Shown: piece by piece, positions 1 through 64,000 of the stretch
Layout: each line of letters starts with the position of its first letter
Position numbering within the stretch: the first letter of the stretch is position 1
From: Chitinophagaceae bacterium
Lineage (GTDB): Bacteria > Bacteroidota > Bacteroidia > Chitinophagales > Chitinophagaceae
Direction: 5' to 3'
Length of the DNA: 64,000 nt
Assembly (NCBI GenBank): GCA_947379895.1
Contig: CANCPA010000003.1
Location: forward strand, 1-64,000
Notes under the pieces: generated by a model
Seen by the model: only the letters and a program-made list of their open reading frames with translations
Database searches by the model: none
What the model was told of the DNA's origin: nothing
Made by a program: the position numbers and the translations under genes

Positions 1-71
1 TATCCTAAAATAATGCCTGCAAATACAACCATTTCGTATTGCATTAATGGGAATGCTGTTTTATTGAACAT
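1..71 (-). CDS. 5' end of a gene running off the left edge (partial)
   Basis: The minus strand has an ATG at 71-69 followed by 23 codons with no stop to the window edge. The peptide begins MFNKTAFPLMQYEMVVFAG and continues hydrophobic, which suggests an N-terminal region leading into a membrane segment. Only the first 23 residues are visible, so no family can be assigned. It lies downstream of a 21-bp repeat array (200-325) on the same strand. It could equally be a chance ORF; the rest of the gene is outside the window. Confidence 0.35.
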   Translation of the reverse strand, partial: MFNKTAFPLMQYEMVVFAGIILG

Positions 72-704
72 AATATAATTTTTTAAGTTTGAATGAATAA
101 TGTATTTGTAATATACTAAAGTTAATTAGTGTTTAATTGAAGAAAATACATCTTCTTTTAGTCTTTTATAACTAAATACCAAGGTTTTATGATTCACTCA
201 TGAGATATCATTGTATACTCATGAGGTTTCACTGTATGTACATGAGGTGTCACTGTATATTCATGAGGTCTCACCGTATGTTCATGAGGTCTCATGAGCT
301 ATTCGTGGGGTCTTATCAGATATGCATAATAATTTACCATAAACTCATAAAACCTCATCAGACTGTCCGAAGACCTCCAAAATGAGTATCATCCTGCACT
401 ATGCAGACCCTTACAATGATGAACAGTAGCGATTTGTGAAAAGAAAGAAAAGATGTACGGCTTTAAAACAGGATTTGGAATTGAGTGATTACTGCCATTT
501 CCCACGGGAGGGGTTTTGACTTTTATAACCACTTTATTTATGAACATGTAGCAAAGAGATGTGCTTTATTTTTCTCCACCAAATAAACTTTGTAATAATT
601 GGCGTTTATTTGAAAATACTTTTGTATTTGTGATAAATTAGAAAAATCCCCTATAACACTAATCCACCAAATGGCAACCGTTACGAATATATTTTCTGTT
701 TTTT
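72..704. other. Intergenic region holding a 21-bp repeat array
   Basis: No convincing protein gene is present between the partial gene at the left edge and the stop of dacB. The notable content is the tandem array at 200-325. The segment 400-704 has short open stretches broken by stops in every frame and no clear terminator for dacB. Confidence 0.6.
200..325. repeat. 21-bp tandem repeat array 1 (six units, no indels)
   Basis: Six consecutive 21-bp units start at 200, 221, 242, 263, 284 and 305. The first five begin ATGAG; the core reads like ATGAGGTNTCACTGTAT. On the minus strand the repeats encode a heptapeptide series (MRPHEHT, VRPHEYT, VTPHVHT, VKPHEYT, MISHE) in a 33-residue ORF from ATG 295 to stop 194, and an in-frame TAG just upstream separates a further related heptad. 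On the plus strand they read MRYHCIL, MRFHCMY and so on. Inverted partial copies (ACCTCATC) continue to about 360. Whether it is translated is unknown. The exact 21-bp phasing despite sequence drift matches two other arrays in this window. Confidence 0.8.
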
Positions 705-2114
705 CTATTTTAATTCATCTAAAACTAAAAACATTTTCCTAACCATTTCACTCGAAGCCCCATCAAAATTATTTACGAGAAAGGCAACTGTATACTCATT
801 TCCCTCTTTACTTTTATGATAACCGGCAAATCCCTTTGTGCCACCAATTGTACCACTCTTTAATTTCATACCATTATATAAGGGAAGCGAAATGTAAAAT
901 GACGAATACCACGACTTATCTCTCGCATATTGCAAAGCGGTTACCAACGCATTTGTTGTCACTCTATTTTGAGGTGAAAGTCCACTACCATCCGAAATGC
1001 GCAATGCACTGCGTTCAATACCTCTTTCTTGCCAAAAATCTTTAATGACTTTAACACCTTCATCCGTTGATCCAATGCCGTTTTTATTAAATGCAATGGT
1101 CTTTAAAAATACCTCTCCATAAAGGTTAACACTCTTACGCATGAACCAAAAATTCATACTATCTAAGGCAGGGGAGTAGTTAGTGAAAAAAATGGTATCC
1201 GCTTTTTCAAGCTTTTGTTTTTCGGTTAACCCCTCAATACTATTTGTTATTTTATTGAATTTAATATGGTGCGAATTAAGTCCGTTCTCAATTATTTTTC
1301 CTATCAGGTGTAATGGATTTGGGTTTGCCCCCGAAATAATTACAGTTTTATTATTGGCAGGCAAACTACCCTCTACCACTCCAATTTTGCTGTAGGGAGG
1401 CATATAAATAGTGGCAAAGTCATTGCTTCCAAACTTATCGGTCTTCATATTATTAATTAAAGGAGCAATTGTTTGCTCGGGTTTAGTAGAGATAATTCTC
1501 GCCGAATCGCCTTCTTTATTGCCCGGCTTTAAGGTTAAGTCATACTGATTTTCAAACCAATTCAAACCCCATGAACCTGCTCCATAATAATTGCCAATAT
1601 CTTCCCATGTCCATCCTCCAGGAATTGGTTGCAAAGAAAAAGAAGAGGTATTCAGGAACACATTTCCTTTAATCTTCTTGATGCCTGTCCCAATTATTGC
1701 ATTCATCCAATTATTTAGTATGGCGGTATCTTTTGTGGTTTTATATCGCCAACTTCCAAGAGTAGGATCGCCAAACCCGTTAATTATCAAGTTTCCTGTT
1801 AATATTCCTTTTTTTATTTTACCGTTATAGCCTAATTCTGTTTTATAATGGTAATCTTTGCCGAGCATTTCAAAGGCGGTGATACTTGTTATAATCTTTT
1901 GACAACTAGCAGGTGCAAGCCCAATTTGACTATTATAGTCAAAAACGACTTCTTTGGTCTTGCTATTAATCACATAAAGGCTAATGCTTGCATGATTTAG
2001 AGAAGAGTCGGTTTTTAGTTTTTCAAATGCGTTTTGAATACGATTTGAAACATTTTGGGAAAAAAGTATTTGATTAAAAAAAAGAGAGATGCCAACTAAA
2101 TAAACATGTTTCAT
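705..2114 (-). CDS. dacB: D-alanyl-D-alanine carboxypeptidase/endopeptidase, PBP4 (peptidase S13) family
   Basis: This is a periplasmic serine enzyme that trims or cleaves peptidoglycan cross-links. The 469-residue protein has a signal peptide (residues 1-19) and the three penicillin-binding motifs in the expected order: S70-C-Q-K73 (nucleophile box), S328-V-N330 (SxN) and K419-S-G421 in place of the usual KTG. The large insertion between the first two motifs is typical of the S13 family, and the length is normal. It is transcribed divergently from cinA, with a 145-bp shared upstream region. The KSG variant of the third box is conservative and activity is expected. Assignment to the family is firm; the balance of carboxypeptidase and endopeptidase activity cannot be read from sequence. 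Confidence 0.93.
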   Translation of the reverse strand: MKHVYLVGISLFFNQILFSQNVSNRIQNAFEKLKTDSSLNHASISLYVINSKTKEVVFDYNSQIGLAPASCQKIITSITAFEMLGKDYHYKTELGYNGKIKKGILTGNLIINGFGDPTLGSWRYKTTKDTAILNNWMNAIIGTGIKKIKGNVFLNTSSFSLQPIPGGWTWEDIGNYYGAGSWGLNWFENQYDLTLKPGNKEGDSARIISTKPEQTIAPLINNMKTDKFGSNDFATIYMPPYSKIGVVEGSLPANNKTVIISGANPNPLHLIGKIIENGLNSHHIKFNKITNSIEGLTEKQKLEKADTIFFTNYSPALDSMNFWFMRKSVNLYGEVFLKTIAFNKNGIGSTDEGVKVIKDFWQERGIERSALRISDGSGLSPQNRVTTNALVTALQYARDKSWYSSFYISLPLYNGMKLKSGTIGGTKGFAGYHKSKEGNEYTVAFLVNNFDGASSEMVRKMFLVLDELK

Positions 2115-2259
2115 TGTGCTTAATAATATTTAAAATAATATAGTAGGTTAACAATGATAGTAATTAATTACTCTTTTTAATCATTCTTATCGCTCTAAAA
2201 AGGGATAAATGTAAAGAGAAGAATATTAAATGACGAAACAGATTTAAATAAAAGGAATT

Positions 2260-3510
2260 ATGGATACAAATTATGCTTCAATAATAACGATAGGAGATGA
2301 GTTATTGATTGGTCAGGTAGTGGATACAAATAGTGCGTGGATGGCGCAGGAATTAAATAAAATTGGTATTCCTATAAAGCATCGGGTAGCGGTGGGAGAT
2401 GTATGGGACGATATTTGGTATGCCCTTGATGAAGAAAGTAAACATGCCAAAATTATTTTCATTACCGGAGGATTAGGTCCCACATCTGATGATATTACTA
2501 AGCCTCTTTTGTGTAAATATTTTAATGGTAAGCTTAAGATTGACAACGATACGCTGGAACATGTAAAGAATATATTTTTAAATGTATTGAAGCGTCCAAT
2601 GATTGATTTGAATGTAAAGCAAGCCGAAGTGCCGGATACTTGTACTGTTTTGCGGAACGAGAAAGGAACAGCACCGGGAATGATGTTTGAAAAAGACGGA
2701 AAAATATTTATTTCGTTGCCGGGGGTTCCTCACGAAATGAAATGGATAATGAGCAATGTGGTGATTCCGATGTTACCGTCAAGAGTAAAAACTACAAACA
2801 TCGAACACAGAACGTTGTTAACCGCAGGCATTGGAGAAAGTTTTTTGGCCGAATTAATTAAGGACGAAGAGGCTGCATTGCCCCCACAAATAAAATTGGC
2901 CTATCTGCCAAATTCAGGCATGGTGAGGCTTAGGTTGACAGCAAGTGGTGATGACAAGAAATTATTGACAGAAGAAATAAATGTGCACTTCGAGGCGTTT
3001 AAGCAAAAAGTAAAGGACTATTTGGTAATTGATGAGGATTTGCCCATTCATTCGCTGATTGGTCGATTATTGAAGGATAGGGGGCAAACTGTTTCTACTG
3101 CCGAAAGTTGCACAGGAGGGTATATTGCCCATTTAATAACATCAATTCCAGGGGCATCCGCCTACTTTAAAGGCAGTGTTGTTAGTTATGACAATAGCGT
3201 TAAAACATCCGTTTTGGATGTATCAGAAACTACTTTAGCAACTTTTGGAGCCGTGAGCGAAGAAACGGTTATTCAGATGGCAAAAAGAGTCAGAGAAATC
3301 ATGCAAACGGATTATAGTATTGCCGTGAGTGGAATTATGGGGCCTGATGGCGGAACTGTGGAAAAACCTGTGGGAAAAGTTTGGATTGCTATCGCAAATA
3401 AGCAAGAAATCACTACAAAAAGCTTTGACTTGCGCTATAATAGGGAAAGAAATATTGAATTAACGGCAATTAATGCCTTAAATCTGCTCAGAATTGCAAT
3501 ATGTGGATAA
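2260..3510 (+). CDS. cinA: CinA-like protein with NMN deamidase domain
   Basis: The 416-residue protein has the two-domain CinA layout. Residues 1-170 form a MoaB/MogA-like (MoCF) domain with the motif TGGLGPTSDD at 69-78. Residues 260-416 form the C-terminal PncC-type amidohydrolase domain with TAESCTGG at 280-287 and VSGIMGPDGG at 357-366. Family members hydrolyse nicotinamide mononucleotide to nicotinate mononucleotide in pyridine nucleotide recycling, and the MoCF domain is often an ADP-ribose pyrophosphatase. The length is normal and the ATG start follows directly on an AT-rich leader. It is divergent from dacB and followed 168 bp later by the E2 gene. Confidence 0.93.
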   Translation: MDTNYASIITIGDELLIGQVVDTNSAWMAQELNKIGIPIKHRVAVGDVWDDIWYALDEESKHAKIIFITGGLGPTSDDITKPLLCKYFNGKLKIDNDTLEHVKNIFLNVLKRPMIDLNVKQAEVPDTCTVLRNEKGTAPGMMFEKDGKIFISLPGVPHEMKWIMSNVVIPMLPSRVKTTNIEHRTLLTAGIGESFLAELIKDEEAALPPQIKLAYLPNSGMVRLRLTASGDDKKLLTEEINVHFEAFKQKVKDYLVIDEDLPIHSLIGRLLKDRGQTVSTAESCTGGYIAHLITSIPGASAYFKGSVVSYDNSVKTSVLDVSETTLATFGAVSEETVIQMAKRVREIMQTDYSIAVSGIMGPDGGTVEKPVGKVWIAIANKQEITTKSFDLRYNRERNIELTAINALNLLRIAICG

Positions 3511-3678
3511 CCAATGAATAACTTTTGGGCACAAACTTATACTTTTGAATTTAGTTGAGAAAAAGTGTATCGTTTTATTGAATAAACTGATAGTAATTGT
3601 ACACAAAAGCTTGCACAATAAATAAAAACAATTAAAGATTTTACCGGTCTTAACCGACCTTGAAAAAAAATTTGTTGT

Positions 3679-5985
3679 ATGGCAATAGCTGATTTGATAA
3701 TGCCTAAAATGGGCGAGAGCATAATGGAGGCCACTATTTTAAAGTGGCATAAGAAAGTTGGGGATCATGTGAAAGTAGACGAGACTGTTTTGGATATTGC
3801 TACAGATAAAGTTGACAGCGAGATACCTTCACCTGTGGAGGGAATTATTGCAGAAATATTATATCCTGTAAATAATGTAGTTCCTGTTGGAAGTGTTCTT
3901 GCAAAAATTCAAACTGATGTGACTATTGCATCTGCTAATACAAAGTTGCCTCATCCTGTGGATGAGGTTTCGCATGTTGCTGAAATACCATTTATACCTA
4001 CGCCTCATACAATTATTGCTAGCCCTGTTGTTACAGAAATAGCCACACCACAAGTAACCAAATTTATACAAGAGCCTGCAATTATGGAGTCGACGCAAAA
4101 ATCTTACGAAGAGAATACGCCATTTCAGCCCTTTACTACAGCTCCTAAGACTGGAAATAATCGCTTTTTTTCGCCTTTGGTATTAAATATTGCCAATAGT
4201 GAAGGAATTGCTTTAAGCGAATTAGAAAGAATTCCGGGAACAGGTGCAGACGGAAGGGTTTCTAAAAAGGATGTTTTACAATATATTGCCGATAAGAGAG
4301 CGGGAAAAGTGGCTGATTTTGTGCCACAGCAAGCTCCACCACAAGTGGTAAGTGTGCCTCCGCCTCCTGTTCAAGAATATTTTCATCAACCAATAGTTGA
4401 GCCTGCTCCGGTTCAGCATATTGTACAGAATAAAGTTGCTGATACTCCGATATATATTGCTCCTCAACCGATTGTTGAGCCAATTGTTGCACCGGCTATC
4501 GAGCATGAGTTTCAGTATCCACCGATCTCTGAAACATCTTTAGAATTGAATACATTTCAAGAGCCTGTTATTTATCCGCAACCCATACAGGAAAATGTAA
4601 TTCATGAGCACATTGCAGAACCGGTATTTCAACCAATTGTTGAAATGCCGCAACCTGTAGTTGAAACAGTGTACCAACCAATTGTTGAATCTCAACCAAT
4701 TGTAGAACCTGTTTATCAACAAGAACTTGTTGTAGAACCCTATCAACAACAGATTATTGAACCTGTTCAACCTGTTGTACAAACATTTTCTGAACCTGCA
4801 CCACAGACAATAGTTGCACCAATTATTCAACCAATTGAGCCTGTTTTACAACAGACACCTGTTGTTGAGTATGTTGCACCTGTTGCCCCTGTTGTGGAAA
4901 CACCTGTTATTACTCAGCCAATTTTGCAAGAATATACTGCACAACAATTTACTGCTGTAGAGCCTACACCAATTTTTGAACCTGTTTATCAGCCACAACC
5001 AATTGTTGTAGAAGCAGCACCCGTACAACCTGTAGTTGTTGCCGAAATACCTGAACCTGTTATTGTTGCGAAGGAAGAAGTAGCAGTAGCCCCTGTTCAG
5101 GAAACAGTTGTGGTAGCGCCTACACCTACAATTCAGGAGCCTGCACAACAGAAACCTGTTCCTGTTTACATGATACCTGTTACTGCACCTACCATTCCTT
5201 TAGTTACGTTGGCCGAAGGCGAATCAGGGAAATTCACCACGCCTGACTCAGCGCATCCTTCCGGAAATGTAGAAATCATTGAGATGGATAGAATGCGTAA
5301 GCTAATATCTAAACATATGGTGGAAAGCAAACAAACGAGTGCTCATGTAACTAGTTTTACCGAAGCCGATGTTACAAATATGGTGCTTTGGAGAGAAAGA
5401 GTTAAGGTTGATTTTGAGAGAAGAGAAGGCACAAAACTGACCTTTACGCCGATGTTTATCGATTGTATAGTGAAGGTTTTAAAGCGCTATCCTATATTAA
5501 ATGCATCGGTTGAAGGTGATAAGATAATTATTAAAAAAGATTTGAATATCGGTATGGCAACTGCTTTACCTACAGGTAATTTGATTGTACCTGTAATTAA
5601 AGGTGCCGATCAATTGAATATTGTTGGGTTAAGTGCGGCTGTGAATAAATTGGCTACTAATGCAAGGGCTAATCAATTGAAGCCCGATGATGTAACAGGT
5701 GGTACTTTTACGTTTACAAACGTAGGTACTTTTGGAACTTTGATGGGAACGCCAATTATCAATCAGCCACAAGTGGCAATTTTAGCAGTAGGTATCATCA
5801 AGAAAAGACCTGTTGTAATTGAATCTCCAAATAACGATACAATTGGTATTCGTCACATGATGTACTTGTCTTTAAGTTACGATCATCGAGTGATTGATGG
5901 AAGTGTGGGTTCTACTTTCTTGTCGGATGTTGCAAAAGAAATGGAGAATTGGGATTTGAATCGTACATGGTATCATTATTTATAG
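3679..5985 (+). CDS. 2-oxoacid dehydrogenase E2 (dihydrolipoyl acyltransferase) with giant linker
   Basis: This is the acyltransferase core of a pyruvate, 2-oxoglutarate or branched-chain dehydrogenase complex. The lipoyl domain covers residues 1-78 with lipoylated K44 in DIATDKVDSEIP. A peripheral-subunit-binding domain lies at 162-205 (ends DGRVSKKDVLQYI). The catalytic domain covers about 528-768 with active-site H736 and D740 in YDHRVIDGS. Between them, residues 206-527 are a low-complexity linker of irregular QPIVEP-type repeats rich in Pro, Val, Gln and Glu. The total of 768 residues is far above the usual 400-550. No E1 or E3 gene is nearby, so the substrate cannot be fixed; the single lipoyl domain fits SucB or BkdB types. 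A terminator-like hairpin follows. Confidence 0.92.
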   Translation: MAIADLIMPKMGESIMEATILKWHKKVGDHVKVDETVLDIATDKVDSEIPSPVEGIIAEILYPVNNVVPVGSVLAKIQTDVTIASANTKLPHPVDEVSHVAEIPFIPTPHTIIASPVVTEIATPQVTKFIQEPAIMESTQKSYEENTPFQPFTTAPKTGNNRFFSPLVLNIANSEGIALSELERIPGTGADGRVSKKDVLQYIADKRAGKVADFVPQQAPPQVVSVPPPPVQEYFHQPIVEPAPVQHIVQNKVADTPIYIAPQPIVEPIVAPAIEHEFQYPPISETSLELNTFQEPVIYPQPIQENVIHEHIAEPVFQPIVEMPQPVVETVYQPIVESQPIVEPVYQQELVVEPYQQQIIEPVQPVVQTFSEPAPQTIVAPIIQPIEPVLQQTPVVEYVAPVAPVVETPVITQPILQEYTAQQFTAVEPTPIFEPVYQPQPIVVEAAPVQPVVVAEIPEPVIVAKEEVAVAPVQETVVVAPTPTIQEPAQQKPVPVYMIPVTAPTIPLVTLAEGESGKFTTPDSAHPSGNVEIIEMDRMRKLISKHMVESKQTSAHVTSFTEADVTNMVLWRERVKVDFERREGTKLTFTPMFIDCIVKVLKRYPILNASVEGDKIIIKKDLNIGMATALPTGNLIVPVIKGADQLNIVGLSAAVNKLATNARANQLKPDDVTGGTFTFTNVGTFGTLMGTPIINQPQVAILAVGIIKKRPVVIESPNNDTIGIRHMMYLSLSYDHRVIDGSVGSTFLSDVAKEMENWDLNRTWYHYL

Positions 5986-6002
5986 TTGAATGTGCATCAT
6001 AT

Positions 6003-6040
6003 AAAAAGAGGCTGTATCAATTTTGATATGGCCTTCTTTA
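6003..6040 (+). terminator. Terminator-like hairpin after the E2 gene
   Basis: An imperfect stem pairs AAAGAGGCTGTATCAA (from 6005) with TTGATATGGCCTTCTTT (to 6039), with one bulge and two weak pairs. It ends in a short T-rich tract, lies 18 nt after the E2 stop and before trpS. Confidence 0.6.
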
Positions 6041-6117
6041 TGCCAATCATTCACCAAAAGTGATCACAAATAACTTAAATTTCATAGTTCAAAAGAACTG
6101 ATTATATTCGCCCACTT

Positions 6118-7128
6118 ATGGCTAAGGAGGTTGTTTTAAGCGGTATCAGACCTACGGGTTTCTTACATCTCGGGAATTATTTTGGAGCGATGCGCAATTA
6201 TGTGCGCATGCAAGATGAATACAATTGTTATTTTTTTGTAGCTAATTGGCATAGCCTAACTACACATCCTGATACAAAAGAATTGCAAAGTGCGGTTCAT
6301 AGAGTAGTTGCTGAAAATGTTGCCTGCGGTCTTGATCCTGAAAAGGTTTCACTTTATGTACAGAGTGATGTTCCGGAAATTGCCGAATTATATTTGTATT
6401 TGAACATGCTTGCCTATAAAGGAGAGCTAGAGAAAACCACTTCGTTTAAAGATAAAGTCAGGTTACAGCCAGAAAATATTAATGCAGGGTTATTGACCTA
6501 TCCGGTTTTAATGGCAGCAGATATATTGATTCATAGGGCTGTAAAAGTGCCGGTAGGTAAAGATCAAGAACAGCATCTTGAAATGGCAAGGAACTTTGCA
6601 CAGCGGTTTAATCACCGATATGGAGAGGTGCTTCCTGAACCACAGGCGTTTAATTTTGGAGGTGAATTAGTGAAAATATTGAGTCTTGATGGTGAAGGGA
6701 AGATGAGTAAGAGCGAAAATCAACTGAATACCTTATATCTAGCGGATAGCGATGAGTTGCTCCGAAAGAAAATTATGAAGGCAAAAACAGATCAAGGTCC
6801 TCTCGAGCCTAATAGTATTAAGCCGGCTTATATAGAAAATTTATTTACACTGATGAAATTAGTCAGTAATCCCGATACCTATTCAAAGTTTGAAGCTGAT
6901 TTTGCTGCAAGTAGTACGGGTAATTGTATTATCAGGTATGGAGATATGAAGAAGCAACTTGCTGAAGACATGGTTCAGTTTATTACTCCAATCAGAGAAA
7001 AGGCTGCTGCTATACAAGAGGATAAAAATTTATTGGCACGCATCATTAAAACAGGGGCTGAAAAGGCAAGAGAGAGTGCACATGCTACGCTGAATGAAGT
7101 TAGGAAGGCAATAGGGATGAACTACTAG
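6118..7128 (+). CDS. trpS: Tryptophanyl-tRNA synthetase
   Basis: This class Ic aminoacyl-tRNA synthetase charges tRNA-Trp using ATP. The 336-residue length is normal. The HIGH-like signature is TGFLHLGNY at 13-21 and the second ATP motif is K195-M-S-K-S199. The Rossmann core contains the expected PVLMAADIL and VGKDQEQHLEMAR stretches. The ATG at 6118 lies only 8 nt downstream of TATATTCG (6103-6110), one mismatch from the Bacteroidota -7 element TAnnTTTG, so the transcript may have a very short leader or none. Confidence 0.97.
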   Translation: MAKEVVLSGIRPTGFLHLGNYFGAMRNYVRMQDEYNCYFFVANWHSLTTHPDTKELQSAVHRVVAENVACGLDPEKVSLYVQSDVPEIAELYLYLNMLAYKGELEKTTSFKDKVRLQPENINAGLLTYPVLMAADILIHRAVKVPVGKDQEQHLEMARNFAQRFNHRYGEVLPEPQAFNFGGELVKILSLDGEGKMSKSENQLNTLYLADSDELLRKKIMKAKTDQGPLEPNSIKPAYIENLFTLMKLVSNPDTYSKFEADFAASSTGNCIIRYGDMKKQLAEDMVQFITPIREKAAAIQEDKNLLARIIKTGAEKARESAHATLNEVRKAIGMNY

Positions 7129-7314
7129 AATTAAGTAGTTATTTGCTTTTTTTAATCAGTATGAAAATAAATTAAGATAAAAGAATTCTTTCCTTTATGT
7201 TCGTAATTCTTTTGCAGGATAAATGGTTGTTTTTAAGTGATACTCATTGTTTAAATGAGATTTTAAAAGCAAAATTTCAAAGGTGAATATATTATTGATT
7301 AGATAAATTTCTGT

Positions 7315-7950
7315 ATGACAAATAATAAGAAACCCAAGCATATTGCGATTGCTGGGAACATTGGTGCCGGAAAAACAACCCTCACTGAAATGCTTAGCAA
7401 ACATTATAAATGGATACCTCAGTTTGAGGATGTGGATCATAATCCATATTTAATGGACTTTTATGATGATATGCCGAGGTGGAGTTTTAATTTGCAGATA
7501 TATTTTTTGAATAGCCGATTAAAACAATTGCTAGAGATAAGGAGAGGTACCGAAACTATTATTCAGGATCGTACAATTTATGAAGATGCCAATATTTTTG
7601 CGCCAAATCTACATGATATGAACCTCATGAGTAAGAGAGATTATGATAACTATTTTAGTTTCTTTCAAACCTTAAAATCAATGGTAGAACCTCCTGATTT
7701 ATTAATTTATTTAAAGGCATCTGTCCCAACTTTGGTTTATCAGATTCAAAAAAGAGGTAGAGAATATGAAGAAAATATTCGTTTGGATTATTTAAAGAAA
7801 TTGAATGGTTACTACGAGAAATTCATCGAGGATTATAAAGAGGGACCAATTTTGATTATAGATTGTGATAAAAACAAATTTGCTGAAAGTGAAGAGCATT
7901 TTGGTGAAGTGATTAATAAAATAGACAGTCAATTATTTGGACTGTTTTAA
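7315..7950 (+). CDS. Deoxynucleoside kinase (dNK/dCK-dGK family)
   Basis: The protein phosphorylates deoxynucleosides for salvage into dNTPs. The 211-residue sequence has the P-loop GNIGAGKTT at 14-22, the DRTIYED motif at 85-91 (Glu/Arg substrate-site region) and a LID-like RGREYEENIRLDYL segment near residue 153. It belongs with the deoxyadenosine/deoxyguanosine kinases common in Bacteroidota and Firmicutes; the exact base preference cannot be read by eye. The ATG follows TAAATTTC, a near match to the -7 element. A strong intrinsic terminator follows 21 nt after the stop. A thymidine kinase gene elsewhere in the window (24787-25368) covers the thymidine branch. Confidence 0.9.
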   Translation: MTNNKKPKHIAIAGNIGAGKTTLTEMLSKHYKWIPQFEDVDHNPYLMDFYDDMPRWSFNLQIYFLNSRLKQLLEIRRGTETIIQDRTIYEDANIFAPNLHDMNLMSKRDYDNYFSFFQTLKSMVEPPDLLIYLKASVPTLVYQIQKRGREYEENIRLDYLKKLNGYYEKFIEDYKEGPILIIDCDKNKFAESEEHFGEVINKIDSQLFGLF

Positions 7951-7971
7951 GATATTAAGTTTGATTTAATT

Positions 7972-8004
7972 AGCCCCTTTCAATATACTTTTAGGGGCTT
8001 TTTT
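7972..8004 (+). terminator. Intrinsic terminator of the deoxynucleoside kinase gene
   Basis: A perfect stem AGCCCCT (7972-7978) / AGGGGCT (7993-7999) with a 14-nt loop is followed by six T residues. Confidence 0.88.
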
Positions 8005-8365
8005 ATTGCTCTTTGTTAAGGTTGACAAGAAGTAAAAATATATTGGGTTCTTGAAATATCAATGGTAAAGGTTGTCTTAATAAGTATTAGAAGCCTGATT
8101 TGAGTGAGATTTGTTATCGTATTTCATAAAATTACCCACAATATTAAAGTTTCCTAAGTTTGAGCGTTATAATAGTGACGTAATCTTTTACATTTGCCAA
8201 CTTACAAAAGTTTCTTAGGGGCGTTGTATAGATAAGTTGAGCATTTTATTTTGTATTACAATAAATTGCATGACTAAAAGCATATCACTTATTACGTACA
8301 ATTTACTTAGTAGGCTTTATACTTGATAATTAATTAATCGGTTTCAAGTTTAGATTTTTAGAAAA
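8005..8365 (+). promoter_or_regulatory. Leader region of parA with a candidate promoter
   Basis: No ORF is evident here. An exact Bacteroidota -7 element, TACATTTG, lies at 8189-8196. If it drives parA, the transcript has an untranslated leader of about 160 nt. No clear -33 element sits at the preferred spacing. No parS-like palindrome was recognised. Confidence 0.4.
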
Positions 8366-9166
8366 ATGGCAAGAATAATAGGCGTAGCAAATCAAAAGGG
8401 TGGAGTAGGAAAGACTACTACTGCAATTAATGTGGCAGCTAGTTTTGCAGTACTCGAATATAGAACATTGTTAGTTGATGCAGATCCTCAGGCAAATAGT
8501 ACTACAGGTACAGGCTTTGACTTGCACAATATTACAAGTAGTTTGTACGATTGTATGGTAAACAATACAAGGGCTGAGGATGTAATTCTGAAAAGTGAAA
8601 TTCCTCATCTTGATGTATTGCCTTCTCATATTGATTTGGTTGGGGCTGAGATCGAAATGATTAGCTACCCTCAGCGCGAAAATGTGATGAAGAACATCTT
8701 AGAAGCAGTAAAAGATAAATATGACTTTATAGTTATCGACTGTTCACCTTCACTTGGTTTAATTACCGTCAATTCATTAGTGGCTGCTGATAGTGTGATT
8801 GTACCTGTTCAGTGCGAGTTTTTTGCCTTAGAAGGATTAGGGAAATTATTGAATACAGTTAAAATTGTACAGAATCGTTTAAATCCACAATTACAAATTG
8901 AAGGTATATTAATGACAATGTATGATGGTCGTTTGCGTTTATGTAATCAAGTGGTGAGTGAGTTGAGGAGGCATTTTGATGATATCGTTTTTGCTACAAT
9001 TGTACACAGAAATAGTAAGTTGAGTGAAGCACCGAGTGTAGGAAAGCCTGTGATATTGTACGACGCAGATTGTAAAGGGGCAAATAACTACTTGAATCTC
9101 GCAAAAGAGATACTTCAAAAGAATGAGATGACTAAGATGACGAATGAGCAAAGAATTATTAATTAA
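8366..9166 (+). CDS. parA: Chromosome-partitioning ATPase ParA/Soj
   Basis: The 266-residue Walker-type ATPase works with ParB in origin segregation. It shows the deviant Walker A KGGVGKTT at 11-18, the A' motif VDADPQANST at 37-46 and the Walker B region YDFIVIDCSPSLG near 119-131. Length and motifs are those of short chromosomal ParA/Soj proteins without an N-terminal DNA-binding extension. It is followed by parB after 110 bp, then DUF5683 and dapB, an order I know from other Bacteroidota. The replication origin is therefore possibly but not necessarily close; no dnaA or parS was seen. Confidence 0.96.
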   Translation: MARIIGVANQKGGVGKTTTAINVAASFAVLEYRTLLVDADPQANSTTGTGFDLHNITSSLYDCMVNNTRAEDVILKSEIPHLDVLPSHIDLVGAEIEMISYPQRENVMKNILEAVKDKYDFIVIDCSPSLGLITVNSLVAADSVIVPVQCEFFALEGLGKLLNTVKIVQNRLNPQLQIEGILMTMYDGRLRLCNQVVSELRRHFDDIVFATIVHRNSKLSEAPSVGKPVILYDADCKGANNYLNLAKEILQKNEMTKMTNEQRIIN

Positions 9167-9276
9167 TTAAATGCTGCAGCGCTCTTTAGATTACTGAAGT
9201 GCAAATTGCGTGTCTTATCTCAAAACAGGATCAATTAATCGCATGGCTGTTTTAAACAGTTAGTTTATATTAAAAT

Positions 9277-10197
9277 ATGGCATCTTCAAAATTAAAACAA
9301 GATTTATTGGGTAAAGGAATCAGGTCTCTATTGCAAAATATAGATACTGATTTGCAAACAACTGAAGGGAAACTTAAGAATGAGGTAGTAGATAAAGTAA
9401 CTACATCTCAAAGGATTCCTTTAGTGGATATTGTCATTAATCCAAAGCAACCTCGTCGCGATTTTGATCAAACTGCTCTTGAAGAGTTAGCGTCATCAAT
9501 CAAGACTCATGATATCATACAACCGCTTACCGTTTCTCAATTAGCAAATGGTAAGTATCAATTAATAGCAGGTGAGCGTCGTTTTCGTGCAAGCAAGTTA
9601 GCAGGATTAGTTGATGTGCCTGTTTATATTCGTCAGGCAAATGATGCTGAATTATTAGAACTAGCTCTATTAGAGAATTTACAAAGAGAAAATTTAAACG
9701 CAGTTGAAATCGGGCTTAGCTATAAAAGAATGATGGATGAGTTGAGCTACACGCAAGAACAAGTAGCTGAGAGAATGGGAAAAGAGCGTAGCACTGTAAC
9801 CAATTACATACGTTTATTAAAGCTTCCTCCCGATGTACTATTTGCTGTCAGGAATGGTACTTTAAGTATGGGACACGCTAGGGCTTTGATAAATATCGAC
9901 ACTGTAGACAAGCAATTGTATGTATTTAACGAAATAAAGGAAAAAGGGTTAAGTGTAAGGCAAACTGAAGAGTTTGTAAGAAACTTATATAAATCGGAAA
10001 AACCTAGTGCTAAACAAGCGAATACATATACACTTCCACCTGCCTACAAAAAAATTGAAGACAATTTGGCTTCACATTTTAGCACTAAAGTTAAGATGGC
10101 GGTAAATAAAAATGGCACAGGAAGTATTACTCTAGAATACTTTTCGTTAGATGAATTGAATAAGATTCTTGATCAAATGAACGTTGTTGTTAGCTAA
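9277..10197 (+). CDS. parB: Chromosome-partitioning protein ParB/Spo0J
   Basis: ParB binds parS and, as a CTP-dependent clamp, spreads on DNA to recruit ParA. In this 306-residue protein the N-terminal ParB/Srx domain shows NPKQPRRDFD at 55-64, the CTP-binding GERRFRA at 99-105 and ENLQRENLN at 133-141. A helix-turn-helix follows at about 155-180 (YTQEQVAERMGKERSTVTNY). The C-terminal part is a short dimerisation domain. ATG 9277 is the first in-frame start. The spacing from parA and the common strand suggest co-transcription. Confidence 0.96.
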   Translation: MASSKLKQDLLGKGIRSLLQNIDTDLQTTEGKLKNEVVDKVTTSQRIPLVDIVINPKQPRRDFDQTALEELASSIKTHDIIQPLTVSQLANGKYQLIAGERRFRASKLAGLVDVPVYIRQANDAELLELALLENLQRENLNAVEIGLSYKRMMDELSYTQEQVAERMGKERSTVTNYIRLLKLPPDVLFAVRNGTLSMGHARALINIDTVDKQLYVFNEIKEKGLSVRQTEEFVRNLYKSEKPSAKQANTYTLPPAYKKIEDNLASHFSTKVKMAVNKNGTGSITLEYFSLDELNKILDQMNVVVS

Positions 10198-10242
10198 ACA
10201 ATATTTACGATTGTGCAAGCAATCAATAGTAAGAATTTAAGT

Positions 10243-10938
10243 ATGCCTTTATACCGTTTTTTGATTTTAATTTTAGTCTTCTTAATGGTGGAAAATGGTA
10301 TGAACGCTCAGTCAGATACCTCTAAGCGAGTTAATAATACTGTTTTTACAGTAAAAGATTCTTTAAAAAATTTTTCATTATCTGAATCTTCAGCAAATAC
10401 TAAACCTCATATTCCAAGGATTGCTACACGTAGATCTTTAATGATTCCTGGTTGGGGGCAGGCTTATAATAAAGAATATTGGAAAATTCCCATTGTATAT
10501 GCTGCATTGGCTATTCCTGTTTACACCTACTTCTATAATACAAGTTATTACAAAAAGACAAGCTATGCTTATACCGCAAGGTATAATCAAATGTTTGGTG
10601 ATACAACAACAACAGTCGGAAAACTCGCAATAGCAAATGGGATAGCAGGTATTGACCCTCAGTTGGTAAACCTTGATATGTACTCTCTTGAATCCTATAG
10701 AAATCTGTTTAGAAAAGATCGTGACTACTCAATCTTGTGGTTTATAATACTTTGGGGAGTTAATGTGGCAGATGCAACTGTTTTTGCACATTTAAAAGAT
10801 TTCGACGTGAGTAATAACTTAACAATGCATGTTGAGCCAACATTTCATTCTTCAAATGGAACTTCGGGTATAACGCTTGCTTTTAATCTAAAACCTAAAA
10901 AACATACCCCTAGTTTTCTTACAAAAGAGGGTAATTAA
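10243..10938 (+). CDS. DUF5683 membrane protein
   Basis: This is a conserved Bacteroidota protein of unknown function, usually found between parB and dapB as here. Reading from ATG 10243 gives 231 residues with a signal peptide ending near NAQ. A GTG 30 nt upstream (10213) is possible but would add a hydrophilic stretch before the signal, so ATG is preferred. The family core RRSLMIPGWGQAYNKEYWK is followed by a hydrophobic segment (IPIVYAALAIPVYTYFY), and a second segment (YSILWFIILWGVNVADAT) lies about 60 residues further on. It may be membrane-embedded; no enzymatic motif is visible. Confidence 0.85.
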   Translation: MPLYRFLILILVFLMVENGMNAQSDTSKRVNNTVFTVKDSLKNFSLSESSANTKPHIPRIATRRSLMIPGWGQAYNKEYWKIPIVYAALAIPVYTYFYNTSYYKKTSYAYTARYNQMFGDTTTTVGKLAIANGIAGIDPQLVNLDMYSLESYRNLFRKDRDYSILWFIILWGVNVADATVFAHLKDFDVSNNLTMHVEPTFHSSNGTSGITLAFNLKPKKHTPSFLTKEGN

Positions 10939-10962
10939 TTGTAAATCATAAAAGTAATAATA

Positions 10963-11682
10963 ATGAAAATTGCATTGATTGGATATGGTAAAATGGGTAA
11001 GGCAATTGAAGAGATTGCCATCTCAAAAGGACATGAAGTTATCCTGAAACTCGATGTTACAAATCCTCAAGATTTTACAAAGCAAAATTTACAGGCATGC
11101 GATGTGGCAATCGAGTTTACAAGTCCTCATAGTGCTGTAGAGAACTTGAAAAAATGTTTTGATGCAGGTTTACCTGTTGTTTGTGGTAGTACGGGATGGC
11201 TTGCAGAATGGAATGATATACTTAAAGCATGTGAAGCGAATAATGGAGCATTAGTTTATGCGAGTAATTATAGTATTGGAGTTAACTTATTTTTTGAATT
11301 AAATACTTATTTAGCTAAATTAATGAGTAAACATCCCGATTATGAAGTTGCTCTTGAAGAAATTCATCATACCGAAAAAAAGGATTCTCCTAGTGGAACA
11401 GCAATAACATTGGCAGAGCAGGTACTTCGTTTTATTACAAATAAAAAGCAATGGGTTAACCATATTAGTGATAATCATGAAGAACTTGAAATCATTAGCG
11501 AAAGGATTGATCCGGCACCGGGGACTCATAAAATAAAATATACTTCGCCAATTGATGATATCGAAATTATACATACTGCACATAATAGAAAAGGGTTTGC
11601 AGGAGGGGCAGTTTTGGCGGCAGAGTTTCTTGTTGGTAAAAAAGGGATTTTTAATATGAAGCAAGTTCTTGGCTTTGATTAG
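10963..11682 (+). CDS. dapB: 4-hydroxy-tetrahydrodipicolinate reductase
   Basis: DapB catalyses the NAD(P)H-dependent reduction step of lysine and diaminopimelate synthesis. The 239-residue protein is the short form typical of Bacteroidota. The nucleotide-binding motif GYGKMG is at 7-12. The catalytic loop EIHHTEKKDSPSGTA covers 133-147, with H135/H136 and K139/K140 as the catalytic His and Lys candidates. VYASNYSIGVN at 98-108 contacts substrate in the family. It starts 24 bp after the DUF5683 gene and probably shares its transcript. Confidence 0.96.
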   Translation: MKIALIGYGKMGKAIEEIAISKGHEVILKLDVTNPQDFTKQNLQACDVAIEFTSPHSAVENLKKCFDAGLPVVCGSTGWLAEWNDILKACEANNGALVYASNYSIGVNLFFELNTYLAKLMSKHPDYEVALEEIHHTEKKDSPSGTAITLAEQVLRFITNKKQWVNHISDNHEELEIISERIDPAPGTHKIKYTSPIDDIEIIHTAHNRKGFAGGAVLAAEFLVGKKGIFNMKQVLGFD

Positions 11683-11903
11683 TAAATTCTGAGCTAGAGT
11701 CACAGAAGAAAAGCATACTTAATTTATAATTCAATAGGCATTAGAGGAACTTAATTCCTTTAATGCTTAGTAGAAATTACAAAAAGGGAATTAGGGAAGT
11801 CTATAATTCTAGTATAATTCTCAGTGACTTTAATTAATTTTTTTTCACTTTAATTTGATACTACTATCTTAGCAATCTAAAACAACAAGTTAAGTAACGT
11901 TTC

Positions 11904-12536
11904 ATGAAATTAATTTACACAATAGCCACTCTGATATTCCTAAATTCGTGCGGTTACTTTACAGAAACTAATAAGCCGTCAGGAGAGGATTCTTTACCAG
12001 TTCCTAAATCAATGCAATATCAAAAGCCTGGTTCGGTAGAACCAGAGAAAAAGGGAGCAAGTGAAGATCAGGTTACCATTAATGTTGAACCAACTTTAAC
12101 AAGACCTCAGCTTTTTTTAGTGATAAAAGATCAGGCTACTAATGAAAAGGATGCTCGTGAAAAGCTAAAAATCATTTTAAATAATCTTAGTTATATACAA
12201 AAGAAGAATAATCTTGCTTCTGTCGCTCCGATGGTAGCTTGGCATTCACAAAAACCATTTGCTTATATTGAAGAAGGAGGACTTCCACTTGCTACTCCAC
12301 TTAAGTATAATGAACCTGGAACTTATTATCGAAGAATTAAAAGAGAGAAGGCGGCAGTCGCTCATTTCTTTGGAAAACGATCATTAATTAATCGAGCTTA
12401 TGATTCGCTTTATGCTTGGTTAAAAGAAAATAATCAAGAACCAAAAGGATTTCCATGGGAAGAATATACTTCTGATCGTAAGACAATGAAAGACAATGCT
12501 TTTTTAGAAACTGATGTCTATATTTTGGTGAAGTAA
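11904..12536 (+). CDS. Lipoprotein with a GyrI-like ligand-binding domain
   Basis: The 210-residue protein begins with a lipoprotein signal peptide (FLNSC, lipidated C16), then a charged linker to about residue 70. The C-terminal 130 residues look like a GyrI-like/AraC-effector fold: MVAWHSQKPFAYIEEGG, PGTYYRRIKREKAAVAHFFG, a helix with YDSLYAWLKENN, and the closing PWEEYTSDRK ... ETDVYILV pattern common to this fold. Such domains bind small hydrophobic ligands or act as hydrolases in the cytosol, so a lipid-anchored copy is unusual. TATCTTAG lies 50 bp upstream as a weak -7 match. The domain call is inferred from pattern only. Confidence 0.6.
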   Translation: MKLIYTIATLIFLNSCGYFTETNKPSGEDSLPVPKSMQYQKPGSVEPEKKGASEDQVTINVEPTLTRPQLFLVIKDQATNEKDAREKLKIILNNLSYIQKKNNLASVAPMVAWHSQKPFAYIEEGGLPLATPLKYNEPGTYYRRIKREKAAVAHFFGKRSLINRAYDSLYAWLKENNQEPKGFPWEEYTSDRKTMKDNAFLETDVYILVK

Positions 12537-12582
12537 ATGGGGATTACCCATAATTTAATGTGCATCTGAAAATATGATTTGA

Positions 12583-13596
12583 TTATAATACCATTAGGCT
12601 ACATCCTCTTATATCACTGTTATCTAACCTGCCAATTACTTCAAAGCTTCCATCTTCAAACACTATTCCCATGTCATCTGTCGCAATAAACGAACAGCTA
12701 TAAATATTTGCTAAGTCAATAATGTTTAAAATTCCCTTGCCATGAGTGCGTATAGTTAAAGGATCGTCCTCATCTCTAACTAATACTTTCATCCAAGGTG
12801 GACAAATAAATCGACCATCTCCAAGTGAGTAAGCCTGACTTAATAACTCTGTCATGCCATATTCTGAGTGTACTTTCTTTACTCCTAATCCATTTGTGAT
12901 TATATGATGAACTTCTTCTCGTGTTAATTCTTTACGCCTGCCTTTCATACCACCTGTTTCCATAATGGTAGTATGAGTAAGTTGCAATGGAAATTGTTCG
13001 ACAAAGTCTAATAAAGCAAAGGTGACTCCAATCAAGAGTGTTTTCTGCCCCTTTTCTTCTAGTTTTAAGAGAACATCTTTTAAAGCAGAATAATTATTTA
13101 AGTAAAAACCGCTTTCTGGATGACCTGAACCTCTAATAAGTTCATCGACCATAACTATCAAGGATGAATTATTCCTTTCAAGATAGGAGGGAAGTAACCC
13201 AATAATACACCAATCTTTCAGTTCTCCATAAAAAAGATCAAACGCATTTAAAAAACTCGACTTATAAATATCTAAATCCTTTACTAAATGTTTACTATTA
13301 ATTGTTTGTGTTGTTCCACTGCTTTCAAATACTGCTTGTGGTTCATAGGTTGTTGAAACCACTGTTTCACTTTTAAAAAAAGAAATTGGAATAAAGTAAG
13401 GAAGAAAACCTAAGTCTTGTTTTGCTATCAATCCTTTTTGATTATTAACCTTTAAATGTTGATTTTTTCTGATTAGGTCACACCAATTTCGAAAAACCTT
13501 GTTATTATTGTATTGAAATTGAAAGATATCATCTGCAATATCAGAGAAGGTTTCGGTTGTAACTGAAAAAATATTGTTAATGATAGTATGCAACAC
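12583..13596 (-). CDS. LuxE/PaaK-family acyl-protein synthetase (adenylate-forming)
   Basis: The 337-residue protein matches the LuxE family of adenylate-forming enzymes that activate or transfer acyl groups. The phosphate-binding motif ESSGTTQ is at 91-97. Downstream motifs include GGMKGRRKELTREEVHH and KVHSEYGMTELLSQAY, the equivalent of the adenylate-forming YGxTE motif, followed by PPWMKVLVRD. LuxE in luminous bacteria acts with a reductase and transferase, none of which is present here, so this belongs to the wider family with unknown substrate. It is divergent from the lipoprotein at 13645, with 48 bp between the starts. Confidence 0.85.
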   Translation of the reverse strand: MLHTIINNIFSVTTETFSDIADDIFQFQYNNNKVFRNWCDLIRKNQHLKVNNQKGLIAKQDLGFLPYFIPISFFKSETVVSTTYEPQAVFESSGTTQTINSKHLVKDLDIYKSSFLNAFDLFYGELKDWCIIGLLPSYLERNNSSLIVMVDELIRGSGHPESGFYLNNYSALKDVLLKLEEKGQKTLLIGVTFALLDFVEQFPLQLTHTTIMETGGMKGRRKELTREEVHHIITNGLGVKKVHSEYGMTELLSQAYSLGDGRFICPPWMKVLVRDEDDPLTIRTHGKGILNIIDLANIYSCSFIATDDMGIVFEDGSFEVIGRLDNSDIRGCSLMVL

Positions 13597-13620
13597 AGAA
13601 ATTTGTTAGAATAGATTAAG

Positions 13621-13628
13621 TAAGTTTG
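13621..13628 (+). promoter_or_regulatory. Candidate -7 promoter element TAAGTTTG
   Basis: This is an exact match to the Bacteroidota -7 consensus TAnnTTTG, 16 nt before the ATG of the lipoprotein at 13645. A TTTG at 13602-13605 could serve as a -33 box, but its 15-nt spacing is shorter than usual. Confidence 0.5.
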
Positions 13629-13644
13629 ACGCAATTATAAATAT

Positions 13645-14127
13645 ATGAATACAAAAATACTGTTACTAGTTCTAATTACCATTATTCTTTTCGCTTGTAA
13701 TAAAACTAATTCCTCTAATCCTCAACTTACTTTTGTTAGTGTTAATAGTACTTCCTTACATACAGGCGATCAATTAATATTCAACTTAAGCTTTACTGAT
13801 GAACAAGGTGAGGTAGATACTTTGTTTATTAAACGAGTTTCAAAGGTTTGTTCGGATACAGCAAATACAGGTTGGGGATTAGATAGCACGGAATATCCTA
13901 CTCCTATTCCTTCTTATCCCTCAACAAAGCGTCAAAAGGGCACATTATCTATCAATTTTGGATACAGTAAAGACCCAAACAAGATTAATACATGTTATCT
14001 TCTTTCTGATGAAACAAGAGGGACTTCAAAAACAGATACTTCATATTTTAAGTTTTGTCTCAAAGATGCAGCAGGACATTTGAGCGATACGGTAAGTTCT
14101 CCCGCAATAACATTCTTACTTAATTAG
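13645..14127 (+). CDS. Putative lipoprotein, unknown function
   Basis: The 160-residue protein has a lipoprotein signal peptide with lipobox LFAC and lipidated C18. The mature part is Ser/Thr/Asp-rich and looks like a single beta-sandwich: alternating strands, TGDQLIFNLSFTDEQGEVDTL resembling an Ig-like or cadherin-like strand pair, and a closing FCLKDAAGHLSDTVSSPAI. I do not recognise a specific family. It is followed 6 bp later by the UbiA-like membrane protein, so the two are probably co-transcribed. Confidence 0.72.
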   Translation: MNTKILLLVLITIILFACNKTNSSNPQLTFVSVNSTSLHTGDQLIFNLSFTDEQGEVDTLFIKRVSKVCSDTANTGWGLDSTEYPTPIPSYPSTKRQKGTLSINFGYSKDPNKINTCYLLSDETRGTSKTDTSYFKFCLKDAAGHLSDTVSSPAITFLLN

Positions 14128-14133
14128 TTTTAT

Positions 14134-15039
14134 TTGTACTTACGAATCTTTCGCTCATTCTTTTTTGGTAACTATTTTTATGGTTGTTGTGTATTGTCGC
14201 TTTCATTAGAATCTTCATATCAACAAGTAATTCCACTCAATTCAATTTTGTATTATTTGTCTTTATTTTGTGGTACTGTTATCTATTATACCTATGCCTA
14301 TCAAGGTCAAGCTGCTCCTAATATAATTAACGAAAGGATTTTATGGTATAAAAAGCATAATAGACTAATATCTATTTCTCAATTGTTGTTACTCTTCGGT
14401 TTTATTATATCATTTCTTCTATTTATTAAAAAGCACATTAATAATTTCCAAAGTTTATCTATTTACACATTAGTTTTATTGCTTTTGTTTCCACTAGTAG
14501 CAGTACTATATTACGGAGGCATGTCAACTTCCGGAAAGCATTATAATTTAAGGAGGCAAGGATGGCTCAAACCATTTGTGATTGGTTTTGTTTGGTCTGG
14601 AATTGTAACAGTATATCCTTGTATCGTTTCATCTTTTGAACACAACTTAAATTATTATCTTACTATTTTAAATGGTTTACTCTTTATTAAAAACTTTCTT
14701 TTCATCTCCGTTTTGTGTATAATGTTTGATATTAAAGATTATGCGGATGATTCTAACAAGCAATTAAAAACATTTGTTGTGCGTGTAGGATTGAGAAAAA
14801 CGATATTCTTTATTTTGCTACCACTAAGTATAATCGGTTTTGGTTTGTTTTTATCTTATGCGATGTTGCTAAATTTTTGTACTACTCGGATATTGTTTAA
14901 TACAGTTCCCTTTGTTTTATTAATTTCTGTTGCTTATTCAATGTATAAACGAAAAAGTATTTTCTATTATCTATCTGTTATTGATGGCCTTATGATAATA
15001 AAGGCAGTATGTGGTATTTTGGGTATGATGATCATTTAA
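14134..15039 (+). CDS. UbiA-like prenyltransferase-family membrane protein (degenerate first motif)
   Basis: The 301-residue protein has about eight or nine hydrophobic segments. The second Asp-rich signature of UbiA prenyltransferases can be read as DIKDYADDSNKQLKTFVVRVG near 199-219, matching the family pattern DxxDxxxD...kTlpvrlG. The first signature (NDxxDxxxD) is not recognisable; its place is taken by a stretch around NIINERILWYKKHNRL. It may be a diverged prenyltransferase or a non-catalytic relative. The reading frame opens with TTG at 14134, 6 bp after the previous stop; no in-frame ATG fits before the first membrane segment. It is upstream of the rRNA methyltransferase gene. Confidence 0.6.
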   Translation: MYLRIFRSFFFGNYFYGCCVLSLSLESSYQQVIPLNSILYYLSLFCGTVIYYTYAYQGQAAPNIINERILWYKKHNRLISISQLLLLFGFIISFLLFIKKHINNFQSLSIYTLVLLLLFPLVAVLYYGGMSTSGKHYNLRRQGWLKPFVIGFVWSGIVTVYPCIVSSFEHNLNYYLTILNGLLFIKNFLFISVLCIMFDIKDYADDSNKQLKTFVVRVGLRKTIFFILLPLSIIGFGLFLSYAMLLNFCTTRILFNTVPFVLLISVAYSMYKRKSIFYYLSVIDGLMIIKAVCGILGMMII

Positions 15040-15092
15040 CTCTTAATTTATGTCAACAATTCAATTAAAACATTTTTCAAATTGATTCTTTT

Positions 15093-16286
15093 ATGAGCAG
15101 ATATTTTTCCTACTTAAATACAGCAAAGCAAATCGTAAGTGATTATAATGGAACAATTCCACTTGCAGCCTGGTTAAAGAATTTTTTTTCTAATAGGAAA
15201 CAAATGGGTAGCCGGGATAGGAGAGAGGTGGCGCAATTGGTATATCAATATTATCGTTTGGGTAATGCTTGTAAAAACGAAAATATTGATGAGCGATTTG
15301 CCATTTCAATTTTTTTATGTAATGGTAAATCCAATGAATTATTAAATCTTTTAAAACCTGAATGGAACCTGTCTATTGAATTACCTCTTAACGATAAAAT
15401 GTCAATGGTTAAGGGCTTTGATTCTTTAAATATCTTTCCCCTCATAGAAGCTGTTGCGATTGAAAATGAATACAAAAACTCGTTTTGTAAAGCTCATTTA
15501 TTTCAGCCTGATTTATATCTTCGTGTCAGACCCAATAAACTTGAAATAGTTATCAATAAACTTGAATTAAACAATATTAATTTTAGTCAGATTACTGCAA
15601 CCTGTTTGGCATTGAATAATGCTACTAAAATAGACCAAATTCTTTTGTTAGATAAAGAAGTCGTAATTCAGGATTATACATCTCAAAAAGTTGCTGCTTT
15701 CATCCAAATAGTTAAAGAACAATTTAATGGTATAAATCAAACTTTAAAAGTATGGGATTGCTGTGCAGCAAGTGGTGGTAAGTCAATTCTTGCAACAGAT
15801 GTTTTGGGTAAAATAGAGTTAACTGTTAGTGATATTCGTGATTCTATTATAAATAACTTAAGAAAACGTTTCGAGCGGGCAGGAATAGTCAAGTATCGAT
15901 CAATTATTATTGATGCTTCTAAGGAGTTAAATTACTTCAAAAACCAAAAATTTGATTTAATTATCTGTGATGCACCCTGTAGTGGTAGTGGTACTTGGGG
16001 AAGGACACCCGAAAACTTAGTCTTCTTTAAAGAAGAACAAATTCTATTTTACTCAAACCTTCAAAAGTCGATTGCATCAAATGTTATTCCTTATTTAAGC
16101 AAGGGTGGTTGTTTCTTATATATTACTTGTTCAGTTTATCAAGTTGAAAATGAAGGGACTGTTAACTTTCTGTTGAAAGAGTTCCCACACTTATTATTAC
16201 TAAAGCAAGAACTAATTGAAGGGTACACATTGGAAAAAGAAAAAAGGGCCGACAGTATGTTTGCAGCCCTTTTTAAAAATAGTTAA
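15093..16286 (+). CDS. RsmB/NOL1-NOP2 family rRNA (cytosine-C5) methyltransferase
   Basis: This SAM-dependent enzyme makes m5C in rRNA. The 397-residue sequence has an N-terminal helical domain and a C-terminal Rossmann domain. The SAM site is WDCCAASGGKS, then VSDIRDS. Motif IV is D293-A-P-C296-S with GSGTWGR, and motif VI contains the nucleophile C346 in ITCSVYQVENEG. These two cysteines are diagnostic. The gene is commonly named rsmB, but RsmF-type specificity cannot be ruled out by eye. Its 3' end contains an intrinsic terminator inside the coding sequence, and it ends 5 bp from the convergent desaturase gene. Confidence 0.9.
   Translation: MSRYFSYLNTAKQIVSDYNGTIPLAAWLKNFFSNRKQMGSRDRREVAQLVYQYYRLGNACKNENIDERFAISIFLCNGKSNELLNLLKPEWNLSIELPLNDKMSMVKGFDSLNIFPLIEAVAIENEYKNSFCKAHLFQPDLYLRVRPNKLEIVINKLELNNINFSQITATCLALNNATKIDQILLLDKEVVIQDYTSQKVAAFIQIVKEQFNGINQTLKVWDCCAASGGKSILATDVLGKIELTVSDIRDSIINNLRKRFERAGIVKYRSIIIDASKELNYFKNQKFDLIICDAPCSGSGTWGRTPENLVFFKEEQILFYSNLQKSIASNVIPYLSKGGCFLYITCSVYQVENEGTVNFLLKEFPHLLLLKQELIEGYTLEKEKRADSMFAALFKNS
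16241..16274. terminator. Bidirectional terminator inside the 3' end of the methyltransferase gene
   Basis: A perfect stem AAAAAGGGC (16241-16249) / GCCCTTTTT (16266-16274) has a 16-nt loop and A/T tracts on both sides. It overlaps the last 15 codons of the plus-strand gene and lies just past the stop of the convergent desaturase gene, so it can end both transcripts. Confidence 0.75.
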
Positions 16287-16291
16287 TGGTA

Positions 16292-17305
16292 TTAATTTAA
16301 AAAGTTGAATTCTTTAGGAGCAAGCCACGATAAATTAATCTCATCAGGAACCTTCATTCTTTCTGCTATCTTCTTATACCTGCTTGCAAGAGTACATAAA
16401 TAATCCTGTGCCTTGTTTGCTCCATCCTTTAACCCAGTAAGAGAATCTATATTCCAAAGCGAAACTAAGTGTTCAATAATACTAGCATAATCCCAAGTTG
16501 TGTAAACTCCAATTTTTTGAGTGATTGCTGAGAAATCTAAAAATATGTTTGGATCTTTTCCTCCCTTTTCCATTAAAACTGCAGGCATAGTAATTTGCTT
16601 ACGCATCATTTGTTCAAAAGCATGAATTGCTCCGTTTGGATCAATCTCAAATATTTGTGACATAAATGATTTGTATGCTTTTTCATGCCTAGCTTCATCT
16701 CCTGCGATAGTCTTACATATTCTTGAAAGGGTAGTGTCGCCTGCTTTATCTGCTAGTTTTCCTGTATTTACATGAGAAATTTTTGTGGCTCTCTCTTGAA
16801 ACGATGTGTAAACCATTGCCTGATAAGGATCATGGTTTGTATTTGGATTAAACCCATTATAGATAAGTCTGTGAATGGTTTGTTCAACTGCCTTCATATC
16901 ACATCTTCCAGACAAATAAAGGTATTTGTTTAATAAATCTCCATGACGATTTTCTTCGGCTGTCCATGCTCTCGACCATCTTACCCAAGCATTTGGGCTT
17001 GTCAAATCTCTTTCAGTATTCACCATTAAATTGAAATAGGTTTGATAGCTAGGAAGCGCTTCCTCTGTAATCATATTACCGACTAAAGAAGTAATAATTG
17101 TATCAGGGATGTTTGCTGCTCTTTCTCTTAGGGTCTTTATTTGATCAAAAGAATCATTTTTTGTAAGGTCAGGAAGAAAATCTGTTGGCTGCCAACAATC
17201 ATCAGGATCCACAAGTGTAGAATCTATTGTTTCCGAAACAAATCCCTCAAGCATTCCAATCACTTCCATGTTTTTGGCAATCTCATTGCTTTCTTTATTT
17301 TGCAT
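16292..17305 (-). CDS. Acyl-ACP desaturase (soluble di-iron)
   Basis: This soluble di-iron enzyme introduces a cis double bond into acyl-ACP. The 337-residue protein carries both carboxylate/histidine pairs on a four-helix core: TAEENRH with E118 and H121, and GDEARH with E204 and H207. Further likely ligands are E81/E82 and E171. It matches the plant-type stearoyl-ACP desaturase family found in Actinobacteria and some Bacteroidota. A plausible promoter lies upstream: TTTTG, about 20 bp, then TATATTTA. It is a single gene, convergent with the methyltransferase. Proximity to the sphingolipid cluster is noted, but no functional link is shown. Confidence 0.92.
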   Translation of the reverse strand: MQNKESNEIAKNMEVIGMLEGFVSETIDSTLVDPDDCWQPTDFLPDLTKNDSFDQIKTLRERAANIPDTIITSLVGNMITEEALPSYQTYFNLMVNTERDLTSPNAWVRWSRAWTAEENRHGDLLNKYLYLSGRCDMKAVEQTIHRLIYNGFNPNTNHDPYQAMVYTSFQERATKISHVNTGKLADKAGDTTLSRICKTIAGDEARHEKAYKSFMSQIFEIDPNGAIHAFEQMMRKQITMPAVLMEKGGKDPNIFLDFSAITQKIGVYTTWDYASIIEHLVSLWNIDSLTGLKDGANKAQDYLCTLASRYKKIAERMKVPDEINLSWLAPKEFNFLN

Positions 17306-17393
17306 GTTATATTTTGTAAATAATTATAAAAAAGTAAATATAACCGCAGGAAGGTAGTTTAGTTCAAAATCTGTTTTCGATAATGGATTATAT

Positions 17394-18950
17394 TTAATAG
17401 TTACGCTTCTTCCTATTTAAATATTTTTCGTTTATAATAAAACCCATCGATTTATTGTAAACCTTGCTTTCAACCCATGAAATAATATCTAGATAGGCAA
17501 AAGCTCTTGTTTCGAATCTACTTTTCTCATATTTTTTAATAGTCACAAGAAAATTCTCAAATTCTACTTTCATTTTCTTGGGTGATATATGAAATGAGCG
17601 TCTTAAAAATTTAAACATTTCTTCTTCAATGACAGTCAAATTTTGCATTTTTGCCATGAAACGGTAGACCGATTTAATAAGATATTCCATGATCTCGGTA
17701 TTGCCTAATTCATAATGCGCCATCAAGTGCATTAGACGTGCGTAGCATTGTAAATCGTTCCTTAAGCCAACTTGGTCATTTATTATTTTTTGAAGATAGT
17801 CGATGCAGGTAGCATAGTCTCCATTTCCAAAATAAAGAGTAGCAAATTTGTAGTTGAATACCAGGATTCGGTGTCTATCCACAAAAACGGCATCTTCTTC
17901 AAGTGTTTCTTCTATTTTTTTAATTAATGAAAGACCTTCGCTGAAGGTGCCTAACATAAGATGTTGGTTAATTTTTGCACTATTTATATAAATAAAAGTA
18001 TGTATTCTGAAATTATCATGCTGATTAGCCAATGGAGTAATGGCAAAATCTTCAAATTCTTTTAGTGTAATTTCAAACTGATGATAGTTTCTTAAATCAA
18101 AATGTGCATTTAATAAATTGTGCAATCCTTTAATATAGTGACCAATCTCTACTGTCTTCATGATGGTTTCTGACGAAAATAAATCCGCCCATTTTTGACT
18201 ATAGCGGTAATACATCAAAAAGTCCTGCCTAATAAAAGCATACCAAACATAACATTGATAAGAATATAACTTTTCATAGAATCCTGCTTCTACTAAATGT
18301 GTCTCAGGAAAGTTTTCTTTGAAGAACAATTTTATATCTTTCTCATCTTCAACATTTCTTGCATGTCCATTTTTTACATACCATCCATATAATAGTAATG
18401 CGAGATTTGATAGCTTAGTTACTCTGCTGATGTGTTCACTCACAATCCATGCTTCTTCAGCTAGCTTAGTCGTTTTTTCTAAAGTACTACGAGTAATATG
18501 TAATGTTTCAATTTTTTTCTCTAAAGAAATAATCTGATTTAAAAAGCCAATCTTATAGTTTGCCCTAGCTATTTCTTTTGCACGTTCTAGTATCTTCAGG
18601 CTTTGAAGTTTTAAGCCCTTATCATATAAGATTCTAGCATAATCTAAAAACTCATTTAGTTGTAAATCTACGTTTTCTGCACTCTTCAAAAGCCTAAGGC
18701 TTGCTAGTATTTGTTTATATAAATGTGTTTTTAAGTTAGCAAGTTGAGGTTTTTCAATGTTTGGTAGTCGCCTTAGTAATATTTTTTCGTCATAATCATT
18801 CAATTTGTCAAGTGCATCAAAAAGTTGAATAACTTTTAAGTCTTCCTTACCTGAACTTCTTTTTATATATAGCTTAAAATGTCTCTTTTCAGACTTCTCA
18901 AGTGAGTGTATAAGTTGAAATAATATATCTGTTGATCGGTTGGGCATCAT
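17394..18950 (-). CDS. Conserved helical (TPR-like) protein of unknown function
   Basis: The 518-residue soluble protein has no signal peptide or membrane segment. Its N-terminus (SLEKSEKRHFKLYIKRSSG, then LFDALDKLNDYDEK and LKTHLYKQILASLRLLK) is a pattern I recognise from uncharacterised Bacteroidota proteins of about 500 residues. The remainder is almost wholly alpha-helical with TPR-like pairs (e.g. LQSLKILERAKEIARA, YATCIDYLQKIINDQ). TPR-like folds usually mediate protein interactions. It is a single gene followed by the desaturase gene on the same strand, 88 bp away. Confidence 0.8.
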   Translation of the reverse strand: MMPNRSTDILFQLIHSLEKSEKRHFKLYIKRSSGKEDLKVIQLFDALDKLNDYDEKILLRRLPNIEKPQLANLKTHLYKQILASLRLLKSAENVDLQLNEFLDYARILYDKGLKLQSLKILERAKEIARANYKIGFLNQIISLEKKIETLHITRSTLEKTTKLAEEAWIVSEHISRVTKLSNLALLLYGWYVKNGHARNVEDEKDIKLFFKENFPETHLVEAGFYEKLYSYQCYVWYAFIRQDFLMYYRYSQKWADLFSSETIMKTVEIGHYIKGLHNLLNAHFDLRNYHQFEITLKEFEDFAITPLANQHDNFRIHTFIYINSAKINQHLMLGTFSEGLSLIKKIEETLEEDAVFVDRHRILVFNYKFATLYFGNGDYATCIDYLQKIINDQVGLRNDLQCYARLMHLMAHYELGNTEIMEYLIKSVYRFMAKMQNLTVIEEEMFKFLRRSFHISPKKMKVEFENFLVTIKKYEKSRFETRAFAYLDIISWVESKVYNKSMGFIINEKYLNRKKRNY

Positions 18951-19037
18951 AATTAAATTTTTTAAAAAGTCAATGCCAAAATGGGTTTCAACTAAAACAT
19001 CCTATTTTTGAAATCAACAAAATCAATAAAAGTTCTC

Positions 19038-19068
19038 TTGAAATACTTCTCTGTTGTTTCTACATTTG
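19038..19068 (+). promoter_or_regulatory. Promoter of the candidate small RNA
   Basis: A -33 TTG (19038-19040) is followed after 20 bp by an exact -7 element TACATTTG (19061-19068), the best promoter match in the window. Transcription would start near 19075. No ORF follows. Confidence 0.72.
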
Positions 19069-19074
19069 TGTAAC

Positions 19075-19243
19075 AAAACAAAAAAAAGTTCTAATAACAA
19101 GCAATCGTTAGAATAGCAAGTATCGGGAGAGGTCAATTATCAAAGAAACTAAACTACTTGTAGTTTTAAAAATATTTTAAGAATTTTCATATGGCAAGCA
19201 ATCGTTAGAGGTCGTCCTGTTTCTACAGGAGGACCCTTTTTTT
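19075..19243 (+). ncRNA. Candidate small RNA with internal direct repeat and intrinsic terminator
   Basis: The segment has a full promoter upstream, no coding potential, and ends in a strong intrinsic terminator: GGTCGTCCTGT (19210-19220) / ACAGGAGGACC (19225-19235, one mismatch) followed by CTTTTTTT. The predicted RNA is about 168 nt. The sequence CAAGCAATCGTTAGA occurs twice, at 19098-19112 and 19195-19209, 97 nt apart. The first copy is largely displayed in a loop closed by TTCTAA/TTAGAA; the second abuts the terminator stem. A hairpin AAACTA-cttg-TAGTTT lies near 19150. It does not resemble SRP RNA, tmRNA or RNase P RNA. It lies 280 bp before the spt promoter, so it is probably independent, though a 6S-type or cis role was not excluded. 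Confidence 0.68.
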
Positions 19244-19520
19244 GTTGTGCAAATATAGCCTATGTCTCAATTTTAAACAACATTCAATTCTTAAATTTTC
19301 AAGAAAATTTTAATTTAGGGAACTTCAATTTATAATTTTATTTTTTGATTTTAACGTATCCTATATATTATGTATTATTTTTCATTCTTTTCTGATTGGT
19401 GATTTTATTTTTTTAAACATTTTGTGGTACTATACTCAATTTATAGGTTAATAATTTGAAAAAAAAAGTTGTGTTTTTCACATTGTATAAATCAATTATT
19501 CTCATGTAATTAATTTCTTT

Positions 19521-19528
19521 TACATTTG
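19521..19528 (+). promoter_or_regulatory. -7 element TACATTTG of the spt cluster
   Basis: This exact TAnnTTTG match ends 27 nt before ATG 19556. It overlaps a TTG (19526) that would otherwise extend the ORF by ten codons, which argues that the TTG is not the start. No good -33 box was seen. Confidence 0.55.
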
Positions 19529-19555
19529 TCTAATTTGAAATTGAGATTTTATAGA

Positions 19556-20782
19556 ATGGAGATGCTGTCAGACAATCAAACTAATACTGTTTTGAATTTG
19601 AATTTATTAAATGAGAGAGTTAACAAGTTTACAAGAGCGGAGGAATTAAAGTCCGTTGGGATGTATCCTTATTTTAGGGTTATTGAATCAGATCAGGATA
19701 CGGTTGTAGTCATTAATGGTAAAAAAGTATTAATGTTTGGGTCAAACAGTTATTTGGGTTTGACCAATCATCCTGAAATAAAAAAAGCTACGATTGATGC
19801 TGTAAATAAGTATGGTTCAGGTTGTGCTGGTTCTAGGTTTTTAAACGGGACACTTGATATACATATTCAACTTGAGGAAGAATTAGCCGAATTTGTTGGA
19901 AAAGAAGCTGCCCTCGTATTCAGTACTGGTTTCCAGGTGAATATTGGAGTTATTCCTGCATTGCTTTCACGTAATGATTATTTAATTCTTGATGAACTTG
20001 ATCATGCCTGTATTCTTGAGGCTAGCAGATTGACTTTTGCTAAAACAATGAAATATAAGCACAATGACATGGCTTCGCTTGAAAAGGTTTTGCAAAATTG
20101 TGAGCCTGATAGAATAAAACTTATTGCTTCGGATGGGATTTTTAGTATGGATGGCGATATCGCAAATCTTCCAGGAATTGTTGCTCTTGCAAAAAAATAT
20201 AATGCGAGTATCATGATGGATGATGCCCATTCATTAGGTGTAATTGGTCAAAATGGAAGAGGTACTGCCGATCATTTTGGTTTAACGGATGATGTTGATT
20301 TAATTATGGGTACGTTTAGTAAGTCATTAGCTTCTATAGGTGGGTTTATTGCTGCAAACAATTCTGTTATTGAATATCTTAAACATCATGCTCGTTCGCT
20401 TATTTTTAGTGCAAGTATCTCTCCTGCTTCTACTGCTAGCGTTTTAGCTGCTCTGAAAATTATTAAAAAAGAGCCTGAAAGAATTGATAAACTTTGGGAT
20501 TTAACTAATTATACAATAAAAAGTTTAAAGGAACTTGGTTTTGATACAGGTGTTTCTTGTACCCCGATTGTCCCTATTTATATTCGGGATGATTTGAAGA
20601 CTTTCCAACTCTCTAAAATGCTTCTTGATGAAGGCGTTTTTGTAAATCCTGTAACATCTCCTGCTGTTGCTAAAGATGATACTTTAATTAGATTTAGTTT
20701 AATGGCTACGCATACTAAAGAGCAAATTGATGAGGCTTTAGGAAAGATTTATTCATTGTCAAAAAAGTTGGATATTTTATAG
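19556..20782 (+). CDS. spt: Serine palmitoyltransferase (alpha-oxoamine synthase family)
   Basis: This PLP enzyme condenses serine with an acyl-thioester to give 3-keto-sphinganine, the first step of sphingolipid synthesis. From ATG 19556 it has 408 residues. The motifs are GSGCAGSRFLNGT, DDAHSLG with D223 and H225 on the cofactor, and GTFSKSLASIGGF with the PLP lysine K256. The SKSLAS(I/L)GG version is the one I associate with Bacteroidota SPT rather than KBL or BioF. The ORF could be opened at TTG 19526, but that codon lies in the promoter element; ATG 19556 or 19562 is preferred. The two following genes complete a plausible ceramide pathway. Confidence 0.9.
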   Translation: MEMLSDNQTNTVLNLNLLNERVNKFTRAEELKSVGMYPYFRVIESDQDTVVVINGKKVLMFGSNSYLGLTNHPEIKKATIDAVNKYGSGCAGSRFLNGTLDIHIQLEEELAEFVGKEAALVFSTGFQVNIGVIPALLSRNDYLILDELDHACILEASRLTFAKTMKYKHNDMASLEKVLQNCEPDRIKLIASDGIFSMDGDIANLPGIVALAKKYNASIMMDDAHSLGVIGQNGRGTADHFGLTDDVDLIMGTFSKSLASIGGFIAANNSVIEYLKHHARSLIFSASISPASTASVLAALKIIKKEPERIDKLWDLTNYTIKSLKELGFDTGVSCTPIVPIYIRDDLKTFQLSKMLLDEGVFVNPVTSPAVAKDDTLIRFSLMATHTKEQIDEALGKIYSLSKKLDIL

Positions 20783-20817
20783 TTCAAAAACATTAAACAA
20801 CAAAAAACAAATTGTCG

Positions 20818-21939
20818 ATGAGTATTCAAATCAAGGAAGTGCTTACAAAAGCACAGATGAAGGCTTTTATTCATTTTACAGATACCCTTTACAAAAATCA
20901 TCCTTATTATGTTCCACCCTTAAGCTTTGATGAAGCGGCTACTTTGGATAGGAAAAAGAATCCAGCCTTCGATTATTGCGAAGCACGTTATTGGTTAGCT
21001 TATAAAGGCAGTAAAGTTGTAGGTCGTATAGCAGGAATTATAAATAATTCTTACATTAAAAAATGGGAAAATAAATATATTCGTTTTGGATGGGTTGATT
21101 TTGAAGATGACGAAGAAATAAGTCGTCTTTTGATTGAACAAGTTCAGAATTGGGCTAAGGAAAAGGGATTAGAAGCAATTCATGGTCCACTTGGCTTTAC
21201 AGATTTAGATCATGAGGGAACGCTTATTGAAGGTTTTGATCAATTAGGAACACTTGCATCTATCTATAATTATCCTTATTATCCTAGGCATTTTGAAAAG
21301 CTTGGTTTTGTTAAGGATACTGATTGGGTAGAATATAAAATACAAATTGAAAAGCAAGTCCCTGAAAAGTTTACAAGAATCGCTGCTGTTGTTGAGCGAA
21401 GGTTGAAATTAAAGGTTATAAAGGCTAAGAAGCCGAAGGAGATTCTACCTTATGGTACTGCTATTTTTGAATTGATTAATGATGCATATTCCGATTTATA
21501 CGGAGTAACTCCATTAACACAACGCCAAATGGAGTATTACACAAAGATGTACTTCTCCTTTATGAAAGTTGAGTTTGTAACTATCATAGTTGATAGCGAA
21601 GGTAAATTAGCTGCCTTTGGTATCACAATGCCTTCATTGTCGAAAGCGTTACAAAAGAATAAGGGTAAATTATTGCCTTTTGGTTTTATTCCGATACTTC
21701 AGGCGATGAAGAAAAATAATATGGCCGATTTGTTAATGGTAGCCATCAGAAAGGATTTACAAGGTAAAGGTGTCAATGCTATGCTTATGAAAGAAACTTA
21801 CGAATCTTACGTTAAACATGGTGTTGAAATTGTAGAATCTAATCACGAATTAGAGGACAATACAAAGGTTCAATCTATGTGGGAAGATTTTACTGCCGTT
21901 CAACATAAGCGTCGCAGGTGTTATATTAAAAAGTTTTAA
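20818..21939 (+). CDS. GNAT-fold acyltransferase, candidate bacterial ceramide synthase
   Basis: The 373-residue protein has no signal peptide. Its C-terminal part carries a GNAT acyl-CoA loop around Q315-G-K-G318 (RKDLQGKGVNAML), and the N-terminal half (VLTKAQMKAFIHFTDTLYK, then VPPLSFDE) matches large GNAT-like proteins commonly placed beside SPT in Bacteroidota. Bacterial ceramide synthase (bCerS) is known to be a GNAT-like N-acyltransferase encoded with SPT, so position and fold make it the candidate here. This is an inference from context; another acyl acceptor is possible. ATG 20818 is preferred over the TTG two codons upstream. It is 35 bp after spt. Confidence 0.72.
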   Translation: MSIQIKEVLTKAQMKAFIHFTDTLYKNHPYYVPPLSFDEAATLDRKKNPAFDYCEARYWLAYKGSKVVGRIAGIINNSYIKKWENKYIRFGWVDFEDDEEISRLLIEQVQNWAKEKGLEAIHGPLGFTDLDHEGTLIEGFDQLGTLASIYNYPYYPRHFEKLGFVKDTDWVEYKIQIEKQVPEKFTRIAAVVERRLKLKVIKAKKPKEILPYGTAIFELINDAYSDLYGVTPLTQRQMEYYTKMYFSFMKVEFVTIIVDSEGKLAAFGITMPSLSKALQKNKGKLLPFGFIPILQAMKKNNMADLLMVAIRKDLQGKGVNAMLMKETYESYVKHGVEIVESNHELEDNTKVQSMWEDFTAVQHKRRRCYIKKF

Positions 21940-22041
21940 CACAAACAAAATGTATAATAAATGGTTGGTAGTTACATGTGCAAAAAAGTTGCCGGTAATT
22001 ATCAACCATTTTTCTTTTCAATAATACTTTAGCATTAAGTT

Positions 22042-23055
22042 ATGAAGCCGAATCTTTTAATTACAGGAGCAAGTGGATTTATTGGTAGTCATTTGATAGA
22101 AGAAGCCTTGACTCAGGATTACCATGTTTTTGCCGCAATACGAAAAAGTAGTCAGTTGATTGTGCCTAATCATACAGATATTCAAATTATTTATCTCGAT
22201 TATAGCCAAACAGAACTTTTAGCTTCACAACTAGTAAATTTGAAAAGTGAGTTCGGTCGGTTTGAATATGTAATTCATAATGCAGGGATTACTAGGGCAA
22301 ATAATGTAGAAGACTTTAATGAAGTAAACAATAAATTACCGCAAAGGCTTGTACAAGCTTTAATTATTGCGGAGAATATTCCTGATAAATTTGTTTTAGT
22401 GAGTTCTATGGCAGCCTTTGGACCAGGCGATAAGAAGTCAAAGAAACCAATTTCAGTTACACAAACAATGAATCCAATTAGCAGTTATGGTGAGAGTAAA
22501 AAGGCCGTTTCAACCTATTTTAAAACTAAATGTACAATTCCCTATTCAATTGTGTATCCTACGGCAGTTTATGGGCCTAAGGACAAGGATTTTATCGAAT
22601 TTGTCCGGTTAATTAATAAAGGGGTCGAGCCTTATTTGGGTTTGTATCGTCAGTTATTATCAATGGTTCATGTAAGCGATTTAAGTTATTCCATTGTGGG
22701 ATTATTGCGAAAGGGGAGAAGCGGGGAACAATATATTGTGAGTGATAATAAAAACTATGATAAAAAGGAGTTAGGTTTTATTGTGAAGAATATTTTGAAA
22801 AAGAAAACCCTGAAGCTTTTTATTCCCGTTACACCTGTTCTTTGGATAGCGGCTTTTATTGAATTTCTTTATAAGATTTTTGCTCCCCAAAAAACGCCTT
22901 TATTAACTAAAGAAAAGATAAATGAAATTAGTGCAGCTAATTGGAGTTGCGATGCAAACGATATTTGGAATGTATTAGGGACAGTTCCTAAATATGATTT
23001 GCAGAGTGGGATGGAACAAACAATTGGATGGTATAAAAGTAATGGGCTATTATAA
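22042..23055 (+). CDS. Extended SDR (NAD-dependent epimerase/dehydratase family), candidate ceramide reductase
   Basis: The 337-residue protein has the Rossmann motif TGASGFIGSH at 8-17, the active-site SS at 121-122 and Y149-xxx-K153, typical of extended short-chain dehydrogenases. The third known step of bacterial ceramide synthesis, reduction of the 3-oxo group, is done by an NAD-dependent epimerase-like protein (CerR), and this gene follows spt and the GNAT gene. Function is inferred from context; extended SDRs also act on nucleotide sugars. TACTTTAG just upstream of the ATG is a near match to the -7 element, so it may also have its own promoter. Hairpin terminators follow. Confidence 0.75.
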   Translation: MKPNLLITGASGFIGSHLIEEALTQDYHVFAAIRKSSQLIVPNHTDIQIIYLDYSQTELLASQLVNLKSEFGRFEYVIHNAGITRANNVEDFNEVNNKLPQRLVQALIIAENIPDKFVLVSSMAAFGPGDKKSKKPISVTQTMNPISSYGESKKAVSTYFKTKCTIPYSIVYPTAVYGPKDKDFIEFVRLINKGVEPYLGLYRQLLSMVHVSDLSYSIVGLLRKGRSGEQYIVSDNKNYDKKELGFIVKNILKKKTLKLFIPVTPVLWIAAFIEFLYKIFAPQKTPLLTKEKINEISAANWSCDANDIWNVLGTVPKYDLQSGMEQTIGWYKSNGLL

Positions 23056-23154
23056 AAAGTGCATTTTTATTAGTTTGAGTTTCTCTAATAATATGTGCTT
23101 ATTTTAAAGAGGTTAACGCATAAAGTAGGTTTGATATAATGGAAAACCTTAAAG

Positions 23155-23190
23155 TAATAGCCATTTAATATAATAATTAAATGGCTATTA
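23155..23190. terminator. Bidirectional terminator between convergent genes
   Basis: A perfect 15-bp stem TAATAGCCATTTAAT (23155-23169) / ATTAAATGGCTATTA (23176-23190) is flanked by A/T tracts. It separates the SDR gene from the convergent gene at 23210. A second, weaker hairpin (AAGTGCA / TGTGCTT with inner ATTAG/CTAAT) lies at about 23059-23104. Confidence 0.8.
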
Positions 23191-23209
23191 TTAATTTAAA
23201 ATCAATAAC

Positions 23210-23884
23210 TTAGTTCATTGAAATTGTAATTGGAGTAGCAACACTTAAAGCACTAACACCATTTGAGTTTCCTGAAAATGCGTACGCATTATATTCAGTA
23301 TTTACCTTTAAATTAGTAAATGTCTTTACTCTTTGTTGCGATACATCAAAAATTATTGTAGGATTTGTTCCTGCAGGCAAAATTAATACACCGTTTATGA
23401 ATGAGGTACCCTCAGGTAATAAATTAGCTTCAATTAATAGGATGCCATAATAGTTTGCACCTTCAACTTTATGGTATTCAATTTTTTGTACACCTGTAGC
23501 CATCCGTTGCGTTCTATAAAAATGTGCCACTTCAAGGGTTGTTATCCCACCTGTAATTACATTATTTTCGTGAAATCCAGAAAGTTGTGCCATTTCTGAA
23601 CTTAAATTTGGTAGCAAATTAAGATAACTGTGCAACGAGTCGAGCATTCCTAAAATTATATTCCTTGCTGTAATAAGCGGACCTTTCATTCCTTTACCAC
23701 CCGAAATATAATCTGAACTTGCTTTATTGTATTTTTCTACAGCCTCCAAAAAATTAACTTTCGTTACAGGGGGTAATAAAAAAATTAATACATACGCATA
23801 CAGGCCGTTTGAGATGCCAGTAAGAAACTTTGCAAATGTGGGCTTATCCATATAAGGATAGTCCTTTAAGACGGAAACTTTCAT
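23210..23884 (-). CDS. Orphan protein with helical N-terminus and Fn3-like C-terminus
   Basis: The 224-residue protein has no signal peptide. Residues 1-105 are predicted helical, with KVNFLEAVEKYNKASSDY and a glycine-containing GGKGMKGP loop. From about 125 the sequence is strand-rich and ends TFTNLKVNTEYNAYAFSGN, close to the last strands of a fibronectin type III fold. I recognise this layout from multi-copy orphan proteins in Bacteroidota with no known role. Upstream on the same strand is a 21-bp repeat array (24158-24410). A similar arrangement is repeated at 44561-45247. Confidence 0.7.
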   Translation of the reverse strand: MKVSVLKDYPYMDKPTFAKFLTGISNGLYAYVLIFLLPPVTKVNFLEAVEKYNKASSDYISGGKGMKGPLITARNIILGMLDSLHSYLNLLPNLSSEMAQLSGFHENNVITGGITTLEVAHFYRTQRMATGVQKIEYHKVEGANYYGILLIEANLLPEGTSFINGVLILPAGTNPTIIFDVSQQRVKTFTNLKVNTEYNAYAFSGNSNGVSALSVATPITISMN

Positions 23885-24157
23885 AATTAAACAATTTATT
23901 TGTTAATAATAATGCAAAGTTAGATTGTATATACAAATAATAAATAATTATTTGTGGTTCAAATACCTTATTAATTGGTTTTCAAATATTTTTTTTCACT
24001 TTAAAATCATCATTTATTTTAATATAAGCCGCTGTTGCTTATCAATTTGTACCTAATCTGCTCTCTTTTTTTGATTAGTTTTTAGGCTAATTTAGTTGAT
24101 AACTCTTCCCATTGTTTTAGCATTGAGTGCAGTATTACTAAATAAGCGTTCCCTTAT

Positions 24158-24410
24158 TTAGTGAAAAATAAAAAGAGTCATGTTTTGTTTAAACAGGGTA
24201 ATGTTTTCACTAAACATGACTCTGTTTTGAAATAAAACTTCAATGTTTTGTCAAAACATTACCGTTTTGTATGGTTTCAATGCCAAGGTAGGGGGATGAA
24301 TTGGAGTGTAACAGTGGAAAACAGTAATGTTTAGTGAAAACATTACCCTGTTTTGAAAAAAAACTTCATTGTTTGCGCAAAACATTACTCTTTTTATTTT
24401 TTTCATGATA
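24158..24410 (-). repeat. 21-bp tandem repeat array 2, decayed heptapeptide-coding frame
   Basis: Eleven units of exactly 21 bp run from 24180 to 24410, with a diverged further part to 24158. The best units match NTGTTTTGTCAAAACATTAC; units 5-6 (24264-24305) are most diverged, yet phase is kept. On the minus strand an ATG at 24406 opens a frame of heptads: VMFCANN, EVFFQNR, VMFSLNI, ... EVLFQNR, VMFSENI, TLFKQNM. It runs 82 codons to a stop at 24158-24160, interrupted once by TGA at 24251-24253. Units are partly palindromic (TGTTTT/AAAACA), so the plus strand reads similarly but with more stops. It looks like a decaying repeat-protein gene or a DNA repeat with helical phasing. Confidence 0.75.
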
Positions 24411-24599
24411 ATGTTTAAAATAGACTTGATAAAGCATATTAAAAATGAGTTTTTCTTTTATGTAAACATTAAGGTTTTCCATTGTAACAGGGTGATATTT
24501 AATAAAATAATGGTGAAATTGTCAAAAGATAATTTGGTATTAATGCTCTTGCTTCCATACTTTTTGCACTTTTTTTAAAGCGGCTATTAAAATATTATT

Positions 24600-24701
24600 A
24601 TGATAAAGGATATTCAGGCTAAAAATGAATCCATAAAAATAAATGACAAGGAAGTTGCTGTATCAAAAGTACATTTTCGAGCATCTGTTTTGAGCAATTA
24701 A
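24600..24701 (+). CDS. Possible 33-residue ORF or gene remnant
   Basis: ATG 24600 opens 33 codons, starting MIKDIQAKNESIKIND and ending at a TAA. The composition is protein-like (charged, helical then strand). No promoter element or family is recognised. It may be a fragment of a lost gene. Confidence 0.2.
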   Translation: MIKDIQAKNESIKINDKEVAVSKVHFRASVLSN

Positions 24702-24786
24702 CAAAGAAGGTGACAGCTAATCCTAAACTTAACTACACCAATTGTAGTTTAAAAATTTTAAAACATTCATAACTCTTAAGTCACTA

Positions 24787-25368
24787 TTATTTTAAAATTG
24801 CGTTTCCTTTGGCAGCACATTTGCGGCATCTTGGTTCGTACATTTCCTTTTCACCTACTAATATCTGCCCCGATTGTTCGGTCTTTCGGTACGAAATAGA
24901 TGCAATATTTCCGCAGCCAACACAAATAGCATGAAGCTTCGTAATGTAATCTGCAACTGCAAGTAAACTTGGCATTGGTCCAAAGGGTTGTCCAAGATAG
25001 TCCATATCAAGTCCTGCAACAATGACTCTGATCCCTTTTTGGGCAAGTGTTTGACATACATTAACAATCTCTGCATCAAAAAATTGAGCCTCATCAATTC
25101 CAACTACATCTACATCATTTGCCATCAAAAGTATGGTTTGAGAATTGTCGATTGGTGTCGATAATATTGCATTAGAATCATGACTAACAACACGTATTTC
25201 ATCGTAACGAGTGTCGATAGAAGGCTTGAAAATTTCTACTTTCAAGTTAGCAATTTTCACCCGTTTTAATCTACGAATGAGCTCCTCAGTCTTCCCACTA
25301 AACATGCTACCACAGATAACTTCAATCCATCCACTTTTTTCTCCGCTTAAATTTGGCTCAATAAACAT
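24787..25368 (-). CDS. tdk: Thymidine kinase (type II)
   Basis: Thymidine kinase phosphorylates thymidine with ATP for dTTP salvage. The 193-residue protein has the P-loop GSMFSGKT at 20-27, the catalytic-base region GIDEAQFFD with D92-E93, and a structural zinc site of C149-xx-C152 and C181-xx-C184. Length and motifs are standard for bacterial TK1-type enzymes. It is divergent from the acidic protein at 25445, with 76 bp between starts. It complements the deoxynucleoside kinase at 7315. Confidence 0.97.
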
Positions 25369-25444
25369 AATGATGCAATATTTTGTCTTAAAATTCGTTA
25401 TATAATAGAACTTTTTATTTTGGCGTCAAAAATATCTTTATATA

Positions 25445-26500
25445 ATGGAAAGAGTAGAATTAATTATTAAGAAATTACAACAACTTATTAACGATAACGC
25501 TAATACTGATGTTTTATTAACAGTTTCTCAAATGCTAGTTGCTCAACTTGAGGAGTTACAAACAGAAACCAATAAATCTGTTTCAGTAATTTTACCTAGG
25601 CATCCTGAAGTAATTACAGAGGTGCCAATTAAAAAAAGCGAACCGTTACCAACCATAATTGCAGCAACGGATGTTCCTTCATTAGTTTCGTCTGTTATTT
25701 TGGAAGAAATTAATAAGGAAGTGAAAGAAGAACCCGTTCATTTTTCGCTTGAGGCACAAAAACAAGAAGATGAAAATGAAAATGAGGTGTTTGATTATGA
25801 GCCATCGATAAAGGAAGATTATTTTGAAACGATTATTGCAAAAGGAGAAAAAGAGGATTCATTGGGAAATTTTCCTGAGATGAATTATGAAGAAATTTCT
25901 AATCCTCCTATTTTTGCCCAAAAAGATAGGTTTAGTTTTTTTAATGAACCACTTAAAGTTGAAACCCAAGAAATATTAACAGAAGCGGAAGTTGCCTTAG
26001 AAGAACCACAAAAGGAATATGTTTTAGAAATTCCTGATGAATTGGCTATTCAAATGGGGGTTCAACCTAAACCTCCGATGTCTGTTTCTCCTAATGATTT
26101 TATATTTGAAGAATTTACTCGGATTCCTACGCTCGATTTAAATGAAAAATCGAATGAAAAATTGAATGAAAACGAAGTTCGGAATTCGAATAATTTAGAT
26201 GAAGAAATAAATAATAAATTTAAAGAACACAAAATTGAAGTAGCTCATTTATTGGAAAATACACATATTAAAGATTTGAAGAAGGCAATTTCAATTAATG
26301 AGCGTTATGTATTCATAAATGATTTATTTAAGGGCGATGAACATCTTTTTGAAAGAAGTGTTAAGCATATTCAAAGCTTTAGTATTTTACCTGAAGCTAC
26401 GTTTTGGATAGAAAGAGAATTAAAAATTCCACTTCAATGGTCAGCAAAAAATGAAGTGGTTCAATTATTTGATCAGTTAGTTAAGAGACGTTTTACTTAG
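25445..26500 (+). CDS. Conserved acidic protein, unknown function
   Basis: The 351-residue protein has a short N-terminal helical region (ERVELIIKKLQQLIND), a long acidic low-complexity middle (residues 45-255, rich in Glu, Pro and Ser) and a conserved C-terminal domain with KKAISINERYVFINDLFKGD and FERSVKHIQSFS. I recognise the C-terminal pattern from uncharacterised Bacteroidota proteins with similarly variable linkers. No signal peptide, membrane segment or catalytic motif is visible. It is followed by the NUMOD4/HNH gene after 55 bp. Confidence 0.75.
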   Translation: MERVELIIKKLQQLINDNANTDVLLTVSQMLVAQLEELQTETNKSVSVILPRHPEVITEVPIKKSEPLPTIIAATDVPSLVSSVILEEINKEVKEEPVHFSLEAQKQEDENENEVFDYEPSIKEDYFETIIAKGEKEDSLGNFPEMNYEEISNPPIFAQKDRFSFFNEPLKVETQEILTEAEVALEEPQKEYVLEIPDELAIQMGVQPKPPMSVSPNDFIFEEFTRIPTLDLNEKSNEKLNENEVRNSNNLDEEINNKFKEHKIEVAHLLENTHIKDLKKAISINERYVFINDLFKGDEHLFERSVKHIQSFSILPEATFWIERELKIPLQWSAKNEVVQLFDQLVKRRFT

Positions 26501-26555
26501 GATATAAAAAGAAGCAAAAACAACCTTCATTTAGTTTCAATTTTACCGTACAAGA

Positions 26556-27311
26556 ATGAAAGAATACATTGGAGAAGAGTGGAAAGAAATTGTGTTTGAC
26601 TTTGAATACACAAATGAATCGCGTTTTGAAATTTCCAATCATGGACGTATTCGTTCTTTTAATAAATCATCGAATGGAAATATTTTAAAGGGCTCAATGG
26701 TAAATGGATATCGGATAATTGGTTTGAAATTTTTTAAACAAAGAGATCCTAAAATACAGCTTCAGCTTGATACAATGCAAGAACAAGTTTCGAAATTGTC
26801 TAAGCAGTTGACATTAATGAAAAAAAAAGGAGAAAACCAATCTAAAATAGATGATACTACAACACTTCTTGTTTCTTTACAAAAAAATTTGAAGAAAAAG
26901 TATGCAGATGAAACTCTTTCAAGAACTATTTATTGGCGACAATTAGTACATCGTGTTGTTGCCGAATACTTTATTTTAAAGCCATCTGAAAAACACACCC
27001 TTGTTGCACATCTTGATTATGAAAAGTTGAATAATAAAGCAAGTAATTTGGTTTGGATGACTCCTGAAGAAAATTATATACATCAACAAGGTAGTCCTTA
27101 CGTTATAAAGGATAAAGCGGGTAGAAAGGGGGTAATTAGACTACACTCTAAAGCAATGAAATTAACTGTTACAAGAGTGATGTTGTTAAAGAAAATGCTT
27201 AATGAAGGTAAGCCGATGAAAGAATTGGTTAGGTTCTTTAAAGTTACTGAGACGCAAATACTACGCATTAAACGAGGCGAAAACTGGAAAGACGTGGAAC
27301 CTGCACCATAA
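26556..27311 (+). CDS. NUMOD4/HNH-type endonuclease-like protein with coiled-coil insert
   Basis: The 251-residue protein starts with a NUMOD4-like motif: EEWKEIVFDF, then FEISNHGRIRSF and NGYRIIGLKFF (residues 7-60). Residues 65-125 form a probable coiled coil inserted before the HNH-like core. That core has VHRVVAEYF (H132), LVAHLDYEKLNN (H152, N159/N160) and NLVWMTPEENYIH. The C-terminus (ELVRFFKVTETQILRIKRGENW) resembles a NUMOD1/helix-turn-helix DNA-binding segment. Such proteins are common in phages and homing elements, but this copy sits alone between housekeeping genes and may be domesticated. Nuclease activity is not certain. Confidence 0.75.
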   Translation: MKEYIGEEWKEIVFDFEYTNESRFEISNHGRIRSFNKSSNGNILKGSMVNGYRIIGLKFFKQRDPKIQLQLDTMQEQVSKLSKQLTLMKKKGENQSKIDDTTTLLVSLQKNLKKKYADETLSRTIYWRQLVHRVVAEYFILKPSEKHTLVAHLDYEKLNNKASNLVWMTPEENYIHQQGSPYVIKDKAGRKGVIRLHSKAMKLTVTRVMLLKKMLNEGKPMKELVRFFKVTETQILRIKRGENWKDVEPAP

Positions 27312-27348
27312 AATGTTCTTATTTAATTTTTTCATTTTCCCGTTTAGG

Positions 27349-28896
27349 TTATCTCAAAAACGGCTTACTGATGAGTAAGTAACCGTCCTTAAATGATTTT
27401 AATGTATCGAGGTATCGGTGCAAAGAAATATCTTCAAGCCGCACAATTGCTTTATAGTCAAACTCATTGGTAAACCAAACAATGTAGTTCGTGCCACTAC
27501 CACAATAGTCTGAAAGTTTGGTTGTATGGGCCGTTTCTGGAAGATTAGTTGCATTCCTGCTACTGTAAAAATAAACTGCGTCTGCTGCATTTGAATAAAT
27601 TGGAATCTCGCTCGATAAGTTTGTGTCCACTTGTTTTTTGTCTGTTAGAAACTGAACTATATTACTTTCTTGCCAACTCTTTTCTGTATATCCGGGAATT
27701 CCACTTTCTTTTGTTTCATCAAATAGTGTAACACAATATTCTAATTGACCATACTCGAAAAATATGGTTGTTATAGTTACTATTCCCACAATCATATATT
27801 TTAGATAGATTGTCCTCCTTATCATAGATAAGGAATTGGGAATAAATAAGGTAATACTGATTAAAAACGGTACAAATGCAGGGGATAATAGCCTATTGTT
27901 GATTGGTTCGTATTTAGAAAGTGTTGAACTAAGGATGATGAACCCAAAATAGAAAAAACAGAATAGGGTAGTAATTAATTCGATGGAAGAAAACGTTTTG
28001 TTTAGAAGCAACTTCCATAGAATGATTCCTAATAAAAGGCTCATGACAGAAATGCCAAGCAGAAGTCCAAGATATTTAAATGTGATTATCAGATGAAACC
28101 ACTGTAAAATTGTATTTCCAACATAATCAATATTTGCAAAAAATGACGTTTCACTTTTTTGTCTTATTCCTGCCATTGAACCACTAAGAAAGTTATTACG
28201 GATAATATTTAGTACAATTATCGAACTGCTAAGCATAAAATAGATGGAGCAATCTCTCAATTTCTTTTTTATTGTAAAACTATTTTGTAAGGCAATAATT
28301 GCAAGCCCTGTTCCAATAATACTGATTCCGGCAATTCTAACATCGCAAGCAATTGCTGATATTAAGGCAACAATTAATAAATTAGCTATTGTTGGTATTT
28401 GAAGATATCGGTAGATTAAAAGAACGAAAACTGGTATTAATACAATAAATAAGGTTTCACTCCAAAGCATCGTATACACGTCAAGCATTGACGCACTTAT
28501 TGGTATACTTATTAAGATAATTAATTTGTAGAGCCAAAAAGTATTCTTGTTTTTGAATTTATCAATTATTAAACCATAAAAAAAGACAAGCGAGATCATT
28601 AAGGTGGCATTAATAACTTTAGCTATTGTTAGTAAGTTACAACCTGTAAGTTTTAGGATGAAGCCAAGAAAAAGGGGATATCCTGCAGGAAAAAGAACAA
28701 GCGGTGAATTATTATAATCGGTGATGCCTTTTCCGGAAGCTATATTTTTTGCTGTAGCGAGATATGAAACAGAATCGGGTGATATACCGATGCCATTAAA
28801 GCTAATTAATAGGTAAAAAAGAGTACCTCCTAATCCTGCTATGATAGAAGTTTGAATGAGTGATTTATAAGTCTGTTTTTGTTGTTTTTGATGCAT
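27349..28896 (-). CDS. Polytopic membrane protein, GT39/ArnT-like glycosyltransferase
   Basis: From ATG 28896 this is a 515-residue membrane protein with about eleven hydrophobic segments and a periplasmic C-terminal domain. The first loop contains GISPDSVSYLATAKNIASGKG-like sequence with an acidic residue after the first membrane segment, typical of lipid-linked-sugar glycosyltransferases of the GT39/PMT type. Substrate is unknown. An in-frame ATG at 28929 would overlap the upstream phosphopantetheinyl transferase by 22 nt; the start at 28896 leaves an 11-bp gap and a normal basic N-terminus, so it is preferred. The two genes are probably co-transcribed. Confidence 0.75.
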   Translation of the reverse strand: MHQKQQKQTYKSLIQTSIIAGLGGTLFYLLISFNGIGISPDSVSYLATAKNIASGKGITDYNNSPLVLFPAGYPLFLGFILKLTGCNLLTIAKVINATLMISLVFFYGLIIDKFKNKNTFWLYKLIILISIPISASMLDVYTMLWSETLFIVLIPVFVLLIYRYLQIPTIANLLIVALISAIACDVRIAGISIIGTGLAIIALQNSFTIKKKLRDCSIYFMLSSSIIVLNIIRNNFLSGSMAGIRQKSETSFFANIDYVGNTILQWFHLIITFKYLGLLLGISVMSLLLGIILWKLLLNKTFSSIELITTLFCFFYFGFIILSSTLSKYEPINNRLLSPAFVPFLISITLFIPNSLSMIRRTIYLKYMIVGIVTITTIFFEYGQLEYCVTLFDETKESGIPGYTEKSWQESNIVQFLTDKKQVDTNLSSEIPIYSNAADAVYFYSSRNATNLPETAHTTKLSDYCGSGTNYIVWFTNEFDYKAIVRLEDISLHRYLDTLKSFKDGYLLISKPFLR

Positions 28897-28907
28897 AAAA
28901 ATGTGTT

Positions 28908-29585
28908 TTAGAACAACCATACCAAACATAAATCATCAAAGAAAAGAAAATTTGGAACTAGGTCTATAATTGATTCTTCCAATAAGATTTTTGCAACCAT
29001 ATTTCCATTGATATTTTGGTGCCATTGTTCAATTTTTATCATGTCATTGAATTCTAAATTTCCTTGTCCCCACCATTTATAAATAGCTTCTTTAGCTGAC
29101 CAAATTAATGTAAGCGTCTGAATATTCGAAAGAAACAGTGCATTTAATGCTTCAGTACTTTCAAGAGCGTTAGATTTTAAATTAGGCTGATTTAAATTCA
29201 TCAACTGATTAATTTCCTCTTGATGTAAAAAACGATGAGCAACTTTTGCAACTGTACTTCTTTTGTGCTCAATATCAATACCTACTTGGTTTGTTTTACT
29301 GACAATTGCAGCAGCGTAATTGCCACTATGAGATATAGAAAATTGGTAACTATTATCCTCTAAATAGGGTTTCCCTGAAGGGGAGATTCGTATTAAATTG
29401 AAAGGGAAATCAGCATATAAGTAATGTAATAAATAGCGACCTGCAAGATGCTGAAGACGTTTTTGTGCATGAGAAATTGGATATTGAAGTTTTGCTACTT
29501 GGCCAAAAAATGACTCGCTCTCTTCAATATTCCATACTGCAATTTTTGTGTCGGACGAAATTTCTCTATAATAGAATAATGCCAT
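28908..29585 (-). CDS. 4'-phosphopantetheinyl transferase (Sfp/AcpT type)
   Basis: This enzyme moves the phosphopantetheine arm of CoA to carrier proteins. In the 225-residue protein the Mg-binding motif GIDIE is at 102-106 (D104, E106), and the second signature WSAKEAIYK is at 162-170 (E166, K170). SPSGKPYL at 68-75 and FSISHSG at 82-88 are the substrate-side motifs. Length matches the Sfp class rather than the short AcpS. It could serve fatty-acid, polyketide or aryl-polyene carrier proteins; none is in the window. Confidence 0.92.
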   Translation of the reverse strand: MALFYYREISSDTKIAVWNIEESESFFGQVAKLQYPISHAQKRLQHLAGRYLLHYLYADFPFNLIRISPSGKPYLEDNSYQFSISHSGNYAAAIVSKTNQVGIDIEHKRSTVAKVAHRFLHQEEINQLMNLNQPNLKSNALESTEALNALFLSNIQTLTLIWSAKEAIYKWWGQGNLEFNDMIKIEQWHQNINGNMVAKILLEESIIDLVPNFLFFDDLCLVWLF

Positions 29586-29917
29586 TAATTATGCGTTATT
29601 GATGAGCAATAAAGCACAAATATTGCCTTTTTTGTTATCAAATCAATTTTTAAGATAAATTACAATTGACAATATGCAAAATTTTAAACCAGATTATAAT
29701 CTTTACTCAGGTGTTTTTACCATTGGTTTACCCCATTTTCTTTAGAACGAAGGGCGCGTAATTATAATTTATAATTACGCGCCCTTCTATTTATTTCATT
29801 AAAAAATTTAGTCTTCCTTGTTGTCTAAAAGTTTACTTTGTTGTAAACCTATTAATATGTAATTATATTTTGCTTTTTAGTTCAATAACTAAAGTGCAAT
29901 TATTGGACATTGAATAA
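29586..29917. other. Intergenic region with a 39-bp perfect palindrome
   Basis: This 332-bp gap between two minus-strand genes has no ORF. Its only notable content is the palindrome at 29749-29787. Confidence 0.6.
29749..29787. terminator. Perfect 19-bp-arm palindrome, probable bidirectional terminator
   Basis: GAAGGGCGCGTAATTATAA (29749-29767) and its exact reverse complement (29769-29787) flank one central T. The GGGCGCG core is unusually GC-rich for this DNA. It is 130 nt past the stop of the minus-strand gene at 29918, so it may end that transcript, though the T-tract on that strand is poor. It may also be a binding site or a small inverted-repeat relic. Confidence 0.55.
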
Positions 29918-30787
29918 TTACCTAAGTAGGTCGGCTAATGCTAGAATTTCCTGTTGCTTTGCGAAATCTGTTGGTTTATCATAACAATTACTTAGTTCTT
30001 CCAAAAGTATTCGAATCATTTTCTTATGGCTTAGTGGTTTAAAATAGCCAGGATTAGGAGAGGCTTTCATCTTCTTTAAATAATTTTCTACATCTAAATG
30101 TGCGTATGCTTGACCGTTAGTTCCATCTACATAAAACTGAATCTTTTTTTGTTCTGTCATTTCATTTGAACAATTGATACTATCCGAATTGTAATAGGCT
30201 AATAGGAAATGTTTGGGTATGTTTATTACTTTGGCATTGATTTCGAGCAATTCGCACATAATCTGATAAAATATACCATTTGAAAGCGCATTTCCTTTTT
30301 TATAATCTAAAACTTTATTTAGGAAGAAATCATCTTTTGAGTTGTAATCAACTTCATTTCCTCGCAGATTATAATAGTTATACATCATGCTACTTAAAAC
30401 ATTTGCTTGTTCAAGTGGGGTAAGAAAGTTGTTGAGTTCTAGCCAAACATCCCTCCTTATTTTTTCTATGTCCTTTAAAATCTTTTGAGTTTGTAAATTT
30501 GGATATTCGTATTTAGCCACAAGTAAGGCACCTGTTAAGAGATTATTGTCGGGCGAATCTCTCCATTCGATTATGCTTTCTACAAGTTCCGAATAATTTA
30601 ATTGATGGATAATGCTTCCAATTCTATATTGTACATCTTCACATAAAGAGTTTTCCCATAAGTATTCAAGATTTGGAATAATTTCTTTGCCGTAACTCAA
30701 TATTTTTTCAGTTACAGTTTCATAAACTTCCTGATCGGGGTCATCGATGAGTGTAAACAGCGCTTTTATTTCGGAAGTGTAATTCAT
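29918..30787 (-). CDS. SirB1/transglutaminase-like family protein
   Basis: The 289-residue cytosolic protein matches the SirB1 (transglutaminase-like core 2) family: an N-terminal HEAT-like helical part to about residue 120, then DDFFLNKVLDYKKGNALSNG and INIPKHFLLAYYN, and a terminal helical region. In other members the equivalent of KGNPISLGI is conserved; here it is KGNALSNGI. Function is unknown, and transglutaminase activity is not established in the family. It is transcribed away from ftsY. Confidence 0.8.
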   Translation of the reverse strand: MNYTSEIKALFTLIDDPDQEVYETVTEKILSYGKEIIPNLEYLWENSLCEDVQYRIGSIIHQLNYSELVESIIEWRDSPDNNLLTGALLVAKYEYPNLQTQKILKDIEKIRRDVWLELNNFLTPLEQANVLSSMMYNYYNLRGNEVDYNSKDDFFLNKVLDYKKGNALSNGIFYQIMCELLEINAKVINIPKHFLLAYYNSDSINCSNEMTEQKKIQFYVDGTNGQAYAHLDVENYLKKMKASPNPGYFKPLSHKKMIRILLEELSNCYDKPTDFAKQQEILALADLLR

Positions 30788-31279
30788 AGATGCCCAATAA
30801 GTTTTTAATATTTAAATTTTGTTAATTGCTTTCAATATTCCTCTATATTAAAACGTAAAATCAATTCTATTATTATTCAAAATGGAATAATAGTTATTAG
30901 ACTTTGTGGATATGTGCGTGTTTTTGCGAATCCAAATACACTATTGTTGAGTTATTCACATCTTTAAAGAATAGTAATGAGGTAATATTTTTTCAGTAAT
31001 TATTAGGAAATTGATAATAATAATAAGTTTTAAGTGGTATAAACTTATGAAATAGAGTGAGTATTATATATTCAATCGCACAGAGAATTAGTTGATGAAG
31101 ATGATTTTAATAGTTATAGTTTGATTGATGTTAGTTATGTGAATGGAAAGGATAATTATAGAAATTTACTTCTTGCTTTTTAATTAAGGAAATCTATTGT
31201 TAACTGAGTAATAAATATTTACACATACGGCAGATTACATTATTTTTACCGCAATCTTTTAAGAAATAAATATTATTAC
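30788..31279. other. Divergent intergenic region before ftsY, with a gene relic
   Basis: The 492-bp gap has no complete gene. An open stretch at 31061-31183 (plus strand) looks like a gene end. A short hairpin-like run (CTATTATT/AATAATAG) lies near 30870-30895. No clear promoter element was seen. Confidence 0.5.
31061..31183 (+). pseudogene. Possible C-terminal gene remnant
   Basis: A frame free of stops for 40 codons ends at TAA 31181-31183. It reads as protein-like sequence (ELVDEDDFNSYSLIDVSYVN, then a hydrophobic NLLLAF end) but has no ATG or other plausible start and is closed upstream by TGA at 31058. It may be the tail of a degraded gene; no family recognised. Confidence 0.3.
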
Positions 31280-32236
31280 ATGAGCTTTTTTGGAAAATTA
31301 TTTGGTAGAAAAGAGAAGGAGACCCTAGATGAAGGATTAAATAAAACAAAAGAAGGTTTTTTATCAAAAATATCTAAAGCAATTATAGGAAAAAGTACAG
31401 TTGATACTGAAGTACTAGATAATTTGGAGGAAGCATTAGTAAGTGCAGATGTAGGAATTGATACAACTATTCAAATTATTGAACGAATAGAAAAGCGAGT
31501 TGAAAAAGATAAATATATAGGTACTAGTGAGCTAAATAGGATTTTACAGGAAGAGATTGAAGCTATTTTGGTTAATGCATCTGACGAGTCCTACAAAGAT
31601 TTTGAATTACCTGCAAATAAAAGGCCTTACATCATATTAGTAGTTGGCGTAAATGGTGTTGGAAAAACGACAACAATTGGTAAACTTGCACACAACTATA
31701 AAAAAGCTGGATATAATGTTCTACTTGGTGCTGCTGATACTTTTAGGGCAGCAGCTGTTGATCAATTGACTATTTGGAGTGATAGGGTAGGAGTGCCAAT
31801 TGTAAAGCAGGCAATGGGTAGCGATCCTAGTGCGGTTGCATTTGATACTGTAAAGAGTGCAATTTCGAAGGGAAGCGATATTGTAATTATTGATACTGCG
31901 GGAAGACTTCACAATAAGGCCTATTTAATGGATGAATTGACGAAAATAAAACGTGTTATAAAGAAAATAATTCCTGATGCACCACACGAAGTAATGCTTG
32001 TATTAGACGGTTCGACAGGACAAAACGCTTTGGAACAAGCCAAACAATTTACTGCAGCCACCGATGTGAATAGTTTAACTATTACCAAATTAGATGGAAC
32101 AGCAAAGGGTGGCGTTGTTTTGGCAATCGCCAATCAATTTAAAATTCCTGTGAAGTTTATTGGTGTAGGTGAAAAAATTGACGACTTACTTGTCTTCGAT
32201 AAACACGAATTTGTAGATAGTCTATTTAAATTATAA
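31280..32236 (+). CDS. ftsY: Signal recognition particle receptor FtsY
   Basis: FtsY is the SRP GTPase receptor that delivers ribosome-nascent-chain complexes to the translocon. The 318-residue protein has an N domain (residues 20-105) and a G domain with GVNGVGKTT at 123-131, DTAGRLHNKAYLMDEL (G3 region) and TKLDGTAKGG (G4). It lacks the long acidic A domain of E. coli FtsY, as is usual in Bacteroidota. It is a single gene; the next gene is convergent after 23 bp. Confidence 0.97.
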   Translation: MSFFGKLFGRKEKETLDEGLNKTKEGFLSKISKAIIGKSTVDTEVLDNLEEALVSADVGIDTTIQIIERIEKRVEKDKYIGTSELNRILQEEIEAILVNASDESYKDFELPANKRPYIILVVGVNGVGKTTTIGKLAHNYKKAGYNVLLGAADTFRAAAVDQLTIWSDRVGVPIVKQAMGSDPSAVAFDTVKSAISKGSDIVIIDTAGRLHNKAYLMDELTKIKRVIKKIIPDAPHEVMLVLDGSTGQNALEQAKQFTAATDVNSLTITKLDGTAKGGVVLAIANQFKIPVKFIGVGEKIDDLLVFDKHEFVDSLFKL

Positions 32237-32259
32237 ATCGTTCATTTAATTCTATTTTA

Positions 32260-32790
32260 TTAAGAGATTCTCGGCTTTTTAACAAAAGGAACTTTTATGT
32301 CTTTTACAGATTCCTTTCTTAACAGTAGCATCGGAATAACTACTCCTACCGAAAGACTAATTAAGATGAATAATACTTTTAATCCATAATTAATTGTTTC
32401 GAGCAATACTGTGTTGTAAGTAGGTGATTTTACATTTCCTGTTAATGCAATCAAACCTAAAATCATCCTGTAGGCAAATATTCCTGGAATCATTGGAATT
32501 ACAGCGGGTATGTAAAATATTAATGGTGGTGTATGTTTGTGATGCGCCGCAGGAATGCTAAGAAATCCAATTGCAATTGCGCCAATCAGAGAGGCTAAAG
32601 CAATATTTGCCCCAAAATGAAGTAGTAAGAATTTTAGTAGAACACCAATTCCTCCAAATAGAAATATGTGAAATAAACTACGGGCAGGAACATTAAATAA
32701 TGCAGCGAAGCCAATAGCAGCAATTCCACCCCATATTGACTTATATAATATCGTTAATATCCAAACTTTATTTAGAAATATCCAATCCAT
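32260..32790 (-). CDS. ThrE-type exporter, C-terminal-type subunit (ThrE_2-like)
   Basis: The 176-residue protein has about five membrane segments and matches the short half of split threonine/serine exporters. It contains the family stretch PAVIPMIPGIFAYRMILG. It starts 4 bp after the stop of the larger subunit gene, so the pair is surely co-transcribed. Substrate range (Thr, Ser or dipeptides) cannot be read from sequence. Confidence 0.85.
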   Translation of the reverse strand: MDWIFLNKVWILTILYKSIWGGIAAIGFAALFNVPARSLFHIFLFGGIGVLLKFLLLHFGANIALASLIGAIAIGFLSIPAAHHKHTPPLIFYIPAVIPMIPGIFAYRMILGLIALTGNVKSPTYNTVLLETINYGLKVLFILISLSVGVVIPMLLLRKESVKDIKVPFVKKPRIS

Positions 32791-32794
32791 ATTT

Positions 32795-33577
32795 TTAAAA
32801 TTGATAAATTAATGCAGTAGTTAAAATGCCTAATGCGATAGAGAATGAGATTAAAAAGGCAACAAAGCCACGTGTAATTCCGTTTTGTACATTACCATCC
32901 ATAATGTCTGAGAATGCATTGATAAGAGGTACACCTGGAATCAAAAATAAGACTGATGTTACAAAAGCATGATTTTGACTGTCACTTAATCCAAGTTTAG
33001 AAGCAGCACCCGCTATAAGTGAGGCAGAAAGTGCTGCAAAAAAAACAGAAACATAGGGATTAAAATGCGCTTTGATAGATTCCTGACGAACAAATAGTCC
33101 AATGAACGATGCCACAAAAGTAAAGGCTAGATCAGTATGACTGCCGTCGGCTAAAAAGCAAAATCCGGATCCGGCTAATCCAACCATTGTCAATACTTGC
33201 CATCTTGGAAATCGGGCTAGCTGCTCTAATCTATCTAATTCTTCATGAATTTCGTGTAAAGTCCATTGTTCTTCCACAAGACTCCAACTCATTTTACTGA
33301 TACCAGAAATTGTTCTAAAGTTAATAATATGATGAGGTATAACTCTGACAACAGTAAAAACTGAAGATCCGTTCTCATCAAGCATTGTCAACATCATTGC
33401 CCTTTGGCTTATTTGTAGATGAATTGAATAGCCAAATGCTTCAGCTATTCTACTTACTGTAGTTCTGACTCTGCCTGTATTTGCACCTGCACTCATCAGT
33501 AAAGTCCCTGTTTTGAGAATGACATCAGCCATCTCTTTTCTTTCAACCTCTTCTGGACTTGTTCTTAATCCATCCAT
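32795..33577 (-). CDS. ThrE-type exporter, N-terminal-type subunit
   Basis: The 260-residue protein has the soluble N-terminal domain of ThrE exporters (LLMSAGANTGRVRTTVSRIA; residues 20-110, a hydrolase-like region) followed by about five membrane segments with FLIPGVPLINAFSDIMDGN. In Corynebacterium ThrE both halves are one protein; here they are two genes in the order N-type then C-type. Confidence 0.87.
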   Translation of the reverse strand: MDGLRTSPEEVERKEMADVILKTGTLLMSAGANTGRVRTTVSRIAEAFGYSIHLQISQRAMMLTMLDENGSSVFTVVRVIPHHIINFRTISGISKMSWSLVEEQWTLHEIHEELDRLEQLARFPRWQVLTMVGLAGSGFCFLADGSHTDLAFTFVASFIGLFVRQESIKAHFNPYVSVFFAALSASLIAGAASKLGLSDSQNHAFVTSVLFLIPGVPLINAFSDIMDGNVQNGITRGFVAFLISFSIALGILTTALIYQF

Positions 33578-33825
33578 AATTTATTTGATTAATTAAAAAT
33601 TGTGTGTTTGGGCGAATAAACAAAAATATTCGCAATAATTGTTTATTCAATTGCTTTGTGCATAAGGAAAGTTGTATAATATGGGATTCGCTAATGGTTT
33701 CAATAGAATGGTTTTTACGCTAATGTATATAATTTCTATTACTTAAAAATGAATACATTTTCACATAACAGAAAATTATTAAAAAGAGTAGATTATTCTT
33801 TCAAGTAATTGTATCATCAGATATT

Positions 33826-34581
33826 TTAACTCTTTTTTGCTCTTAAATCAGGGGTATAATAGAAGAACCATCTAAATGTATGATTTTGATCAAAGTAATT
33901 TACTGTTGATTTTTGTTGATCTAGAAGCATGTAGCCTAAGTCGAAACTAAGGCGTTTATTGATCATTTGTTTTATCCCCAAAAAAACTCTGTTTTGCTCA
34001 AAAACATTAAAAACTACTTCTTTTCCGGTTTGAACACATAATTCATCTGATAAAACTACAGAGGGATAATATGGGTTTTTAGAAACAGGTATAGTAAAGC
34101 TTAGCAAATATCTAATTCTGTCTGTAAACTTATTCGTATGTGTGCTAGTATCCTTGGCTATTTTTTCTTGCCATCTTTGTTCATTTCTCAATCTTTGAAG
34201 CATAGATATTTTACCAATTTTGGATGTCATTTGAACTTGCTCATAAATCCTGTTCTCATTAGCATATGTATGCCAACCTGCAATAGTAGGTGCTAACCAC
34301 ATGTGGGCATAACCGATGGTGAATGTGATATTGTCCTGTAACCAATAATTGACGCCTGCTCTTGCAAAATAAAAATTTGGACTTGCAAATATGTTGTTTG
34401 CACGATAATGTAAATCTCCCACCATCCCCCATTTATTAGAGAATCTAGCAGTGGTATTTAAGCTTGTCCAAGATTGTGTTTGATTATTTACGATTCTTTG
34501 TGTTTGTGCTTCGCTTGATAATGTAAAAAGAATGATAAGCAATATAGCTAAGGTGCTATATTTAATAAGAATATTTTTCAT
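33826..34581 (-). CDS. DUF2490 family outer-membrane or secreted protein
   Basis: The 251-residue protein has a signal peptide ending near SSEAQ (residue 25). The mature part is strand-rich with the DUF2490 pattern: WTSLNTTARFSNKWGMVGDL, FARAGVNYWL, IGYAHMW and the closing FRWFFYYTPDL. Members are small outer-membrane beta-barrels of unknown function common in Bacteroidota. It follows the transporter gene on the same strand; a long hairpin lies between. Confidence 0.85.
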   Translation of the reverse strand: MKNILIKYSTLAILLIILFTLSSEAQTQRIVNNQTQSWTSLNTTARFSNKWGMVGDLHYRANNIFASPNFYFARAGVNYWLQDNITFTIGYAHMWLAPTIAGWHTYANENRIYEQVQMTSKIGKISMLQRLRNEQRWQEKIAKDTSTHTNKFTDRIRYLLSFTIPVSKNPYYPSVVLSDELCVQTGKEVVFNVFEQNRVFLGIKQMINKRLSFDLGYMLLDQQKSTVNYFDQNHTFRWFFYYTPDLRAKKS

Positions 34582-34598
34582 GTTGAAATGTTTATTTT

Positions 34599-34643
34599 AA
34601 CTAAGTAAAGTTGAAACCAAAAATGTTTCAACTTTACTTAGTT
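34599..34643 (-). repeat. 19-bp perfect hairpin overlapping the transporter stop codon
   Basis: AACTAAGTAAAGTTGAAAC (34599-34617) pairs exactly with its reverse complement at 34625-34643, with a 7-nt loop. It overlaps the transporter's stop (34642-34644). There is no T-run after the stem on either strand, so it is not a canonical intrinsic terminator; it may protect the mRNA 3' end or aid termination. Confidence 0.65.
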
Positions 34644-36309
34644 ATGAAAAAAGTAATACAAGTAATTGTGCGCCAATAATGCGCAGAATCATTGTTAGTG
34701 GATAAACCGTAGCATAAGTTGCGGAAGGAATATCTGAATTTGCCATTTTTAATGCAAAAGCTAGTGCGGGAGGGTCGGTTGAAGCACCTGCAAGTAAACC
34801 GCATATTTCGAAATAAGTCTTTTTGAAAAATTTATTGGCAATTACCCCAACAATTAGCAATGGAATCATCGTAATACAAATGCCCATCCAAATCCAGTTC
34901 CAGCCACTTCCATCAGAAAACGCCGAAGATAAATTATGTCCACTCCCTAGGCCTACACCTGCAAGGAATAATGCTATGCCCAATTCTCTAATCATTAAAT
35001 TGGCACTATTAGTAGTATAATTATTCAAGTACATATAACTACCATATCGGCTAAGTAATAGCGCAACGATTAATGGTCCTCCTGCCATTCCAATTTTAAC
35101 GGCAACAGGCATATTTGCTATCTGAAAAGGAATACTACCTAATACTACTCCTAGTGCAATACCAATAAAAATGGGGGCCAAATCTGGAACATCAAGACGT
35201 TTTAAGGAATTTCCAAGTGCTTTAGTTACTCTTTCAACTCCCTCTTCTGTACCCACAACTTTTACCATATCTCCCAATTGTAGATAAATATTACCATTAG
35301 TAACCATCTCAATTCCTGCTCTGTTTAGTCGGGTAAGTGTAAAATCGTGCTGATGCATTTCATCTAAGTCGCCTAGTCTTTTATGCGTTACTTCTTGACG
35401 GGTAACAATAATTTGTCGAGAAATAAGGTTACTATCAGGTGCATTTTTTAGGTTAATATTGGTAGGTGACCCGATTACAATTTTAACCTTATCTACCTGT
35501 GTTTTTGATGTTAATACTAATAAAACATCGCCTTCTGCCAATATGATATCAGGAGTAGGAGTAATGACTTCACCGTGATGAAGCATTCTAGATACTACAA
35601 TAGGTTCGTGAAGTAGTTCAAATATTCTTCTTAATGGTTGACCAAATAATTGATGGTTTTCCAAATTTAAATGAATAGAAACAGGCTTTCCAGAACGTAA
35701 TACATCTAATTTTCTATGCCTTTCTTTTTCTTTTTCAATATTTATACCTAATAGTTTGCGTAATATAATTAATGAAAAAATAATTCCAAATACACCAAAG
35801 GGGTATGCAACTGCATAAGCCAATGTAATTGTTGAATTATCCGTACCGACAATATGTAAATCTTTAAAGGCAGCTTGTGCTGCTCCAAGTCCAGGGGTAT
35901 TTGTAACAGCACCACTCATCACACCTGCCAAAATTGCAATATGATTACCTGTTACAAAATGAAGCGAAATAGTTATGCCAATGCCTAATAAGACAACAGA
36001 CGCAGCTAACACATTATTAATCGCTGCTTTTTGTTTTAATGAAGCAAAAAAACCTGGGCCTACTTGAAGTCCTATTGAGTAAACAAATAAGATAAGACCA
36101 AAATCTCGAAGGAAGTGTTCAATTTCTTTGTTAACAGTAACGCCAATATAGGATAATAAAATACCTATAAATAGTACCCATGTAACACCAAATGAAACAC
36201 CGAATAATTTAACTCTCCCCATCCAAATACCAAATGCAATGGTTATGGCATAAATTAATACGGTTTGTGCTACCGATTCTTGTGTAAATAAATCAATCAA
36301 CCAATTCAT
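34642..36309 (-). CDS. AspT/YidE/YbjL-type putative transporter with two RCK_C domains
   Basis: From ATG 36309 the protein has 555 residues. Five or six membrane segments at the N-terminus are followed by two TrkA-C/RCK_C domains (about residues 190-370, with GQPLRRIFELLHEP and LGDLDEMHQHDFT) and a C-terminal membrane half with GLLAGASTDPPALAFAL. This is the layout of the aspartate:alanine exchanger family, most members of which have unknown substrates. A TTG at 36351 would extend it into the pckG terminator hairpin, so ATG 36309 is preferred. Confidence 0.88.
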   Translation of the reverse strand: MNWLIDLFTQESVAQTVLIYAITIAFGIWMGRVKLFGVSFGVTWVLFIGILLSYIGVTVNKEIEHFLRDFGLILFVYSIGLQVGPGFFASLKQKAAINNVLAASVVLLGIGITISLHFVTGNHIAILAGVMSGAVTNTPGLGAAQAAFKDLHIVGTDNSTITLAYAVAYPFGVFGIIFSLIILRKLLGINIEKEKERHRKLDVLRSGKPVSIHLNLENHQLFGQPLRRIFELLHEPIVVSRMLHHGEVITPTPDIILAEGDVLLVLTSKTQVDKVKIVIGSPTNINLKNAPDSNLISRQIIVTRQEVTHKRLGDLDEMHQHDFTLTRLNRAGIEMVTNGNIYLQLGDMVKVVGTEEGVERVTKALGNSLKRLDVPDLAPIFIGIALGVVLGSIPFQIANMPVAVKIGMAGGPLIVALLLSRYGSYMYLNNYTTNSANLMIRELGIALFLAGVGLGSGHNLSSAFSDGSGWNWIWMGICITMIPLLIVGVIANKFFKKTYFEICGLLAGASTDPPALAFALKMANSDIPSATYATVYPLTMILRIIGAQLLVLLFS

Positions 36310-36332
36310 ATAAATAGTTTCAGAATTAACAT

Positions 36333-36369
36333 AAAAAAAGGGAACAAGCAAATGGCCTGTCCCCCTTTT
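36333..36369 (-). terminator. Intrinsic terminator of pckG
   Basis: On the minus strand AAAAGGGGGACA pairs with TGTTCCCTTTT (one bulge) around a loop, followed by a run of seven T residues. It begins 13 nt after the pckG stop. Confidence 0.75.
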
Positions 36370-36381
36370 GTATTTTGTTTA

Positions 36382-38241
36382 TTAATGGTGTTCTGGCTCA
36401 AGTGCCCAATGTTCAGGAGAACGCCATAATGCAGATAAAAGTAATTCTCTCATGAAATAGAATTCTTTAGGAAGTTTATCATACAATTTTGCAAATAATT
36501 CTTCATGAGAAAGCAATTCTTGTTTCCAAGGTTCTCTATCAATTGTCATAATTTTTGCAAAATCATCTTTGCTAAAGCCTTCAACTCCAGTCCAATCCAT
36601 GTCTTCAAAGCGTGGCATCCATCCAATTGGACTTTCTACTGCTCCTGCACCACCATGTACACGTTGAACGATCCATTTAAGTACACGCATGTTTTCGCCA
36701 AAACCTGGCCATAAGAATTGACCTTTTTCATCTTTTCTAAACCAGTTAACACTAAATATACGAGGCGCATTTGCTAAATCACGACCAAAATCTAACCAAT
36801 GATTTACATAATCACCCATATGATAACCCATAAATGGTAACATCGCAAATGGGTCACGTCTTACTTTTCCAATTTCACCAAATGCAGCAGCTGTCATTTC
36901 ACTACCCATTGTTGCGGCAGTATATACACCAAAGTTCCAGTTGAAAGATTGACAAACCAATGGTACAGCAGTACTTCTTCTTCCACCAAATATGAAGGCT
37001 TCTACAGGTACACCATTCGGATTATCCCATTCGCTGTCAATTGCAGGATTTTGATAAGCAGGTGCAGTAAAGCGAGAGTTAGCATGTGCAGCAGGTTGTC
37101 CACTTGCTGGGTCATGTGCTACTCCTTTCCAGTTAATTAGTCCTGCAGGTACTTCTTTTGTCATTCCTTCCCACCATACATCTCCATCAGGCGTAATAGC
37201 TACGTTTGTGAAAATTGTATTTCCTTTAATGCTTTCCATTGCATTAGGATTGGTTTTGTAGTTTGTTCCTGGTGCAACACCAAAGTAGCCTGCTTCAGGG
37301 TTAATGGCATACAAACGACCATCTTCTCCTTTATGAATCCATGCTATATCATCTCCAACTGTGGTAACTTTCCAGTCATCAACTCCCTTTGCAGGTATCA
37401 TCATAGAAAAATTCGTTTTACCACAAGCACTCGGGAATGCGGCAGCAACATATGTTTTTTGCTTTTCTGGAGATTCTACACCTAAAATTAACATGTGTTC
37501 GGCTAACCAACCTTCTTCTCTTCCTAAAACAGAAGCGATACGAAGTGCAAAACATTTTTTACCCATCAATGCATTTCCACCATATCCACTACCATAAGAA
37601 ATAATTGATCTTTCTTCAGGAAAATGAGAAATATATTTTACTGTTGGATTATTAGGCCATTTTGAATCGGCTTGTCCTTCAGCAAGAGGAGCGCCCACGG
37701 TGTGTAAACATTTTACAAATGCACCCTTTTGTAAATATGGATAAATTTCATTTCCCATACGAGTCATGATATGCATGTTGATTACAACATATTCAGAATC
37801 TGTAATTTGTACGCCATATCTTGATAAAGGAGATCCTACAGGACCCATACAAAAAGGAATAACATATAGTGTACGTCCTTTCATTGAGCCTTGCATCAAA
37901 TCGTTTAAAATTATTTTCATTTGTTTAGGATCCATCCAGTTATTTGTAGGACCTGCATCTTCTTTTCTTCTACTACAAATAAATGTTTTGTCTTCAACAC
38001 GTGCCACATCACTTGGATCACTGAAACATGCAAAACTATTGGGGCGCTTTTCTTGATTAAGCTTAATAAAAGTTCCTTTATCTACTAGCAATTGGCAAAG
38101 CTCGTCGTATTCTTCTTTTGTGCCATCACACCATCTTACTGCTTCCGCATCACAATGACTTCCAATACTGTTTACCCAACTTTCTAATTCAGCTCTTGCG
38201 GGAGAAGTCTGCTGAAATGGGAATTTTGTTTCTTGATACAT
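36382..38241 (-). CDS. pckG: Phosphoenolpyruvate carboxykinase (GTP)
   Basis: This enzyme converts oxaloacetate and GTP to PEP, linking the TCA cycle to gluconeogenesis. The 619-residue protein is full length. It has the metal/PEP region [15 protein letters not shown] (215-229), the kinase-1 loop FPSACGKTN at 269-277 with the active-site C273, and the kinase-2 motif VGDDIAWI at 295-302. These identify the GTP type rather than the ATP (PckA) type. It is a single gene divergent from galT, with its own terminator. Confidence 0.98.
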
Positions 38242-38825
38242 AAATTGTTTTTTTTAGTTAAATAATCATGCAGTTTTTCTTTTTATACTGCAATTCTTGT
38301 TCTTTATTTTCGGGTGTAAAATTGCAACTATTTTTTTGCATAGATACTGACATTCGTCAAAGAATGCAGAAATATAATATGATTCTTCTCATGCATTTTC
38401 CAATAGAAATTAGTTATTTAAGTATTTAGCTGAAAATGGTTAATTAGGTTAAATAAAAGGGCTGCTTTAATACCTATATTATATATGTATACCCTTTCCA
38501 ATCTTGATTTTTAATATTCGAGAAGAGTAAAAAATTTCTTCGCTTTAATTCCTAAACCTTATAAAGAGTTAAGACTCTTGTCGGGATTATCTTGCGGCGA
38601 ATAACTTTTAATTAACCTATTCAGGTCATTAGGTTTAATTTAATGCTAGAGAAAGTGTATTTAGTGATATCCTTTTTATAGCGAAATCAATTTTTAAATT
38701 AAAACTATGCGATAAGTTTTGTTTCTTGCACCCGAATTTTAATTATTTGAATAAGCTTACATCGTTGTAGTTATTACAACTCTTAATTTTTTTCAATTCT
38801 TTTTTAATAGTTTAAATATTTTTTT
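38242..38825. other. Divergent intergenic region between pckG and galT
   Basis: The 584-bp gap has no ORF and is strongly AT-rich. Small hairpins such as GAGT-taag-ACTC near 38566-38577 are present. No exact TAnnTTTG promoter match was noticed close to either start, although regulation of both central-carbon genes would be expected here. Confidence 0.5.
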
Positions 38826-39869
38826 ATGAATTTTGATTTCAAACAGCATCCTCACAAACGGTTAAATTTATTAACTGGAGAATGGGTATTGGTTAGTCCA
38901 CACCGTACAAAGAGGCCTTGGCAAGGAAAAGTGGAAACTTTACCACAGGATGACAGACCTGAGTATGATGAAAACTGTTATCTGTGTCCTGGAAATAAAA
39001 GGGCTGATGGAACTATTAATCCCGATTATGAAGATTCATTCGTTTTTACCAATGATTTTTCTTCTTTATTAAATGATACTCCTGATGGAAAGATAAATGT
39101 TGAATCTCTGTTGCAGGCAAAAAGTACAAAAGGTATTTGTAGAGTAATTAGCTTTTCTCCAAAGCATAATCTTACTTTACCACTAATGGAAGAAAAGGCT
39201 ATTAAAAAAGTGATTGATTTGTGGCAAGATGAATTCATTTCACTTTCATCAAATGACTATATTAAATATATTCAAATTTTTGAAAATAAGGGGGAGATAA
39301 TGGGTTGTAGTAATCCACATCCTCATGGACAGATTTGGTCTTCTGATGATATTCCTGTTGAAATTGAAAAAGAGACTAAGCAACTTTCCAATTATTATAA
39401 TATGCGGAAGAGAAGTTTATTGACCGATTATTTGAAGTTGGAACTTGAGCAAAAGGAAAGGATAGTAGTAGAAAATGAACATTTTGCTGTAGTTGTACCT
39501 TTTTGGGCTGTTTGGCCATTCGAAACTTTGCTAATTAGCAAAAGACACGTGAGGGATATTACAGAATTTACTCAAGAGGAAAAGATTGCATTAAGTAGTA
39601 TTTTGAAAAAGATATTGATAAAATATGATAACCTCTTTAATGTTTCTTTTCCTTATTCGGGCGGAATGCATCAACGACCTGTTAATGATGGCGAGCACAA
39701 TGAGTGGCATTGGCACATGCATTTTTATCCACCTCTTTTAAGGTCCGCTACTGTAAAGAAATTTATGGTTGGCTATGAGATGCTTTGTAATCCACAGAGA
39801 GATGTAACTCCCGAGTGGGCAGCAGAGCAATTACGGAATGCCTCTGATATACATTATAAACTAAAGTAA
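38826..39869 (+). CDS. galT: Galactose-1-phosphate uridylyltransferase
   Basis: GalT swaps UMP between UDP-glucose and galactose-1-phosphate in the Leloir pathway. The 347-residue protein has the zinc Cys pair C51-xx-C54 (CYLCPGN) and the active-site SNPHPHGQIW with H165-P-H167, H167 being the nucleophile by homology. HWHMHFYPP near the C-terminus supplies metal ligands in the family. No other Leloir genes are adjacent. A strong terminator follows. Confidence 0.96.
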   Translation: MNFDFKQHPHKRLNLLTGEWVLVSPHRTKRPWQGKVETLPQDDRPEYDENCYLCPGNKRADGTINPDYEDSFVFTNDFSSLLNDTPDGKINVESLLQAKSTKGICRVISFSPKHNLTLPLMEEKAIKKVIDLWQDEFISLSSNDYIKYIQIFENKGEIMGCSNPHPHGQIWSSDDIPVEIEKETKQLSNYYNMRKRSLLTDYLKLELEQKERIVVENEHFAVVVPFWAVWPFETLLISKRHVRDITEFTQEEKIALSSILKKILIKYDNLFNVSFPYSGGMHQRPVNDGEHNEWHWHMHFYPPLLRSATVKKFMVGYEMLCNPQRDVTPEWAAEQLRNASDIHYKLK

Positions 39870-39884
39870 AGGAATTTTGAAAAT

Positions 39885-39922
39885 AAAAAAGGTGCAGACT
39901 AACTTTAGTGTGCACCTTTTTT
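39885..39922. terminator. Bidirectional terminator after galT
   Basis: A perfect stem AAAAAAGGTGCA (39885-39896) / TGCACCTTTTTT (39911-39922) serves galT and probably also the convergent response-regulator gene. Confidence 0.9.
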
Positions 39923-39961
39923 ATTTTAATTAGTGAAATTAGTATAAACTTTTGAATATAA

Positions 39962-40384
39962 TTATGGCAAACAGGCTGTCTTTACCCAAAAGTCCTGAAT
40001 TGACTTAGCTACATCTGTCAGGTCATCTAAATTTTCTGGTTTTATTACATAGCTGTTTACATGTTTCTGATAAGATTTCAATATGTCTTTTTCTGAAGAA
40101 GAAGTTGTAAACATAATAACAGGAATATGCTTTGTCTTTTCATCATTCTTTATTGTATCTAATACTTCATATCCATCCATTAATGGCATATTAATATCTA
40201 ACAATATTAAATCAGGATTAACGCTGTCTTTATTTGACCCTATTTTGTGTAAATACAACAATGCTTCATAACCATTCTTGGCAATTGCTAATGAATGCGA
40301 AAATTTTGCTTCTTCAAATGCATGTTGCATAAGCATAATATCTCCTTCGCTATCATCAATGTGTAATATATTAATAGGTCTCAT
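39962..40384 (-). CDS. Single-domain response regulator (CheY/Rcp1-like)
   Basis: The 140-residue protein is a receiver domain alone. Acidic pocket D10/D11, phospho-acceptor D63 (LILLDINMPLMDG) and K115 (YVIKPEN) are present, and the loop before D63 has the Rcp1-type insertion seen in regulators paired with PAS or phytochrome kinases. No output domain or adjacent kinase is present, so its partner is elsewhere. Confidence 0.93.
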   Translation of the reverse strand: MRPINILHIDDSEGDIMLMQHAFEEAKFSHSLAIAKNGYEALLYLHKIGSNKDSVNPDLILLDINMPLMDGYEVLDTIKNDEKTKHIPVIMFTTSSSEKDILKSYQKHVNSYVIKPENLDDLTDVAKSIQDFWVKTACLP

Positions 40385-40849
40385 TTGTTAATTTTTAATT
40401 ATTGAGCAAATTTATACGATTTTTTTGCAAATAATTGTGTTGTGTTGATATTTAATCGATAAATATTTGATAGTTATTGATTGAATACACATTATTTGAG
40501 AGTAGAACCTTATTACTTAAAACATTGGCCTTTTAATAAATGAGAAAACAGGTTTAAGATGAAAAGGCCCTAGGAGATATAAAGATCTATTTCCTTTTAA
40601 AGTTTAGCCATAAACTATAATCAATAATCAAATTATCACTAAGACTTTCGATTTATTAAAAAATGTAATATTTAACAAGGGTAAGTTATTTTTATTAAAT
40701 AAAGTATGATTTAAGTCAGTTTTATTTCCTAAAGAATCATATTTACTACTGCTTGTTGTCAATATATATTCTGTATCCCCACTCTACATTTGCACTATCA
40801 ATCTGATGGCACAACATCAATTAAATTTATTAAAGTAAAAGTTGTTATT
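40385..40849. other. Intergenic region upstream of the YceI cluster
   Basis: AT-rich, with no ORF. The only recognisable element is the -7 box at 40785-40792. Confidence 0.5.
40785..40792 (+). promoter_or_regulatory. -7 element TACATTTG of the YceI - porin-like cluster
   Basis: Exact match to TAnnTTTG, 57 nt before ATG 40850. It overlaps a TTG that extends the ORF by 20 codons, which argues for the ATG as the true start. Confidence 0.55.
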
Positions 40850-41422
40850 ATGAAAAGGTTAAACATCACAAAAACAGTAATTGTAGTTATTTTCTCCGTT
40901 ATTAGTTCGATGAGTATTGGACAAGTTAAATATCATGCAAAAGATGATTTGAATTTATTGGTAAGTGGCACCTCCACTTTACATGATTGGGATATGAAGG
41001 AGGCAAAGGGAGAATGTAATGCAGTATTTACTTTAAATCCAGCGGGTGCAATAACAGGGTTGACTTCGTTATCATTAGTTGTTCCTGCTGAAGGGTTGAA
41101 AAGTGAGCATTCAGGAATGGACAAAAATGCCTATAAGGCATTAAAAACATCAGAGAATCCAAATATTTCTTATTCACTAACCTCTGCAACTGTTGCTGAT
41201 GGAGTAATTAAGTGTCAAGGCAAGCTCACAATAGCTGGTTTTACTCAAAACACAGATCTAGTTGCCAACTATAAGATTAATGCAGATAAAAGTATTACTG
41301 TAACAGGTAAGAAAAATATTAGTATGAAAGATTTTAAAATGGAGCCGCCGACTTTTATGATGGGTACTATTAAAACCGGAAACGACATAGTACTAAAATT
41401 TGATGTATCATTAAGAAAGTAG
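40850..41422 (+). CDS. YceI family protein (first copy)
   Basis: From ATG 40850 the protein has 190 residues with a signal peptide ending near SIGQ. The mature part is a single YceI lipocalin-like barrel: VSGTSTLHDWDMKEA, then LKSEHSGMDKNAYKALK and GKLTIAGFTQ. YceI proteins bind isoprenoid-type lipids such as polyprenyl quinones in the periplasm. It is followed 33 bp later by a beta-barrel gene and then a second YceI gene. Confidence 0.87.
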   Translation: MKRLNITKTVIVVIFSVISSMSIGQVKYHAKDDLNLLVSGTSTLHDWDMKEAKGECNAVFTLNPAGAITGLTSLSLVVPAEGLKSEHSGMDKNAYKALKTSENPNISYSLTSATVADGVIKCQGKLTIAGFTQNTDLVANYKINADKSITVTGKKNISMKDFKMEPPTFMMGTIKTGNDIVLKFDVSLRK

Positions 41423-41455
41423 TTTCAGTTATTTAACCACAAAAATTAAAAGTAT

Positions 41456-42859
41456 ATGAAAAAGACAAATTTAAAAGCAACAATTGCAGTTGTAATGATG
41501 TGTATTGGACTAGCTCCAGTAGTAGTAATGGCTCAACAGCCAAAAATTGGTCACCTTCGGGCTTATGACCAAAGTGGAATCAACGTTTTTGAAGATTCAA
41601 AAGCAGATTCTGTGCCTTTTGATGGCGTAAAAGTAAGATGGGGTGCAGGATTCACCCAACAGTTTCAGAATTTGAAACATGAAAATTCTGGAGCAGCTAG
41701 TAGTAATGTAGGTGCATTTTCTGGTGGAGTTTCAACACCGGGTAACAAACTTAAAGTGATTACTGCAGGTTTTCAAACAGCTCAGGCTAATTTGTTTATG
41801 GATGTTCAATTAGCAGATGGTGTACGTTTAAATGTAACTTCTTATCTATCATCTAAACACCATAATGAAACTTGGGTAAAAGGTGGATACATACAATTTG
41901 ATAAATTACCACTAAAAGGTAAACTTTTTGAAGATATCATGAAGTATACTACTGTGAAAATAGGTCACTTTGAAGTTGATTATGGTGATGAACATTATCG
42001 CAGAACAGATGGTGGTCAAGCTTTATACAATCCATTTATGGAAGGAAATATCATGGATGAATTTGCAACAGAAATTGGTGGAGAAGTATATGTGAAGAAA
42101 AATGGTTTCTTTGGACTATTCGGACTTTCAAATGGTATGATTAAGGGTAATGTTGATTCATTATATGCGGCTTCTAATCCTGATGGAGAGCTTCATAAAT
42201 CTCCTTCTATTCATTTGAAATTAGGATTAGATAAAAAATTATCTGACGATTTAAGAGTAAGATTAAGTGCATCTTATTATGGTAATCAAAGTTGCGGAAG
42301 CAATACATTATTTGGTGGTGACAGAACAGGTTCTAACTATCAATATGTAATGGAATTAAACTCAACAAATCCTAGTAGCGCTACTGGTGCTGGAACTGGT
42401 CTTGCATTCTCTGGTCGTTTGAACCCTGGATTTAGCAAAAAAATTAATGCATTTATGATTAATGAATTTGTGAAATATAAAGGATTTGAATTATTTGGTA
42501 CTCAAGAAGTTTCTTCAGGAAGAACTGCATCAGAAACAAGTACTCGTAAGGCAAACCAATATTCTGTAGAAGGTCTTTACAGATTTGGTAGTGCAGAAAA
42601 AGTATTCTTAGGTGTTCGTTACAATACTGTTAAGGCTCAGTTAGCTAATAGTAAAAATGGTTTAGGTACTGCTATCTTATTCAATGGAAATGATGTAACT
42701 GTTAATAGATTTGCTATTGCAGGTGGATGGTTCTTGACTAAGAGTGTTTTATTGAAAGCAGAATATGTAAATCAAGTTTACAACGATTTTCCAACTGCTG
42801 ATTACAGATCAACTGGTAAATTCTCCGGATATGTTGTAGAAGCTGTTGTTGGTTTTTAA
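41456..42859 (+). CDS. Porin-like outer-membrane beta-barrel protein
   Basis: The 467-residue protein has a signal peptide ending in VMAQ (about residue 27). The rest alternates amphipathic strands with turns, and ends in FSGYVVEAVVGF with a C-terminal aromatic residue, as expected for an outer-membrane barrel. No plug or TonB box is present. The family resembles uncharacterised Bacteroidota porin-like proteins; substrate is unknown. The flanking YceI genes suggest lipid-linked or quinone-like cargo, which is speculation. Confidence 0.75.
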   Translation: MKKTNLKATIAVVMMCIGLAPVVVMAQQPKIGHLRAYDQSGINVFEDSKADSVPFDGVKVRWGAGFTQQFQNLKHENSGAASSNVGAFSGGVSTPGNKLKVITAGFQTAQANLFMDVQLADGVRLNVTSYLSSKHHNETWVKGGYIQFDKLPLKGKLFEDIMKYTTVKIGHFEVDYGDEHYRRTDGGQALYNPFMEGNIMDEFATEIGGEVYVKKNGFFGLFGLSNGMIKGNVDSLYAASNPDGELHKSPSIHLKLGLDKKLSDDLRVRLSASYYGNQSCGSNTLFGGDRTGSNYQYVMELNSTNPSSATGAGTGLAFSGRLNPGFSKKINAFMINEFVKYKGFELFGTQEVSSGRTASETSTRKANQYSVEGLYRFGSAEKVFLGVRYNTVKAQLANSKNGLGTAILFNGNDVTVNRFAIAGGWFLTKSVLLKAEYVNQVYNDFPTADYRSTGKFSGYVVEAVVGF

Positions 42860-42880
42860 TGGTTGTTTTTTTCATGTTTT

Positions 42881-42921
42881 ACAGTCAGAATGGATTAATT
42901 TTCATTCTGACTGTTTTTTTT
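42881..42921 (+). terminator. Intrinsic terminator after the porin-like gene
   Basis: A perfect 12-bp stem ACAGTCAGAATG (42881-42892) / CATTCTGACTGT (42903-42914) is followed by eight T residues. It separates the second YceI gene from the first two. Confidence 0.92.
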
Positions 42922-42950
42922 AATAGTAATTTGATTTATTTTCACAAAAT

Positions 42951-43562
42951 ATGCCGTTTCGCAAGCGATTATATTTTATTTTATTCATTCTTACAGGAAT
43001 AATAATTTCCTGGAAGGGGAGTAGTGGTGTAGGAAAAATAAAATGGATTGTCCTTAACAATGGTTCTCTACATGTAAATGGCAGTACCAATATTAATAAT
43101 TTTAGTTGTATCGTAGCCGATGATAGGCCTTTTGATACCTTGACTTGTGTTACTAATAAAGATGCAAGTGTAACTATGAATGGTGAAATAAGTCTTGACA
43201 TATACAACTTTGATTGTCATAATCCATTAATGACGGCAGACCTGAGAAAAACATTGAAAGCTAAAGAATTTCCTAAGATGAAAATTCAGTTTTTAAGTCT
43301 TAATAAGTATCCTGAAATGAAGGGAGTGCAAGAAAATATTAATGGACAAGTGAAAATTGAATTGTCTGGTGTCATTAAATCTTATGAGGTTAATTATAAA
43401 TTTATTTTAGACGATAAGAAAGTCTTGCAATTAATTGGAAATCGGAGAGTAAATTTTTCTGATTTCAATCTGACACCACCTAGAAAATTAGGGGGGATTA
43501 TCAGGGTGAATGATGTACTTGATGTAGAATTTAATTTGAAAATAAAAGTGCAAGGAGGATAG
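42951..43562 (+). CDS. YceI family protein (second copy)
   Basis: The 203-residue protein has an N-terminal hydrophobic segment (residues 5-20) followed by a YceI-like barrel: LHVNGSTNINNFSC, ADLRKTLKAKEFPKMKIQ and VNFSDFNLTPPRKLGG. It is more diverged than the first copy and shares only the fold pattern. It starts 30 bp after the terminator and has a separate leader, so it may be expressed on its own or by read-through. Confidence 0.8.
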   Translation: MPFRKRLYFILFILTGIIISWKGSSGVGKIKWIVLNNGSLHVNGSTNINNFSCIVADDRPFDTLTCVTNKDASVTMNGEISLDIYNFDCHNPLMTADLRKTLKAKEFPKMKIQFLSLNKYPEMKGVQENINGQVKIELSGVIKSYEVNYKFILDDKKVLQLIGNRRVNFSDFNLTPPRKLGGIIRVNDVLDVEFNLKIKVQGG

Positions 43563-43712
43563 AGTTACAATTAGGGAGATTTTACCACAATGAAAACTAA
43601 GACTTTAGCAAAGAGACACAACGAATAATAGTTTAAACCTATATATTTACTTATTACATTAGAAAACCTTGTGTTCCTTGTTTTTACCTTGTTTACTTCG
43701 TGTTAAGAAAAA

Positions 43713-44126
43713 CTAAGGATTCATTTTGGAAAATACTAAACCTGCAACTGTAGCTTGAAAAAATCCATATAATAGCCAACTAAAAACCATTGTAAAAGTA
43801 ACTTCCATAGCACTATAGGTTATCCACATAATTGGTAGCAATCCCACCATAGAATATATAAAGCCAAATTCTAATCCTCTTAAAATAAAGTTTCCTTTAA
43901 GCAAAGACTTAAATCTGTCCCAAAACCAAGAAAGTGCAAAGCTGATAATAAAGGCATGTGAGAAAAATAATACATCTTTAATCCCATCTGAGTTTATTAA
44001 AGGATTATTTGCATACGCATCAATAAATAACTGAGGAAAGAATCTAACGGCTAAAAACAAGCCACCATAACTTACAACAAATAAAATGATACCAGCAATT
44101 AAGCCAACTATAAAAATCTTCTTCAT
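43713..44126 (-). CDS. Small polytopic membrane protein, unknown function
   Basis: The 137-residue protein has four hydrophobic segments (about 4-28, 54-70, 87-107 and 110-132). It is a type frequently annotated as hypothetical in Bacteroidota. No motif is recognised. It lies alone between the second YceI gene (convergent) and the orphan gene at 44561. Confidence 0.7.
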   Translation of the reverse strand: MKKIFIVGLIAGIILFVVSYGGLFLAVRFFPQLFIDAYANNPLINSDGIKDVLFFSHAFIISFALSWFWDRFKSLLKGNFILRGLEFGFIYSMVGLLPIMWITYSAMEVTFTMVFSWLLYGFFQATVAGLVFSKMNP

Positions 44127-44560
44127 GTGTTTAATTTTTTAACTATCTATAGTTTTTGAGAAGTTGAATAAATTAGTAATACGCTTCAAGTCTTAAATAG
44201 TTTTTCAGCAAATTTATATTACTGAAAATAATTGCGCTACCTTTTTTTCTGTTGCATAAAAGTAGTTCAATTTGACGAATTTGTGAAAGTAAATTAAAAA
44301 ATCAAATGAAAGTTACGCTTTATAGAATTGTGAAAAAAGTGTTTTGAAAAATGTATCAATATGAATTAACTTAACACATGGAATTTCTTGCAGATAAAAA
44401 GCAGTGTTCTTGTAATAAAAAAAGCCGTTAATACCGAGAAGATATTAACGACTTTTAATTAATAATTCAATTAGATAGAAAGTTTAAATGATTTTCCAAT
44501 ATTGAATATAGTGAAGTCTCATATCGTTTCAAAAGTACTTTACTACACCAATCGCTCCAT
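44127..44560. other. Intergenic region with terminator
   Basis: No ORF. The only feature is the minus-strand terminator at 44413-44456; the remainder is AT-rich. Confidence 0.6.
44413..44456 (-). terminator. Intrinsic terminator of the orphan gene at 44561
   Basis: On the minus strand AAAAGTCGTTAATA pairs with TATTAACGGCTTTT (one G-T pair) and is followed by a T-run (44413-44422). It is about 105 nt past the stop. Confidence 0.8.
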
Positions 44561-45247
44561 TTATCCTTTTACAAGTATGGATACAATTTCACTCCAATTG
44601 CCAATCTGTACGTTATTATAGCGATAAATAGTCTTATAATTCCACACTTCACTTACTCCTTCAGCAGGCAAAGGTGAATTGTCGATATAATCGGGTTTAT
44701 TACTAACATCTAATTTTATAAATCCTTTTCCAATATCCTTCCATACCTCATAGCCCTCATAGTCACCTAGTGTACAATGCAATCGGGGATGCCCCACATT
44801 TGATTGTTTGGAAGAAAGGTTGGGCTTTCCGGCTATCAAATCAGTAATTACAGGTAATTTTATTAATCCCAAAGTAATTGCCATTGGCTCGGTCATCTTT
44901 CCTGTTGCCATACATAATTGAGTGATTTCTCTAAAAAAGCCAACCACGCCCTGATTGCAAATTGCAGGTATTATTGCAGGATAAACAGGTACTACAGGTA
45001 ATGCATTCATCAAAATCGATGGATTACCTGTACGTAGCAAATCCTTGTAGGACGTTAATTCTAATCCAAAATGTTTAAAATCATGCTGTTTTGTTACTAC
45101 AAATGAAAAGTACGTATGAACTAAACCCAAAGTTGTAATCTTTGCGGGAGGTAGGTTAAGTATAGCTTCATAGTCAGCATAATGTTTGAGAAATTTACCC
45201 ATTTGATCAACTAATCCATCGTCTGTGTTGTCAATTACTATTTCCAT
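44561..45247 (-). CDS. Orphan protein with Fn3-like C-terminus
   Basis: The 228-residue protein has no signal peptide. The N-terminal 130 residues are mostly helical with several Pro-rich turns. Residues 150-228 are strand-rich and close with EVWNYKTIYRYNNVQIGNWS, a pattern typical of the last strands of fibronectin type III-like folds in Bacteroidota orphan proteins. I cannot name the function. Like the gene at 23210, it has a 21-bp heptad repeat array just upstream on the same strand, and here also a MITE-like element further upstream. Confidence 0.7.
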   Translation of the reverse strand: MEIVIDNTDDGLVDQMGKFLKHYADYEAILNLPPAKITTLGLVHTYFSFVVTKQHDFKHFGLELTSYKDLLRTGNPSILMNALPVVPVYPAIIPAICNQGVVGFFREITQLCMATGKMTEPMAITLGLIKLPVITDLIAGKPNLSSKQSNVGHPRLHCTLGDYEGYEVWKDIGKGFIKLDVSNKPDYIDNSPLPAEGVSEVWNYKTIYRYNNVQIGNWSEIVSILVKG

Positions 45248-45346
45248 ATTTTTTGTTTTGTAAATCCATTATAGATTTTTATGATTAATAAACTATTTAA
45301 AATTCTTTTTATGCTTATTGTACATTATTCCGCATTAGATTCTATT

Positions 45347-45514
45347 TTTTCTTTCTCGAAAAGAACTTTTTCTAACGTAAAAAGGGCTTTTTCTTATATA
45401 GAAAGAGTTCTAGCTTGTTGGAAACAACCCTTTCTATGTTGAAAACAAAACATTCTAACATAGAAAAACTTGTTTCTTCATCAGATAAAGTTGTTTCTTC
45501 TGTGGAAAAACTTC
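45347..45514 (-). repeat. 21-bp tandem repeat array 3 (eight units, no indels)
   Basis: Eight units of exactly 21 bp start at 45347, 45368, 45389, 45410, 45431, 45452, 45473 and 45494. The shared core is TTTCT followed about 6 nt later by GAAAAA. On the minus strand they read as heptads SFSTEET, TLSDEET, SFSMLEC, FVFNIER, VVSNKLE, LFLYKKK, then an in-frame stop. On the plus strand the same units read FSFSKRT, FSNVKRA, FSYIERV with two stops. It lies 100 bp upstream of the orphan gene at 44561. Absence of indels while base identity has drifted is the striking point. Confidence 0.75.
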
Positions 45515-45809
45515 TGAATCAGACAAGATTACACGCAAAAACGTGTTGTAGAACTAACTACTGCCGTAAATAAAATGAAAATTGTAAGCTTTTAGTATGA
45601 TGAGGCTAAGCAGGAAAAGTCTTTCTTTTGATATACTTTTTCTTGAACTCTGCAAATTTACATGATTTGCATATACAAGCTAAATAAATTTTAAAAAGAA
45701 TGAATATATTTTAAATAATTTTTATCATAGAGTCATTTATGCTAAAAAATATATTTATTAAATAAGTAACGATGATTTTTTGTTGAAATAGTTTTTTGTA
45801 ATTAAATAA

Positions 45810-45953
45810 CAATGTCGTTAATTTAAGGGCACTAACCGAAATTTAGGGTGTCTGCCTGAGCCTGTCGAAGGCGCACAAAGAAGTAAATAACCATAATTTA
45901 GACCGGTTTCGACAAGCTCAACCTGACAGCTGTTTCTTAACTTAACGACATTG
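45810..45953. mobile_element. MITE-like foldback element with 10-bp target duplication
   Basis: The 144-bp element is bounded by 18-bp terminal inverted repeats: CAATGTCGTTAATTTAAG (45810-45827) and CTTAACTTAACGACATTG (45936-45953), with one mismatch. It is flanked by a perfect direct repeat AATTAAATAA at 45800-45809 and 45954-45963, the expected target-site duplication. A second nested inverted repeat (45849-45870 / 45907-45928) contains CTGAGCCTGTCGAA, like a dispersed intergenic repeat I know from many genomes. No transposase is encoded, so it would move only in trans. Ends and 10-bp duplication suggest an IS4-like parent; this is inference. Confidence 0.85.
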
Positions 45954-46122
45954 AATTAAATAAGATAAGCTGTTATATGCATTGCTGATTAACAGAGTCG
46001 TTCATTTTGAAAGAGCTGTCATTTCGTATATCTCATCAGGCGCATCAGAGATAAATAGAAAAGACGACCTTTACCCAATCATCATAATATACTCCGAATC
46101 GGCTTGACATAATGATTACCCC

Positions 46123-48579
46123 TTATCCTTTTTTCAAAATTCTATCAATTGCTTTTTGCTTTTCTTTTTCGCTCATTTTGCTCTTTTGTACCATTCGGTT
46201 TAGTTGGTATGATATGGTTAGTCTGTAGTTTCGAGTATTCGCTGAACTATAATTTTTGGTTGTGAAATTTGTTCCGTAAATATAAGTGGTATACTGTTGC
46301 ATACTAATTGGATCAATGATGTTAATGCCAATAATCAATCGTTTCTCGAAGAACTTTTTCTGTATACCAAAATTCAAATTAAGGTTACTACGACTACGAC
46401 CTTGAGGATCGGCAAAGTTGCTAAACTTCGCATTGCCATCAAGGGTAATTAAATTGGTAGGCATATAACTAAAGTTGAAACTTGTATAAAAACTACTGCC
46501 ATCACGATATTTAAACAACTTCTTTTCTATTTCACTATAGCTATTAAAAGTATATCCAATACTTGTATTTATTCTAAAGCGTTTTGTAAAGGTATAGCCA
46601 CCCCATGCACTCGCCTCATATTCTTGTCTATTAGCTATATTTTGCCAGGTTGCCTGTGTTTTTCCTCCATCCAATAAGCTTCTTATTTGATAAAATACAT
46701 TTTTTACCTTATTGTAACCTAGCGAGGTATTAATGTAATATTTACCCTTCATCCAACTGCAATTGAAATCGAGATTATCTGCTGTAGATGGTGATAAGTA
46801 AGGATTGCCAAATCGAATATTATTATTGTCACTATAGTCAATATTTGGGTTTAGTTGCCCTAAATTGGGTCTATTTACGCTCCCTCTATAAACAAATGCC
46901 ATATTAAAAGCCTTGCTAAACTCTTTGCGTATGGTGAGATAATGTAAAAAATTCCAGTAATCGTTGCTATTATCTTTCACATTTCCTTTCTTGTATATGA
47001 ATGATGTATATGTTTCCTCTGCTTGAGTGCCGATAATTAACCTTAAATCCTGCTGAATATTTAATGTGAAAGCAGCGCGTACAGTAGCAATGTTTTGATG
47101 AAAAAGAAAGTCGTTACTCAAAAAATCCTTCGTTTCATAACTGCTATCTTGCTTATTAAAGAAACTAGTGTTGAGGGTATTGTGATAAGTACCTAGTTGA
47201 TAAGTTGCACCTGTTGAAAAGAACAACTTTTTGGTAAATGGTTTATCATAGCCAATTCGAATATTTAATGTTTTATTATATGAATCAAAATATTGTGTTT
47301 GTGTACTATCGCCAATAATACTATTAGATGAATTTAGGTATTGTTGATAATAATCTTTGCCATTATCATTCTTGCCAACTCCTATATTTACACTTGAACG
47401 TAAAATCTCACCTATATTTTTACTCTTCCATGTATGGGAAATGGTAATGTTATGATTATAACCATTTCCATCACTACCATTGAGTCTGTTACTATTTTTG
47501 GTTGTTTGAAGTAAACTGTTTAGATTAATATATTGAGTGTTTGTAACATTATCAAAGTAGTTAATGTTGCCTTGATAAGTAAAATTGATGGCGTGTTGCT
47601 TGTTAAATTCATAATCGAATTGACTGCGCAAAGAAGGACGGGTGTTTTTATTTGTCCAAGTATTATTTGTATTGTTGTAAGAAGTGCCTGAAGTATAATA
47701 ATTAGTACGATTTGAATACCCATTTCCAACGTAGTTGTTTGCTGAAACTCCTAATACATTGTTAGTAGAAAAGTTTTTATCACGGTAACTAACATTTCCT
47801 GAAACACTTTCCTCGCCTCTTGTGCCGGCACTAATCGTAACTTTTCCTGTAAAGCCAATCTTTCCTTTTTTGGTTACAATATTGATAACACCACCTTGTT
47901 CTGTGGCATATTGAGGTTCAGGATTGGTTATTAATTCAATTTTTTCAATACTGCTACCCGGCAGACTCTCCAGCAAATCTTTTAATTGATCGGCAGTAAG
48001 GTCGGTAGGCTTATCATCGATTAATATTTTAGGCTCTTTGCCTTTTAATAAAATTTTTCCATTCGGGTCATTACTAACAAGTGGCATATTTTTTAATATT
48101 TCAGCAGTAGACGAGCCATTACTTAATGCACTCTCGCCTACATTATAGGTTATCTTACCATCTTTGTTTTCTATTAATGGTTTTTCTGAATAGACAATTA
48201 CTTCGTTCAGTTCTGAAATAGATGGGGATATTTTAATATCGCCTAAGTTAAAATCAGCACGTTCTGTTCTGAGAAAAATACTATCTAAAATAGTGTTTTT
48301 ATATCCAACAGTTTTCACAATTAATCTATAATAGCCAAGGGGAAGTTTGTCTATTTCAAATGCCCCATTTTTATCGGTGGCTTGCACTATTTTCTTTGAA
48401 GAATCAATACTCGAAACTGCAGAAACAGTAACAAATTGAATGGGTTTACCGGAAATTGCATCTACTACATTGCCAATGATTAAGCCTATGTCATGTTTAT
48501 TTGGTTTTGTTAAACTAGCTTGTGAGTATAAGTCTGTTACAAAAAGTAATATAAAAAAGTATGTAATTAAATATCTCAT
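46123..48579 (-). CDS. TonB-dependent receptor-like outer-membrane beta-barrel protein
   Basis: The 818-residue protein has a signal peptide (residues 1-20), a carboxypeptidase-regulatory-like Ig domain (about 28-110, IGNVVDAISGKPIQFV, DKNGAFEIDKLPLGYYRL), a plug-like domain (130-240, DLLESLPGSSIEKIELI, QGGVINIVTKKG) and a long beta-barrel of the OMP_b-brl_3 type. There is no clear TonB box. Such proteins import or secrete unknown substrates. No SusD-like partner is adjacent, so it is not a classic polysaccharide locus. It is divergent from 49081; the shared region carries a palindrome also found at 54655. Confidence 0.88.
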   Translation of the reverse strand: MRYLITYFFILLFVTDLYSQASLTKPNKHDIGLIIGNVVDAISGKPIQFVTVSAVSSIDSSKKIVQATDKNGAFEIDKLPLGYYRLIVKTVGYKNTILDSIFLRTERADFNLGDIKISPSISELNEVIVYSEKPLIENKDGKITYNVGESALSNGSSTAEILKNMPLVSNDPNGKILLKGKEPKILIDDKPTDLTADQLKDLLESLPGSSIEKIELITNPEPQYATEQGGVINIVTKKGKIGFTGKVTISAGTRGEESVSGNVSYRDKNFSTNNVLGVSANNYVGNGYSNRTNYYTSGTSYNNTNNTWTNKNTRPSLRSQFDYEFNKQHAINFTYQGNINYFDNVTNTQYINLNSLLQTTKNSNRLNGSDGNGYNHNITISHTWKSKNIGEILRSSVNIGVGKNDNGKDYYQQYLNSSNSIIGDSTQTQYFDSYNKTLNIRIGYDKPFTKKLFFSTGATYQLGTYHNTLNTSFFNKQDSSYETKDFLSNDFLFHQNIATVRAAFTLNIQQDLRLIIGTQAEETYTSFIYKKGNVKDNSNDYWNFLHYLTIRKEFSKAFNMAFVYRGSVNRPNLGQLNPNIDYSDNNNIRFGNPYLSPSTADNLDFNCSWMKGKYYINTSLGYNKVKNVFYQIRSLLDGGKTQATWQNIANRQEYEASAWGGYTFTKRFRINTSIGYTFNSYSEIEKKLFKYRDGSSFYTSFNFSYMPTNLITLDGNAKFSNFADPQGRSRSNLNLNFGIQKKFFEKRLIIGINIIDPISMQQYTTYIYGTNFTTKNYSSANTRNYRLTISYQLNRMVQKSKMSEKEKQKAIDRILKKG

Positions 48580-49080
48580 TCTTTAAAAAGTGTAATTGAA
48601 AATCCGAAACAATAAAAAAGTTGTTGTTTAATACCTAATTTCTTGATGTTCACCTAATGATTGATATAAAGGGAATTGGTTTAATTGAAATTCGGGAAAT
48701 GGCAGGAAATTGATTAATTTATATATCAGTGAACCCAATTTAACAAGAGGGCTTTATTTGGTACTATTAAATAAAATGACTTAAAAGTGAATGTTTAGCT
48801 TTAGTAATAAAAAGATTAAAATTAATTAATTTTATTGCAATAATCTCACCCTTTTGGGTGAGATTTTGAATTGATTTAATCATGAATTTTGCGTTATCAA
48901 AGAGTACTTAATAATTGTTGTAATATTTTTTAATGTGCGAATTTGAAACGATAAAATTATTTAGCAAAATACTCAGCCGTTATCTTATAAAAATCAAAAA
49001 AACTGTTTGGGTAGGAGGCGAGACTCAAAAAATAGATTGATTAAACCAACGTGATTAAATTTTTTAGAGTAATTAATAAA
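48580..49080. other. Divergent intergenic region with a 10-bp-arm palindrome
   Basis: No ORF in the 500-bp region between the outer-membrane gene and the secreted-protein operon. It contains the palindrome at 48842-48865; otherwise AT-rich. Confidence 0.6.
48842..48865. promoter_or_regulatory. Palindrome AATCTCACCC-tttt-GGGTGAGATT (copy 1)
   Basis: A perfect 10-bp inverted repeat with a 4-bp centre. It lies between divergent genes, so it cannot terminate either, and its arms recur at 54655-54682. A shared operator is the simplest reading. Confidence 0.55.
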
Positions 49081-49782
49081 ATGAAGGATATGGAAAAATC
49101 GATTTTGTTTATTATGATTTTTATTGGAATTGTCATTGTTGGCAAATCTCAAAGTGGAATCAAATCAAAAGAGTTAAAAATCAACAGACACCCCGCTTCC
49201 CTACAATTAGGTATAGGGTCTATGGGAGTAACAGGAGATTTTAAAGTCAGAATCAGAAATAAAATTTCTCTTAGGGTAGGTGGTGCTTATGCCTCAATTG
49301 ATAATCTGAATAATTTGTCTTCACTTCCAAATTTTGTGTCGAATAATGTTACTTCGGCTACATTTACAAACACTCATTTAATGATGGAATATTCTCCATT
49401 TAAAGGAGATGGTTTTAGGCTAGTTGGTGGAGTAGGTTATTACTTCAATAGTTCTGTTACCGTGAAAATATTATCAAAGGGAACTTATTATTTTGGTAGC
49501 ATACCACTTAATACCGATGTGGTTGGAACATCAGCACTTATAGGAACTTGGAATGGGATGGCTCCTTATTTGGGCACAGGATTTTTTAAAGGTTTTCCTA
49601 AACACAGACTAAATCTAACATTAGATTTAGGTACCTATTATCTTCCACAACCTGTTGCAAGTGTTTCACAAGGTACTGGATTACTGCAAGGGAATGTAAC
49701 AAGTGTTTCGACGCTACAACAAAATATAAATGAATACAGATGGTTTCCTGTAATTCAACTCAATTTCAACGTTAAATTATAA
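49081..49782 (+). CDS. Secreted beta-rich protein, probable outer-membrane barrel
   Basis: From ATG 49081 the protein has 233 residues: a signal peptide ending near GKSQ, then a strand-rich mature part (LQLGIGSMGVTGDFKVRI, VGGVGYYFNSSVTVK, VIQLNFNVKL) that looks like a small outer-membrane barrel. The ORF can be opened at GTG 49051, but that adds a basic stretch before the signal; ATG 49081 or 49090 is more likely. It is followed 11 bp later by a large lipoprotein gene. Function is unknown. Confidence 0.7.
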   Translation: MKDMEKSILFIMIFIGIVIVGKSQSGIKSKELKINRHPASLQLGIGSMGVTGDFKVRIRNKISLRVGGAYASIDNLNNLSSLPNFVSNNVTSATFTNTHLMMEYSPFKGDGFRLVGGVGYYFNSSVTVKILSKGTYYFGSIPLNTDVVGTSALIGTWNGMAPYLGTGFFKGFPKHRLNLTLDLGTYYLPQPVASVSQGTGLLQGNVTSVSTLQQNINEYRWFPVIQLNFNVKL

Positions 49783-49793
49783 ATTATACAAAA

Positions 49794-51629
49794 ATGAATA
49801 ACATAAACAAATTATTTTTAGTAGTAGTGTTGGGTTTTACATTGATATCTGGATGTAAAAAAATTAGTGATGGACTTGCAATTGGTCTAAACTCGAGTAT
49901 TTCCAAGAATTATGTGGTATTACAATTTAAAGACGCAAGTAATAGTAATATTATACCCTCAGGATTAAATGTGCAAATTGTAGGCCCAGATGCTGATTAT
50001 ATTTATAATGAAGGAGGTAAAAAAGTGTTTACTGTTGGATCGAATGGGGTACTTGGCTTACAGGTAAGCCCCGAGCGTATTGTTACTAAGAGCAATCCTG
50101 TTATATTTTATGTACAGGTTTCCTCTAATAATTACCTTCCAATTACTAAAAGTGTGGTTGTAAATGCGGGAAAATTAGTGACTCAATCAACCTTTAATTT
50201 AGCGAATATAAGCAAACCAGCCCCTGGAGTAAATGTATCGCAAGTTACTTTTAACCTTGTTAATGGTGCAATACCCCAAACGTCTAAACTTTCAACTCTT
50301 GGAGTGGCCGACACTGCTTATTACGATGACGGAAATACTACGGTTTTATTGCCAATAGGGACAACATTCTCGTATTATGCATGGGTGCCTGATGGACATA
50401 TTATAACTATACCATCTAGAACAGATAGTAGTGTAAATTGGGTAACTGATTCTACACAAACTATTGGAAATACTACAACAACTTATCGACATAAACAAAC
50501 AACTTATTACCAAATACAAGCATATAGCTATCAGGAAATGCAATGGAAATTAGTAAAGTATAAAGGAAGTAGTGTGAAATGTGTATTGCAAACTCGTAAG
50601 GCACACAGTATAGATTACTCACTTTTTCCTTATGACAATCCAGATCCAATTCAAACTTTCAATTTGCTAAATGGCGAAAGTTCACGCGAGGATGAATTGT
50701 TATTTGAAAATGCTGTACAACAGTATGTAGTTGGGTTGAATTTTATTGGGGATAATGGGCGAGAAATACTCCCTGATTCAACTGCTGCTTGGTTTACAAG
50801 TTTTGTTTTGAATCCAAATGTTAAAAATAGATTAACTGGTAATCCAATTAAGGAAGGTGATTCGATAGAAGTTGGGCTCGATTACAATACAGGCTTATCA
50901 ATGAAGTCTATAATCTCAAAAACACCAGGTGGTCAATTGCGGGCAGCTTGCCAATCTCCTAGTGCAGGATATTACTATCATGCACCTTATTCAATTTCAT
51001 TTTACAATTCGTATAATACAAATATTGATTCAACAAGAACACTAGATCATTATAATACTAATTACAACCCCATTACTGGAACTTCGGTTCAAACTCCTGT
51101 ATATTTAATAACGGCTCCAATGATACCAGATCCTGAAAACTTAACTGCATCGGCATATTTAAACCTTGGCCCAACTGGCTATTATTACTCTTTTAATCCA
51201 AATGAAGGTTATAGAAGTTATTCGGGAAAGATAAGTGCAAATACACCTGTATCAAATACTTCTAGTGTGAATGTGTATTATGGCAACCAACGAATTAAGA
51301 CGAACGTAAACACTACTGATGTTTTCAATCCTCCATATAGTGTCACGTTACCACCAAAAGTTCATTATTTCTTTACTTTGACTTGTCCCAATGATAATAA
51401 AACAGCAAATCTAACTTGGAATAATGGTTATTGGTTGTCTAATCATGGTTGGCTGAGATTCAATATTAATAATGGAGATTGGAATTCTAGACTCTTTAAT
51501 CAAGGAGAATCTTTTTACCTTGAAGGTACTTCAGGAGATGACCTAATTAAAACAACTATTATTGTTAATAGTGAATATGTTCCTATAAATATTATCTCAA
51601 ATGGAAAAGATTTCTGTAAAGGGTTTTAA
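49794..51629 (+). CDS. Large putative lipoprotein, unknown function
   Basis: The 611-residue protein has a lipoprotein signal peptide (lipobox LISGC, lipidated C21). The mature protein is rich in Asn, Ser, Thr and Tyr and predicted mostly beta: several Ig-like repeats can be guessed (e.g. VSQVTFNLVNGAIPQTSKLS and the later YFFTLTCPNDNKTANLTW). No enzymatic motif is recognised. It is co-transcribed with the barrel-like protein upstream, so the pair may form a surface complex. Confidence 0.72.
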   Translation: MNNINKLFLVVVLGFTLISGCKKISDGLAIGLNSSISKNYVVLQFKDASNSNIIPSGLNVQIVGPDADYIYNEGGKKVFTVGSNGVLGLQVSPERIVTKSNPVIFYVQVSSNNYLPITKSVVVNAGKLVTQSTFNLANISKPAPGVNVSQVTFNLVNGAIPQTSKLSTLGVADTAYYDDGNTTVLLPIGTTFSYYAWVPDGHIITIPSRTDSSVNWVTDSTQTIGNTTTTYRHKQTTYYQIQAYSYQEMQWKLVKYKGSSVKCVLQTRKAHSIDYSLFPYDNPDPIQTFNLLNGESSREDELLFENAVQQYVVGLNFIGDNGREILPDSTAAWFTSFVLNPNVKNRLTGNPIKEGDSIEVGLDYNTGLSMKSIISKTPGGQLRAACQSPSAGYYYHAPYSISFYNSYNTNIDSTRTLDHYNTNYNPITGTSVQTPVYLITAPMIPDPENLTASAYLNLGPTGYYYSFNPNEGYRSYSGKISANTPVSNTSSVNVYYGNQRIKTNVNTTDVFNPPYSVTLPPKVHYFFTLTCPNDNKTANLTWNNGYWLSNHGWLRFNINNGDWNSRLFNQGESFYLEGTSGDDLIKTTIIVNSEYVPINIISNGKDFCKGF

Positions 51630-52016
51630 AGGATTAATTTTTTTGTTTTATAGAATTCACCTTATTTAATAAACTTATTACAATGTTATTGAAAAAAAGT
51701 TAGCTAGAATATTTTTTTAGCGTTATTGCAAATTGAAGTATGTAATTTGATAACAAAGAGATTGAAATATTGGGTTCATCAAGAACAATAGTCTTTTGTT
51801 AAATTGAAATTAATGAATTGTTTTTTTTGTAAAGTAAAATTAATTTAAAAAAAAGTAAAACTGACTAACAAAATAAAAACATTGCTTATACGAAAAGCTT
51901 TTTCAGAATGTGATTTTTAAAATTTAAAATGAATAATCACACGGTATCTGCGTATATGAATATTGGCTTAGTAAATTGCGAAATAATATTTATTCATTCG
52001 ATATATCTCAATTTTC
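51630..52016. other. Convergent intergenic region, no features seen
   Basis: 387 bp of AT-rich sequence between the lipoprotein and the response-regulator gene. No ORF and no clear terminator hairpin were found. Confidence 0.5.
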
Positions 52017-52622
52017 TTAAATTCTACTTAAAAGTTGTGCTAACATGGTAACTTTATTGATACCTAGTTTCTCAAATGCATTTTTCTTGTGAGATTTTAC
52101 TGTATCAGGTGAAATATTGTTTTTATCTGCAATTTCTTTAATGTCCATTCCATTTTGTAAATCTCTAATGGTATTTGTTTCACTCTCAGTTAATTTATAT
52201 TTCCTTTTCAAGGGGGCATATAGTTGATGATATATTTCTGTGTCGGTAGGAAATGTTTTTTCTCCATTCATCACTTTGTCTAGTAATGAAATTAGTAAAT
52301 CTTCATCTACCAATTTATTGATAACACCTGAAGCACCTAATAATTTCGCCTTCGATACTAGCCATTCATCAGCATGGGAAGTAATAAAAACAAATTTTGC
52401 TTTGCACTTTTCTTTCAGAATTAATAATGTGTCAATACCGTTAAGAATAGGCATTCTATAGTCTACCATTAACAAGTCAGGTTCCGTATTATTGATTAAA
52501 TCAAGCAATTCTTGACCATTTTTTGCAGTTCCAATTATTCTGTATTTGGAAGAAGAAGTTACCATTAATTCTAAACCTTTTAATACGGTAGGATGGTCGT
52601 CGGCAATGATTGTTTTTATCAT
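52017..52622 (-). CDS. NarL/LuxR-type response regulator
   Basis: The 201-residue protein has a receiver domain (acidic D8/D9, phospho-acceptor D54 in LMVDYRMPILNG) and a LuxR-type helix-turn-helix at 137-200 (LTESETNTIRDLQNGMDIKE, ISPDTVKSHKKN). It is 20 bp downstream of the cognate histidine-kinase gene on the same strand. Such regulators bind palindromic DNA; the nearest candidate is the palindrome at 54655-54682 upstream of the kinase gene. Confidence 0.94.
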   Translation of the reverse strand: MIKTIIADDHPTVLKGLELMVTSSSKYRIIGTAKNGQELLDLINNTEPDLLMVDYRMPILNGIDTLLILKEKCKAKFVFITSHADEWLVSKAKLLGASGVINKLVDEDLLISLLDKVMNGEKTFPTDTEIYHQLYAPLKRKYKLTESETNTIRDLQNGMDIKEIADKNNISPDTVKSHKKNAFEKLGINKVTMLAQLLSRI

Positions 52623-52642
52623 GGTTATTTATTTATGTTTAA

Positions 52643-54550
52643 TTATAATGGAATTGTGATGATCATTTTACAACCTATATTGATTTCAGAGCTGATTTCA
52701 AATTCCCCTTTGAGAGAATCCGCCCTTACTTTCATCGAAAAAAGCCCCTTCCCTAATTTTTCATGATCAATATTAAAACCTTTTCCGTTGTCTTTAATAA
52801 TAATTACAATAGATGAAGTACTAATATTGAGTTGTATTGATGCATTTGTTGCTTCAGAATGTTTGATAATGTTATTTATTGCCTCGAGTATTATTCTAAA
52901 AATATTGATGTTTATCATACTAGGTAAGGTTTCAGGATTCCCTATGTACTCAAAATTAAAATTGATACTGCTATGGGTATTCAGTAATGCTAATCTTTGT
53001 TGAATGAGTGCAATTAGTCCTTTGTCTTCAATGTTAATGTGTGCAAGCGTGTGGGTAATATGCCTAATATTATCAGCCATATCCGTAATTAAGTCTTTCA
53101 TTTCAATTATTAATGTTTCATCAATTGGCTTACCCACATTCTCATTTATTTTTGCTATCCGATCTGTCAGCATTTTTAAACCTAGAAAGTCATTACCTAA
53201 TTGGTCATGTAAATCTTCAGAGATTTTGACACGTTCCATTTCTTGCGCGTGTAAGACCGATTGTCCTACACTCTTTTCTATATCCCTTTTTTCTTGGGTT
53301 AGCTTTTTTGCATTAAGTTTCAAGAAGCGATGGTGATAAGAGAAAAATAAGGTTTGTAATAATAATTCTACTGCAAGCCCAACCATCATATTACCAGGTT
53401 CAATATGGTATATCATGAATTTAAAATAACCATTTATCACAAAACTAATAAACCCTGAAATAATTAGAAATGCGGAAATGAAGTACAGGATGTGTGCAAT
53501 GTTTTTTTTGATGCAGCCAGCTAAAATAAAACCAATAAAAAGGATGTAAGAAATTAATGCTAGGATAGTAGCTAGATTTCGAATGCTCAGTACAATTGCA
53601 TGACTACTTTCCCAAAATAATAATGGAACAATAAATAAGGCAACTAGTGAAAGAACAGTAGCTTTTAGCCATTGTATTAAACGGTAGGTTTTGTTGAAAG
53701 TTAATTTGAGCTCAGTAAATTCCTCGAAAACGTTGATAGCAAAGAAAATTGATAATGCTAAGAAAGTGTTTTTAGGAATTAATACAATCAAATGATGTAA
53801 CCACGCAGGCAAAAGCATTGCATCGTATAATAATTCTACTACATTAAACATACTAATTGAAGTGACATAGAAAAATTGCCACAGATATAGTCGTTTTTGG
53901 GTGAATGCCCACACTAAAAAGTTAAATAACAAAGCAAATAGGAAGAAGCCAAAATACCTGCCAACTAAAAAGCTATAATCCATTTCATATTGAAATATGT
54001 CATCAGGTGTTGTGACATCTGTAGGAACATACATTTGATTAGACGTAGTAATGTTGCATTTAGCCAATAACTTAACCGTTTGTCCGTGAGATAAAAGCAC
54101 TTTAAAGCTAACACATCTTACAGGCAAGCCACGTTTAGAGGTAGGAGTTGCGGTACTATAGCTGCCTATTACTTGAGGGTGGGTGGCATCAGTGATATTA
54201 TAAACCGTAAAAAGGATACCGTCTTCATAAAAGTTCCAAGTTATTGGAAAGTCGATAGTTGTATCATTTTTTATATTAAGAGCCATCCAATAAGGTCTAT
54301 CTGTTTCAGCTTCGTTTAGAACTGAGCATTTTGTGTTTTTCTTAAAGTGGCCTTGTTGTAATTGAATAATCGCATTTTCGATTGTACCCGTATTGTCATC
54401 TTTTAGGAATAGATAATATTTACGTAGATGTGGTTCATAAATACCAGGTTTCATAATAAGTGTATCCGATGAACTGGCAAAACACTGCAATGAAGAACAG
54501 AATAGCAAGCAATAAATAATTAATAAACCCTTTGGTATCTTATTTCGCAT
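52643..54550 (-). CDS. 7TMR-DISM sensor histidine kinase (HisKA_3)
   Basis: The 635-residue protein has a signal peptide (about 1-25), an extracellular 7TMR-DISM ligand-binding domain (30-190), seven membrane segments (about 195-410), a coiled coil, a HisKA_3 dimerisation domain with phospho-acceptor H448 (ISEDLHDQLGNDF), and a HATPase domain (NNIIKHSEATN N-box, IKDNGKGF G-box). It pairs with the NarL-type regulator downstream. DISM domains often sense carbohydrates or other small ligands; the ligand is unknown. Confidence 0.93.
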   Translation of the reverse strand: MRNKIPKGLLIIYCLLFCSSLQCFASSSDTLIMKPGIYEPHLRKYYLFLKDDNTGTIENAIIQLQQGHFKKNTKCSVLNEAETDRPYWMALNIKNDTTIDFPITWNFYEDGILFTVYNITDATHPQVIGSYSTATPTSKRGLPVRCVSFKVLLSHGQTVKLLAKCNITTSNQMYVPTDVTTPDDIFQYEMDYSFLVGRYFGFFLFALLFNFLVWAFTQKRLYLWQFFYVTSISMFNVVELLYDAMLLPAWLHHLIVLIPKNTFLALSIFFAINVFEEFTELKLTFNKTYRLIQWLKATVLSLVALFIVPLLFWESSHAIVLSIRNLATILALISYILFIGFILAGCIKKNIAHILYFISAFLIISGFISFVINGYFKFMIYHIEPGNMMVGLAVELLLQTLFFSYHHRFLKLNAKKLTQEKRDIEKSVGQSVLHAQEMERVKISEDLHDQLGNDFLGLKMLTDRIAKINENVGKPIDETLIIEMKDLITDMADNIRHITHTLAHINIEDKGLIALIQQRLALLNTHSSINFNFEYIGNPETLPSMININIFRIILEAINNIIKHSEATNASIQLNISTSSIVIIIKDNGKGFNIDHEKLGKGLFSMKVRADSLKGEFEISSEINIGCKMIITIPL

Positions 54551-54654
54551 AATTAGTTGGTTGAAAATTTTAGCACATTTTTTTTAATGCAATAAGGGTT
54601 AAACAAATATAATGAAAATCTTTTATTTACGAAAAAGGAAAATGAAGACAATAT

Positions 54655-54682
54655 AAAATCTCACCCAAAAGGGTGAGATTTT
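54655..54682. promoter_or_regulatory. Palindrome AAAATCTCACCC-aaaa-GGGTGAGATTTT (copy 2)
   Basis: A perfect 12-bp inverted repeat in the divergent region between the histidine kinase and the lipoprotein at 54725. Its arms match copy 1 (48842-48865) and the centre is the complement (AAAA versus TTTT). Confidence 0.55.
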
Positions 54683-54724
54683 GTATTGTTTTTTTGACAA
54701 ATTTTGTAATCTAAAAAGTTTAGT

Positions 54725-55300
54725 TTGAAAATAGTAAGTTTAATCGTAGTTATTATATTGTTTTCAAGTTGTGCTACCATTTTTGGTGGTAGTAGTTATA
54801 TAGCACATGTTAAAGTTGATAAACATCCTTTAGCAAGAATTTCATATAATGGGAAAGAGAAAGGTGTGGGAGATGCTTTTTTTAAAGTTAAGCGAAGGAA
54901 TGCCAATTTGTTAGCAATCATTGTAAAAGATAGCGGATGTGAAACGCAAGTATTTAATTATACACATAGAAATTTAAGAGTATGGCCACTTGCGTTACCT
55001 TTAGGATTTGCAACTCCAATAAGTATATTAACTGCTGCTATTTCTTCAGCAAACTCATCTGCAGAAAATTCTGAAGGCAATCCAATAGGTTCTGCAGACC
55101 CTAGTGTATTTCCTGTTACTTTCATTGGAACATTAATTTTTATTGCAGGGCCCATTGTGATTCCCGATTTGATTACAGGGGCATATTGGCAGCCTGATGT
55201 AGCAGCGGAAAAAGGTGTGACAAAACAAAGCGGCAAATATTTTAATTACAATATCGATTATACAGGATGTAAAGTAAAAGACAGTTTGATAATAAAATAG
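54725..55300 (+). CDS. Putative lipoprotein with TTG start
   Basis: The 191-residue protein has a lipoprotein signal peptide (lipobox LFSSC, lipidated C16, followed by ATIFGGS). No in-frame ATG lies near the signal, so the TTG at 54725 is the likely start. The mature part contains KVDKHPLARISYNGKEKGVG (PEGA-like turn) and a central hydrophobic Ala/Ser-rich stretch (residues 85-155) that may sit at the membrane. It resembles CATI-type lipoproteins often seen in Bacteroidota; function is unknown. Confidence 0.68.
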   Translation: MKIVSLIVVIILFSSCATIFGGSSYIAHVKVDKHPLARISYNGKEKGVGDAFFKVKRRNANLLAIIVKDSGCETQVFNYTHRNLRVWPLALPLGFATPISILTAAISSANSSAENSEGNPIGSADPSVFPVTFIGTLIFIAGPIVIPDLITGAYWQPDVAAEKGVTKQSGKYFNYNIDYTGCKVKDSLIIK

Positions 55301-55856
55301 TTAATATTTAGGGTATAAATTATTTTGATTTACATGATGATAATATAATAATTATTAGAGTGATAATAATGTCATCAGGAACTATATTATTATTTATCAC
55401 AATTTTTATGTTGAAAATGTTCGAAAATAAAACTATTTATAAAAATAGGTATAACTATTCTTTAAAAAAATTTAGAGTAGCAATATCTTTAAAGATATTA
55501 AAAAATTTATCGCTTAATTCTACATAATTGTACAAGTTAATGTCCTAACAATCTAAATTATAAGGGCATTAATTTTAAAGGAAATAGTTTGAGTTAGTTT
55601 ATTTTGATAGACTGTTTAAATTTCGAGGACTAGTTACACTTAAGATTTTAAAATGAGACTAAGTGATGTTGCATAGATTGTGTTTTTATAAGTATTGTAT
55701 ATAAATGAAAAAATCGTCTTTTTTATCAAAATAATTATAGGTGCTTAAAATAAGATTGTACCTATTTTTAATTTAAAATAATGGTCGGAATTGAAGAAAC
55801 TAAGTTTTCCGACCATTATTTTAATGGTTATGAAATTTGTAATACATCTATTGTCA
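55301..55856. other. Convergent intergenic region with strong terminator
   Basis: 556 bp without an ORF. Mostly AT-rich, with several small inverted repeats around 55330-55400 and the bidirectional terminator at 55775-55822. Confidence 0.6.
55775..55822. terminator. Bidirectional terminator
   Basis: A perfect 16-bp stem AAAATAATGGTCGGAA (55775-55790) / TTCCGACCATTATTTT (55807-55822) with A/T flanks, 35 bp past the stop of the minus-strand fusion gene. Confidence 0.9.
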
Positions 55857-58800
55857 CTAATCAAACTTACATAAGTCAGTAATAAATTGACTACTTCCAT
55901 CTGTAATCCAAGCATCTAATTGTGCAGGATCCTTCAATTGTTGTCCCCTCATTCTAGGCACCACCATATAGCCACATTTAATATCAGTCAAGGCAGTCAT
56001 ATCTGTCCAAAGCTTTTCAATTTGTGCTACAGGGTAAATGTCTTCCTGACCATGCCCCCACCTATATTTAACTTCCTTGATAGTTACATAAGTCGGCATT
56101 CTTTGAGCAAGTTTTCTTACCGCTTTAGCCAATTGGGCTTCATCTGCATTTTGTAAATCTGCACGGGTTAGTCCAAAGAGTTTTAATAAAGGATCTATTT
56201 GAATCCAAGTAGTGTTTGAATTGTAATAACTCAATTTCAATTCATCCTCCTCATGTGGCTGTGCCAAGCCTTCCAATAAACGTGCATGACCATTTACCAA
56301 TGCTAAGCCACCCCCTCTATCTTCAATTCTTCTAGGAATAACTTCAAAGGTTAATACATTTTTGGAGGCAAGATGATAACCTAAAGCAATCGGGTCAATA
56401 TCAGCACCAAGCGTATCAATATTATGCAGTATTATTGTTTGAATAGAAGGATTTTCCTTTAATAGTTTCGCTAAAACACCATTACGAATTAAATTAGATA
56501 CCTCGTACCAATGTCCTAAAGGAGAAAATCTTTGTGCGGCAATATTATCCACATAGTCAGCACCTTCGCCCTTTTTCTTCGCCCAACCAATGAGGGTATT
56601 CCTAACAGCTTCCCTTACCTTTTGTTTGTTTTCATCCAATGTTTCTTGAGGCATTTCCTCCCACAAGAAGCGTAAATCGCGTTCTGTTGGTACAAAGCGC
56701 TGCCCAATTGAACGCCCAGTAGATAAGTATGCAGCACCCTTATAACCATAGTTGTTTTGTTGTTTCAGCTTTCTTTCAATTGAAGAATGTGTCAAATAAC
56801 TTGTTGCAACTATATGTGGAATATTCACTTTGTATTCTTCAGATATTCTTCTTGTTTTAGCAAAGTGCAATTCAAGAAAACTCCGATGTCTACCTTTGAT
56901 TTCAACAAATGGATTGATTGCTTTAATTACACCTGCTCCCTTTGTCCAGCGACTTCCAACTCCTGCAGCCAATGTCAAAACAGCAACAGTACCCTTAACA
57001 ATGTTTTCGACACCTTCTGCCTTATACTTTTCGCCATCAGAATACTTCCCTATTGAATCGCCGGAAATATCTTGAATCAGGGTTTCTGCAGGTAATCTAT
57101 TTCTCGATAATCCAATACGCCCCTTAATTAAATCTTCTCTAATTTCTTCATGTTGTATAAAGTCGAATCCATTTTCTTTTTTCACCGCATCTGCCTTATC
57201 ATCTTCGGTACTTCTATTTCCTTGAACAGAAGGATCGGATACCTTAAATAAATTACTGACAATGGTTCTCAATAACGGATAGGCTACATTGTTACTATCT
57301 GTTTTTAGGGTATAGAAATCAATTTCTGCCCTACGTAGATAGGGTATAGTTGCAGCCTCCTTTTTAACCAACTCAGAAACATGAATTCCATAATACTGAT
57401 CAGGCATCAATGCATCGTTACCTTCTAATAAAGTAGACCATGTGCCTCTATGATTAATTTTCCAATCATATACAACGGGTTCAACTGCAAAAGGTAGTGA
57501 ATCAGATAATTCCTTTTTGGTTTGTTTGATTATTTCTAAAACCTTTTCTTTCGATTGATTTTTTTCAGGGTTAATGAACATTCCCATTCCGCCACCCGAC
57601 ATTCCTCCAAGCATTAGGAAACCATAATAATCGTCGCCAAATTCTGCTTTTGCTTTTGCAATTATTTGTTCGGTAAAGAAAGTAGTAGCAAAAGGAATAA
57701 TACGTTTGATAGCTTCATAGAAATTCTTCTCTGTGCTATTCCCTAATTTTTTTATATCTCCTTCTTGAATTGCCTTTTTGATGTCTTCAAAAATTTGATT
57801 AGTATGTTGTCTTGCTTCCCATTCGTTTTCACCCCTCAATAAATACTTCTCTGTCACCATTTCTAATACAGGTCCTACATTAGAGGCCATTCCGCCATGC
57901 ATCAAGACAAGAGATTTCATAATTTTCTCTTCCATTTCAGGATGAATCGCTTCACCACCAAACACTGTATGTTGTGGTAGGAGAGTACCACGACTTATAT
58001 TAAATTCGGGATCTCCTAATTTAGAAAAAGTACCTTCAATAGCCTTTATTCCAGGCCATACACCACCAGAATCCTGCCATCCTCCACCAGAACCTCCAAT
58101 CCATTCTCCTAGTATTGCCCTCGATGCAACTAGTCTTCTCTCATGTTCTAATAATGGCCCTTCGGTGTTCTTTGTTTGGCAAGTTGCCCTCATCAAAACG
58201 CTAATAATAGATCCCAATAAATTAGTGGACACTGCAAATCGTGATCCTTTTGGTATATCGTTCACCTTTGTCACTAATTCAATTCCCATTCCGGGTGCAA
58301 CAACCTTTGCCAAAATATCGGCTAATGATTGATTAGTACCTTCAAATGATGGAGGAATTAAACCTGAGGCAATAACACCTGCCTTAACTAAGCTTAGGTA
58401 ATCATTACCGAAATTAAATAAATCCTCTAGGTCAGCGATATCTTTGGTTGTATCCAAATCAATACTCGTAATTCTAATAACAGGCTCAGTAATGATTCTG
58501 ACAAAGCTATTTAAAGGCGGTCTGATTGTTTTATCCCTTCCAAAAACACCTAAGTCAATCGATAAATTAATCACTCTAGCACCTTCGGGATAATCCATTC
58601 CTAAGAAAAAAATATCCGACCATCCACTATGTGTTAAGTCCATACGAACAGATGTCTGTTCATGTAAAATGGGGTAAAATAGGGAATCTTCCTTTCTGAC
58701 AAATAGAGAAGGATGAATTTTTATGGCATGTTCTTCCTTATGACCCACTCTAAACATCCATTGATTGCCCTTACTGCTACGAACACTTTTGCGAACTTGA

Positions 58801-59189
58801 TTGGCAAGTATCTGAAAGGATAATTGATGGTATCCATCTGCCAAGGCACTCAATAAAGCTGCATTCGGACCCTCATTTTTTACCCCTGTAAGAAAAACAT
58901 TAATGGCACTCTCAAAACGTCTTCCCAATAAATCCTCAAACCCCTCATAATTAATGGTTCCTGCTTGCGGAATTGAAGTATCTTCTGCTAAGAAAAAACG
59001 GAATCCTGCATATAGAAATAAAATTGCCCGCACTTTTTCATATAGATTAGGCGTATTTTTTCTAAACTCTTCAAGTTCTAATAATAATGAAAGTAATTCT
59101 TTTGAGGTAAATGATGAAGCGAGTTTATAAAATGAACGATTCCGTTTTTCGGGTTCTTTAGAGACTATCGTTTCAATAAATATATTCAT
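55857..59189 (-). CDS. Bifunctional GHMP-type sugar kinase / UDPGP-family nucleotidyltransferase
   Basis: The 1110-residue protein has two catalytic halves. Residues about 175-600 look like a fucokinase-type GHMP kinase: VRMDLTHSGWSDIFF (181-195), IPKGSRFAVSTNLLG (312-326), GGGWQDSGGVWPGIK (368-382) and a late LMLGGMSGGGMGMF. Residues about 715-1090 look like a UDPGP nucleotidyltransferase with VLTLAAGVGSRWTKGAG. The first 170 residues are helical and unassigned. This would phosphorylate a free sugar and then convert it to an NDP-sugar, like FKP for L-fucose, but with kinase first and pyrophosphorylase second, the reverse of FKP. Sugar and nucleotide are unknown. It lies 107 bp downstream of a GalU-like gene. 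Confidence 0.78.
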   Translation of the reverse strand: MNIFIETIVSKEPEKRNRSFYKLASSFTSKELLSLLLELEEFRKNTPNLYEKVRAILFLYAGFRFFLAEDTSIPQAGTINYEGFEDLLGRRFESAINVFLTGVKNEGPNAALLSALADGYHQLSFQILANQVRKSVRSSKGNQWMFRVGHKEEHAIKIHPSLFVRKEDSLFYPILHEQTSVRMDLTHSGWSDIFFLGMDYPEGARVINLSIDLGVFGRDKTIRPPLNSFVRIITEPVIRITSIDLDTTKDIADLEDLFNFGNDYLSLVKAGVIASGLIPPSFEGTNQSLADILAKVVAPGMGIELVTKVNDIPKGSRFAVSTNLLGSIISVLMRATCQTKNTEGPLLEHERRLVASRAILGEWIGGSGGGWQDSGGVWPGIKAIEGTFSKLGDPEFNISRGTLLPQHTVFGGEAIHPEMEEKIMKSLVLMHGGMASNVGPVLEMVTEKYLLRGENEWEARQHTNQIFEDIKKAIQEGDIKKLGNSTEKNFYEAIKRIIPFATTFFTEQIIAKAKAEFGDDYYGFLMLGGMSGGGMGMFINPEKNQSKEKVLEIIKQTKKELSDSLPFAVEPVVYDWKINHRGTWSTLLEGNDALMPDQYYGIHVSELVKKEAATIPYLRRAEIDFYTLKTDSNNVAYPLLRTIVSNLFKVSDPSVQGNRSTEDDKADAVKKENGFDFIQHEEIREDLIKGRIGLSRNRLPAETLIQDISGDSIGKYSDGEKYKAEGVENIVKGTVAVLTLAAGVGSRWTKGAGVIKAINPFVEIKGRHRSFLELHFAKTRRISEEYKVNIPHIVATSYLTHSSIERKLKQQNNYGYKGAAYLSTGRSIGQRFVPTERDLRFLWEEMPQETLDENKQKVREAVRNTLIGWAKKKGEGADYVDNIAAQRFSPLGHWYEVSNLIRNGVLAKLLKENPSIQTIILHNIDTLGADIDPIALGYHLASKNVLTFEVIPRRIEDRGGGLALVNGHARLLEGLAQPHEEDELKLSYYNSNTTWIQIDPLLKLFGLTRADLQNADEAQLAKAVRKLAQRMPTYVTIKEVKYRWGHGQEDIYPVAQIEKLWTDMTALTDIKCGYMVVPRMRGQQLKDPAQLDAWITDGSSQFITDLCKFD

Positions 59190-59194
59190 GTCTA

Positions 59195-59302
59195 ATAGTT
59201 ATTAATGGTTAGTTGTTAGTGTTTAGTTATTAGTTGTAAGTGGAAGTCGTATTAAGTTTACTTAATAACTAACCACTAACTACTAATAACTAACAACTAA
59301 TG
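59195..59302. repeat. Inverted TTAGT-type repeat between the two sugar-nucleotide genes
   Basis: A run of TTAGTTG/TTAGTTA/TTAGTG words (59195-59235) faces an imperfect inverted copy (59261-59302) with about 80 percent pairing by eye. It overlaps the stop of the GalU-like gene. This kind of intergenic sequence is familiar in Bacteroidota; it may act as an mRNA hairpin or be a slippage product. Confidence 0.6.
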
Positions 59303-60232
59303 ATTTGCTTCTGCAATTAATTCGACTAGTGTAGATAACGTTTCAGATTTACCCACTCCCGCTAGGCCTAATGCTACTTGTGCACGCAATAAACCGTGTT
59401 TACGGCTTAAGTCGTAACGTGAACCCTTAATTTCTGTTGCAAGATACTTTTCCTTTGTAGCTAACTCTTGTAATGCAGGTGTCAATTGCAATAACTCATT
59501 ATCTTTCACTTGGTTTCTAATCAAGTCAAATACATTAGCCGTAAGAACATGCATTCCAAAAAGACATAAATAATAACCTACTCTTAAGCCAGGTGTTTGT
59601 AGTTCTAATTCAGCAATGCTTAAAGAAGGTTTTTCAATAATTTTTTCTATTTGATAAAGATTTCCAACTCCAGGCAATTGTTTTCCTGTAAGGGTACCAT
59701 AGCGAGTTATTTGATGTTCAATAGTAGGATTTACTGCTGATACAGCGCAATTTTCACTTATTGCGATATCAATTAATTGAGCAGCACATCGCTTGTTCTT
59801 ATTTTGAGAGACATATATATAGTCGCCTAAAAGCAAAAGAAAAGGTTCTCCATTTACAAAGGATTCAGACCTTAAAACTGCATCTCCATAACCAAGTGCT
59901 TCTTTCTGTTCTACAAAAATAGTGTTTGCTAATAAATAGGTTATTCTTTCCGCTTGTGTTTTAGCCCAATCTACATCATGAAACGACTTAGTCAAATTAC
60001 TCCTTAATGATTCAAAAGAACTTTTATAGCGTTCACCATCTCCAGGTGCACATACAATACAAATTTCTTCTATTCCACTTTCAAAGGCTTCTTCAGCAAT
60101 GATTTGAATGACAGGTTTGTACAAACCATCAATATCCATAACTGGTAACATCGCCTTTTGAATGGTATCTGCAACAGGATATAGTCGTCCTCCTCTTGCT
60201 GCGGCTGTTATAACTGCTTTTTTAATGCGCAT
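59297..60232 (-). CDS. GalU-like nucleotidyltransferase with altered signature
   Basis: The 311-residue protein follows the UTP-glucose-1-phosphate uridylyltransferase pattern: KAMLPVMDIDGLYKPVIQII, LGYGDAVL, FLLLLGDYIY, IEKIIEKPS. The glycine-rich nucleotide loop is AAARGGRLYP where GalU has AGLGTRFLP, so the canonical GxGTR is not present. It may be a diverged uridylyltransferase or a regulatory partner. It is upstream of the kinase/UDPGP fusion and probably co-transcribed. Confidence 0.8.
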   Translation of the reverse strand: MRIKKAVITAAARGGRLYPVADTIQKAMLPVMDIDGLYKPVIQIIAEEAFESGIEEICIVCAPGDGERYKSSFESLRSNLTKSFHDVDWAKTQAERITYLLANTIFVEQKEALGYGDAVLRSESFVNGEPFLLLLGDYIYVSQNKNKRCAAQLIDIAISENCAVSAVNPTIEHQITRYGTLTGKQLPGVGNLYQIEKIIEKPSLSIAELELQTPGLRVGYYLCLFGMHVLTANVFDLIRNQVKDNELLQLTPALQELATKEKYLATEIKGSRYDLSRKHGLLRAQVALGLAGVGKSETLSTLVELIAEANH

Positions 60233-60623
60233 GAATTAAATTTTTGTTGATTTATTAAGCAAAAAGTTGATAGTAATAAAATTGTATATTGATACTATCA
60301 CTGCAAATTAACAGATTGTTTTATGAAATAAATCAAAGAAATGTTTTGATATTCTTGATTTTGTAAATGGCTTAAATTGATATTAATATAGTGTAGGAAT
60401 TTTATATAATTTTCAGATAATTGGATTTAGAGTTTAGCTAATTGACTAAATTATGCATTAAATGGAGAAATTTAAGATTTAATAGTAAGTTACTAAAGGT
60501 CTAAAGTTCAAAGTTAATCTTGTATTTCGCAAATACAAGAAGTATAAATTTCTAACAATAAAAAAGTTTAATCATAAAAAAAGGGAAATAACTCCATTTT
60601 TTTGCTAAATATTGAATTAGAAT
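60233..60623. other. Intergenic region with a small hairpin
   Basis: No ORF. A perfect 10-bp hairpin TCTTGTATTT-cgc-AAATACAAGA lies at 60518-60540, without a T-run. It is about 85 nt past the hybrid-kinase stop. Confidence 0.5.
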
Positions 60624-62126
60624 TTAAACATTATTTTTTATGATATTTAATAGTTCATTAGGATTAAATGGCTTAGTAATAAATCCATTCATTCCAACTT
60701 GATCAGCTTTTTCTTGAATATCGATTGATATTGAAGCAGTTAAAGCGATTATTGGAGTATTTGTATTAAATTTTCTAATCTCTTGGGTTGCAGTATAACC
60801 ATCCATTACAGGCATTTGAATATCCATCAAAATCAAATCATATTCATTTGATTGAACTTTTCCTACGGCAATAAATCCATTCTCCGCTTTATCAACTTTG
60901 GCATTCCAATTATTAAGCATCATTTCTGCAACAAAAATGTTGAATTCAACGTCTTCAACAAGCAAAATTCTAAGACCATTTAAATCAGAAACACTATTAT
61001 TAGATTGTGGTAATTCTTTCTTTTGAGTATCACTATTCTTGAATCTTAATTTAAAGAAAAACTTTGAGCCTTTTCCTACTTCACTTTCAAGATTAATTTC
61101 ACTTCCTTGTAGCAGTAATAATCTTTTTATTATCGTTAATCCAAGCCCTGACCCACCATATTCACGAGTAATATTGTTATTAGCTTGAGTAAATCTTTCA
61201 AAAATTAGATTTTGTTTATCTTCAGGTATACCTATACCTGTATCTGCCACTTCAAAATATAAATCAGAGTATGAGGAGGTCTTTTTAATCAATTGTGCAG
61301 TTACCTTAACTGTACCTTTTCTTGTAAATTTAACAGCATTTGAAATAAGGTTATTTAATATTTGACCTAATCGAAGGTCATCTCCCTTCACAAAATCAGG
61401 GATGTCATCATCAATCATAATTTTTACAACATTTCCTTTTTCCTCTGCCCGCACCTGATTAGCTAATTTAAGATTCTTAAGAAATGCTTTGATTTCTATG
61501 TCCTTTTCGCTAAAACTAATTAAGCCTTCTTCCATTTTACTGAAGTCAAGCACATCATTAATTAAACTCAATAAGTTTTCAGAAGAAATTTCCATGACCC
61601 TCAATAGTTCTTTTTTAACATCATCAAGCCCCGTATGATATTTAAAAAGTGATATTGTACCAATGATTGCATTAAGTGGAGTTCTAATTTCATGACTCAT
61701 TATACTTAAAAACTCACTCTTTGCAAAAGCAGCTTTTTCTGCAACAACCTTTGCTTCAATTAATTCATTTTCAAGTGTTTTTGACTTTTTAATCAATTCA
61801 GAAAGAAATGAAATTATATTGATAATGTTGTCGTCCCCATCCGAAAATTCGTTAGCCCTATCAGGTGCTAAATGTATAATTGCATCTTTTAGTTTCTCAA
61901 TAGATTTTTTAGTGATTTCATTTTGGGCCTTCAAATTTTCAGTTACTATCAAATACTCTTTTTCGCTGATTGTAAATGCATGTTCCGTAATTTTTTTATC
62001 TCTTTCAAACGTTGAATAATGACTGCTAAGTGTATTTAGTAAGCCAACAAAATTAGCATCATCCTGATTGTAACCATCAGGGTAATATTTGCTTAAAAGA
62101 TTCTCTATAATTTTATGAAAGGCCAT
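60624..62126 (-). CDS. Hybrid sensor histidine kinase
   Basis: The 500-residue cytosolic protein has an N-terminal helical and coiled-coil region (1-130), a HisKA domain with H145 (FLSIMSHEIRTPLN), a HATPase domain (about 250-362, DTGIGIPEDKQ, GGSGLGLTI) and a C-terminal receiver with D435 (LILMDIQMPVMDG). It has no membrane segment, so it depends on a partner for sensing; the FIST gene 20 bp upstream fills that role. Output is unknown. Confidence 0.94.
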   Translation of the reverse strand: MAFHKIIENLLSKYYPDGYNQDDANFVGLLNTLSSHYSTFERDKKITEHAFTISEKEYLIVTENLKAQNEITKKSIEKLKDAIIHLAPDRANEFSDGDDNIINIISFLSELIKKSKTLENELIEAKVVAEKAAFAKSEFLSIMSHEIRTPLNAIIGTISLFKYHTGLDDVKKELLRVMEISSENLLSLINDVLDFSKMEEGLISFSEKDIEIKAFLKNLKLANQVRAEEKGNVVKIMIDDDIPDFVKGDDLRLGQILNNLISNAVKFTRKGTVKVTAQLIKKTSSYSDLYFEVADTGIGIPEDKQNLIFERFTQANNNITREYGGSGLGLTIIKRLLLLQGSEINLESEVGKGSKFFFKLRFKNSDTQKKELPQSNNSVSDLNGLRILLVEDVEFNIFVAEMMLNNWNAKVDKAENGFIAVGKVQSNEYDLILMDIQMPVMDGYTATQEIRKFNTNTPIIALTASISIDIQEKADQVGMNGFITKPFNPNELLNIIKNNV

Positions 62127-62146
62127 ATTAATTAATTTATAAACAG

Positions 62147-63289
62147 CTATTCTGTTTCAGAAAAAGTAGTAATAGTCATGGTTTGATTATGCAATTCACA
62201 ATTAGTATTCGGATTGAATGGTGAAATTTCCCCGTATGAATAAAACCCTGTGATAGTAGTATTATTCCCAAATATTTGTTTAGCAGCCACTACTTCTTCA
62301 TTTGTTCTTTCTTGCAAAATTAATTTCCTTCCTACACAACTTATCAATATGGCCAATTGTGGTGTTGCACTAATATCTGTAATAGCTTCGCTTGCAGCTT
62401 TTGAAGAGGCCTCTATTAGCTTCTCGAAATTTGCTTTCATCAACCTCACCTTACTACCAACAGGTAAATTCCCTGCAAATGTCATGGATTTTTTTTGTTC
62501 ATCTATTGTAAGGATTGTTCTAACCAGATTTTTATTATTACTCTCAAGTTTGATTGACAAAGGAAAAAGTAAGGCAGAGCCAGGAAGTTCATCAACATAA
62601 GGTCCTAGGTATTCTTTATATAAATCAAGTGCATTTTCATTATCAAGCTCAAACAGTACATTTTTATTGCTTTTAGTTACTATCCGTTCTCTGCCAAACT
62701 CATCCCAGCCACCAAATGAACTATGTCCAACTGTAATGTTTTTTCCATAAAATCCAATGGCCACAATTTTACCTTCCTGTGCAGTGTGATTCAATCCTAC
62801 TAATGTTTGTTTAAATCGAGCAGCATCGCCTGCAAGTCCTCCTGTTATTGAAACTTTCTCAGGCTTATTTTCATTTAGACCGCTAACAAGTTCACTACCA
62901 TTAATAAAGCTGCCTTCAGAAATAACAAATACAGATCTCAAGTCATTGGCAAGTAATTCTTGCATTAAGTGCTTGCCAACTTCAAAACTATTATTATGAT
63001 CAGAGAAGTTTGTTGATACTGCTTTGATAACTGTTTTTTCAAATTCAATTGCAGTTACAACAACTGTATCATCAAATAGGTTATCTCCAATTATCTCTCC
63101 TGATGTGGATGCTGATATTATATCAGCTGATGGGAATTTGTCTTTTAAATAATTAAAAGTTTCTTCAGAACCTACTAATCCAGTTGAACCAAAAGCAAAG
63201 ACTAACTGTGGTGTTAAGTTGCTTGATTGAAGAGAATTTGAAATTTCTTTCCAAGTTGAATTTATATATTGTAGTTGTATATTTTTCAT
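62147..63289 (-). CDS. FIST domain sensor protein
   Basis: The 380-residue protein contains FIST_N (residues about 25-215, FAFGSTGLVGSEETFNYLKD, ISASTSGEIIGDNLFDD) and FIST_C (about 220-365, ISCVGRKLILQERTNEEV, TGFYSYGEISPF). FIST proteins are predicted ligand sensors for amino-acid-like or other small molecules and are frequently paired with kinases. It is followed 20 bp later by the hybrid kinase gene, so the pair is an operon and the FIST protein probably feeds the kinase. Confidence 0.93.
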   Translation of the reverse strand: MKNIQLQYINSTWKEISNSLQSSNLTPQLVFAFGSTGLVGSEETFNYLKDKFPSADIISASTSGEIIGDNLFDDTVVVTAIEFEKTVIKAVSTNFSDHNNSFEVGKHLMQELLANDLRSVFVISEGSFINGSELVSGLNENKPEKVSITGGLAGDAARFKQTLVGLNHTAQEGKIVAIGFYGKNITVGHSSFGGWDEFGRERIVTKSNKNVLFELDNENALDLYKEYLGPYVDELPGSALLFPLSIKLESNNKNLVRTILTIDEQKKSMTFAGNLPVGSKVRLMKANFEKLIEASSKAASEAITDISATPQLAILISCVGRKLILQERTNEEVVAAKQIFGNNTTITGFYSYGEISPFNPNTNCELHNQTMTITTFSETE

Positions 63290-63616
63290 AAAAAAGCAGT
63301 CATTTACTAAATAAAGTATTTGTTTGAAATAAAAATTAGTCTAATCAAATTTATTACAAACTAAACGTTTTTTTATTAGAATTATTGTTTGAACAAATAT
63401 TTATTAATTTTTTTTTTCTAAATAAAGAAACTAATAATGAATTTATTCAAATATTATAAAAATTTATAGCTTTATTTTAGTGTTTTGTAGTCCGAAATTT
63501 TTTATAAACGCTTTGTAGTAATAAAGTTCTGCATTTAAGATTATTGTTTTCGGAACTTTATAAAAACTTTCTTTATTGTTATTTTATTCAAAATTTTGTG
63601 GGATATTTCTTATTAA
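63290..63616. other. Intergenic region, no features seen
   Basis: 327 bp of very AT-rich sequence upstream of the FIST gene; no exact promoter match and no ORF. Confidence 0.5.
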
Positions 63617-64000
63617 TTAAAGAATTAATACACTTGTTCCTTTTTGAAACTTCTTAATACCACTGTTTTGGTTATACTCTATAATCCAAATATATGTCCC
63701 TATTTCTTGTTGAATTCCATTAACTCTTCCGTCCCAACCACTGAATAAATCTTTCGTTTTAAAAACTAAACTTCCATATCTGTTATAGACTTTAAAAGAA
63801 TAATTACTTATGAAACTTAAATTCCCAAATGGTTTTAAAAGTCGAGATAATACATTTTGACTGTTCGGCATGAAGCCACTTGGAACAAAAAGTGTATCAC
63901 AATAGCCTTCTGTTTTCATTGGAATGATAACTATAATGCTATCCACAAGACAATTGTAATTGTTATATACAAGTAGCTGATAGGCATCATTGATTAAGTT
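63617..64000 (-). CDS. C-terminal end of a secreted protein with T9SS type-B sorting domain (partial)
   Basis: The frame is open to the right window edge (128 codons), so the GTG at 63946 is not the true start. The visible part begins with strand-rich PKD/Ig-like sequence (QLLVYNNYNCLVDSIIV) and ends in a gliding-motility C-terminal domain: FVPSGFMPNSQNVLSRLL, YSFKVYNRYGSLVFKT, FSGWDGRVNG, GTYIWIIEY, KGTSVLIL. This type-B signal directs export through the type IX secretion system of Bacteroidota. The rest of the gene lies outside the window. Confidence 0.9.
   Translation of the reverse strand, partial: NLINDAYQLLVYNNYNCLVDSIIVIIPMKTEGYCDTLFVPSGFMPNSQNVLSRLLKPFGNLSFISNYSFKVYNRYGSLVFKTKDLFSGWDGRVNGIQQEIGTYIWIIEYNQNSGIKKFQKGTSVLIL

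Follow-up and report, generated by a model that had tools for sequence, protein, structure and literature searches.

The window analysed here is a stretch of 64,000 nucleotides of a Chitinophagaceae genome, in which a tandem array of 21-bp units lies a short distance upstream of an orphan gene on the same strand. A preliminary description of this DNA pointed to a second such pairing at 23.2-24.4 kb and suggested a functional or mobile association between arrays and orphan genes. This raises the question of whether arrays and genes belong together and, if so, what is maintained in the arrays and what might recognise it.

The window array and its neighbouring gene

The array and the gene that follows it are referred to below by these coordinates:

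45344..45515, minus strand: 21-bp array, eight units in register (our own segmentation; 45347-45514 in the preliminary description), in the putative 5' leader of the gene at 44561..45247
44561..45247, minus strand: type-1 array-linked gene, 228 aa, with a helical N-terminus (9-125) and an FN3-like C-terminus (144-227)

The eight indel-free units claimed at 45347-45514 are real: the array has 21-bp units (n = 8, zero indels), and its lag-21 plus lag-42 identity was 1.06 compared with 0.576 ± 0.053 for 20,000 shuffles (shuffle maximum 0.815; z 9.2), the next-best lag being 20 (0.79). The units are degenerate with the core TTTCT-N6-GAAAA, and the array ends about 96-100 bp before the minus-strand ATG (45247), in keeping with the distance of ~100 bp to a same-strand gene given earlier.

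The units had also been read as E-containing heptads on the minus strand. This describes the first units (SFSTEET TLSDEET SFSMLEC FVFNIER VVSNKLE LFLYKKK PFLR*) but fails further on, since there is a stop in unit 7. That an array encodes, or formerly encoded, a seven-residue repeat peptide would fit 21 being seven codons, a slight depletion of sense-strand stops (z -2.8) and open frames slightly above expectation (z 2.1); however, no codon position concentrates variation (z -3.3, opposite to expectation; 49 arrays), the window array is interrupted by the stop and some arrays are built of 20-bp units, and we regard a coding origin as hardly credible. With the codon-phase signature absent across the 49 arrays and the stop depletion only mild, heptad-peptide coding was rejected, and the stop together with the missing signature marks the window array as non-coding.

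The confidently predicted type-1 model (pLDDT 87) has a helical N-terminal part and a C-terminal FN3 domain, and FN3 structures match its C-terminal half (e.g. 4wtw, TM 0.58 by target), such that the Fn3-like label given to the gene stands. No sequence match to the type-1 protein was found in Pfam (including Pfam FN3), NCBIfam, PADLOC or the PDB, and Y1_Tnp, Nop, nuclease, Cas, replication-initiator, ParR and RHH domains were not detected in the family using Pfam, NCBIfam and PADLOC; the PADLOC defence models likewise gave no match. The median pI of the family is 6.2. FN3 domains usually bind proteins.

The source genome carries 10 full-length type-1 members (the window gene and nine paralogs) and one fragment, and a search of 12 further species in the genus found members in 10. 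The same search gave no member in other genera of the taxonomic family; one was found later (G047). Relatives were identified in Chitinophagaceae, Flavobacteriaceae, Methylococcaceae, Verrucomicrobia and Bacteroidales MAGs, while a Bacteroidota-wide draw of 297 genomes had five carriers including the source genome, and the viral contigs, phages and plasmids searched had none. Type 1 is a family of small genes of which little is known, with scattered members in several phyla.

Arrays are found upstream of the genes

Family members were scored for the strongest period between 12 and 39 bp, with upstream and downstream regions scored identically, in a first set comprising 72 members with enough upstream sequence and 73 downstream regions, and in a second, later set of 22 and 25, respectively. 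In the first set the best upstream period was 21 bp in 65 of 72 members and 20 bp in two; downstream, 21 bp was best in 4 of 73 regions and none attained a score of 1.0 at this period. For the second set the corresponding numbers were 18/22 upstream and 3/25 downstream, two of these three being strong arrays. When both sets were pooled, 21 bp was the strongest upstream period in 83/94 members vs 7/98 downstream. In the source genome a strong 21-bp array was present within 650 bp upstream of 8 of the 10 full-length type-1 paralogs, and the same measure applied to source-genome ORFs of at least 200 aa gave 49/792 (6.2%; binomial p 9e-9).

The association extends to Flavobacteriaceae, Methylococcaceae, Verrucomicrobia, Bacteroidales MAGs and distant Bacteroidota, and at type-1 loci the median array end is 126 bp before the ATG. 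The association between arrays and orphan genes is strongly supported; it is far larger than the two co-occurrences from which it was proposed, and an enrichment test failed to refute it. The converse does not hold, since about 85% of the arrays have no such gene nearby.

The second pairing in the window consists of the following features:

24161..24473, minus strand: array upstream of the type-2 gene, with 21-bp periodicity and large inverted repeats whose 44 nt arms are 86% complementary
23210..23884, minus strand: type-2 array-linked gene, 224 aa, with no detectable homology to type 1

The array at 23.2-24.4 kb is real as well, but the gene behind it comes from a family without detectable similarity to the first, also by profile comparison. 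In total three further families (types 2-4), with no detectable similarity, carry such arrays. The best upstream period was 20 or 21 bp in 13 of the 16 listed type-2 members, and the presence pattern of type 2 is nearly that of type 1. Types 3 and 4 behave alike upstream (assessed on one and two loci, respectively, where the upstream sequence was long enough), and as they were found through their arrays they do not constitute an independent test of the association. A single-sequence structure prediction for type 2 (pLDDT 34) was too poor for use, and the helical-FN3 layout is a prediction for type 1 only.

A putative transcribed leader

Two features lie upstream of the window array:

45653..45660, minus strand: putative Bacteroidota -7 element TAAATTTG, directed into the array from about 145 bp upstream
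45613..45642, minus strand: conserved 8-bp leader hairpin between the putative promoter and the array; AGCCTCAT follows at 45600-45607

The Bacteroidota -7 promoter consensus is TAnnTTTG. Among 36 loci, 10 of the 12 sense-strand TAnnTTTG elements are positioned 124-179 bp upstream of the array start and antisense ones are scattered, while solitary arrays overall gave no promoter signal. In five loci including the window, 97.5% of the cells in the leader hairpin are paired and three pairs are altered on both sides. These data suggest a single transcript with promoter, leader hairpin, array, about 125 nt and start codon in this order, and transcription of the leader, which we infer from the sequence features, is partly supported. 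A k-mer search revealed no universal motif upstream of the arrays, and with Rfam there were only chance matches of the miRNA and lncRNA type below the gathering score, none of them credible.

Two additional observations concern the surroundings of the leaders. In one subfamily (L052, L061, L022 and L096) a conserved and apparently structured leader, ACGAGGTAAGGTTATACGGTGCCGATAGCC..., is present ~30-130 nt before the ATG, between array and gene; there was no Rfam match to it in L022 or L061. In the window, 18-bp imperfect terminal inverted repeats CAATGTCGTTAATTTAAG / CTTAACTTAACGACATTG surround GCCTGTCGAAGGCGC...GGTTTCGACAAGCTC at 45810-45953, forming a MITE-like element just 5' of the leader of the type-1 gene.

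Period and symmetry are kept while the sequence is replaced

Unit sequences differ at nearly every locus and the unit consensus sequences are unrelated between loci, with no shared core. Within an array the units are near-identical, homogeneous and without spacer pattern. Some close pairs share units (L053/L055, L107/L108 and L042/L051). Sequence-specific coevolution of protein and array was considered and rejected, as protein identity and unit similarity are uncorrelated (Spearman -0.05).

Four ortholog pairs from sister species (L018/L059, L024/L082, L020/L083 and L092/L093) have proteins that are 78-86% identical and have kept both flanks (71-94% identity), and between the kept flanks the 21-bp arrays are unrelated, that of L059 being weak given its score of only 0.86 at 21 bp. 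Moreover, a solitary array of the L018 unit class persists in the sister genome, where the ortholog bears another array. These comparisons of aligned loci strongly support that arrays have been turned over wholesale between sister species.

The arrays are more dyad-symmetric than column-permuted versions (mean z +2.1, p 1e-9), and their predicted folding is more stable, equally on both strands (z -3.0 and -3.1). Shuffling the unit order had a weak effect. Covariation within units (combined z 0.84) and the excess of G-U over A-C mismatches (162 vs 136) are not significant, which leaves folding of the array itself unproven. Arrays of 20-bp units were seen at L040 and L043 (type 1) and at L292 and L296 (type 2). 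By A-tract content the L040 and L043 arrays rank second and third of 53, the two type-2 arrays being outside this ranking; A-tract-rich 20-bp arrays would fit a constraint from DNA helical phasing, which is suggestive only. What is maintained in the arrays is position, 21-bp period and mirror symmetry, not sequence.

Solitary arrays and dispersal

Arrays also occur away from the genes, as in the window:

132..403, no strand assigned: solitary 21-bp array with TCATGAGGTCTCACTGTATAT units and palindrome TGAGGTCTCA, without a family gene beside it

In 1.66 Mb of the source genome there are 61 places with 21-bp periodicity (score at least 1.05), i.e. ~37/Mb, an upper estimate for this element since some of the 61 are simple A/T-rich repeats of other kinds; about 10 of them adjoin a type 1-4 gene. 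Other periods are nearly absent from the 1.66 Mb, except 14 and multiples. That solitary arrays are gene remnants was rejected, there being no homology near them. One array class comprises one gene-linked and five solitary copies, at least two of which share about 250 bp of leader, and such leader-sharing dispersed copies together with wholesale replacement indicate that arrays probably move.

Genomes with genes have 33-75 arrays/Mb on limited sampling, and G012, with one type-1 and no type-2 gene, has two arrays in 60 kb. In four genomes without genes there are no arrays in 224 kb (8.2 expected at the source-genome rate; P 3e-4), a small and partly phylogenetic sample of which the same-genus part has none in 104 kb (P 0.02).

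We also noted other repeats and insertions. The commonest downstream period is 14 (20/73), and 14-bp repeats (2 x 7, TAGTTATTAGTGGT type) are present in the window at 59196-59234 and 59263-59301 as well as on the downstream side of several family members. In a solitary array copy (L232, about 575-760 in its oriented form) the leader motifs are separated by a MITE-like insert whose inverted ends are CCAGATTACGCAATAG / CTATTGCGTAATCTTGG, and a RAYT-like Y1_Tnp transposase gene is located 365 bp upstream of one array (L217 7334-8012; L022 15-693). RAYT as driver of the arrays was rejected, since Y1 counts fail to track arrays in nine genomes; a genome with seven Y1 matches had no array in the part sampled.

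Comparison with known systems

In REP/RAYT systems, repeat abundance depends on the partner gene and orthologous genes may be accompanied by different repeats, referred to as 'orthoswitch' (PMC3686654). Palindromic repeats that adjoin a gene and also lie scattered over the genome are common to both, as are orthologs with switched repeats, here in four pairs with flanks kept. The number of repeats may likewise depend on the genes here, with 0 arrays in 224 kb lacking genes versus 33-75/Mb with them (a small, partly phylogenetic sample). Unlike REPs, however, the present repeats are tandem 21-bp arrays of free sequence on the 5' side of the gene, no GTAG/GTGG-type tetranucleotide lies beside the palindrome and the protein is a predicted helical-FN3 protein with no Y1/HUH domain. 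As the defining transposase and tetranucleotide are missing, the element is not a member of REP/RAYT, which it would resemble by analogy in its logic, without the transposase.

Iterons and plasmid centromere arrays likewise consist of short tandem units, about two helical turns long, that precede a gene and differ between loci, and iterons are sequence-specific. The present arrays share the unit length, the upstream position and the difference at each locus, but they occur many times per genome (10 full-length gene copies in one genome) with no plasmid match, there is no Rep, ParR or RHH domain, and array sequence is unlinked to protein divergence. Integron attC sites are sequence-variable, dyad-symmetric and structure-read, and are single sites downstream of a cassette gene; dyad symmetry with variable sequence is common to both, whereas here there is a tandem 21-bp array upstream.

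TIGR arrays have alternating 8-12-nt repeats, 9-nt variable spacers and a Nop protein, are largely found in mobile elements, and keep their repeats within a locus but not from one locus to the next (PMC12045711). The likeness to TIGR-Tas is a repeat array beside one gene, with repeats variable between and constant within loci; in contrast, here there are no spacers and no Nop domain, and none was found in phages or plasmids. TIGR-Tas is excluded because spacers and Nop domain are absent. A CRISPR/TIGR-like RNA-guided system at large, in which the array is the guide source and the protein the effector, would agree with an array adjoining a gene, locus-specific unit sequences and probable transcription of the array. 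It is nevertheless very improbable: near-identical units within an array imply that there are no spacers, whereas in TIGR the unit is ~36 nt long with spacers of 9 nt (PMC12045711), Nop, nuclease and Cas domains were not detected, and none occurred in the phages, plasmids or viral contigs searched.

No description of the pairing of genes and array was found in the open-licence PMC literature; it is new relative to Pfam, NCBIfam, PADLOC, PDB, Rfam and the open-licence papers searched, and a description elsewhere is possible.

What the arrays may do

With association, period, dyad symmetry, turnover and dispersal established, we favour, tentatively, that the gene products, alone or within a complex, recognise the phased-dyad structure. 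The array would be the repeat half of a two-part element whose partner is the gene for a small helical-FN3 protein, with about 8-14 dyad-symmetric 21-bp units placed, as we infer, in a transcribed 5' leader. The 21-bp spacing (two B-DNA turns) and the mirror symmetry would be kept and the unit sequence left free, with units homogenised within the array and swapped wholesale over time. The protein or its complex would read structure and not sequence, and this recognition would maintain and copy arrays, leaving solitary copies in the genome. Counted against it are the median pI of 6.2 and the usual protein-binding role of FN3, the about 85% of arrays without a nearby family gene, array absence from gene-less genomes being partly phylogenetic with a same-genus part of 104 kb, the non-significant covariation within units and G-U excess, and the missing promoter signal at solitary arrays overall. 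Since several protein families with no relation to each other have arrays, the acting agent may instead be a factor common to them.

Recognition is favoured over two other explanations. The phased array could act in cis only, as a structural 5' UTR or curved-DNA module tuning the adjacent gene, in which case the protein never touches the array and solitary arrays are left-over copies. Such a leader is supported by the location of arrays in front of the genes (they end at a median of 126 bp from the ATG), by promoter elements directed into the array from 124-179 bp upstream of it, by the covarying leader hairpin and by units that are sequence-free yet period-locked; it explains neither the solitary arrays, which number ~37/Mb and have no gene remnants near them, nor the absence of arrays where genes are absent, and we consider it rather unlikely as the full account. 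Less probable still are selfish, satellite-like repeats whose origin and spread depend on an unrelated process, such as slippage, gene conversion or a mobilising enzyme, and which accumulate at permissive sites including these leaders. Abundant solitary intergenic arrays, concerted units, rapid replacement and dispersed copies with a common leader are as expected from such repeats, but they would not be expected to be linked on the upstream side to four particular families across phyla, and the Y1 transposase number does not track the arrays.

Taken more broadly, recognition of phased dyads would possibly define a geometry-based element class in several phyla, where helical-FN3 proteins generate, maintain or use 21-bp dyad arrays that can be rebuilt from a new unit with the gene unchanged; this wider claim is put forward with reserve. 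Our data add a recurrent gene and array architecture, found in several phyla and in multiple copies per genome. The replacement of arrays between sister species raises the questions of how 21-bp arrays can be built anew at the same site and what it is that reads their geometry, and the pairs with the same gene, the same flanks and a different array make this directly testable.
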